From: Victivallales bacterium
GTDB lineage: Bacteria > Verrucomicrobiota > Lentisphaeria > Oligosphaerales > Lenti-02
Length of the DNA: 35,823 bases
Reading direction: 5' to 3'
NCBI GenBank assembly: GCA_003245525.1
Contig: QKCY01000375.1
Span: forward strand, 1 to 35,823
The position numbers and the translations under genes are program-made. The notes under the pieces were generated by a model, which ran no database searches, had not been told where the DNA came from, and was given only the letters and a program-made list of their open reading frames with translations. Shown in pieces: positions 1-35,823 of the stretch. The stretch's first letter is position 1. Each line of letters opens with the position of its first letter.

Positions 1-1
1 G

Positions 2-406
2 GTGGCCAACACCGAGTGCCCGGCGGCCGACACCGAGTGCCCCCTCGACTCGACGGTCTGCCCGCGGACCGTCACCGAGTGCCTCCAGCACCCGACGGTG
101 TGTCCGGTCGAGGAGACAGAGTGTCCGCTGACCGAGACCGCGTGCCCGGCCGTGACCACAGCTTGTCCAGTGACAACCACCTCGTGCCCGGCCGTGGAAA
201 CGCAGTGCCCGGAGGACCACACGGCATGCCCAGGCACCCCAACCGAGTGCTTGCAGCCCTACGACTGGACGGCATGTCCCGAGGTCCCGACGCAGTGCAC
301 GGCCACCGAGTGCTTCATGGGGGTTGCCACCGAATGCCCTGCCGTGCCGACAGAGTGCCCCTTGGTGGAGACAGAGTGCCCTGGAGAGAATTGCCTCCTG
401 TGGTAG
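2..406 (+). CDS. T-x-C-P heptad-repeat cysteine-rich protein (5' end cut off)
   Basis: The reading frame is open from the left edge, so the true start and any signal peptide are missing; the GTG at position 2 is probably internal. The visible 134 residues are almost wholly a seven-residue repeat, T-x-C-P-x-x-x, about 18 copies, with 19 cysteines and a short non-repetitive end, GENCLLW. The frame is supported by synonymous variation: Thr is ACC/ACG/ACA, Cys TGC/TGT and Pro CCC/CCG/CCA between copies, so selection acts on the protein. Spacing is broken at three places (CLQPYDW, TQCTATEC, CFMGVA). Regular Cys every seven residues suggests a disulfide- or metal-linked fibre, solenoid or surface layer; that is inference. 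I do not recognise the family. A membrane-protein gene pair follows 129 bp downstream on the same strand, and the two may be functionally linked. Confidence 0.8.
   Translation: MANTECPAADTECPLDSTVCPRTVTECLQHPTVCPVEETECPLTETACPAVTTACPVTTTSCPAVETQCPEDHTACPGTPTECLQPYDWTACPEVPTQCTATECFMGVATECPAVPTECPLVETECPGENCLLW
11..385 (+). repeat. 21-bp coding tandem repeat (T-x-C-P heptads)
   Basis: Units of 21 bp encode one heptad each, beginning ACN-NNN-TGY-CCN. Copies differ at most third positions and in the last three codons, so this is an old, diverged repeat rather than a recent expansion. Complementary-strand reading gives a GHSV-like repeat, a by-product of the same DNA periodicity. Confidence 0.8.
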
Positions 407-535
407 GCGCGTTCGCCGGTCGAGGAGACTTTTCTGGCTACCGACGTGGCTTGACCCGAGTGCCCCAGTCGCATGCGTTTCTCCTGCCCCTACGGTCTTT
501 ACGACCGGGAGACCAGAGGATAGATCAGAGGTAAA

Positions 536-3088
536 ATGGCGGAAGAGAGTACGATTACAGCGGACAGTGTTGGCTCGCCTTGGCGGGCGAGCATCTCCCA
601 GGCATTCGGGCTGCTTCGACGGTGTGCGGGCAGGTCCAGGCAGGTGGCCGCCACCACTGCTCTCCTGTTGGCGCTAGGTTTCGCCTTCGACATGGTTGGC
701 TACGCCCCAGGCTATCTCCGCATCCTGGGCTTTGGCCTGTCGCTGCTGGTTGCCGCCGTGCTGCTGGGCTGCTCCCATCCCAAGAGCGTCATCCTCCTCG
801 CGGCGACCGTCTTCACCTTGGGGAGCAAGGCGTCGCCAGCCGTGCAGCTACCTCTCCTGCTTCTCCTGCACTTGGCGGTCTGGCAGACGGGCGTGCGCGG
901 GCCGTTGCGCCTGTACCCGGCGGTCGCCGTCTACCTCCTGCTGCACCTCTTCCTCTTCTACTCCCCATGGGGCTTCCAGGTACTGGACTGGCTGGCCGTG
1001 CCCGGAAACCGCGCCGCCACCGCTCTCTCGGGGGAAGCGACGCTGACGGCCTACACGTACCAAGGCACGGGGGCAAGCCTCCTCTTCCTCACCATCGCGG
1101 GACTCCAGATCCGCAGCCGCCGCCAGGCAATCGCGTGGAGCGTCTTCGCCTGTATGGGACTTGCAGCCGCCCTGGCCTGGCAGGCCTTCTTCCTGTACCG
1201 CGTCGACTTCGGTACCGACCTCATGTGGAAGTTCGGCTTCCGCACCCCCCTCACCTCGACCGTGCTCCTCAAGCAGCTTGGCGACGCCGCCCACCTGGCC
1301 ACGCCTGCGGTGCCCTTTCTCATCTGGCTCGCTCTTCTCACTCTCTCCCTCATGTTCGTGACGAAGAGCCCCGGTGACGCCAAGCCCAGCGCGCCCACCG
1401 GATCTCCGTCGTCGGCCCCGCCGTCCACCCGGTGGCATGAGCGGCCAGCAATCCGCTGGGGTATCCTGGGCCTTGCGGTCCTCCTCTACCTCGCCAGCGC
1501 CCTGGCGCTGGGCCTTCCCCGACTCCACCTGCCCGTGCGCGGACAGGACGAGATCGTCTTCTGTTCGCGGGGGGTGGTCAGTTTCTCGTTCCCCGGCGAG
1601 AACCAGTTCGGCACGGGCTTGGCCGGGATGTTCGGGAGCCTGCCCATCCTGGCCGAGTCCTTCGGTTTCCCCGCGCGGGTGGTGGATGGGATTCCCGAGG
1701 ATCTGTCTCCCTCGGCCATCCTCGTCATCACCAATCCCGACCAACCACTCCGCGAGGGCGAGTACGACAGGCTATGGGCCCATGTCCGGGCAGGCGGAGG
1801 CCTGTTCCTCCTGGGAGACCACACCTTCATCAAGAACGGCAGGAACCATCTGAACGACCTGCTCGCGCCGACCGCCATCCGTTTCAGGCACGACTCGGCC
1901 CAGTTCTTTCCGCAGGGCTGGTTCGACTGCTATCGCTTCCGGGCCGTAGGCGGCTTCGGGGGACTGAGGGACGACGCCGAGAACGGTACCGGCTTCCTGG
2001 TGGGTGCCTCCCTGGCCACGAGCGCGCCCGCCTTCCCCATCATCGTCGGGCGCTATGGCTACTCGGACTGGGGAACCACCGAGAAGGTCGAGCGGCGCGA
2101 GTATCTGGGCGACTTCGTCCCCCAGCGGTCCGAGCGGCTTGGCGACCTCGTACTGGCGGCCGGGCAGGACGTCGGCCGTGGGCGGGTCCTGGTGTTCGGC
2201 GACACCACGGCCCTTTTCAATGGGAACATCGCGCGAACCTACCCCGTGTTCCGCTCCGCGCTGACCTTCCTGCGGCTCTCCCGGACGACCCCTCTGGGGG
2301 GAAACTGGGGTCTGCTTCTCACCGGGGGGCTGTTCCTGGGCATCTGCGCGCTGGTCATTGCCACTGGTGCGCGGAGTGCAGGCGTGTCTGCCTGCATCCT
2401 CCTGGTCGCGGCCATCCATCCGGCGCTGCCTGGCAGAGCCGAGCGGGAACTGCCACTTCAACCCGACTGGGCTCGCAGCAGGACGGCAGTGGTCGACTAC
2501 TGCCACCACCCGCGCGTGTCCGACCACGGGTCGATGAAGACCGCCCTGTCCGGGCTGAGTATCAATATGCTCCGCAGCAAGCGGGTCCCGCTGCAGATGC
2601 GGCAATGGGATCCATCGCTGCTCGACTGCACCGATCTGCTCGTGATCACGGCCCCGCGCCAGCAGGTGACTACAGCCCAAGTCGACGAACTGATGCGGTT
2701 CATGGAACGCGGCGGACGCCTTGTGGTCGCCTGCGGTCGCCGCGAGTACCCGGCCTGCCGGAACCTGCTCGACCGGCTCGACATATCGGTTGCGGACTTC
2801 CCCTTGGGGCGCACCTTCGAGCCCCAGGCCTGGGGCGAGAAAGTGAGTTTCTTCGAGTCCTGGGCTCTGGAACTGGGACGGAGCCTGGACCAGAGCAACG
2901 TTCTAGCCAGCTACATGGGCCATCCCCTGATGGCCACCGTGGATGTCGGGCTGGGAGGGGCTGTAGTTATCGGCGACAGCCAGTTCCTGCTCAACCAAAA
3001 CCTTGAGATGAAGGGCTCGCACGATCCGCGGAACATCGCGTTCGTCCGGAAGCTGGTGGAATGGAAAGCACCCCCAACAGATCATTGA
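536..3088 (+). CDS. Multi-pass membrane protein, exosortase-like N-terminus plus DUF4350/GATase-like domains (paralogue 1)
   Basis: An 850-residue protein. The ATG follows an AGAGG ribosome site. Residues about 40-280 hold seven or more hydrophobic segments; one stretch (YQGTGASLL, then FFLYRV) lies where an exosortase has its Cys-x-G...S and N-x-x-R-I motifs, but no Cys is present. After a Pro/Ser-rich linker and another membrane segment (about 312-328) comes a periplasmic-type alpha/beta domain with GGGLFLLGDHT (GDHT about 427) and GRGRVLVFGDTT (about 548-558). A further membrane segment near 590-615 is followed by a second, similar domain ending in a GDSQFLLNQN motif. These G-x-G-x-V...GD...N patterns are typical of DUF4350 and ABC-associated GldG-type domains, which share a GATase-like fold. 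It is paralogous to the next gene, overlaps it, and probably forms one complex with it. The biochemical role is unknown. Confidence 0.75.
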   Translation: MAEESTITADSVGSPWRASISQAFGLLRRCAGRSRQVAATTALLLALGFAFDMVGYAPGYLRILGFGLSLLVAAVLLGCSHPKSVILLAATVFTLGSKASPAVQLPLLLLLHLAVWQTGVRGPLRLYPAVAVYLLLHLFLFYSPWGFQVLDWLAVPGNRAATALSGEATLTAYTYQGTGASLLFLTIAGLQIRSRRQAIAWSVFACMGLAAALAWQAFFLYRVDFGTDLMWKFGFRTPLTSTVLLKQLGDAAHLATPAVPFLIWLALLTLSLMFVTKSPGDAKPSAPTGSPSSAPPSTRWHERPAIRWGILGLAVLLYLASALALGLPRLHLPVRGQDEIVFCSRGVVSFSFPGENQFGTGLAGMFGSLPILAESFGFPARVVDGIPEDLSPSAILVITNPDQPLREGEYDRLWAHVRAGGGLFLLGDHTFIKNGRNHLNDLLAPTAIRFRHDSAQFFPQGWFDCYRFRAVGGFGGLRDDAENGTGFLVGASLATSAPAFPIIVGRYGYSDWGTTEKVERREYLGDFVPQRSERLGDLVLAAGQDVGRGRVLVFGDTTALFNGNIARTYPVFRSALTFLRLSRTTPLGGNWGLLLTGGLFLGICALVIATGARSAGVSACILLVAAIHPALPGRAERELPLQPDWARSRTAVVDYCHHPRVSDHGSMKTALSGLSINMLRSKRVPLQMRQWDPSLLDCTDLLVITAPRQQVTTAQVDELMRFMERGGRLVVACGRREYPACRNLLDRLDISVADFPLGRTFEPQAWGEKVSFFESWALELGRSLDQSNVLASYMGHPLMATVDVGLGGAVVIGDSQFLLNQNLEMKGSHDPRNIAFVRKLVEWKAPPTDH

Positions 3089-5436
3089 TGGCCGCCTGTA
3101 TCTCCCTGAAACTCGTGGCTGTCCTGGCATGGCAGGCGGGAGCTCACGCTCCGTCTGCGGTCCTCCTGGCGTTCGGACTCTGGGCCGATGCCCTTCTCCT
3201 GCGCCCCCCAGAGAAGCCACGCGTCCCGTTGAAGACGCTCGCCAGCATTCTGGGCCAAGCGTGCGGGCTAGGTGCACTGGCCCTCGGCGCTGCCTGGGGA
3301 GCGACCAGGCTTGGCGTACTGCTGGCTGTGCGGGCCAAGGGAGGAATCGGCTGCTTTGCCGCCGCCGCGAGGATTCCCCTCTCCTGGATGGGCCTTGATG
3401 TGTGCAGGCTTGGCGGCGACCTCCAGATGAACAGTATGTCTGGAGCTCTGGCCTTCCCGGCGAGCTTCGACCATGTGGGAATGGGCAGCGTGCTCGTCGC
3501 CGCGGCACTTGGATTGGTCTACAGCCTAGCCACCCTCCGGTCCAGGTCGGCATGCGTGAACCAAGCCCTGGCAGTAGCCGTGGTTGCCCTGATCGCCATG
3601 CTGCTGGGCTGGGTCTTGCGGATAGCCCTTTTCCTGGCCTGCTGCAACTTCGTAAGCTATGAGACCGAAGAGCTGCCCATCCTGGTGTTCTACCGGCCCC
3701 TGTTCCGGGACGGGGTCCTTGTACTCCTGTTTGCCGTCCTGGCACAGACCCGGCTGTTTGCCTGGCACGCGGCGCGGCGCGGTGCCCAGGCTGCGCAAGC
3801 ACTCGGCGTCTACCGTCCCTCGCGCCGGGCCGTCGCGGGCCTCTGCGCGCTACAGGTCGCCCTTGTCCTCGGGGCGACGTGGGACCCAGTCGGGCACCGC
3901 AAGTCCGGCACTCTCGCCTTCAGCACCGGGCACACCCGCTGGTCGCGGACAGACCGGCTCTACGACGAGAGCTGGTTCGGCCCGGCATCCGGCTACAACT
4001 ACAACTGCATGAAGCGGTTCTACAAGCTCTACTACGACGTCCGCGAACTGGGCGAGGAGATCACCGCCAAGTCACTGGAGGGGGTCAGTGTTCTCGTCGT
4101 CTACGATCCAGACACACAATTCTCTGATCGCGAGAAGGCGGCGATCAGGACCTTCGTCAAGTCTGGTGGCGGCCTCTTCCTCATCGGGGACCACACCAAT
4201 GTGTTCGGCTCCAGCGCCCATCTGAACGGCCTCTGCCAGGGCATGGGTCTGGCCTTCCGCGACGACGTCCTCTTCGACCAGTGGGAGGACTTCTACCAGC
4301 TCCATGACACCCGCAACGAGGCGACAGGATTCATGGACGATGCGGTCGTGTTCAAGTTCCGCGGGCCAGCCTCGATCCAGCCGCGCTCGTTCCTGACCGA
4401 TACGATCAATCTGGGAAACTCGAAATCCGGTCGGGCCATCTACTCGGTGAACAACTTCTATCCGCCGCCGCACGACGATCCGTCGATGGCGTGTGGGACT
4501 TTCGCGGTCACCGCTTTCAGCCGGTACGGACAGGGGCGTGTCCTTGCCTTCGCCGATAGCACGGTCTTCTCGAACTTCGAGATCTTCTACCCCGGCAAGT
4601 ACGAGTTCCTCCTGAACGTGTCCGAGTGGCTGAACCGCAAGCAGCCAGCGATGTGGGAGACTCTGCGCGGGCTGTGCCTGGTGATGTGCTTCTGCTTCCC
4701 TCTCGCGGTTTTCGTGACCGTGCCCGACCGGCGGGTCACCCTTGCGGTCCTCGCCCTCCTGGTCGCGGCCTTCTTCCCGGCCTCGGAATGGCGGGTCCGG
4801 CACCGGTGCGACAGCAGCCGCTGGCCCGCGCCCCAGCGCCCGGCGCGCTTCGCCTTCGTCGTCACACCGCTCGATGATCCGCGCTTCGCCCTGGCCAAGT
4901 TCGTGCCGGAGGGACAATACAGCGAACGGTTCGATGTCTTCGTGCAGTGGATGTTCCGCCACGACGTGTTCCCTGCTTTTGCCGTGCGGGACTACCCGGA
5001 CAAGCAGGCCTTTGCCAGAGCCCTGCGCTCGGCGCCCGGTGTGGAAACGGCCGTCGTGCTGTGCCTGACCGAGGAGTCCCTGGCGGACTTCCAGGACCAG
5101 CCGAGCGGTACGTGGGACACAGGCAAGCGTTTCCTCGTGCTGCTTTCCGGCGCCTCCACTGACCGGGCCAAGGCCTTCCTCGCAGACCGGGGCGGCGTGC
5201 GGGACGATGCCTGGCAGGAGGACAGCCATGGATGGCTGACCGCAGTGGACGACCAAGGGCGACATTTCGTCATGGTGCCGCACGGTGAGCAGTTCAGCGA
5301 CGCACGCATGGGGTTCTCCGAGAAGGTGGTCCCGACGGACGAACAGCGTGTCTTGTATAGCCTGCAGTACGAACTGCTTGATTTACTCTTCCAGAAAGAG
5401 GGGGAACTTCGCGATGACCGTTCCGGAACAGACTAG
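3061..5436 (+). CDS. Multi-pass membrane protein, exosortase-like N-terminus plus DUF4350/GATase-like domains (paralogue 2)
   Basis: A 791-residue paralogue of the gene before it, overlapping it by 28 bp. The chosen ATG has GGTGGA upstream; a second ATG at 3088 sits in a TGATG overlap but lacks a ribosome site. Residues 1-270 are membrane helices. The stretch MGLDVCRLGGDLQMN, then FDHVGMGSVL, then LGWVLRIAL matches the layout of an exosortase core (beta hairpin, ACSGIRSL, ANALRI), with His in place of the catalytic Cys and the Arg kept. The soluble domain has GGGLFLIGDHTN (GDHT about 376-379) and GQGRVLAFADST (about 492-502), then two helices and a C-terminal alpha/beta domain. Family knowledge suggests ligand or partner binding rather than known catalysis. 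The next gene starts inside its last 23 bp, so the three are translationally coupled. Confidence 0.75.
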   Translation: MESTPNRSLMAACISLKLVAVLAWQAGAHAPSAVLLAFGLWADALLLRPPEKPRVPLKTLASILGQACGLGALALGAAWGATRLGVLLAVRAKGGIGCFAAAARIPLSWMGLDVCRLGGDLQMNSMSGALAFPASFDHVGMGSVLVAAALGLVYSLATLRSRSACVNQALAVAVVALIAMLLGWVLRIALFLACCNFVSYETEELPILVFYRPLFRDGVLVLLFAVLAQTRLFAWHAARRGAQAAQALGVYRPSRRAVAGLCALQVALVLGATWDPVGHRKSGTLAFSTGHTRWSRTDRLYDESWFGPASGYNYNCMKRFYKLYYDVRELGEEITAKSLEGVSVLVVYDPDTQFSDREKAAIRTFVKSGGGLFLIGDHTNVFGSSAHLNGLCQGMGLAFRDDVLFDQWEDFYQLHDTRNEATGFMDDAVVFKFRGPASIQPRSFLTDTINLGNSKSGRAIYSVNNFYPPPHDDPSMACGTFAVTAFSRYGQGRVLAFADSTVFSNFEIFYPGKYEFLLNVSEWLNRKQPAMWETLRGLCLVMCFCFPLAVFVTVPDRRVTLAVLALLVAAFFPASEWRVRHRCDSSRWPAPQRPARFAFVVTPLDDPRFALAKFVPEGQYSERFDVFVQWMFRHDVFPAFAVRDYPDKQAFARALRSAPGVETAVVLCLTEESLADFQDQPSGTWDTGKRFLVLLSGASTDRAKAFLADRGGVRDDAWQEDSHGWLTAVDDQGRHFVMVPHGEQFSDARMGFSEKVVPTDEQRVLYSLQYELLDLLFQKEGELRDDRSGTD

Positions 5437-6703
5437 AGCCGCCGAACGCAGCAGCGACCAGCCAGGCAAGGATACCCGCCAGTGGAAGAACCAGGCCAAG
5501 GTTTTCGTTGCGGTGCTTCTCGGTCCGGCCATCGTCTGGGGAGTGTGGTCGCACCTCTCCGCAGAAGGCGAGATCGCCGCCGAGGGTACCCCCCTCTACG
5601 AGAAGGCGGTGGAGCACTCGGTCGCCCAGTTAGCCAAGGACGACCCGGAAGCACCGCCGTCCGCGCAGGAGAACAAGGACACGACGCCACGGGACCAGGC
5701 GCTCTGGAGCCGGATCGGCGACTTGGTCCAATCCCAGGACCGTCGGGGAAGGGAGCGTAGCTACATCTGGTGGTCGGAGCGACGTGGCGAATTCCTCGTT
5801 ATGCCCCGGCGGACCGCTGAGGACGACGTGCTGGTCTACTGGGACGAGGCAAAGGGACGCCTGACGCGCCACCCTCTCGCCGGGAACACGACAGAGGGGA
5901 AGAAGTGGGCGTTCACGCTCTCCTCCAGACGGGAGAACCTCTACGTCTACTGGGACAAGCAGACGCAGGGAGTGGGGCAATCGGTATGGGATGTGACCCC
6001 CTCCGCAGCCGCAAGCCCAGTGGCAGTGTCACCGGCTATGGCACCGTCTGCGGCGGGCGGATCGCGGCCGGGCTCGATGTACTACCAGGGCCTGCCCCGG
6101 CCGAACCCGGCACCAGCGGCTCGTCCGCAGACAGCTCAGGCACCCGCTAGCCCAGCGGATACCGGCCTGGCCAACCGCGTCAAGCTGCAGTCGCTGCTGG
6201 GCATGACGGCTCCACAGGTGGTTGCCCTCCTTGGCAAGCCCGCAGGCGCGGGCGATTCGCTCGAGGATGCCAGCCGCTTGGACTACTCCGCCCAAGGGCT
6301 GGTCCTGAGCCTTCGGAACGGAGCCGTCCGCATGTGGACGGCGACCAAGGGGTGCAAGCTGCAGACCCTGGAAGGGGTCGGCATCGCGTCGGGCCTGGAG
6401 GCGGTGGCAGGGGCGTACGGCAAGTGGGACCGCCAGGAGGACGTCGAGAAGTGGTTTGCGGGCGACGACCCGAACGTGCTCTACCACCACGCGAAGTACG
6501 AACGCTACAAGCTGAACTACCCCAGCCGTGGCTTGGTCGTGATCTTCGACTCCAAGCGCCAGGCGGAGGTGATCTACGGACAGGCACCCCGCAAGGAAGT
6601 GCTTGGCCCTCTGATCCCCGTGGATAGCCCGGCTGCAGCCAACGCCGTTCCGCAGCAACCCCTGTCCCAGCAGCAGCGGGCCAATGCCCCCGCGATGCCT
6701 TAG
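5414..6703 (+). CDS. Membrane-anchored protein with BamE/SmpA-like C-terminal domain
   Basis: A 429-residue protein; the ATG at 5414 lies inside the previous gene and follows GAGGGGG. One hydrophobic segment near residues 29-47 should anchor it in the inner membrane with the rest outside the cytoplasm. Residues 110-190 form a beta-rich part with two YWD motifs (LVYWDEAKG, LYVYWDKQT), then a Pro/Ala/Ser-rich linker. From about residue 258, LLGMTAPQVVALLGKPAG is the typical start of a BamE/SmpA fold (GMT-x-x-Q-V-x-x-LLG-x-P); a second related half starts near LEGVGIASGLEAV. In other bacteria this fold occurs in outer-membrane assembly lipoproteins; here there is no lipobox. Its last bases overlap the stop of the convergent gene, giving TTAG at 6700-6703. 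Function unknown; probably a partner of the two upstream membrane proteins. Confidence 0.7.
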   Translation: MTVPEQTRAAERSSDQPGKDTRQWKNQAKVFVAVLLGPAIVWGVWSHLSAEGEIAAEGTPLYEKAVEHSVAQLAKDDPEAPPSAQENKDTTPRDQALWSRIGDLVQSQDRRGRERSYIWWSERRGEFLVMPRRTAEDDVLVYWDEAKGRLTRHPLAGNTTEGKKWAFTLSSRRENLYVYWDKQTQGVGQSVWDVTPSAAASPVAVSPAMAPSAAGGSRPGSMYYQGLPRPNPAPAARPQTAQAPASPADTGLANRVKLQSLLGMTAPQVVALLGKPAGAGDSLEDASRLDYSAQGLVLSLRNGAVRMWTATKGCKLQTLEGVGIASGLEAVAGAYGKWDRQEDVEKWFAGDDPNVLYHHAKYERYKLNYPSRGLVVIFDSKRQAEVIYGQAPRKEVLGPLIPVDSPAAANAVPQQPLSQQQRANAPAMP

Positions 6704-7476
6704 CGCTCGAAGGCCCAAGCAGGGAGATCGGTCGGGTCGAGCCGGGCCTCGCTTGCCGGGACCAGCTGGAGCGCATTGGCGGCCGCATCGGCCAGATCGG
6801 CCTGCCCCCCCGTACTGAGCGGTACCAGTACCCATGCGGCCACGCCTGGACCTACTCTCACGGAGGCCCGGACGAGCTCCTCCACAATGCGGCGAGCGAC
6901 ATCTGCGGTGGCGAGAGAACCGTACGTGTGGGTGGAGTCGGCGATGGGCGTGCCCGGTTCAGGCAGCCCGGCAGCGAGCCCGACCAGGATGGGGACGGCC
7001 GCGCAGGGGCGGTCGCACAGCCGGTAGGCCCGGGCCAGTCCGAGCGTGCCTTCCACCAAGGTCCTGTCGAGCCGGCCCCGGGAGCGGGCAACCGCATCCT
7101 GCCAGAGAGGGATCGTCTCCTCGGCTGGCATACGCACTCCCGTGGCCGTATCGGGGTAGAGGTAGCAGAGCTCGGCAATCCGGAGTGCGACGGCGGCGGT
7201 CCTCGCATTCCGGGGACCGACCCGCAGGGCCGACTTATACAGGGAGATCGCCCGGTTCCTGTCCGCCGACTCCGCGTGGGAGACCAGGGGATCGAACCGG
7301 CGCGCCGATTCGGCCAACGCCTCGCTTCGGAGAAGGTTCCGCTGCTCCGGGGTCAGGCGGATCGGGGGCACGCCTGCCTGCTGGGCGCCGGCGTTGTCGG
7401 CCTGTTCCTGGGCCTGCAGGGAGCCGGACAGCAGGATGCAGCCAGCGGCAAACACGACGATGCGTACCCTCATCAT
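6700..7476 (-). CDS. Secreted helical-repeat (TPR-like) protein of unknown function
   Basis: A 258-residue protein. I place the start at the ATG at 7476, because GGAGG lies about eight bases upstream and the product then begins with a clear Sec signal peptide (MMRVRIVVFAAGCILLSGSLQA, cleavage after LQA); a longer frame upstream lacks these. The mature part is alpha-helical with TPR-like spacing (NRAISLYKSALRVGPRN, then AAVALRIAELCYLYP), a pattern of small Ala/Leu/Tyr helices that usually bind other proteins. No enzyme motif is visible. The stop codons of this gene and of the convergent BamE-like gene overlap by two bases, so neither transcript has room for its own terminator here. It may belong functionally to the same envelope module, but that is only a neighbourhood argument. 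Confidence 0.65.
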   Translation of the reverse strand: MMRVRIVVFAAGCILLSGSLQAQEQADNAGAQQAGVPPIRLTPEQRNLLRSEALAESARRFDPLVSHAESADRNRAISLYKSALRVGPRNARTAAVALRIAELCYLYPDTATGVRMPAEETIPLWQDAVARSRGRLDRTLVEGTLGLARAYRLCDRPCAAVPILVGLAAGLPEPGTPIADSTHTYGSLATADVARRIVEELVRASVRVGPGVAAWVLVPLSTGGQADLADAAANALQLVPASEARLDPTDLPAWAFER

Positions 7477-7517
7477 ACTGCTTCCTCCATAGAGCATTCT
7501 CCCAGACCCGCCGAACA

Positions 7518-7665
7518 CGGTGTCCCCGGCTCCCCGGCGCAATCCCAGGAGGAAACACCGGACAGTGGGTGTCCTTCGGGCTGCGCCAAGGCGGTCGGCT
7601 GGAATATACCGCCTGTTCCAGGGAAGGCGATGCGGGTGTGATCCCGCCAACCCAGGAGACACTCC
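7518..7665 (+). ncRNA. Possible structured RNA, partly like a cobalamin riboswitch
   Basis: On the plus strand three stems can form: 7518-7523 with 7555-7560, 7560-7564 with 7570-7574, and 7589-7595 with 7608-7614. After them comes GGGAA (7621-7625), a hairpin GCGGG-TGTGAT-CCCGC (7632-7647), and AACCCAGGAGACAC (7649-7662). This order recalls the cobalamin riboswitch core (GGGAA, GGTG-loop-CC, B12 box AGYCMGGAGACC). The usual CCCGCNACTG element is incomplete and no plus-strand gene lies close downstream, so it may be degenerate, antisense or coincidental. Confidence 0.25.
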
Positions 7666-7716
7666 CCTTGCCGGCTGGTGCCGACGGCGGAAGCCCTAGG
7701 GAGAGCCGGGATTGGC

Positions 7717-7750
7717 GAAGCCTCCTGCCCGTCAACCGGCAGGAGGCTTC
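7717..7750. terminator. Strong hairpin downstream of the GH130 gene
   Basis: A perfect 13-bp stem (GAAGCCTCCTGCC with its complement) and an 8-base loop. No T-run on either side, so a factor-independent terminator is not assured. It lies 119 bp after the GH130 stop on the minus strand. Confidence 0.5.
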
Positions 7751-7868
7751 AGGGCTGCCTGGGACAACGACGCAACGCGGACCAACGGGGCAACGGTCCC
7801 GCTGATCCGCCTGAACAGACCCCAAGCCAGCGCCCCCCGCGTTGCATCATTCAGCCATCGCATTCGCC

Positions 7869-8870
7869 CTACCGAGGCGAGTCGCAAAGGGCGAGGAGGT
7901 CGTCCACATGGGCGGTGGCCAGGCACTCGACGGTGTCGGCGGCGCCGTAGTAGATCTTGACCTCGCCGGAGTCTTCCAGGATCATGCCGCCGGGGAAGAT
8001 GACGTGGTCGCGGAAGCCGCCGCTGGTCTCGTAGGGGGCCTCGGGGGCGATCAGGGGTTGCTTGCTCATGGCGACGACCTTCCAGGGCTCGTTCAGGTCG
8101 AGGAGCATGAGGCCGGCGCAATAGCGCTTCTGCCACTTCTCCTCCCAGCCGTTCTTGCCGCGGGCGGGATCGTAGTCCACCGAGTGGAAGGTGGTGAGCC
8201 AGCCCTTGGCGGTCTTGATGGGCGGGGCGGCCGGGCCGATCTTGTCGTTGCAGAAGGGCACGTCCTCGGTGCCAAGCACGAGCTGGGTGTTGCCCCAGTA
8301 GCGGCAGTCGGGGGAGTCGGAGTACCAGACGTCGAAGCGGTGGGGCGGGCCGCCGCGGCTGTAGACCGGGAAGGGCCGTTCCAGGCGGACGTACTTGCCG
8401 CCGACCAGTTCCGGGAAGAGCACCATGTTCCGGTTGTCCGGCACGGTGGTGCAGAGGATGTCGAAGTTCTCGAAATCCTCGGTCACGGCGATACCGCCGC
8501 GCACCCCATGGCGGGTGTCGATGGCGAAGCACATGTAGACCTTGCCGTCGAGCACGGTCAGGCGGGGATCATAGCCGCGGCTGATCTCGGCGTCCTTCAG
8601 ATCGAAGCAGGGCTTGGGCTGCACGTCCCACTTCACCCCGTCGTCGCTGTAGGCGATACCGATGTTGGTGGCGGCGGGATGGACCGAGTTCGGGCGTTGG
8701 CCATAGTCGTTGCGGAAGACCATGACGTACTTGCCCTGGTACTTGCAGACGCCCGCGTTGAAGATCAGCGAGGCATCGTAGGGGATATCCTTGGCGGACA
8801 GCACCGGGTTCGAGGGGCAGCGGGTGATGACGCTGGGCGAGGACAGCGGCCCAATGGGATCAAGTGGCAT
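7869..8870 (-). CDS. GH130 family beta-mannoside phosphorylase/mannosidase
   Basis: A 333-residue cytoplasmic-type protein without signal peptide. The start is the ATG at 8870 with AGGAG upstream; an upstream extension lacks a ribosome site. The family is recognised from the five-bladed propeller pattern: FNAGVCKYQGKYVMVFRND, IGIAYSDDGVKW, SRGYDPRLTVLDGKVY (Asp101 is in the position of the GH130 catalytic acid) and GPAAPPIKTAKGWLTTFHSVD, a signature GH130 segment. Members phosphorolyse beta-1,4-mannosides to mannose 1-phosphate, or hydrolyse beta-1,2-mannosides; the subfamily cannot be fixed by eye. It is transcribed away from the SUMF1-like gene and the GH36 gene across a shared control region, which suits joint regulation for galactomannan or mannoglycan use. 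Confidence 0.9.
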   Translation of the reverse strand: MPLDPIGPLSSPSVITRCPSNPVLSAKDIPYDASLIFNAGVCKYQGKYVMVFRNDYGQRPNSVHPAATNIGIAYSDDGVKWDVQPKPCFDLKDAEISRGYDPRLTVLDGKVYMCFAIDTRHGVRGGIAVTEDFENFDILCTTVPDNRNMVLFPELVGGKYVRLERPFPVYSRGGPPHRFDVWYSDSPDCRYWGNTQLVLGTEDVPFCNDKIGPAAPPIKTAKGWLTTFHSVDYDPARGKNGWEEKWQKRYCAGLMLLDLNEPWKVVAMSKQPLIAPEAPYETSGGFRDHVIFPGGMILEDSGEVKIYYGAADTVECLATAHVDDLLALCDSPR

Positions 8871-8913
8871 GGGTGACTCCTGGTCAGGGGTTCGGAACAC
8901 TACGATACTCACC

Positions 8914-8941
8914 AATCTAGGCACCGTCCGACCCTTTGCAA
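8914..8941 (-). promoter_or_regulatory. Probable promoter of the GH130 gene
   Basis: On the minus strand TTGCAA (8941-8936) and TAGATT (8919-8914) are 16 bp apart, about 45 bp before the GH130 start. The -35 box lies within the dyad at 8932-8956. Confidence 0.4.
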
Positions 8942-8956
8942 TCGGCCGTCAAAGGG
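8932..8956. promoter_or_regulatory. Dyad CCCTTTG-N11-CAAAGGG in a divergent control region
   Basis: Seven-base arms separated by 11 bp, overlapping the -35 box proposed for the GH130 gene and lying about 40 bp upstream of the -35 box of the divergent gene. The size fits a dimeric regulator. A perfect 10-bp palindrome, GTGACGTCAC, follows at 8961-8970. Confidence 0.4.
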
Positions 8957-8995
8957 CGAAGTGACGTCACCCTCCCGCCAAAGCACCCGTTCCGC

Positions 8996-9024
8996 TTGAC
9001 GCATCCTCTCTCTCCGGGTAGTAT
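8996..9024 (+). promoter_or_regulatory. Sigma70-type promoter of the SUMF1-like gene
   Basis: TTGACG (8996-9001), a 17-bp spacer, then TAGTAT (9019-9024). Spacing is ideal and both boxes are close to consensus; a transcript would start near 9031, some 64 bases before the start codon. Confidence 0.65.
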
Positions 9025-9094
9025 TCGCCAAGGATTCTTCCGACACGAGGCGACAGCGTTCCGGTTGGATGCGACCGGGAACGGGGAGTCGAGG

Positions 9095-11422
9095 ATGAGA
9101 GCGTTTTGGCGTCTATCCGGCTTGGCCGGCATGGTGGTGGTTGGGTTGCTGTCGGCAGGGCCGGTCCAGGCAGAGGGAGCCCTCTTTCTGGTGGTCGACC
9201 TCTCGGCGGGGCCAACGGCGGAAGCCTACCCGGTGACGGAACTCACGGAGATGCCTGCCGACGGGTGGACGGACGAGTACAAGACCACCAAGCTGGTCCT
9301 GCGCCGCATTCCGGCAGGCACTTTCCTCATGGGAAGCCCAACCAGCGAGCGGGGATACTCGCCCGACGAGACCCTGCATCAGGTCGCGCTTTCCCGCGCC
9401 TTCTACATCGGGGTCTTCGAAGTGACCCAGAAGCAGTGGGAGCGTGTGATGGGTTCCTGGCCCAGCCTGTTCTGCGAAACGACAGTCCGGGATGCCCGGC
9501 CGGTGGAGTCGATCAGCTACGAGGCGATCCGGGGGGTTGCGGCGGGGGCGAGTTGGCCCCTCAACAACTCGGTGGATTCAGCGTCGTTTCTCGGCCGGCT
9601 CCGAAGCCGGACCGGACTGAGCGGGTTGGACCTGCCCACGGAGGCGCAGTGGGAGTATGCCTGCCGGGCGGGGACATCCACAAGCCTCAACTCGGGCAAG
9701 GACATCACCTCGCTGACCACCTGCAACAACCTCGCCGAAGTGGGTCGCTACGCCTACGACGGAGGATTGCCGTCCACCTCGCTCAGTGTCGATTTCGGCT
9801 CCGCGTTGGTCGGTTCGTATCTGCCCAATGCCTGGGGCCTCTACGACATGCACGGCAATGTGCGAGAATGGTGCCTGGACTGGTACTGGGACTACTCGGC
9901 TACCGCGGTCGATCCGGTGGGTCCTTCCACGGGAACCTTGCGCGTGCTGCGCGGCGGCGACTGGTGCGAGACCCGTGCGCAGTGGTGCCGCTCGGCCGCG
10001 CGGTACCGTTCCATGGAGCCATCGTCGGATTCCGGCTCCAACGGCCTCCGGGTTGCGCTTCCCCTCGCGGACACCTCGGCTGCCGTTCATACGGTCACCT
10101 TTGATCTGGGCATCTACGGCGAGCGGACCGGGGGCGGGGAGCTCGAACAGCACGTCACCGACGGGGCTCCCGCCTGGGAGCCAACCCTCGCCATCACCAA
10201 CGACTACTGGCAATTCACGGGCTGGGATGCCGACTTTTCCGCCATCGCCGCGGATCTCGCGGTCCACGCCCAGTACGCGGAGATCACCTACCCCCTCGTG
10301 GTCAACCATGGCACCGGCGGCGGAGACTATGTGCCATGGACTCCCATCGCGATCGCGGCCGATCCCGCTCCAGCTGGCATGGAGTTCTCGCACTGGGTGG
10401 TAGAGCCGGTCGACTACCAGTCGCTGTGGACCCAGGGCGCGACCCCCGACCAGATCAGCTTCAGCACGCGGCGGTGCGCCGTCACCTTCACGGCCATCTA
10501 CGAGTACACCGCGCCACAGTGGCGCATGATGTTGGACGTGGGCGGCGACGCCCCGTACACCCTCACTTTCGGGATGGACGCCGCGGCCACGGATGGTTGG
10601 GACGAGGGCGTGGACGTCGCCTTCGCCGACCCCGGCCCCGGCCGGGCGTGGCTGGTGTCGGACGACCTCTCCCAGTGCTACGACACCGAACTGCGCCTGC
10701 CGGTGGAGGCGGCGGATTTCCTGCTGGCCGTCCATGCAGGGGAGACAGACCTGACGGTATCCTGGACATTCACAGGCCTCTTTGCCGACGGCAAGTGGCT
10801 GACCTTCTATCGGGTTCTCCTCGACAGCGCCGAGCCTGCGGCGGAACCCATCGCACGCCGCCCGGTCGGCGGCAGCGCCATCTTCGCGGGGGACTCCCTA
10901 TGCGTGCCAGCAGGGGAAACATGGTACTACGTAATCCGCTATGCGGACGACGCTGCCTTCGACCTCGGGCTTGAACGAGGCTGGAACCTGATCTCCCTGC
11001 CGATCGAGCCGGTGGACCCAGACCGGCAAGTGGTGCTCGGCGACGCCGCAACCAGAAGGACGGAGACGGAAGCGGCCCGGGGGACGGCGGGGCGCGAGGT
11101 CCTTGCGTTGGTTGACGGGGAGTACGTCGTGGCCACCGAGATGCACCAGTGCGTGGGATACTGGGTCTATGCCTACGAACCCACCGTCCGGATCGTGCCT
11201 GGACACCCGTTCGATTTCGACATGGTCGAGGTCAAGCAGGGATGGAGCCTCTTTGCCGTCCCCTGGGCTCGCCCGGTGTTCTCCGATCCGTTGATCGAAG
11301 GCCCGTTCCTGTTCTGGGATGCAAGCCAACTGCGCTACCAACAGGCAACCGAACTGTTGCCGGGCTATGCGTATTGGTTCCATGCGTTGGACGATGGGTT
11401 CATTGATCCTCCCGGACGCTAG
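9095..11422 (+). CDS. Secreted SUMF1-domain protein with InlB-type repeats
   Basis: A 775-residue exported protein. The ATG at 9095 has a GGGGAG ribosome site and yields a signal peptide (RLSGLAGMVVVGLLSAGPVQA). Residues about 70-322 are a SUMF1/FGE-type domain: IPAGTFLMGSP, VFEVTQKQWERVMG, LPTEAQWEYACRAG, GLYDMHGNVREWCLDWY, LRGGDWCETRAQWCRSAAR, NGLRVALP. The spacing C-R-S-A-A-R lacks the C-x4-C-x-R-Y-R arrangement of true formylglycine-generating enzyme, so it is probably a binding or structural version. Two Listeria-Bacteroides (InlB B-type) repeats follow (FTGWDADF; VNHGTGGGDYVPWTPIAIAADPAP in two pieces of that pattern), then two halves around GWNLISLP and GWSLFAVP, seen in secreted PVC proteins. 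It probably acts at the cell surface in glycan capture; the GH36 gene follows after 84 bp. Confidence 0.8.
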   Translation: MRAFWRLSGLAGMVVVGLLSAGPVQAEGALFLVVDLSAGPTAEAYPVTELTEMPADGWTDEYKTTKLVLRRIPAGTFLMGSPTSERGYSPDETLHQVALSRAFYIGVFEVTQKQWERVMGSWPSLFCETTVRDARPVESISYEAIRGVAAGASWPLNNSVDSASFLGRLRSRTGLSGLDLPTEAQWEYACRAGTSTSLNSGKDITSLTTCNNLAEVGRYAYDGGLPSTSLSVDFGSALVGSYLPNAWGLYDMHGNVREWCLDWYWDYSATAVDPVGPSTGTLRVLRGGDWCETRAQWCRSAARYRSMEPSSDSGSNGLRVALPLADTSAAVHTVTFDLGIYGERTGGGELEQHVTDGAPAWEPTLAITNDYWQFTGWDADFSAIAADLAVHAQYAEITYPLVVNHGTGGGDYVPWTPIAIAADPAPAGMEFSHWVVEPVDYQSLWTQGATPDQISFSTRRCAVTFTAIYEYTAPQWRMMLDVGGDAPYTLTFGMDAAATDGWDEGVDVAFADPGPGRAWLVSDDLSQCYDTELRLPVEAADFLLAVHAGETDLTVSWTFTGLFADGKWLTFYRVLLDSAEPAAEPIARRPVGGSAIFAGDSLCVPAGETWYYVIRYADDAAFDLGLERGWNLISLPIEPVDPDRQVVLGDAATRRTETEAARGTAGREVLALVDGEYVVATEMHQCVGYWVYAYEPTVRIVPGHPFDFDMVEVKQGWSLFAVPWARPVFSDPLIEGPFLFWDASQLRYQQATELLPGYAYWFHALDDGFIDPPGR

Positions 11423-11506
11423 GAAATATCCATCCGCTCCGGCTTGCGCGCGGTGGCACCACGGAATATGGGTGGAGCTGGTCGCGACGACCTCAGGAGA
11501 ATTCCC

Positions 11507-13384
11507 GTGACGGTACCTGCGTTGGCTCTGGATCTCGCTCCGGCTGGGTTGGTTCTGCAAACGCCTTGGCAGGCGGGGCCTTTGCCTGCCGAAATGGCGG
11601 TGGATGGGCATGTGGCCGGGGTGTGGCAGGATGGTGTTGCCAAAGCCGGGATATGGCAGTTAGCCATGGCTCTGGTCGACCCCGGCTGCGTGCAATTGCG
11701 GGTGACGAATACCAGCGGAACCAGCCAACGGCTCGGGACGGTCACGGTGGGCCGCTGGCGGCCCGGTGCCTTCGCGCCGGCCTTGGTGGCGGGTGAGTTC
11801 CGCGAGTTCGTCCACGGTGGGAGCTTCCTGGCGATGGCCTGTGGGGTGAAGGTGGTGGGGCGGAAACTCCATGGCCTTGACCACGTGGCCCCGAGCAGCA
11901 TGATTACGGTCTACCAGCACGACAGCGGCACAGCTTTGCTGCTGGGCGTGCTGCCGCCGGTGGCCGATGGGTTCGCCGAGTTCGTCACGCTGCACGCGGA
12001 ACCCCATTGCGACAGTGCCTTTGGCTGGGAAGCCCGGCAGGTGTTCGAGCGCACCGTGGGTCCAGGCGAGACGGTCGCCTGCTCCCCGTTCGTCGCCCTG
12101 ACCGGTACCGACGGCACGGATCTGTTGGCCGAGTACGGCAAGCTCTGGCGCGAGCAGTCGGCTCCATCGAGGAAACCCCTTCGCATTGGCTGGAATAGCT
12201 GGGACCACCGGGCCGGCGCGGTGACGCGCGCCTCCATCGACGAGAATCTCGCCGCCGGACGACAGCTCTTCGGAGATGCCCTGGATGTGTTCTGCATCGA
12301 CGAGGGCTACGAGGTGCAGTGGGGGAACTGGGACGCCAATGCGAAGTTCCCGGAAGGCCTGGCCGACTACTGCCGCCACGTGAAGGCCTGCGGCGGCACA
12401 CCCGGCATCTGGACCGCGCCACTGCTGGCGAACACCTACAACCCGCTCTACTTCGAGCATCCGGACTGGTTCGCCTGCCGCGCCGACGGGCAGGTGGTGA
12501 TCGAGTCCTTCTCCTATGGCCCCATGGCCTTCCTGGACGTGACCAAGCCGGAGGTGATTGAGCACCTGCGCGGAGTCTTCCGCCGCCTGAAGGAAGCGGG
12601 CTTCGCCTACTTCAAAGTGGACTTCTCCCACTGCATCCTCAAAGCGACCCGCTTCGCCGACCCCAGCGTGGGCCGGGCGGCCCTCATCCGCCGGGCCTTC
12701 GCCGCCATCCGCGAGAGCATCGGCGACGACGCCTACCTGCTCAGTTGCGGGTCCCCCTTCGAGTCGGTGCATGGCCTCGTAGACGCGGTACGGACCACCG
12801 GCGACATCCACATCTTCTGGGGCCATATCCTGATCAACGCCGCAATGCTGGCGGCCCGCTGGTGGATGCACGGCAATCTCTGGAACATCGACCCCGATTT
12901 CCTGGTGGTGCGCGGCCCGGAAACCGCCGATCCGCCCTACGGTCGCCGCCAGGTCGTCACCCCGATGCCGCCCAACGGCGGCTGGGTAGCCGGTCGCGAG
13001 TTCAACGAGGGGGAAGCCCGTGCCTACGCCCTGCTGATTCACCTCAGCGGGGGCGACGTAATCCTCGGCGACCATCTGCCCGCGCTCTGGCCGAACGGGG
13101 TGGAGATGCTGCGCCGGGTGCTGCAACCCCGGTCGACGCCCGCTGTGCCGGTGGACCTCTTCACCAGCGAACAGGACTTGCCCCGCATCTGGATCAGCCG
13201 GGGCACGGAGGATACGCTGGTGGGCTTGTTCAACTGGCTGGACAAACCTGCCCGGCTCGACTTCGTTTCCGCCGACTGGGGCCTAGCGGGCACGCCGACG
13301 GATTTCTGGACCGACGAGCCGATGGCGGAACTGCCGAGCAAGTTGCCCCGCCGGGGATCGCTGGCGCTACGTTTCCGCCATTGA
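11507..13384 (+). CDS. GH36-like alpha-galactosidase (clan GH-D)
   Basis: A 625-residue protein. I choose the GTG at 11507 because AGGAG sits seven bases upstream; ATG codons at 11444 and 11468 lack such a site. There is no signal peptide, so it is probably cytoplasmic. An N-terminal beta-sandwich (1-220) leads into a TIM barrel: IGWNSWDHRAG, FCIDEGYEVQWGNWDAN, GTPGIWTAPLLAN, AYFKVDFSHC with the likely nucleophile Asp372, LLSCGSPF, and AVRTTGDIHIFW with the likely acid/base Asp433. A beta domain ends the chain. The family removes alpha-1,6-galactose (galactomannan, raffinose-type sugars), although clan GH-D also includes alpha-N-acetylgalactosaminidases. With GH130 across the control region, galactomannan fragments are a reasonable substrate. 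Confidence 0.85.
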   Translation: MTVPALALDLAPAGLVLQTPWQAGPLPAEMAVDGHVAGVWQDGVAKAGIWQLAMALVDPGCVQLRVTNTSGTSQRLGTVTVGRWRPGAFAPALVAGEFREFVHGGSFLAMACGVKVVGRKLHGLDHVAPSSMITVYQHDSGTALLLGVLPPVADGFAEFVTLHAEPHCDSAFGWEARQVFERTVGPGETVACSPFVALTGTDGTDLLAEYGKLWREQSAPSRKPLRIGWNSWDHRAGAVTRASIDENLAAGRQLFGDALDVFCIDEGYEVQWGNWDANAKFPEGLADYCRHVKACGGTPGIWTAPLLANTYNPLYFEHPDWFACRADGQVVIESFSYGPMAFLDVTKPEVIEHLRGVFRRLKEAGFAYFKVDFSHCILKATRFADPSVGRAALIRRAFAAIRESIGDDAYLLSCGSPFESVHGLVDAVRTTGDIHIFWGHILINAAMLAARWWMHGNLWNIDPDFLVVRGPETADPPYGRRQVVTPMPPNGGWVAGREFNEGEARAYALLIHLSGGDVILGDHLPALWPNGVEMLRRVLQPRSTPAVPVDLFTSEQDLPRIWISRGTEDTLVGLFNWLDKPARLDFVSADWGLAGTPTDFWTDEPMAELPSKLPRRGSLALRFRH

Positions 13385-13450
13385 CGGGGAAAACGGGGCG
13401 CTGCCCCGAGGCCCCGCCGGGAAGGCGTGCCTCCCCGGACCCCTCGTACG

Positions 13451-13484
13451 TGCGTTGCGCAGCGGGGTACCGCTGCGCGACGCG
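13451..13484. terminator. Long hairpin after the GH36 gene
   Basis: Stem of up to 15 pairs with two G-T wobbles (core GCGCAGCGG with CCGCTGCGC), loop GGTA at 13466-13469. No T-run. It lies 67 bp after the GH36 stop in the convergent gap and could serve both strands. Confidence 0.45.
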
Positions 13485-13560
13485 ACTGCCGCTGCTGGCG
13501 CACCGCCACCGAGGCCATGGATAGGGCTACGGCATGGGGACTGCGGAAGTTCCGTCACCA

Positions 13561-13605
13561 GTCAGACCAGTCAGACCAGTCAGACCAGTCAGACCAGTCG
13601 GACTG
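13561..13605. repeat. 9-bp tandem repeat GTCAGACCA, four exact copies and a partial one
   Basis: Exact copies at 13561, 13570, 13579 and 13588, a diverged copy at 13597 (GTCGGACTG), and a shortened one just before. The period is a multiple of three but no gene reads through it. A tract of the same unit length but other sequence lies at 33343-33378. Confidence 0.85.
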
Positions 13606-13640
13606 AGCCCCCCGCCAGAAAACCACGCCCTATGCCAGCC

Positions 13641-13674
13641 CATTCTGCATTCTGACTTCTGCATTCTGCATTTC
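13641..13674. repeat. Short CATTCTGCATTCTGACTTCTG-type tract abutting the sulfatase stop
   Basis: The motif CATTCTG or GCATTCTGCA recurs over 34 bp, and the tract touches the sulfatase stop codon (13673-13675). Complementary-strand reading is ATGCAGAATGCAGAAGTCAG. No coding role is seen; it looks like a dispersed or slippage-prone intergenic tract. Confidence 0.65.
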
Positions 13675-15622
13675 AGAACTCCCACGCCTGGACCACGGTG
13701 CCGTCGGCCTGGCAGAGGCGAATCCAGTCCAGTTCGACGGTGGTGGGCTGCGTGCAGGCATCCAGACGGAGACCGTCGACAATGCCCTTGGGCGTGAAGG
13801 CGAGGTCGTAGTCGTGCCATTCGCCGTCGAAGGTGGTGTTGAACATGACCCGGCGCTCGGGGACATACCGCGGGGTCTGGTCGCTGGACCAGTAGAAGAT
13901 GCCGTTGGCCCCGGTCTTGCCGCGCATGCGGAACTGGACGCGGAGGTCGCCCGTCGCGCCTTGGACCGCCTGGGTCTGGATCTGGGTACGGCCTTCGGTG
14001 GAGGTCAGTTGCAGAACACCGTCGGCTTTGGCCAAGCTCGTGGCCTGGATGGGCTGCCACCCGTCGATGGGGCGGCTTTTCGGGTTGTAGGCGGGATTGG
14101 GCCGGGGAACCAGCGCGCCGGTGACCTGGAGGTGCTGGGTCATCAAGGCATCGAGTTCCGCCACCAGCTTGGGCTGCTGGGCCGCCAGATTGGTGGTCTC
14201 GCCGATGTCGTCGTGCAGATTGTAGAGTTCGAAGGGTTCGGGAGCCCGGTCGGTGGTCTCGAACCAGCGGATCAGCTTCCACTCCCCGCGCCGGACGGCG
14301 ATTCCGGCGGGTAGCTGAAGCCCGTGAGGGAAGTAGAAGAAGACGGCCTCGCGCCGCAATCCGCCCGCACCGCGCAGGATCGGGACCAGGCTTTCGCCAT
14401 CGACAATCTGTTCGGGCTTGCGGCGAACGCCGAGCATCTCCAGGATCGTGGGATAAAGGTCCACGCTCACGGCCACGTTCGGGTCGGTCGTTCCGCCCTT
14501 CACCACACCGGGCCAATAGACCATCAGGGGCACCCGGATGCCGCCTTCGTACAGCGTCCCCTTCCCCATCCGCAACGGCGCGTTGTTGGTGGGGGCGGCA
14601 TAGCCCGCCCACTGGTGGTAGTCCACCAGGTCGGCGTGCTTCGGGTGCTTGGGGTTGCGGAACGCCTTCTCCGACTGGGCATCCGTTTCGGTGCGGCTGT
14701 GGGTGTTGCCGCCGTTGTCGGAGAAGAAGACGATGACCGTGTCGTCCATGAGCCGCAGCCGCTCCAGCGTATCCAGCACCTGCCCGAGACTGTCGTCCAC
14801 GCTCTTGAGCATGGAGGCCATGATCGGGTTGTTCTGGAAGCCGCGTGGGTCCTTCTTGGCAGCGAAGTAGCGGGTGTACTCTTCCTTGTGGCCCCAGGGG
14901 CCATGGACCCCGTACTGCCACAGATTCAGATAGAAGGGCTGGTCGCGGTTGGCCTCGATGAAACGCACCGCTTCGGCGGTGATCCGATCGGTGATGTACT
15001 CGCCCTCGGGACCATCGGTCACGGTGCCGGCTTTGAAGCCATAGGGGGAGTGGTAGCTGGGCGGACCGGGATCGGGCGCGCCGTGGAAGGAGACTTCGAA
15101 CCCCTGCTTCTCCGGCCAGTACTCCGGGGCTAGGCCGAGGTGCCACTTGCCGATGTGGGCGGTGTGGTAACCGGCATCGCGCAGGGCTTCGGCCAGCGTG
15201 TACTGCTCGGGCTTCAGGAACCGGCGGCTGTCAGCATAGATCAGGGGACGATTGGTGGCCGCCTTCTCCGGGTAGCGGGACTGGTCGGGCGGCGGGGCCG
15301 GCAAGTGCCCGACCGCCGTGGTGATCCCGGTCCGCGCGGGATACTGGCCGCTCATCAGCGAGGCTCGGGTCGGCGAGCACAGGGGACTGGCCGAATAGGC
15401 GTCGGTGAAGCGGACGCTGCGCTTGGCCAAGCGCGCCATGTTCGGCGTCTCGTAGTACTCGCTGCCATAGACGCTGGAATCCATCCAGCCCATGTCGTCC
15501 ACGAGGAAGAAGACGAGATTGGGCTGGCGCTGCGGAGCCCCGCGCAATACGGCGGGGGCAAGGGCCAGGCCAAGACCGGTCGTGAGGGATTGCAGGAAGG
15601 TCCGTCGCGAAAGACTACGCAT
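13673..15622 (-). CDS. Tat-exported arylsulfatase-type sulfatase with C-terminal beta domain
   Basis: A 649-residue protein. The ATG at 15622 has GGAG upstream and opens a twin-arginine signal (SRRTFLQSLTTGLGLALAP). The sulfatase core shows NLVFFLVDDMGWMD (metal-binding Asp pair), PLCSPTRASLMSG in which Cys82 would become formylglycine, HIGKWHLG, and FFSDNGGNTH, all typical of family S1 sulfatases. After about residue 500 a beta-sandwich domain follows (DLRVQFRMRGKTGANGIFYW), probably sugar-binding. Maturation needs a formylglycine-generating enzyme or an anaerobic maturase; the SUMF1-like protein encoded upstream does not look catalytic, so the maturase should be encoded elsewhere. Export through Tat implies folding, and perhaps modification, in the cytoplasm. 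It is last in a three-gene minus-strand cluster with beta-helix proteins, so sulfated polysaccharide is the likely target. Confidence 0.9.
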   Translation of the reverse strand: MRSLSRRTFLQSLTTGLGLALAPAVLRGAPQRQPNLVFFLVDDMGWMDSSVYGSEYYETPNMARLAKRSVRFTDAYSASPLCSPTRASLMSGQYPARTGITTAVGHLPAPPPDQSRYPEKAATNRPLIYADSRRFLKPEQYTLAEALRDAGYHTAHIGKWHLGLAPEYWPEKQGFEVSFHGAPDPGPPSYHSPYGFKAGTVTDGPEGEYITDRITAEAVRFIEANRDQPFYLNLWQYGVHGPWGHKEEYTRYFAAKKDPRGFQNNPIMASMLKSVDDSLGQVLDTLERLRLMDDTVIVFFSDNGGNTHSRTETDAQSEKAFRNPKHPKHADLVDYHQWAGYAAPTNNAPLRMGKGTLYEGGIRVPLMVYWPGVVKGGTTDPNVAVSVDLYPTILEMLGVRRKPEQIVDGESLVPILRGAGGLRREAVFFYFPHGLQLPAGIAVRRGEWKLIRWFETTDRAPEPFELYNLHDDIGETTNLAAQQPKLVAELDALMTQHLQVTGALVPRPNPAYNPKSRPIDGWQPIQATSLAKADGVLQLTSTEGRTQIQTQAVQGATGDLRVQFRMRGKTGANGIFYWSSDQTPRYVPERRVMFNTTFDGEWHDYDLAFTPKGIVDGLRLDACTQPTTVELDWIRLCQADGTVVQAWEF

Positions 15623-15733
15623 GCCAGGATCTCCGTCGCCGAGGGAAACACCTCGGGACGGTACTGCCACAACCGCCAGAGCGCCACTGATGCCTACTAC
15701 AGCGCTTCCGGCACAGGCAGCTAGAGGCCGGCG

Positions 15734-18700
15734 TTACTCCCCCGCCACTTGGCGGAGACTGAGTTGGTCGATCCAGACGGTGCCGGTGGCGTTGCGCAAC
15801 TGGACGGTGACGGCCATCACGGCGGTGTCCGGGGGAATCGTCACGGGCACCTCGCAGCGCTCCCAGAGAGACGCGAGACGAGTCACCGTGCGCTGTTCCC
15901 CGGTGGCCTTGCCAGCGATGGGCAGGCAGCGGACGGAGACCACGACCCCACCCCCCTCGTCGGCTTTCAGTCTCTGGCCCCGCAACTGGAGCCCCAGATA
16001 GTAGCTGCCTGCAACCGGCATGGTGACGGCCTGCATCGCGCCGGTTCCTTTTGTCTGCGGGGCGCTGGCCTCCAGCTTCAGGCACAGGGTGCCATCGGGA
16101 CCTTCCGGTGCCAACCCCACGGAGGCGGCATCGCCAGCACCAAACCAGTGCCAGGAGCGCGCTCCCCCGCCATCGGGCTCATCGAACCCGCCGTTCTGCA
16201 GGGCGCGGGAGGCGTTCTGATCCAGGGAGGGACGCAGATCCACGACGCCAGCCTCGCCCACTCGCCAGTTCTCGGCGCTGGTCCCCACCCAGGCCAGCCA
16301 CTCGTTGCTGCGCGACTTGCGGATGCCGAGGTTGAGGCGCAGGCGATCGATCTGGCCAGCGACCCCGAGTTGGGCCAGGGGCACGGCATATTCGGCGGTC
16401 CATCCGGCCTGGGTACCGAGCGCGGCGAAGACGGTTGCGGTCCCCGCCGCCTGAGCCTGCTCCGCCGTGGCTCCCGCCTCGGTGGAACTCTCGCACTGGC
16501 CCGAAGGATAGCCGCGCAGAACCAGAATCGGTCCCTTCTCGCCAGCGGTGGAAACGGCCTGCACGCAGAGCTCGATGCCGTCGTCCTGGCCCCATTTCGG
16601 CTGGGTTCCAGCCGTGTTGGGGATGCCTTCGGGCACCGGCACGTCCACCGCCACCAGCAGTCGTTCGGCATCGTGCATCACCGAGGCGAAAGCGCGGCTC
16701 TTGGCGGCACCGCCATAGTTCGGCTTCTCGCCGATGACCATGCGGTCGGTGCTGTAGAGGCCGGGCCATTCGCCCGCTTGCGCCACCCCATCCACGTTGA
16801 TCGTGCCGGCGGCGAGCAGGGCCCGCGTCAGCGGACGCTCGGCGTGGAAGGCCTGGGGACCCGGGGCCTGGGCAGCGGGAAGCTGGGGCGGCAGTTTGAC
16901 CGGGGCCAGGGCGGCAGCCTGGACAGCCCCGGTCCACATGGGGGTCCCGCGCAGGCCGACCTTGCTGAAATCCGTGGCCCGGAAACCGAGCGGCAGGGCG
17001 GGGGAACCATCCTGGAGCCGGTAGTCGTCCGCCGCCGGACTCACGAAGAGCGGATCGGCGGTCTGTGAACTGGCGTCGTAGCCATGGGACAGCCAGGCCG
17101 CCCAGGTGGCGTCCTTCTCGGCTCCCGGCAACCCGCTCACGGAAGGGGCAGGCCAGTAGAGGTTGAAGTCGTGGGTCTCGGTCTGTGCATCCGTGAAGCC
17201 GCCGAGGTGCAGCCGCAGGTCGCCGTTGCGATGGTAGAAGATGTTGTTGAGAATCCGGTTTCCGCGCATCTTGTCCTGGATGTTGTTGTAGTAGGCGACG
17301 GAGTCGCTGCTGTCCACGCTGATGTTGTACTGGCAGAGATTCTCCCAGCCGCCATGCAGACAGATGCCACCGAGTACGTTGCGGACGATCAGGTTGCCGA
17401 CGATCTCGTTGCGCGACGAGAAATCATCCATGTAGATGCCCCAGGTGTAGGTGGGAGCCACCAGCCGACCGCCGGGGAAGGCTTTCAGACCCACCGTGTC
17501 GGCGATCAGGTTGTAGCGGATGACGTTGCCGCGGTCGTACTCGGGGGCCTGGCCGGGTTCCCACTGCCAGGACTCGATGGCCCCGGTGTCGTTAGTCTCC
17601 AGATTGGTCCATCGGATCTCGTTCCACTCGATGATGTTGCGTCCGAACCCGTGTTTGAAGGAAATGGCGTAGCGGGGCATGTGGTGGATCAGGTTCTGGG
17701 CGATCAGGTTGCCGTTGCTGGTGCCACCGTAGACCGCCGCCACGTGGCGGTCGACCAAACCCAGGTCATGGAAGTGGTTGTGGCTAATCACGTTGTCCGT
17801 GCAATGCCCGGTGGTTCCGGGGAACATGGTGACCCCTGCCCCCCCCAGGCGGGCGAAGGTACAGGAGGTGATGATATTGCCCCGGCTGGCGTTGCGGAAC
17901 TCGATGGCGGTGCCGCCCAGATCGCGGAAGGCGCAGGCCTCGAAACGGCAGTCGCGCACTGTGTCCAACACGACTGCCGAGCCGCCCAGGGAGCAGACGA
18001 ACTCCAGCCCCACGAAGGAGATGTTGCGCACGGACTGGGAGGTGGCCCCATCGCCCTGGAGGGAGACCAGCGTACCCAGCGCCGGAACCAGCACGGGCTT
18101 GTTCGGGGCGCCGCCGCCGAAAAGCTTGGCCAATCCTGTAGCCGGCGATTGGAGGTACACCATGCGCGCCACGGTGTCCACGGCCCATTCGCCGGGCTGG
18201 TCGATCCACTCGGGAGCGTTCTCGAAGCGGAACCGGTTGCCGGGAGAGAGCTTGTAGGACACATCCCGGGTTAGTTCCACCCGCCCGGTCGCTACGTCGA
18301 GCGCGGCGACGCCGACCACGCTGTTGTTCCAGCCATTCCAGGGGAAGATGTCCACTTCGGCCTGCTGCGGCTGGGCGACGGCGGGAACCTTGCCGAGATC
18401 GCAGAGAAAGGCCCGGCGATCCCCTTCGCTGGCCGGTTGGTCCACGAACAGCCAGCCCGTGTAGCGCCAATCCCCGTTCACGGGGTTGGGATAGCGGGAC
18501 CGGGGTTGGGCCTCCCCGTCGTAGAACAACTGACGGATCGGAGGGGCATCGGTCCCAACCCCCTCCGGCAACGGGGCCTGCCAGATGCCGTCGCGCCACT
18601 TGGTCCAGCCGGCCACCAACCGCCCGCCGGAGATGACCACCTTGGCCCCCGGCACCGCGGCGAAGGTCAGTTCCGCGTCGCTCGGGGCCAGCACCAATGG

Positions 18701-18931
18701 TTCCGGCAGAAGGTACTCGCCCGCCTGGATCTCGATGCGCAGTTCGCCGACCTCGCCTTGGGTACGCAGTTCCCGCGCCCGTTGCAGGGCACCCCCCAGC
18801 GTGGCCAGCGGAGCGTCGGGGCTACCCGGCGCGGTGTCGTCGCCCGCGGGGGAGACCGTCAGCGTCGGCGCGGCCACAACGGCGGCGGCTACGAGTAGCC
18901 AGGCGGACAGGACAGGGAGGACTCGGCGCAT
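15734..18931 (-). CDS. Secreted parallel beta-helix enzyme (GH141-like) with two C-terminal binding domains
   Basis: A 1065-residue protein. The ATG at 18931 begins a signal peptide (MRRVLPVLSAWLLVAAAVVAA); longer frames lack one. The N-terminal part (VSPAGDDTAPGSPDAPLATLGGA, then VVISGGRLVAGWTKWRDGIW) followed by right-handed beta-helix rungs rich in N-x-I/V motifs (about 330-660: ISHNHFHDLG, NLIAQNLIHHMP, NRILNNIFYH) resembles GH141 and related polysaccharide-degrading beta-helix proteins. From about 710 to 895 there is a CBM9-like domain (INVDGVAQAGEW, then DDGIELCVQ), and about 905-1065 a galactose-binding-like beta-sandwich. The exact activity (fucosidase, xylanase or lyase type) cannot be told. 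It lies 111 bp before the sulfatase gene and 109 bp after the other beta-helix gene, so the three are probably co-transcribed. Confidence 0.75.
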   Translation of the reverse strand: MRRVLPVLSAWLLVAAAVVAAPTLTVSPAGDDTAPGSPDAPLATLGGALQRARELRTQGEVGELRIEIQAGEYLLPEPLVLAPSDAELTFAAVPGAKVVISGGRLVAGWTKWRDGIWQAPLPEGVGTDAPPIRQLFYDGEAQPRSRYPNPVNGDWRYTGWLFVDQPASEGDRRAFLCDLGKVPAVAQPQQAEVDIFPWNGWNNSVVGVAALDVATGRVELTRDVSYKLSPGNRFRFENAPEWIDQPGEWAVDTVARMVYLQSPATGLAKLFGGGAPNKPVLVPALGTLVSLQGDGATSQSVRNISFVGLEFVCSLGGSAVVLDTVRDCRFEACAFRDLGGTAIEFRNASRGNIITSCTFARLGGAGVTMFPGTTGHCTDNVISHNHFHDLGLVDRHVAAVYGGTSNGNLIAQNLIHHMPRYAISFKHGFGRNIIEWNEIRWTNLETNDTGAIESWQWEPGQAPEYDRGNVIRYNLIADTVGLKAFPGGRLVAPTYTWGIYMDDFSSRNEIVGNLIVRNVLGGICLHGGWENLCQYNISVDSSDSVAYYNNIQDKMRGNRILNNIFYHRNGDLRLHLGGFTDAQTETHDFNLYWPAPSVSGLPGAEKDATWAAWLSHGYDASSQTADPLFVSPAADDYRLQDGSPALPLGFRATDFSKVGLRGTPMWTGAVQAAALAPVKLPPQLPAAQAPGPQAFHAERPLTRALLAAGTINVDGVAQAGEWPGLYSTDRMVIGEKPNYGGAAKSRAFASVMHDAERLLVAVDVPVPEGIPNTAGTQPKWGQDDGIELCVQAVSTAGEKGPILVLRGYPSGQCESSTEAGATAEQAQAAGTATVFAALGTQAGWTAEYAVPLAQLGVAGQIDRLRLNLGIRKSRSNEWLAWVGTSAENWRVGEAGVVDLRPSLDQNASRALQNGGFDEPDGGGARSWHWFGAGDAASVGLAPEGPDGTLCLKLEASAPQTKGTGAMQAVTMPVAGSYYLGLQLRGQRLKADEGGGVVVSVRCLPIAGKATGEQRTVTRLASLWERCEVPVTIPPDTAVMAVTVQLRNATGTVWIDQLSLRQVAGE

Positions 18932-19040
18932 GGAAGGACCTTTCTCGTTCCACCGGAACCGGGATGCGGCAGGGGGGTGGGTTCGTCTCGGGGAACAACG
19001 TAAGACCAAGGCCGCCATTGGGCAATGGGCAACCTGCGGG

Positions 19041-20990
19041 TCATTCCTCCAGGCGCACCCGCAGATCGTCGGCAAAGAGGGTCAGATTCCCGCCATCGGC
19101 CGGAACGTTGGGCAGCAGTTCGAGCACCACTTCCAGCATCGGCACGTCCTGCTTGCCGTTGCCGTCGCCGCCCATGACCGAAACCGGCGGCGTCTCGTGC
19201 AGGTTCCAGACAACCTCCCGCCAGCCCTGCCAGTCCAGCTTGCTCTGCGGTCCATAGAAGCACTCGCCGCTCTCGTCGCGCAGCCGGGGCTGAAACGTCA
19301 GTCCGGAACCATCGCCGAACAACCAGAAGCGCATTTCGGCAACCGGACGCTCGACCGGGAACTTCACGCTGAAGAGCTTGACCAGCCAGGGGCCGGGCTT
19401 CCCGGCGGGGAAGGTGACATCAAGCTTCATCGCCTGTTTGCCGGAGTGATGCTGTTCGGTACTGAGCTCCGCCGTGCCCACCACCTTGGCTCCCGCTTTC
19501 GTGGCCTCGGGCGAGGGATAGACGCGGCTCCAGGGGTTGCTGGTCTCGAAATCGAAGTCGAGGGAGGTGACGGCGGCGGGATCGCTCGTCGCCAAGGGGT
19601 TGGCGACGGCCTCGCCGGAGGGGAACTGCGGGTCGGCCAGGATACCCGGCCGGATCTGGTGGGTTCCCATCGCCAGCAAGGGTTCCTGCACCCGGTAGCT
19701 GCCCTTGCGGGCGAAGACCGGCGCGGCGGCAACGACCGAGTCCGCATCCTGTCCCGACGCTTCGCGGTAGGCGGCGAACTCCTCGGGGCCGAAGTTGCGT
19801 CCACCCCATTGCAGACGGCCGGGGAAGTACGCGTTGCCTTCCAGCCGGACGTTGGACGACTGGCAGGCCAATTCCACCGTGGCGCAGCCGAACACGGCGC
19901 TTTCGCGGAGAGCCACCGTGCTGTCGCCGAGAATCCGTACCCCTTCCTCCGCACCCGAGAACGTGCAGGCGGCCACGTCGACGTGGCCCCCGCGCACCTG
20001 GAGTCCCTGCTTGCCGCCGATGGTCAGGACGTTCTTCAGCACCAGGATGCCGTCGGCCAGCGGGTTGCCGGGCTCGCGCATGTGCTTGGTCCGGTCCGAG
20101 TAGATCTGGATCTGCGGTCCCGCGTTGTCCCGGGCCACACAGTCCACCAGGGCGTGGTAGCCTCCCATGAAGTCCATACCGGCCAGCCGATTGTGCTCGG
20201 CCAGCACACCGTAGAAGGAGGAGCGGGAAATGTTGATGTCCTGGATGCCGAAGTCGTTGTGGTGGAAATGGCCGCCGAGTACGACCACGCCCACGTCCTC
20301 GTGGACGCTGAACCCGTCGTCACCGTTCCAGCGGCTGACGATGTTCTGGAACAACAGCCCTTGGCAACTGCCGTGGACATTGAAGCCGTCGTTGGCAAAG
20401 TGCTCGCAGGTCAGATCGCGCACCTGGATGTAGCAGCCTCCGGTAAGGGCGACCCCGGCCAGGAGCAGCGTGCCCTCCAGCTCGTAGTCGGCCATGGTCT
20501 TGCCCGGCGCGACGCGAAAGTACGCCCCGCTGGCATCCCAGCAACTCTCCTCGACTCCGACCTGGTCCGGCTTCGCCTTGCGGGTGACCATGGCACCGTC
20601 CCGCACCAGGAAGGGGCGGGCGGCCGACTGCCGCACCCCGTTCGGGAGGAAGAACAGCCCGTTGCCCCGATCCTGCCAATCGGCCGCAGGCATGGGCCGC
20701 AGGCCGGAGAGCACTGCGCCCTGCCCCTCGACCACAATGGGAGCAGCGACCGTGCCGCCCTTGTTGCCAAAGGCAAGGCTCTCGCGGTAGGGCTCGCCCG
20801 GAGCCAGACGGAGGACATCGCCCGGAGCGCAGAGCTCCACCGCGCGCTTCAGGCTGCGCACGGCGGTGGTGGCCGCGGCCCCGTCGCGCGCGTCGTCCCC
20901 GGTCCGGTTGTCGACATACACGGTGCGCGCCTCCCCAATCAGGGGAAGCAGACAGGCGAAGAGCAAATGGCGAGCAGAGCGGAACTGCAT
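19041..20990 (-). CDS. Secreted right-handed beta-helix protein with C-terminal carbohydrate-binding-type domain
   Basis: A 649-residue protein starting at ATG 20990 with AAGGA upstream. The first 20 residues form a signal peptide (HLLFACLLPLIGEA). TVYVDNRTGDDARDG and a segment with PGDVLRLAPGEPYRESL mark the start of a pectate-lyase-like beta-helix (DUF1565-type entry), with rungs such as GLLFQNIVSRWNGDDGFSVH and ALVDCVARDNAGPQIQIYS. The His/Asn/Asp-rich turns (HEDVGVVVLGGHFHHNDFG) may hold metal. The last 170 residues (SLDFDFETSNPWSRV, then DWQGWREVVWNL) form a beta-sandwich of carbohydrate-binding style. Activity cannot be assigned; lyase or hydrolase are both possible. It is first of the minus-strand trio and diverges from the porin gene. 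Confidence 0.75.
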   Translation of the reverse strand: MQFRSARHLLFACLLPLIGEARTVYVDNRTGDDARDGAAATTAVRSLKRAVELCAPGDVLRLAPGEPYRESLAFGNKGGTVAAPIVVEGQGAVLSGLRPMPAADWQDRGNGLFFLPNGVRQSAARPFLVRDGAMVTRKAKPDQVGVEESCWDASGAYFRVAPGKTMADYELEGTLLLAGVALTGGCYIQVRDLTCEHFANDGFNVHGSCQGLLFQNIVSRWNGDDGFSVHEDVGVVVLGGHFHHNDFGIQDINISRSSFYGVLAEHNRLAGMDFMGGYHALVDCVARDNAGPQIQIYSDRTKHMREPGNPLADGILVLKNVLTIGGKQGLQVRGGHVDVAACTFSGAEEGVRILGDSTVALRESAVFGCATVELACQSSNVRLEGNAYFPGRLQWGGRNFGPEEFAAYREASGQDADSVVAAAPVFARKGSYRVQEPLLAMGTHQIRPGILADPQFPSGEAVANPLATSDPAAVTSLDFDFETSNPWSRVYPSPEATKAGAKVVGTAELSTEQHHSGKQAMKLDVTFPAGKPGPWLVKLFSVKFPVERPVAEMRFWLFGDGSGLTFQPRLRDESGECFYGPQSKLDWQGWREVVWNLHETPPVSVMGGDGNGKQDVPMLEVVLELLPNVPADGGNLTLFADDLRVRLEE

Positions 20991-21344
20991 GTTGGGATCC
21001 TTGGTTGGGACTGGAGCGGACGGAGGAAACTTGCCTGCGGAAGGACGCTGTGCAAGTGCCGGGGGCCAGGTTCCCGTCCTAGCCGTTTTCTAACCGTATC
21101 CGAACGCCGCCTAATCCAGTCCTCACCTGTAGCTGATTCCCGGAACCTAGTGTGTGTGGCGTTGCAGGCGGAGTTGGCCGGTCCTCCCGGTCGGCATGTT
21201 CTGCAACGGTTCAGGTGAAGAGGTCCCGCGCAGGCGTTCGCAGGCAGCGAAAGGAGGTACCCAGGCACCAGGAACGCAGGCAACGAGTACCACAAACAGC
21301 CCTTTTCCAAACCCTCTATGACAAGGTCAAACCCGGAGTTCATT
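20991..21344. other. 354-bp divergent gap between beta-helix and porin genes
   Basis: No coding sequence is supported. It must hold the promoters of both genes, but I find no clear -35/-10 pair. A small inverted repeat, TTCGC-AGGCA-GCGAA, lies at 21237-21251, about 94 bp before the porin start. Confidence 0.5.
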
Positions 21345-22655
21345 ATGAAGAAGTGGATTGCACTGGCGGCCAGCCTCGCGGTTGGGGCCGCTTACGCCGA
21401 CGGCAACGACGACATCCTCCGCAAGATCGAGAGCATGCAGCAGCAGATGCTGGCTCAGCAGGAGATGATCAACCAACTGCGCGCCCAACTGGACGAGCAG
21501 CAGAAGACCACCACCGAAATCGTCAAGCAGGAAGTCGATACCGCCGTCAGCAAGGGCCTCGCCCAGAGCGGCGGTTCGGTCATCAGCCTGGGCAAGGGCA
21601 TCGACGGCCTGACCCTGAAGGGCGATCTGCGTCTCCGCTACGAACAGCGCACTCTGGATTACGATGACGGCGGCGACGCCACCCAGAAGACCCGCTTCCG
21701 GCACCGCGTCCGTCTCGGCGGCGTCTGGAAGAACGCCGGCGAGAACTGGGAAGTCGGCCTGGGCTTCGAGGCCGGCAGCGGCAGCGGCAACAGCGCCAAC
21801 CAGAGCTGGAACTCCGACTCCGTCTGGCAGTCCGGCGGCATCTATCTGGACTACGCCTACGCCAAGCACACCTTCGGGGACAGCGGCGTGAGCCTGACCC
21901 TCGGCCAGCAGGCCAACCCCTGGAAGTGCTCCTTCGTGACCTTCGACGGCGACCTCCGCCCCACCGGCGCGACCCTGGCGTACAAACAGGACATGTTCTT
22001 CGCCACCGTCGGTGCCTACAACCTGCGCGGCGACGCCAAGGTGAGCGGCAGCTCCGACCAGTCCCTGGCCAACATGTACGCCGCCCAGCTCGGCGTTAAT
22101 TACAAGGCCGAGTGCATGAGCGCTCTGCTCGCCGGCGGCTTCTTCTACTACGACAGCGAGACTGCCGAGTACGAGATCAGCTCGTCGACCGACGGCTACA
22201 ACTACGAGATCGGCACCATCTACGGCGAAATCGGCGGCAAGGCCGGCGCGGTCGACCTCAAGGCCAGCGGCGAGTTCGCCATGAACTTCGGGGCCGACAA
22301 CGCCGTGCCCCAGGGCCATGGCAGCACCCCCGGCGACTACAAGGCCGAGGACAACGACATGGCGTGGATGCTCGGCCTCTCCGCCAAGTACGACAAGTTC
22401 AAGGCCAGCTACGCCTACGCCTACATCGGCGGCGATGCCGTTCCGTGGTTCGTCTCCGACAGCGACTTCGGCGCGGCCATCCCCGGCAGCGACACCTCCG
22501 CCAACGTCAAGGGCCACAAGCTCGGCCTGTCCTACGCGGTGAGCAAGAACTGCTCCGTCGACGCCACCGCCTTCTTCACCCAGTTGATCAAGGTTGACGA
22601 CGGCGACGACGACAAGGGCGCCCTGTACCAGTTCGACATCGTCTACAAGTTCTAA
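21345..22655 (+). CDS. Outer-membrane porin with N-terminal coiled coil
   Basis: A 436-residue protein. The ATG at 21345 has GGAG six bases upstream; the ATG at 21318 has none. A signal peptide (MKKWIALAASLAVGAAYA) is followed by a Gln/Glu-rich coiled coil (about 25-65: IESMQQQMLAQQEMINQL), as in porins that tether to peptidoglycan. From about 90 on come alternating amphipathic strands (LTLKGDLRLRYEQRTLDY, HRVRLGGVW, WEVGLGFEAG) to the final aromatic residue in FDIVYKF, the usual signal for outer-membrane insertion. It probably admits oligosaccharides or ions. It is well expressed to judge from its strong terminator and biased, GC-ending codons. It sits beside extracellular polysaccharide enzymes, for whose products it may be the entry route. 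Confidence 0.8.
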   Translation: MKKWIALAASLAVGAAYADGNDDILRKIESMQQQMLAQQEMINQLRAQLDEQQKTTTEIVKQEVDTAVSKGLAQSGGSVISLGKGIDGLTLKGDLRLRYEQRTLDYDDGGDATQKTRFRHRVRLGGVWKNAGENWEVGLGFEAGSGSGNSANQSWNSDSVWQSGGIYLDYAYAKHTFGDSGVSLTLGQQANPWKCSFVTFDGDLRPTGATLAYKQDMFFATVGAYNLRGDAKVSGSSDQSLANMYAAQLGVNYKAECMSALLAGGFFYYDSETAEYEISSSTDGYNYEIGTIYGEIGGKAGAVDLKASGEFAMNFGADNAVPQGHGSTPGDYKAEDNDMAWMLGLSAKYDKFKASYAYAYIGGDAVPWFVSDSDFGAAIPGSDTSANVKGHKLGLSYAVSKNCSVDATAFFTQLIKVDDGDDDKGALYQFDIVYKF

Positions 22656-22682
22656 GTCCCGCTCCTGCGGGTACGAGACTCG

Positions 22683-22720
22683 GCGCGGCAACGGTCCTCC
22701 GTTGCCGCGCTTCCCTTTTT
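22683..22720 (+). terminator. Factor-independent terminator of the porin gene
   Basis: A perfect 12-bp stem (GCGCGGCAACGG with its complement), loop TCCT, then TTCCCTTTTT. It starts 27 bp after the porin stop and separates it from the UROD-family gene. Confidence 0.9.
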
Positions 22721-22820
22721 GGGCAGACAGGGCCGGGCCTTGCATCCGCGCCGGGAACCGTTCTGGTATTCCCATTCGGCATTCCCCCTTCCGTCCCGAC
22801 CCGACAATCCGGAGTTCCCT

Positions 22821-23885
22821 ATGGATCACGGCATGGCCACCAAACCCGACTTTCCCCAGGCGGCAGCACGCTGGGACCGCTTCTGGCGGGGCGAGCATCC
22901 CCAACCCCTGGTTGCGGCGGTAGTGCCCAAGGACGGGATGGAGCCGGTGCCCAAACCCAGCACCTACGCGCAGGGGCCGGACCTGGACCCCGCGGCGTTT
23001 GCCGAGCAGACGGTCCGCTGGGCCGAGACCCACGACTTCCTGGGGGCCGCCATTCCCTTTGTCTACCTGGAGTTCGCCGCCGACCAGTTCTCCACCTTCC
23101 TGGGAGCGGACCTGCGCTTCCCCACCCCGGGCGAGGGTGGCTGGCCTATCCATCCCTACGAGACCTGCCCGCTGGAGGACATCCATATCCAGTTCCAGCC
23201 CGAGGGAGTCTGGTGGAACCGTATTGCCAGCTTGGCCGAGACCATTCAGCGGCGGGCCGGCGACGGCGTCATGATCGCCTCCCCCACGCTGGTCGCGAAC
23301 CTGGATTCGCTGGTGGCCCTGCGGGGTGCCCAGACCGTGCTCATGGACCTGATGGACGCGCCCGAGCAGGTCAAGCGCCTGCTCGGCGAGATCACCGCCG
23401 CCCACGGGGAGATCCTGGCAGCCTTCGCGGACCTGCTCCACTACCGGGAACGGGGCAGCATCAACCGCCACGGCATGTACAGCAGCAGCGCGATCAACGT
23501 GCCCCAGTGCGACTTCTCCTGCATGATCGGCCCCGCCATGTTCGACGAGTTCGTCCTGCCCTGCCTGCGGGAGGAATTCGCCCGCTTCGGCGGCGGCGAA
23601 TACCACCTGGATGGTCCCGACGCCATCCGCCACCTCCCCTCCCTGTGCTCGATCCAGGACCTGCACGTCATCCAGTGGGTCGCCGGGGCGGGCGACACCC
23701 GGCGGGATTGGTCGGACCTCTACCGCGAGATCGACCGCCTAGGCAAAGGCCAGATCCTCGGGGGCTCCCGCCAGCAGCTCGACCGCTGGGCCGACGGATT
23801 CACCGCCGGACGGCTCTTCTGGACCGGCTTCGGCCGCACGCCCCGGGCCGAGGTGGAACAGGCCCTGGCCGACTACGGCTGGTAG
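22821..23885 (+). CDS. Uroporphyrinogen decarboxylase-family protein (probable methyltransferase-like member)
   Basis: A 354-residue cytoplasmic protein. The ATG at 22821 has GGAG six bases before it. The fold is recognised from LVAAVVPKD, the mid-protein GDGVMIASPTLVANLDSLVALRG, MDLMDAPEQVKRLLGEITAAHGEIL (typical of UROD and MtaA/CmuA-type proteins), NVPQCDFSCMIGPAMFDEFVLPCLREEFARFGGG (in two parts of the family's helical segment), YHLDGPDAIRHL and an end GFGRTPRAEVEQALADYGW. In secreted-glycan-rich PVC genomes such proteins are usually not haem enzymes but methyl-transfer or unknown relatives; no other haem or corrinoid gene is near. Its stop codon abuts the stop of the convergent small membrane gene as TAGCTA. 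Copies of its last codons recur downstream. Confidence 0.8.
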   Translation: MDHGMATKPDFPQAAARWDRFWRGEHPQPLVAAVVPKDGMEPVPKPSTYAQGPDLDPAAFAEQTVRWAETHDFLGAAIPFVYLEFAADQFSTFLGADLRFPTPGEGGWPIHPYETCPLEDIHIQFQPEGVWWNRIASLAETIQRRAGDGVMIASPTLVANLDSLVALRGAQTVLMDLMDAPEQVKRLLGEITAAHGEILAAFADLLHYRERGSINRHGMYSSSAINVPQCDFSCMIGPAMFDEFVLPCLREEFARFGGGEYHLDGPDAIRHLPSLCSIQDLHVIQWVAGAGDTRRDWSDLYREIDRLGKGQILGGSRQQLDRWADGFTAGRLFWTGFGRTPRAEVEQALADYGW

Positions 23886-24110
23886 CTACTTGCCGAACTC
23901 CCGGATACGGGTCGGTCGCCGGGCGAAGAAGTAGATGAGCGCCCCCACCCCGTTCGTCAGGACGATGACCAGAATCCAGATCACCTTGTCGTTCCCCTCC
24001 GACGGCTCGTTCGTCGCGCAATCGATCAGCATCCAGACCCAGAAGACGAACACCATCAGTGCGGCAAGGATGAAGAGAGAGGCAAACGATAACGCAATCA
24101 CGGCTGGCAT
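23886..24110 (-). CDS. Small PLDc_N-type membrane protein, copy 1
   Basis: 74 residues, two transmembrane helices around a conserved loop: FVFWVWMLIDCATNEPSEGND, then KVIWILVIVLTNGVGALIYFFARRP. This is the phospholipase-D nuclease N-terminal (PLDc_N) type, which occurs alone as a small inner-membrane protein of unknown role. I prefer the ATG at 24110, nine bases from AGGAGG, over a GTG at 24116 only three bases away; the other two copies keep the same spacing. It is nearly identical in its C-terminal half to the next two genes. Confidence 0.8.
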   Translation of the reverse strand: MPAVIALSFASLFILAALMVFVFWVWMLIDCATNEPSEGNDKVIWILVIVLTNGVGALIYFFARRPTRIREFGK

Positions 24111-24185
24111 GGTCACAGACCTCCTCTCGTGGCGGACGGGGTAGACTCCCGCTGATTACTGCCGTCGATGGCTCGATCACCGAAC

Positions 24186-24233
24186 CAGCGCCGGACCCAA
24201 GTGGAACAGGCTCTGGCCGACTACGGCTGGTAG
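24186..24233 (+). pseudogene. Duplicated 3' end of the UROD-family gene, first remnant
   Basis: In frame it reads RTQVEQALADYGW and a TAG stop, matching the end of the intact gene at 23853-23885, 348 bp upstream. It has no start or body and abuts the stop of the second PLDc_N gene just as the parent gene abuts the first. It was carried along when the small gene was duplicated. Confidence 0.85.
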
Positions 24234-24458
24234 CTACTTGCCGAGTTCCCGGATACGGGTCGGTCGCCGAGCGAAGAAGTAGATGAGCGCACCCACCCAG
24301 TTCGTCAGGACGATGACCAGAACCCAGATCACCTTGTCGTTCCCCTCCGAAGGCTCCTTGGTCGCGCAATCGACCAGCATCCAGATCCAGAAGACGAATG
24401 CCATGAGTACGGCAAGGACGATGAGAGAACCGAACGAGTAGACACTCTGCACTGGCAT
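24234..24458 (-). CDS. Small PLDc_N-type membrane protein, copy 2
   Basis: 74 residues; FVFWIWMLVDCATKEPSEGND and the following helix VIWVLVIVLTNWVGALIYFF match copy 1 closely, exactly 348 bp away. Two ATGs are possible (24464 and 24458); I choose 24458, nine bases from AGGAGG, for agreement with copies 1 and 3. The N-terminal helix (MPVQSVYSFGSLIVLAVLMA) has diverged more than the rest. The role is unknown; a two-helix envelope-stress or membrane-anchoring peptide is possible. Confidence 0.8.
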   Translation of the reverse strand: MPVQSVYSFGSLIVLAVLMAFVFWIWMLVDCATKEPSEGNDKVIWVLVIVLTNWVGALIYFFARRPTRIRELGK

Positions 24459-24552
24459 GGACATGGACCTCCTCCTGTAGCGGACGGGTTGGACTCCCAT
24501 TGATTACGCTAGCCGGATACCGTCAACCGCACGACCACCTAACCGACCCCGG

Positions 24553-24570
24553 GCCGGCTACGGCTGGTAA
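24553..24570 (+). pseudogene. Second remnant of the UROD gene end
   Basis: GCC-GGC-TAC-GGC-TGG-TAA reads AGYGW and stop, against ADYGW and stop in the parent. It abuts the stop of the third PLDc_N gene as TAACTA. It is shorter and more diverged than the remnant at 24186-24233, so this copy may be the older. Confidence 0.65.
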
Positions 24571-24792
24571 CTATTTGCCGAACTGCCGGATACGGGTCGG
24601 TCGCCGGGCGAGGAAGTAGATGAGCGCCCCCACCCAGCTCGTCAGGACGATGACCAGAATCCAGATCAGCTTGTCGTTCCCCTCCGACGGCTCGTTCGTC
24701 GCGCAGTCGACGATCATCCAGATCCAGAAGGCGAATGCGGCAACCACGAACCCGAAGCCGGCAAGGGCGAAGAGTGGCGTCAAGAGAAACAT
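24571..24792 (-). CDS. Small PLDc_N-type membrane protein, copy 3
   Basis: 73 residues. AFWIWMIVDCATNEPSEGND, then KLIWILVIVLTSWVGALIYFLARRP; the N-terminal helix (LTPLFALAGFGFVVAAF) is the most different of the three. GGAGG lies nine bases before the ATG. All three genes share an upstream element, GTAATCA-N2/3-GGAGT on the coding strand (for example near 24510 and 24850), which may be part of a common promoter. The order of similarity suggests two successive tandem duplications. Confidence 0.8.
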   Translation of the reverse strand: MFLLTPLFALAGFGFVVAAFAFWIWMIVDCATNEPSEGNDKLIWILVIVLTSWVGALIYFLARRPTRIRQFGK

Positions 24793-24906
24793 GCTGGGTA
24801 CCTCCTTGGATGGTCTGCTCTTCGGACTGGTCGGAACTCCTGATGATTACACTAGCCGAATGCCGACTGGGATCAAGCGGGCCGCCGCGCTGGCCCCCGG
24901 AATGGA

Positions 24907-24940
24907 AACGGCGCGGCACCCGGAGGGATGCCGCGCCGTT
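24907..24940 (-). terminator. Terminator of ilvB
   Basis: A perfect 12-bp stem (AACGGCGCGGCA with its complement), loop of 10 bases, and TTTCC after it on the minus strand. It starts 21 bp after the ilvB stop. Confidence 0.7.
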
Positions 24941-24961
24941 GCGGAGGAGGAATCGGGAGAT

Positions 24962-26695
24962 CTACTCGGTCATGATGTCCTTGTAGGTGCCGCCCGAGGG
25001 GATCATGGGCAGCACGTGATCCTGGTAGGCCACGTGGATGTCGAGCAGGAAGGGCTCGGTGCTGGCCAACATCTCCTGGAGGGCATCCGCCAGTTCATCC
25101 TTGGTCCAGACGTGGCGGCCCTTGACCAGATAGCCCTTGGCGATCTGCACGAAATCGGGATAGGGCTGCTTGCCGTGGCTGCTGCTCAGCACGGTGTTGC
25201 CGCGGACGCCGTTGTAGAAACGGTCCTCCCACTGGGCCACCATGCCGAGGTGTTGGTTGTTCATGATGATCATCTTCACCGGCACGTCTTCGCAGTGGAC
25301 GGTGCCCAGCTCCTGGATGTTCATCTGGAAGCTGCCGTCACCGTCGATCAGGATCACTTCCTGGGAGGGATCGGCGATCTTCGAGCCGATGGCGGAGGGC
25401 AGGCCGAAGCCCATGGTGCCCAGGCCGCCGGAGGTCAGCAACTGGCGGGGACGGCGGAAGCGGTAGAACTGCGCCGACCACATTTGGTGCTGGCCCACGC
25501 CGGTGACGATGGTCGCCTCGCCGTTGGTCAGCCGGTCGAGCTCGCTGATGACGAACTGCGGATGCAGGTCGTCGCCTGCGGGCACCCGCAGGGGCTGCTG
25601 CTCCTTCCAGGTCCGGATCTGTTCGTGCCAGGCCGTGTAGTCCTGGCGGATCGGATTGGGCAGCATGGCCTGCAGGAACGTCTTGGCGTCGCACACCGCC
25701 GCGATGTCCGCATGCTTGTTCTTGTTGATCTCGGAGGGGTCGATATCGATGTGGACGATGGTCGCCCCGGTCGCGAAGGTGTTCACGTTGCCGGTCACGC
25801 GGTCGTCGTAGCGCACCCCGATGCCGATCAGCAGGTCGGACTCGTTCACGGCGTAGTTGGCGTAGTAGGTGCCGTGCATGCCGGGCCACTTCAGGGACAG
25901 GGGATGGCGCTCGGGGAAGGCCCCGATACCCATCAGGGAAGTGACCACCGGCAGGTTGTAGCTCTCCGCGAACTGCAGGAGCTCCTCGGCGGCACCGCTG
26001 ATGATGACGCCACCGCCCGCGTAGATGCAGGGACGCTCGGACTTCGCGATGGCGGCGCGCAGTTCGTCCACCGTCTCCATCGGCACCTTGCTGGGCACCT
26101 CGTAGGCCCGGGGCTTGGGCTGGTCCACGAACTCGGGCACGCAACTGGTCTGCTGCACATCCTTCGGCAGGTCGATCACCACCGGTCCCGGACGGCCCGT
26201 CCCCGCGATGTAGAAGGCCTCGGCGATCACCCGCGCGATGTCGTTCACGTCGAGCACCAGGAAGCTGTGCTTGACCACGGGCCGGGTCATGCCGATGATG
26301 TCGATTTCCTGGAAGGCGTTCTTGCCGATCATCTTCTGGCCGACCTGGCCGGTGATGGCGACCAGCGGCACGGAGTCCATGAAGGCGTCCGCGATGCTGG
26401 TGACCAGATTGGTCGCGCCGGGGCCGCTGGTGGCCATGCAGACGCCGGTCTTGCCGCAGGTGCGGGCATAGCCGGCCGCCGAGAAGGCACCGCCCTGTTC
26501 GTGCCGGGGCAGGATCACCCGGATGGGGGAAGCGGTCAACGACTGGTGAATCTCCATCGAAGCGCCGCCCGGGTAGGCGAATACAACCTCGACGCCCTCA
26601 CGCTCAAGAGCGCGGACCAGAATATCCGCACCCCGCATGGTCTTGGCTCCGTCTTGGCGACGGTCGGCGGGCAAAGTCTTGGTTTGCTCGGGCAT
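24962..26695 (-). CDS. ilvB: Acetolactate synthase, large (catalytic) subunit
   Basis: A 577-residue thiamine-diphosphate enzyme that joins two pyruvates, or pyruvate and 2-oxobutyrate, in valine, leucine and isoleucine synthesis. Visible motifs are VVFAYPGGASMEIHQ, PRHEQGGAFSAAGYAR with the catalytic Glu66, ATSGPGATNLVTSIADA, the FAD-region GVRYDDRVTGN, and the ThDP-binding GDGSFQMNIQEL ending in NN. AAGGAG precedes the ATG at 26695. Length is normal. No small regulatory subunit (ilvN) gene is next to it, so that subunit must be elsewhere or be absent. Expression is probably set by the leader peptide and terminator directly upstream. serA lies upstream on the same strand but has its own probable terminator. 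Confidence 0.95.
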   Translation of the reverse strand: MPEQTKTLPADRRQDGAKTMRGADILVRALEREGVEVVFAYPGGASMEIHQSLTASPIRVILPRHEQGGAFSAAGYARTCGKTGVCMATSGPGATNLVTSIADAFMDSVPLVAITGQVGQKMIGKNAFQEIDIIGMTRPVVKHSFLVLDVNDIARVIAEAFYIAGTGRPGPVVIDLPKDVQQTSCVPEFVDQPKPRAYEVPSKVPMETVDELRAAIAKSERPCIYAGGGVIISGAAEELLQFAESYNLPVVTSLMGIGAFPERHPLSLKWPGMHGTYYANYAVNESDLLIGIGVRYDDRVTGNVNTFATGATIVHIDIDPSEINKNKHADIAAVCDAKTFLQAMLPNPIRQDYTAWHEQIRTWKEQQPLRVPAGDDLHPQFVISELDRLTNGEATIVTGVGQHQMWSAQFYRFRRPRQLLTSGGLGTMGFGLPSAIGSKIADPSQEVILIDGDGSFQMNIQELGTVHCEDVPVKMIIMNNQHLGMVAQWEDRFYNGVRGNTVLSSSHGKQPYPDFVQIAKGYLVKGRHVWTKDELADALQEMLASTEPFLLDIHVAYQDHVLPMIPSGGTYKDIMTE

Positions 26696-26725
26696 CGTCT
26701 GGGTCTCCTTGGTTTCCTATATACG

Positions 26726-26765
26726 AAAAAAGCGCCATCACTGCTCGGGGGCGGCGATGGCGCTT
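26726..26765 (-). terminator. Attenuator terminator in the ilvB leader
   Basis: On the minus strand AAGCGCCATC (26765-26756) pairs with GATGGCGCTT (26739-26730), 16-base loop, followed by an uninterrupted T6 (26731-26726, overlapping the stem's last bases). It lies between the leader peptide stop and ilvB, so it would end transcription before the gene. Confidence 0.8.
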
Positions 26766-26783
26766 ACTCTTGAGGGAGGTCGG

Positions 26784-26867
26784 TTAGCGGAGCGAGCCAA
26801 ACCCCCTCGGCGCAGCCTTCGCCGCCCGAGGAAGTACTACGACTACGCTAATCCGATGGATGTTCAC
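26784..26867 (-). CDS. ilvB leader peptide
   Basis: A 27-codon frame starting at GTG with AGGA eight bases upstream. It reads MNIHRISVVVVLPR and then AAKAAPRGFGSLR. Residues 8-11 are four Val in a row (GTA GTC GTA GTA), followed by Leu, with two Ile just before. GTA should be rare in such G+C-rich DNA, which would increase stalling when charged tRNA-Val is scarce. Branched-chain leader peptides of ilv operons in enterobacteria have the same composition. An inverted repeat CCTCGG/CCGAGG directly after the Leu codon could form the pause hairpin. The stop lies 18 bp before the terminator stem. Confidence 0.75.
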   Translation of the reverse strand: MNIHRISVVVVLPRAAKAAPRGFGSLR

Positions 26868-26899
26868 AACAACAGTCCTGTTTCCTGGCTTTGGGTTGG

Positions 26900-26928
26900 A
26901 CTATACCGCCCCTCCTGCACCGCTGCAA
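26900..26928 (-). promoter_or_regulatory. Promoter of the ilvB leader
   Basis: TTGCAG (26928-26923), a 17-bp spacer and TATAGT (26905-26900), placing the transcript start about 25 bases before the leader GTG. Confidence 0.65.
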
Positions 26929-26949
26929 GCGGCGAGCGAAAAGTCGCTG

Positions 26950-26969
26950 CCGCCTGCCGCGGCAGGCGG
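26950..26969 (-). terminator. Probable serA terminator (20-bp palindrome)
   Basis: CCGCCTGCCGCGGCAGGCGG is a perfect palindrome, able to form an 8-bp stem with loop CGCG, followed within about eight bases by TTTT on the minus strand. It lies 20 bp after the serA stop. Confidence 0.55.
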
Positions 26970-26989
26970 GACGGCGTCCGCCGTTCCGC

Positions 26990-28561
26990 CTAGGCGAGGG
27001 AGAGAGTGAAGATGACCTCGGGCTCCACCGCCTGGGACACCTTGGCCACGGCCTCGGCGGGCAGGGGCAGGTTGGTGCGCAGGATGGCGATGGAGTTGGT
27101 CTCGCTCGGGTCGCGCAGGGAACGGATCTCGTCGATGTTGATGCCCAGGTCGGCGCAGGCCCCCGTCACCTTGGCGAGCACGCCGGGACGGTCCTTGTAG
27201 ACCACCACCAGGCTGTTTCCCTTGGCTTCCAGGTAGAGCTTGTCGAAGTCGTTGATGCGGGAGACGACCAGATTGCCCTCGGCGATCGTGCCGCGGACGC
27301 TGACCCGGCGGGCCTGGGTGCCGCCCCCGGCCAGATCGATGGTCATGGAGTTGCCGTAGGACTTGGTGTCGTCGGGAGTCCGGATCTCCACCGCGATCCC
27401 ACGGGATTCGAGATGGGCCTCGGCCTCTTCCGGGTCCTGCTGGGCGTCGAAGTCACGGGACAGGGCCGCGCAGATCGGGGGCAGGAACCACTTCGCGAAC
27501 TCGCCCAGTTCGCCGTAGAAGCTGCACTTGAGCTGCTCGATGCTGGCCCCGTCGCCCAGGTAGTGGCGGGCCACGGTGGCGATGTAGTAGGCCAGACGCT
27601 GGTAGCGTTCGTCGAGCTGGTCGGGCACGCCCTTGTTCACCACGTACTTGGTGACGCCTTGGCCGGCATACTCGACCAACTGTTCGGCGGACCGGCGGGC
27701 GGCGTTGTAGTTGGCCTCGTGGGTATTGGCGCCCAAGTGCGGCAGCATCACGTCGGCGATGTCGGCCACGCTCTTCTCGCCCGGCTTGTCGGCCGGATAG
27801 ACGTCGTTGCAGAACAGCAGTTTCTTCTCGTCACGGATGGCGCGGAGATCGTCCTCGTTGATGATCCCGGCGCGGGCGCAGTTGATGATCATCGCGCCCT
27901 TCTTCATGATCGAGAGCAGGGACTGGTTCACCATCCCCTTGGTCTCTTCGGTCTCGGGGACGTGGAGACTGATGATGTCCGACTCGGCGAAGAGCTGGGT
28001 CAGGGTGACCAGCTTCACGCCGGCTTCGGCGGCCTTCTCCTGGGAGATGACCGGATCGTAGCCCAGCAGGCGCATCTCGAAGCCCTGCGAACGCTTGGCG
28101 ACCAACTGGCCGATGTTGCCCAGACCCACGATGCCGAGGGTCTTCCCGGTCAGTTCGCGGCCCATGAGCTTGCTCTTCTCCCAGCCGCCGGCGCGGGTCG
28201 TGCGGTCGCCTTCGAGCACGCAGCGGTAGGCGGCCAGGGCCAGGGCGAAGACCTCCTCGGCCACGCCGTTGGAGTTGGCACCGGGGGTGTTCATCACATC
28301 CACGCCCTTCCGCCGGGCGTAGCGCGTATCGATGTTGTCATAGCCGGCTCCGGCCCGGACCACGAGGGCGAGCTTCGGCAGGGCGTCGATCACCGCCGCC
28401 GTCACCTTCTCGCTGCGCACAATCAGGGCCTCGGTGTCGGGATGCCGAACCACCAACTCCGCCAACGGCGTCTCCGCGTCCTGAATCACGGAGTAGCCCT
28501 TGCTCTCCAGCGTGTTCTTGGCTACGAGATCCAACTTGGTCGGAATCAACACGTTCTTCAT
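26990..28561 (-). CDS. serA: D-3-phosphoglycerate dehydrogenase, long form
   Basis: A 523-residue enzyme for the first step of serine synthesis, oxidising 3-phosphoglycerate with NAD. CGGAGG precedes the ATG. The N-terminal part has the substrate domain (VRAGAGYDNIDTRYARRKGVDVMNTPG in two parts), the Rossmann motif GLGNIGQ, NCARAGIINEDDL with catalytic Arg230, and LPHLGANTHEA with His275. The usual DVF-x-x-EP segment with the third catalytic residue reads DVYPADKP here, so Glu seems replaced by Asp or displaced. A long substrate-binding intervening domain (about 300-445) and a C-terminal ACT domain (VVVYKDRPGVLAKVTGACADLGINI in pieces) make it the type-1 form, which can be feedback-controlled by serine. 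Confidence 0.93.
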   Translation of the reverse strand: MKNVLIPTKLDLVAKNTLESKGYSVIQDAETPLAELVVRHPDTEALIVRSEKVTAAVIDALPKLALVVRAGAGYDNIDTRYARRKGVDVMNTPGANSNGVAEEVFALALAAYRCVLEGDRTTRAGGWEKSKLMGRELTGKTLGIVGLGNIGQLVAKRSQGFEMRLLGYDPVISQEKAAEAGVKLVTLTQLFAESDIISLHVPETEETKGMVNQSLLSIMKKGAMIINCARAGIINEDDLRAIRDEKKLLFCNDVYPADKPGEKSVADIADVMLPHLGANTHEANYNAARRSAEQLVEYAGQGVTKYVVNKGVPDQLDERYQRLAYYIATVARHYLGDGASIEQLKCSFYGELGEFAKWFLPPICAALSRDFDAQQDPEEAEAHLESRGIAVEIRTPDDTKSYGNSMTIDLAGGGTQARRVSVRGTIAEGNLVVSRINDFDKLYLEAKGNSLVVVYKDRPGVLAKVTGACADLGINIDEIRSLRDPSETNSIAILRTNLPLPAEAVAKVSQAVEPEVIFTLSLA

Positions 28562-28644
28562 GACTGCCTCCGGGAGTTGCCTGCCATCCGACGGTCTCCC
28601 CCCGAGGCCGGAGAGTGGCCTGCGGAAACCGTGGTGACAAGGGT

Positions 28645-28672
28645 ACTATGCAACGAGCATTCGATACTTCAA
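28645..28672 (-). promoter_or_regulatory. Possible serA promoter
   Basis: On the minus strand TTGAAG (28672-28667), 16 bp, CATAGT (28650-28645). Leader of about 80 bases to the ATG. No leader peptide or riboswitch recognised. Confidence 0.4.
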
Positions 28673-28746
28673 TATCTATTCGCATTTTCGTCGCCGGTTT
28701 GCCCGCCGGAAAGCATGCGTCCCACCGGCCCGGAACGATGGCGCTA

Positions 28747-28775
28747 TTGACATCGCGAAATTCACGCGATATTCT
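28747..28775 (+). promoter_or_regulatory. Promoter with internal operator-like dyad, prepilin-like gene
   Basis: TTGACA (28747-28752) is a perfect -35 box; after 17 bp follows TATTCT (28770-28775). The spacer is bracketed by ATCGCG (28752-28757) and CGCGAT (28765-28770), a 19-bp dyad exactly between the boxes, where a repressor would block polymerase. The gene starts about 65 bases after the expected transcript start. Confidence 0.7.
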
Positions 28776-28848
28776 TATTTTTCTGTGATTTTCGCCAAAA
28801 GAATCTCGGATGGTCAAGTCGGATACCACGAGGCAAAGGAACGGAGAC

Positions 28849-29481
28849 ATGACAAACAAGAGACGGTTCACGCTCATCGAGCTGCTGGTGGTGATCGCCA
28901 TCATCGCGATCCTGGCCAGCATGTTGCTGCCGGCGCTCGCGCAGGCACGGGAAAAGGCCCGGGCAATCAACTGCACCGGCAACCTGAAGCAGTTTGGCAC
29001 GGCCATCTTCATGTACATGCAGGATAGCGGTGGCTCGCTCCCCGCCCGTTGCGGTACCGCAGGCATGCCCGCCGCGAGCGGCCGGCGGTGCTGGATGTAC
29101 CTCGTCTACCCGTACCTGGGGGACGTGAACGTGTTCAAGTGCCCGAGCGCCCAGGAGGCCGAGCCGAATGGCGGCACCTACGACCATGCGTACAACCTGC
29201 CGACGGGCGTCTCCAAGTGGAAAGGCAGCTACGGCCACTACTGCTATGCGTGGCGCGACCTGAAAGAGACCACCATCACCAAGCCCTCCAGCACCATGTC
29301 CATGACCGATGTCTCGGAGACCGGCTGGCCCTTCGTCAAGAAGGGGAACTGGACCAGTTCGCCCTGCGGACCCGATCCCAAGTCCCGCCACAACAGCCGC
29401 TTCAACGTGGTGTTCTTCGACGGACACTGTGACAGCTACCCCAGCACGCAGTACCGCGACCCCGTGCTGCAAGGTCAGTAG
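28849..29481 (+). CDS. Prepilin-type (type II secretion-like, H-X9-DG) protein
   Basis: A 210-residue protein. I choose the ATG at 28849 with AGGA eight bases upstream. The start [18 protein letters not shown] and the helix that follows are a type IV prepilin/pseudopilin N-terminus; the residue before the Phe cleavage site is Arg, not the usual Gly. Then comes the helix [20 protein letters not shown] and a globular domain with six or more Cys, ending in a segment [18 protein letters not shown], the H-X9-DG type motif common in DUF1559-like proteins of Planctomycetes and Lentisphaerota, where they exist in tens to hundreds of copies. It stands alone, without secretion genes nearby, as these usually do. 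Its role is unknown; surface display or substrate binding is supposed. Confidence 0.88.
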
Positions 29482-29507
29482 AAGCTTCGAAGAAAGTCTC
29501 GAAAATC

Positions 29508-29535
29508 AGCGCCTGCTGGACTCCCAGCAGGCGCT
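29508..29535 (+). terminator. Terminator of the prepilin-like gene
   Basis: A perfect 12-bp stem (AGCGCCTGCTGG with its complement), loop ACTC, followed by TCGCGTTTCT. It lies 26 bp after the stop, between convergent genes. Confidence 0.75.
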
Positions 29536-29587
29536 TCGCGTTTCTGGAGGGGTGGAGGGGCGCCGGAGGCACCCGCTCACCGGTCCC

Positions 29588-30142
29588 CTACTCGGCCAAC
29601 ATGCCCTTGCGCAGTTGCGCGGCCTGGTCCGCCAGACCGAGCTCTTCGAGCAGGCGGAAGGAGAAGGCCAAGGCAGTGCCGGCCCCGCGACTGGTCACCA
29701 CACGGCTGTCGCAGACCACCTCGTCCTCCGAGTAGGTCACCCCGGACAACTGGTCGGCAAAGGAGGGGTAACTGGTAGCCTTGCGCCCCTCCAGCAGGCC
29801 GGCGGCGTACAGCGCGATGGGCGCGGCGCAGATGGCGCAGGCGTAGCCGCCCTGGGTCCAGACGGCGCGGACGAAACCGCGGACCCCTTCGTCGTCGCGC
29901 AAGTGGACCGAGCCGGGCATCCCGCCGGGCAGGACGGCCATGGCGAAATCGGCGGGGTCGAGACCGGCCAAGGGGGCGTCGGTCCGCACCGGGATGGCGT
30001 GGGAACCGGTCACCCATTCCTCGCTGCCGGTACTGGCCATGGTGACGTCCACGCCGCCGCGCCGGAGCACATCGACAATGGTGATGGCCTCGATTTCCTC
30101 GAAGCCGGGAGCGAAACATACAGCCACTTTGGGCGCGGGCAT
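29588..30142 (-). CDS. DJ-1/PfpI (ThiJ) family protein
   Basis: 184 residues from the ATG at 30142, which has GGAGG eight bases upstream. PKVAVCFAPGFEEIEA with the conserved Glu, VLPGGMPGSVHLRDD, and the nucleophile elbow CAICAAPIALYAAGLL with Cys105 are the classic DJ-1/YajL set; length matches the family. Members act as redox-sensing chaperones or glyoxalase/deglycase-type enzymes against reactive carbonyls; the exact activity is disputed. It is cytoplasmic and probably monocistronic. It shares a 112-bp divergent control region, with a CGACTATAGTCG palindrome, with the lyase gene. Confidence 0.9.
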   Translation of the reverse strand: MPAPKVAVCFAPGFEEIEAITIVDVLRRGGVDVTMASTGSEEWVTGSHAIPVRTDAPLAGLDPADFAMAVLPGGMPGSVHLRDDEGVRGFVRAVWTQGGYACAICAAPIALYAAGLLEGRKATSYPSFADQLSGVTYSEDEVVCDSRVVTSRGAGTALAFSFRLLEELGLADQAAQLRKGMLAE

Positions 30143-30205
30143 GGCAAGTACCTCCATGGTGAGAGAAGTCAGAACCAAGCGCGGTCGGGCAAGACCGTAC
30201 GATAG

Positions 30206-30217
30206 CGACTATAGTCG
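30206..30217. promoter_or_regulatory. Palindrome CGACTATAGTCG between divergent genes
   Basis: A perfect 12-bp palindrome that contains a TATAGT -10-like box on each strand. On the minus strand TTGGTT (30235-30230) lies 16 bp upstream of it. It could be a shared -10 site, an operator, or both. Confidence 0.4.
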
Positions 30218-30254
30218 TGTCCTTTGACAAACCAATCCCCCCGGAGATTCCGTA

Positions 30255-33200
30255 ATGCGTCTGCCTCTCGCGATGCTGTTCGCCACCTTGTCCCTGCTGG
30301 CTGCACCTCGCCCCAACCTGATCGTCTGGGATGGCGAGTCCACGAAGGGCGTCGAGGGGGTCGAGCTGGACCGGACGGTGAAGAGGGTCGGCGAAGCCAG
30401 CATCCACTGGCGCAACCATCCCGAAGTGCCAGCCTTCCGCCTGGACGACATCCCCCACGACTGGTCCGGCTACCACGTGCTGCGTTTCTGGCTGCACAGT
30501 GCCCAGCCGAGCAACACCAAATGCATGTTGCTCGTCCACAGCGAGAACGAGGCCACCGAGGGCGGCGACTACTGGGGGTACGGCATCCCGCTGAACTTCA
30601 GCGGGTGGCGCCAGTTCTCCTTTCCCATCGCCACCGACAGCGGAGCGTCGCGCAGTCCGCGCGGCTGGGACCACGTCGACGGCATTAGCTTCACCGCCGC
30701 CGGTTGGGGCAACGTTCCGCGGCCCGAGAGCGACCTGCACATCGACGATATCCACCTAGTCTACGACCCGCCCCGACCGGGCCCGCTCATGACCGACGAC
30801 CAGTTCTTCGCCGAGCTCGATCTCGCCCGGCCCGAACTCGCCGCCGTGCGCCGGGCCGTCGAGGCTGGCGATCTTGCCGCCGCCAAGGCCGCCGTCCTCC
30901 AGCACTTCCGCGAACGCCAAAGCCCGAAATGGCGTTTCGACTGGCGCGAGCGTCCCACGGACCTCCCTCCCCTCAAACCCGGCACCGAGGGCTGGGACTA
31001 CTATGGCATCGGCTTCAAGGTCGACTGGACCGGCTGGAAGGAGTTCGTCTTCCCGCTGGCCGACTGGAAGGTCAGCCGCGAACCCCAGGGATGGCACTAC
31101 ATCACGGATCTCCGCATCAGTTCGACCTACAACAACCACACCCCCAAGCCCGAGACCCATCTCGTGTTCGACGACATGCGCCTGGAGGGCGGCAAGCCGT
31201 TCGTTTTGGGCGACTTCGAGGGGGACGACGGCTTCGCCCACTGGCCCGACTTCGCCCCGGAAGCTACGCCCGGTCGCACGGGCGAGGTCGCCGGAGGCTG
31301 GATCGCCTCCCGGAAACCGGACGTCCGCGCGGTCGGCATCCCTCGGGATTGGCGCCCGTACCGGGCTCTCCGCTGCCGCATCTACTCGGCCAAGGCCACG
31401 GGCGACGAGATCACGCTGCTGGCCGATTCCGACATCCGCAGCGCCGACAAGGCCGATCAGCTCCTCAAGCACATCTATGGCGGCTACTTCCTCGGCGAAG
31501 ACATCAACTGGGAGAGCAACAACCGCAAGCCCACGGAACCCGACTTCACCCGCGAATGGACCTATGGACTGAACCGCTTCGTCCAGTGGCGAACCCTGGG
31601 GGAGGCATACTGGGCCACCGGCGACGAGAAGTACGCGCGGGAATGGATCGCCGAGATGCGCGACTGGGTGGAGGACAATCCCTATCCCCGCTTCACCACC
31701 GGCAACGAGTCGCTGACCTGGCGCACCATCGAGGCGGGCATCCGTACCTCCTCCACCTGGCCCGACTCCCTCATGTACTTCCTTGGGTCCCCCTCCCTTC
31801 AACCCGACGATCTGGTGGTGTTCCTGAAAAGCTGGATCGAGCACGCGCACCATCTCATGCGGATCACGCTGGAGCATCCGGAGCATGGCGGCAACTGGGT
31901 GACCATGGAATGCAACGGACTGGGGCATCTCGGCGTCCTGCTGCCCGAGTGCAAGGACGCCCCGCTCTGGCTCAAGACCGCCAGCGACCGCCTCGGGGTC
32001 GAGCTTGACCGCCAGGTCTACCCCGACGGGGCGCAGAAGGAGCTCACCACCCACTACCACCAAGTCTCCCTGGAGAACTTCGTCGCGCTCTACAAGTTCG
32101 CCGCCGCCAACGGGACGCCGTTGGCCGACAGCTATCTCGCCAATCTGGAACGCATGTACGGGTACGACCTCAAGGCCATGGACCCCGAGGGCATGCTGCC
32201 GCCGCTCAACGATGCCGGCCGGACGCCGGTCCGCCAGCTCCTGCAGGAGGGCGCGGAGCTCTTTGACCGGGAGGACTTCCTCTGGGCGGCCACGCAGGGG
32301 CGCAAGGGCACCATGCCCGACTTCACCTCCGTCGCCATGCCCTACGCCGGGCAATACGCCATGCGGTCGGGCTGGGAACCGGACGCCCGGTTCTGCCTCT
32401 TCGAGTCTGGCCCCTATGGCACCGGCCATCAGCACGAGGACAAGCTCTCGCTCTACATCCACGCCCTGGGCCGGGAACTGCTCAGCGAAGGCGGCAACTA
32501 CCGCTACGACCAGAGCACCTACCGCCGCTATGTGCGCAGCACCTGGGCCCACAACACGATCCTCGTGGATGGCGAGAACCAGCACCGCGGCGGTTTGCGC
32601 GATCTCTACGAGACCGCCAAGCCCCTGGACAATCTCTGGTTGCACAACGACCTCTTCGCTGCCGCCGACGGCGTCTACCGGAGCGGTTACGGACCGAAAC
32701 GCGCCATCCAGGTGCAGCACGAGCGGACGGTGGTTTTCCTGCACGACAACTACTGGGTGGTTCTCGACCGCCTGCATGGCGACGGCGAGCACGCCTTCGA
32801 CATCCTCTGGAATCTGAAGGCCAAAGCCGCCGAGCAGCTACCCGGTTCCCTCGCCGCCCATGGCACCGATCCGGACGTGGCCAACCTGCTCGTCACCCCG
32901 GCTGCGGTTTCTGGCCTGAAACTGGAGATCGTCACCGGGCGCGAGAATCCTCCGCTGGGGTTCTCCCCCGCCGCCAGCAGGACCCCGATTCCGGTACTCG
33001 ACTATCAACTGAAGACCGCGTGCCCCGTCACCCTCGCCTGGGTGCTCACCCCCTATCGCGGCGAGCCCCCGCAGGTTTCCGTGACGACGCGCGAAGTCGC
33101 TGGCGGCACCGTCCTGACCGTCACGCGGCCAGGAGGAACCGACGAGATCTTCGTTGCTGCGCGTGGTCAGACCGGCACCGCCGTCCTCGCCGGGCAGAGC

Positions 33201-33266
33201 CTGACCGGGCACGTCGCCGTGGTCTGCCAGGCTGCCGACGGCACCACCCGGAGCCACGCCGAATAG
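30255..33266 (+). CDS. Heparinase II/III family lyase with inserted carbohydrate-binding domain
   Basis: A 1003-residue secreted protein; GGAG lies eight bases before the ATG and residues 1-17 form a signal peptide. Residues 20-172 are a galactose-binding-like domain. Residues 178-235 start the lyase (LAAAKAAVLQHFRER, KWRFDWRERP). A stretch at about 244-393 repeats the binding domain, but with its second half first. The lyase barrel resumes at ADKADQLLKHIYGG (397) and shows GNWVTMECNGLGHLG and TTHYHQVSLENF (likely Tyr/His catalysis), and a C-terminal beta domain with GTGHQHEDKLSLYIHALGRE (metal or catalytic His). Families of this type cleave uronate-containing polysaccharides such as alginate, heparin or ulvan; the substrate is not readable here. 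A hairpin at 33283-33300 may end the transcript. Confidence 0.85.
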   Translation: MRLPLAMLFATLSLLAAPRPNLIVWDGESTKGVEGVELDRTVKRVGEASIHWRNHPEVPAFRLDDIPHDWSGYHVLRFWLHSAQPSNTKCMLLVHSENEATEGGDYWGYGIPLNFSGWRQFSFPIATDSGASRSPRGWDHVDGISFTAAGWGNVPRPESDLHIDDIHLVYDPPRPGPLMTDDQFFAELDLARPELAAVRRAVEAGDLAAAKAAVLQHFRERQSPKWRFDWRERPTDLPPLKPGTEGWDYYGIGFKVDWTGWKEFVFPLADWKVSREPQGWHYITDLRISSTYNNHTPKPETHLVFDDMRLEGGKPFVLGDFEGDDGFAHWPDFAPEATPGRTGEVAGGWIASRKPDVRAVGIPRDWRPYRALRCRIYSAKATGDEITLLADSDIRSADKADQLLKHIYGGYFLGEDINWESNNRKPTEPDFTREWTYGLNRFVQWRTLGEAYWATGDEKYAREWIAEMRDWVEDNPYPRFTTGNESLTWRTIEAGIRTSSTWPDSLMYFLGSPSLQPDDLVVFLKSWIEHAHHLMRITLEHPEHGGNWVTMECNGLGHLGVLLPECKDAPLWLKTASDRLGVELDRQVYPDGAQKELTTHYHQVSLENFVALYKFAAANGTPLADSYLANLERMYGYDLKAMDPEGMLPPLNDAGRTPVRQLLQEGAELFDREDFLWAATQGRKGTMPDFTSVAMPYAGQYAMRSGWEPDARFCLFESGPYGTGHQHEDKLSLYIHALGRELLSEGGNYRYDQSTYRRYVRSTWAHNTILVDGENQHRGGLRDLYETAKPLDNLWLHNDLFAAADGVYRSGYGPKRAIQVQHERTVVFLHDNYWVVLDRLHGDGEHAFDILWNLKAKAAEQLPGSLAAHGTDPDVANLLVTPAAVSGLKLEIVTGRENPPLGFSPAASRTPIPVLDYQLKTACPVTLAWVLTPYRGEPPQVSVTTREVAGGTVLTVTRPGGTDEIFVAARGQTGTAVLAGQSLTGHVAVVCQAADGTTRSHAE

Positions 33267-33282
33267 CCACTCCACCGGGAGC

Positions 33283-33300
33283 GCCGCCATCCTTGGCGGC
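33283..33300 (+). terminator. Hairpin after the lyase gene
   Basis: GCCGCCA-TCCT-TGGCGGC, 7-bp stem, 16 bp after the stop, followed by ATCTTCCTCT. No clean T-run. Confidence 0.45.
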
Positions 33301-33342
33301 ATCTTCCTCTGGCGGGGCAGGCGTCCTCACCGGGAACACTGG

Positions 33343-33378
33343 GTGGACGAAGTGGACAACGTGGACGAAGTGGACGGG
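33343..33378. repeat. 9-bp tandem repeat GTGGACGAA, four copies
   Basis: Copies at 33343, 33352, 33361 and 33370; the first and third are identical, the others differ in the last three bases (AAC, GGG). Same unit length as the tract at 13561-13605, but unrelated sequence. It lies in a convergent gap. Confidence 0.8.
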
Positions 33379-33421
33379 ACTGGCAGCCAGTAGCACCGGC
33401 CTAGCAGGCGGGACGCCTGCG
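33379..33421. repeat. Probable dispersed intergenic element next to a gene stop
   Basis: Contains ACTGGC-A-GCCAGT (33379-33391) and GCAGGCG-GGA-CGCCTGC (33404-33420), and ends exactly at the stop of the YkgJ-type gene. Phrases like GTAGCGCAGGCGTCCCGCC recur in many PVC genomes from memory; this cannot be verified within the window, where it occurs once. Confidence 0.4.
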
Positions 33422-33796
33422 CTACGGCGAGACGGTAGCCTGTTCCTGCCTCAACCACGCATCCAACTCTTCCGGCGTATGGAACGTGTGGACGAAGAGT
33501 GTACCCGTGGACTCGCAAGGATCGTCTTTCCGCGGGTAGTCGCGGCAGATCTGGGGCCGGTTTTCGTACTGGAGACACTTCCCATCCTTGCCAATCCGTT
33601 CGCAGGGATTGTCGAAGGAGAGGTACCAGATCCCCTCCGGGTCCACCAGGGCCCGCACGCCCTGATGGAGCAGATACCAGCGCATATCCTCGTAGTCGTC
33701 CTCCGTTTGCGGGGTGGCGACCTTGAGGGCCATATACCGACAGCACCGCGCATTGCATTGCGCACACGGCAGAGGCTTCCGCAGTTGGCGAGCCAT
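33422..33796 (-). CDS. YkgJ-family cysteine-cluster protein, copy 1
   Basis: 124 residues from the ATG at 33796 (GGAG seven bases upstream). LPCAQCNARCCRYM carries the C-x2-C-x3-CC motif; further Cys in DNPCERIGKDGKCLQYENRPQICRDYP complete the pattern of the UPF0153/YkgJ (CxxCxxxCC) family, thought to bind zinc or an iron-sulfur cluster. No function is proven for the family. It is paralogous to the next gene, with 230 bp between them; that gap has only short inverted repeats (for example CGGCTC/GAGCCG at 33868-33885). Its stop abuts a probable dispersed repeat. Confidence 0.85.
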   Translation of the reverse strand: MARQLRKPLPCAQCNARCCRYMALKVATPQTEDDYEDMRWYLLHQGVRALVDPEGIWYLSFDNPCERIGKDGKCLQYENRPQICRDYPRKDDPCESTGTLFVHTFHTPEELDAWLRQEQATVSP

Positions 33797-34026
33797 ACTC
33801 ACACTCCACGAAAGGCAGATTGTTCGTCGACGTTGGGTTGGCGGGCTGGCCGGGCGCGATTTGGGCACGGCTCCAGGTCGAGCCGCCTGCCTGCCGCTAC
33901 CGGTTATCCTACCGGGGCGGAACCAGACGCCAGGGAAACCCCTGTTGCTGAATACAAGGCTTACGAATGTAGCCGTTCCGCCCCCAACTGCCAGAGTCCA
34001 TCCCCACGAAATCTGCGCGCCGGGAG

Positions 34027-34389
34027 CTAGTGCCTATTGGCCCGCCGCCAGGCGTCGAATTCCTCGACGGTGGCAAACTCGGCCACGAACAGCCCGCCCT
34101 CGAACTCGCAGGGGTCCTTGCCGTGGGGGTAGCTGCGGCAGAGCAAGGGACGATGCTCGTAGTCCCGACAACGTCCGTCCTCGCCCAGCCATTCGCAGGG
34201 GCTGTCGAAGGCCACCAGCCAGTCGCCCTCGCGGTCGATCAGCACCCGCACGTTCCGATGGAGGAGGTACCAGCGCACATCGTCGTAGTCCTCCTCCGTC
34301 TCGGGGGTGTCCACTTCCACCGCCATGTAGCGGCAGCAGAGGGCGTTGCACTCGGCGCAGGGCAAGGTTCTCTTGGGTCGACGCGCCAT
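34027..34389 (-). CDS. YkgJ-family cysteine-cluster protein, copy 2
   Basis: 120 residues: LPCAECNALCCRYM (C-x2-C-x3-CC), the shared segment TEEDYDDVRWYLLHRNVRVLID, and DSPCEWLGEDGRCRDYEHRPLLCRSYP. It matches copy 1 along its length, so the pair arose by duplication and has since diverged. The ATG is only four bases after the stop of the GH92 gene and has just a weak GGGG upstream, so translation is probably coupled to GH92. Why a Cys-cluster protein should be coupled to a mannosidase is unclear. Confidence 0.85.
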   Translation of the reverse strand: MARRPKRTLPCAECNALCCRYMAVEVDTPETEEDYDDVRWYLLHRNVRVLIDREGDWLVAFDSPCEWLGEDGRCRDYEHRPLLCRSYPHGKDPCEFEGGLFVAEFATVEEFDAWRRANRH

Positions 34390-34393
34390 CGGG

Positions 34394-35823
34394 CTACCCC
34401 ACGAACGGCTGGTTGGACATAGACGGCGGGAAATGGGCGGGATCGCTTCCCCAGGCCCGATTGGGGCGCGGGCCCATGGTCAGGCGCAAGGTGCCGCCCT
34501 GGGCAATCTGATCGTGGCCGAACCAGGCACCGGGCAGGGCTTCTCCGTTCAGTTCGGCACCCTGGATGTACTTGTTCTGCCGCGAGGCCCCGGGGGCTTC
34601 CACCACCAGTTCGGCCCCGGAGCTCAGACGGAGCGTGGCCCGTTCGAACAATGGACTGCCCAACACGTAGACCGGACGACCGGGAGTGACCGGGTAGAAC
34701 CCGAGGGCGCTGAACACCGCCCAGGAGGTCAGGCCGCCCCCGTCCTCGTCGCCGCAGATGCCCATCGGGGCGTCCGTATACCACAGGTCGAGCAATGCGC
34801 GGACCCGCTTCGCCGTCTTCCACGGACTACCGCAGTAGGCGTAGAAGTAGGGCACATGGAGGCTGGGTTCGTTGCCCATGGCGAACTGGCCCACCCGCCC
34901 GGTGGCGTCGGGGAACTGGTTGAAGTAGGCCCAGGGCGAGGTGCCCGGAGCTTCGCGGAAGAGCTGGTCGAGCCGCCTCTCGAAGGTCTCACAACCGCCC
35001 ATCAACTCCGCCAGTCCAGCGGGATCGTGGATCACGTCCCAGAGGTAGGTCCAGCCGTTGTTCTCGTCGAAGTAGTCGCGCGCACCGGGTCCGCCCGAGA
35101 ACTTCGGATCGAAGGGCGCGATCCAGGCACCCGATTCGTCGCGCGGCGCGAAGAAGCCACTGGCGGGATTGTAGGACTTGCGGTACCAGTTGGCGCGGTC
35201 GAGGAAGAAGGCGGCGTCCGTCTCCTCCCCGGCAGCGCGGGCGAGCTGGGCCAGGCACCAGTCGTCGTAGGCCCGGCCAAGCGCCACCGCCACGCACTGA
35301 CGCTTCTCAAAGGGATGGACCGCCTCCACCGTCTCCTTGGCCCCCACCGGGAGGGCAGGGAAATAGCCATGGCGGTGATAATGCCGATCCAGTTCCGTGG
35401 CCGGACCCGCCCGCCAGGGCAACATGGTTTCCGCCAGCGCGAACTCGCGCAGGCCGGCATAGACCGTGGGCAGGTCGAAGCCGCGCAGGCCCTTCGTCCA
35501 GGCGTCTGCGAAGACGGCGGTCACATGGTGCCCGTTCATGATCGGGAAGTTGCCGTCGATCTTGGGGAAATAGGGCATCCGCCCGCTCTCCTCGAAGATC
35601 CGCTGGTAGGAGCGGAGCCGGGCTGACTCCCGCTTGCCATCGATCAGCACATGCAGCGGATGCATGGCCCGGAAGGTATCCCAAATCCAGTCGTCGGTGA
35701 ACTGGGGGATGCCGCCATCCGGCCGCGCCTCGCCAAGGTAGGGGCTGAAATAGTGCCCGTCCTCCGAGTACTCGTACATCCGCTCACAGCAACGGTACAG
35801 GGCCGAGTAGAACACCCGCCGCT
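34394..35823 (-). CDS. GH92 alpha-mannosidase (5' end beyond the window)
   Basis: The 3' part, about 476 codons, of a gene that continues past the right edge; the frame stays open there (RRVFYSALYRC), so the GTG at 35815 is internal. GH92 is recognised from FYSALYRC, FTDDWIWDTFRAMHPLHVLI, HYHRHGYFPALP, DYFDENNGWTYLWDVIHD (Glu in the catalytic-acid region), FAMGNEPSLHVPYFY, and GDEDGGGLTSWAVFSALGFYPVTPG. Members are calcium-dependent inverting exo-alpha-mannosidases acting on N-glycans or yeast-type mannan, often exported; the export signal is not in view. With GH130 elsewhere in the window, mannose-containing glycans are a likely food source. A YkgJ-type gene is coupled behind it. Confidence 0.9.
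   Translation of the reverse strand, partial: RRVFYSALYRCCERMYEYSEDGHYFSPYLGEARPDGGIPQFTDDWIWDTFRAMHPLHVLIDGKRESARLRSYQRIFEESGRMPYFPKIDGNFPIMNGHHVTAVFADAWTKGLRGFDLPTVYAGLREFALAETMLPWRAGPATELDRHYHRHGYFPALPVGAKETVEAVHPFEKRQCVAVALGRAYDDWCLAQLARAAGEETDAAFFLDRANWYRKSYNPASGFFAPRDESGAWIAPFDPKFSGGPGARDYFDENNGWTYLWDVIHDPAGLAELMGGCETFERRLDQLFREAPGTSPWAYFNQFPDATGRVGQFAMGNEPSLHVPYFYAYCGSPWKTAKRVRALLDLWYTDAPMGICGDEDGGGLTSWAVFSALGFYPVTPGRPVYVLGSPLFERATLRLSSGAELVVEAPGASRQNKYIQGAELNGEALPGAWFGHDQIAQGGTLRLTMGPRPNRAWGSDPAHFPPSMSNQPFVG

Follow-up and report, generated by a model that had tools for sequence, protein, structure and literature searches.

The window, that is, the whole stretch of 35,823 nucleotides analysed, which is the entire contig C213 of a 6.7 Mb source genome in 607 contigs, shows at its left edge the end of a gene encoding a protein made of T-x-C-P heptads, followed by the genes of two large membrane proteins, named MemA and MemB. 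The order array-MemA-MemB, on one strand, is found in at least 24 genomes with profiles of both MemA and MemB. We lean slightly towards a dedicated three-gene system, in which a secreted scaffold with periodic Cys would be acted on by MemA and MemB and cross-linked in the envelope. What appears to be new is the combination and the heptad ladder family, not the GIFT domain that the membrane proteins contain. The region shows the following features:

2-406, forward strand: C-terminal end of the T-x-C-P heptad protein, with 134 codons and 18 T-x-C units; its last residues are ECPGENCLLW
1-144, forward strand: 144 bases identical to the end of contig C345, where the N-terminus is encoded
Contig C345, L004:1-1613, minus strand: remainder of the heptad gene
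536-3088, forward strand: MemA, 850 amino acids, with an N-terminal polytopic domain, a predicted periplasmic GIFT/GATase1-like domain, a TM hairpin and a second GIFT/DUF4350 domain
644-1516, forward strand: MemA N-terminal TM domain (residues 37-327), with T-F-[A/S]-G aligned to the catalytic Cys of exosortase, by a weak profile match
2309-2434, forward strand: MemA TM hairpin between the two soluble domains, with a positively charged, predicted cytoplasmic loop
2603-3043, forward strand: MemA C-terminal DUF4350 domain (residues 690-836; 58.4 bits, cut-off 30.4)
3061-5436, forward strand: MemB, 791 amino acids, a MemA paralogue, its gene sharing its first 28 bases with the end of the MemA gene
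3916-4620, forward strand: MemB soluble domain 1 (residues 286-520), with the ABC_transp_aux / IFT52 GIFT fold
4669-4791, forward strand: MemB TM hairpin (residues 537-577)

The heptad gene is cut by the left contig edge, and a GTG at position 2 was rejected as its start, being merely this edge. Contig C345, from the same genome, extends the frame of the window upstream beyond the identical bases and encodes an N-terminus with a signal peptide, MRERILVCLLALVALGALVPSLSG, heptads and a (GD)n linker; the signal peptide that the original prediction proposed to look for upstream is therefore present. The joined protein contains 624 amino acids, 81 Cys and 76 T-x-C units, the last being the count in this assembly, where contig breaks inside arrays can under-count repeats. 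Its layout is: signal peptide, two Cys at the new N-terminus, array 1, the linker, array 2 and the tail ENCLLW. Exactly seven residues separate successive T-x-C units in 65 of the 75 intervals, the others being of eight (six intervals), nine (two), five and 43 residues, and a hydroxyl residue is located at position -2 of 76 of the 81 Cys. The mature protein is acidic (78 D+E vs 8 K+R) and no C-terminal TM sorting signal was seen on it. The first unit of an array tends to be a cap heptad without Cys, T-x-[F/R/Y/W...]-P (e.g. L206, L237 and L213); examples are PTIFP, TSRP and TMYP, the last of which follows the GD linker in the window protein.

About 18 heptads with a Cys every seven residues had been described from the window, and the count holds: the 134 residues of 2-406 show 19 Cys, 18 T-x-C and 14 T-x-C-P motifs, and 14 pairs of Cys seven residues apart, where 5000 composition-preserving shuffles average 2.4 and never exceed nine. 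The 624-residue protein shows 65 such pairs; 2000 shuffles gave 10.4 on average and never more than 22. Unrelated viral and bacterial DNA repeats can spell the same T-x-C-P motif, and the gene might likewise be a minisatellite read in frame, with a periodicity belonging to the tandem DNA and not to the protein. However, adjacent heptads share 53% of their bases overall; between them, the Thr and Cys codons are invariant at positions 1 and 2, and the third position differs in 58% (Thr) and 52% (Cys) of cases. In addition, 75 of the 76 heptads of the window protein are distinct, vs one to five kinds of unit in viral and unrelated DNA-repeat controls. The minisatellite reading, to which we give practically no credence, is refuted by this codon pattern. 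Since the first two bases of these codons are fixed while the third varies, selection acts on the protein, as the original prediction had read from the same bases, and the heptad periodicity is neither chance nor a DNA repeat. The T-x-C-P matches of a viral scan were all rejected as minisatellite-like, with no homologue among them, and period-5 or period-7 Cys patterns at G515 (contig C37), G138 (contig C63), G010 and G276 were discounted as DNA repeats.

Relatives were sought in 84,980 species genomes with a pattern of three consecutive T-x-C-P heptads, which gave many loci among the matches listed, and reading in all frames set apart the long arrays with diverse codons from noise due to minisatellites. 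The real arrays among the matches listed belong to Planctomycetota (Phycisphaerae, Sedimentisphaerales, Pirellulales and Brocadiia) and Verrucomicrobiota, and one further array genome among these matches is labelled Deltaproteobacteria (Dive96), a label that may be misnamed. Across 44 array proteins among the matches listed, 2457 of 3042 successive T-x-C intervals are exactly seven and 81% of 3085 heptads contain Cys-Pro. Array lengths range from 100 to 1800 residues, and the heptads inside one protein are mostly distinct, unlike those of DNA-minisatellite controls. The relatives keep the frame and the Cys pattern, with no frameshift, stop or loss of the pattern seen. Most complete array proteins start with a signal-peptide-like segment, and the domains attached to arrays, DUF7901, GEVED, dockerin, LTD and CHRD, are all extracellular types. 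The distribution is sporadic, with arrays in two of 198 genomes of the window's own class, where G138 is the only other array genome, and in 16-17 of 248 genomes of the class of G204 (Phycisphaerae), and the system is therefore dispensable. A short T-x-C-P protein in G201 (L196:9521-10237) ends in a tail resembling cytochrome c, LYASSCSCHGPL, whose haem-type motif is irregular.

The claim that the Cys ladder resembles no known family agrees with searches of Pfam, NCBIfam and PDB with the window array protein, which gave no matching family. The PDB searches with the single sequence and with a heptad profile gave only weak Cys-rich chance matches (granulin-2, E 0.004), and in protein-level searches of 60 relatives with the array all non-self matches are low-complexity noise. 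Three Pfam matches were rejected: TrAA12, which corresponds to the GD linker, and MSG and Fucose_iso_C, which look compositional. YTV proteins of Planctomycetales are found in cell-wall preparations (PF07639; PMC8567305) and, like the arrays, are large secreted Cys-rich repeat proteins of Planctomycetota, but the heptad arrays have another motif, a strict seven-residue pitch and the pairing with MemA/MemB. YTV genes are reported in Planctomycetales only (PMC8567305), whereas arrays are also found in Verrucomicrobiota and in the Phycisphaerae class, and the YTV profile matches neither the window protein nor its N-terminal part at E<=1. A cross-linked fibre, a solenoid or a metal-loaded surface protein had been suggested, with a structure model as the check. 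AlphaFold of 14 heptads gives no fold and no secondary structure (pLDDT 53), and no 14- or 21-residue super-period, the solenoid test, is consistent among the heptads; modelling thus offers no structure in support of a solenoid. No paper describing the array, MemA or MemB was found in the open-access literature.

The ORFs around 21 array loci were compared all-against-all for common neighbours. Besides the arrays, these loci have one large common family, the homologues of window genes 536-3088 and 3061-5436, which split into two groups of orthologues, MemA and MemB, with a distant relationship between them. Array matches almost always adjoin these homologues, as the original prediction had asked, and no further neighbour is common to the 21 loci (25 neighbour families listed). 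The operon genomes are G000 (the source genome), G200, G201, G202, G203, G204, G207, G209, G210, G212, G213, G214, G215, G216, G217, G218, G240, G354, G365, G387, G413, G432, G458 and G578. Most of the genomes with the system are bins from metagenomes. In G387, MemA is beside the array and is cut by the contig end, and this genome is scored as array-only in the co-occurrence count. The pair is divergent from the array in G198 and upstream of it in G206, and the long arrays of G199 and G205 show no adjoining MemA/MemB at the array loci. Directly after MemB, the window contains a gene (5414-6703) encoding a 429-amino-acid protein with one N-terminal TM segment, no family match and no counterpart in the other operons.

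Of 248 genomes sampled evenly across the class of G204, 15 contain MemB and 17 the array, which in one of them was recognised by just one match: 14 genomes have both, three the array only, one MemB only and 230 neither (Fisher p 3.8e-19; 5.7e-12 without six array-selected genomes). The array is present and MemB was not found in G437; MemB is present and the array was not found in G276 and G010, whose assemblies are fragmented. Six of 388 genomes of the window's phylum contain MemB: G000, G138, G578, G010, G515 and G604. The full operon is present in G578, a genome found through MemB and not by its array, and the MemB contig of G010 is too short to tell whether an array adjoins. Array and pair might be neighbours by history alone, an unrelated surface protein beside a GldG/ABC-auxiliary-like pair, since their link is known from sequence and in G138 they are unlinked, on different contigs. 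This explanation is improbable: order, strand and co-occurrence are kept across Planctomycetota and Verrucomicrobiota genomes with differing other neighbours, and among the loci compared neither an ABC ATPase nor a permease is repeatedly found next to the pair. The proposal that the array could be the substrate of the membrane pair is supported at the level of conserved linkage and co-occurrence.

All 15 MemB and 14 MemA members match the Pfam models PF23355, PF09822 and PF14258 (IFT52_GIFT, ABC_transp_aux and DUF4350) at E<=1, the best E values being 5e-14, 1e-14 or 7e-13, and 4e-24, respectively. The structure model of MemB has a pLDDT of 63 and a pTM of 0.64, with core block means near 90 in soluble domain 1, and this domain matches the mouse IFT52 N-domain in Foldseek (E 1.6e-6, TM 0.69 on the target). 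As judged from profiles and model, the soluble domains of MemA and MemB belong to the GIFT superfamily. The hairpin loops show K+R vs D+E counts of 57:8 and 71:14 in the two families. Positively charged loops are cytoplasmic under the positive-inside rule, and because the loop is positive in both families both soluble domains are predicted to be periplasmic. GIFT domains occur in GldG, IFT52 and Wbp1, a subunit of OST; they have been proposed as sugar binders (PMC7226087). MemA and MemB resemble GldG, ABC_transp_aux, DUF4350 and IFT52 proteins in these domains, but differ from the GldG type in the N-terminal polytopic domain, the tandem soluble domains and the paralogous pair. The GldG model TIGR03521 gives at best about 24 bits (E near 1e-5) and does not reach its cut-off of 389.85, and neither MemA nor MemB scores above the cut-off of any NCBIfam model.

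The N-termini were compared by hhalign with exosortases, first with four sequences and then with 29, and the larger set gave a probability of 16% and P 0.0016 for MemA, and a probability of 38% and P 0.0003 for MemB, a homology that is suggestive and not significant. Like the exosortase of exosortase/PEP-CTERM systems (PF09721), the pair is a dedicated membrane partner of secreted proteins and the weak match is in the register of the catalytic motif. However, MemA and MemB lack the catalytic Cys, which is aligned with Phe in MemA and Trp-Glu in MemB, and no Pfam or NCBIfam exosortase model matches either of them. From these comparisons, MemA and MemB are classified as proteins that contain GIFT domains, yet are neither GldG nor an active exosortase. 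The source genome encodes a true exosortase (G000, contig C476, 6028-6822; E 3e-48), and so do about half of 149 genomes of the class.

Two of the MemB genomes of the phylum set, G515 and G604, contain distant MemA/MemB pairs. Directly upstream of the pair, G604 shows an RHS/YD-repeat gene whose C-terminal region is a period-5 ladder, with Ser at position -2 of 35 of 37 Cys. This secreted protein of 1977 amino acids (L377:4000-9930, minus strand) has, following the core, a 35-unit ladder of S-x-C pentads that replaces the usual variable tip. The G604 ladder therefore led to the prediction that G515, whose pair has no adjoining array, holds a period-5 ladder elsewhere. By the period-5 Cys pattern, one was found on contig C39 (L376:6209-7240): 30 S-x-C pentads with mixed Cys codons, preceded by a signal-peptide-like N-terminus. 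The pentad evidence comes from these two genomes, and the G515 search was made after G604 had been seen, the prediction being specific.

With the NCBIfam model NF038108, 'Cys-every-fifth RiPP peptide CefA' (cut-off 30), the G515 pentad protein reaches 40.5 bits, and it has in common with CefA one Cys at constant pitch. This match belongs to the main rival, in which the arrays are RiPP-like substrates: MemA/MemB or another enzyme would link Ser/Thr or a position of the backbone to the Cys next to it, or modify each unit in another way, and the enzyme would set the pitch. This reading fits the hydroxyl residue that precedes nearly every Cys by two positions, in the heptads (window protein) and the pentads alike. 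The heptad arrays, however, differ from CefA in their period of seven, the T-x-C-P motif and their great length as secreted proteins; they have signal peptides and no evident leader peptides, and neither NF038108 nor the other NCBIfam RiPP models match them. A radical SAM maturase, a requirement that is assumed and not contained in NF038108, was looked for near the arrays: no CxxxCx[F/Y/W/H]C frame is present in the loci examined, no radical SAM family is among the 25 neighbour families listed, and no frame with a radical-SAM-type motif is present in the 8 kb examined at the G515 pentad locus. On these grounds RiPP-like modification seems rather unlikely.

In the three-gene system that we prefer, the first gene would encode a secreted scaffold, in which a signal peptide precedes a long T-x-C-P-x-x-x array that offers one thiol per seven residues. 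MemA and MemB would be a paralogous inner-membrane pair, with GIFT-type domains facing the periplasm, which may anchor, assemble or modify the emerging array. Chains would then cross-link in register, as a disulphide zipper, into an extracellular or cell-envelope matrix. Inter-chain disulphides may be the most economical use of the ladder, because a constant pitch matters most for chains that meet in register. The scaffold is probably cross-linked or modified outside the cell. Since a hydroxyl residue is found at -2 in both ladders, it may have a second role, as a site of recognition or of modification, possibly with sugar, by the GIFT side. A more specific and tentative version, which we hold possible rather than probable, is that MemA/MemB combine a pseudo-exosortase core with periplasmic GIFT domains of sugar-binding type, recognise (Ser/Thr)-x-Cys arrays of any pitch, and modify or anchor every unit, giving a regularly thiol-linked or glycosylated envelope polymer of a new class.

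The high thiol density and the frequency of Cys-Pro could also suit metal or haem binding, with an exported ladder that sequesters soft metals or haem and is sensed or loaded by MemA/MemB. We give this explanation little weight: no metal-transport or metal-sensing gene is common to the loci, Pro is not invariant in the heptads, and the pentad arrays are without Cys-Pro altogether.

The cell envelopes of Planctomycetota and Verrucomicrobiota have long been debated. The fixed-pitch thiol ladder defines, across both phyla, a class of protein repeat with a dedicated membrane pair, and the expectation that genomes with distant MemA/MemB carry another ladder, of period 5, has been borne out once. 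Cross-linking, if it takes place, would make the array a natural polymer in register and of tunable pitch; modification, on the other hand, would mean a new modification system. Tandem pairs of T-x-C-P genes are found in G206 (L208:7715-9599) and G205 (L211:2179-12779), the latter with proteins of 1594 and 1799 residues containing 184 and 196 units.
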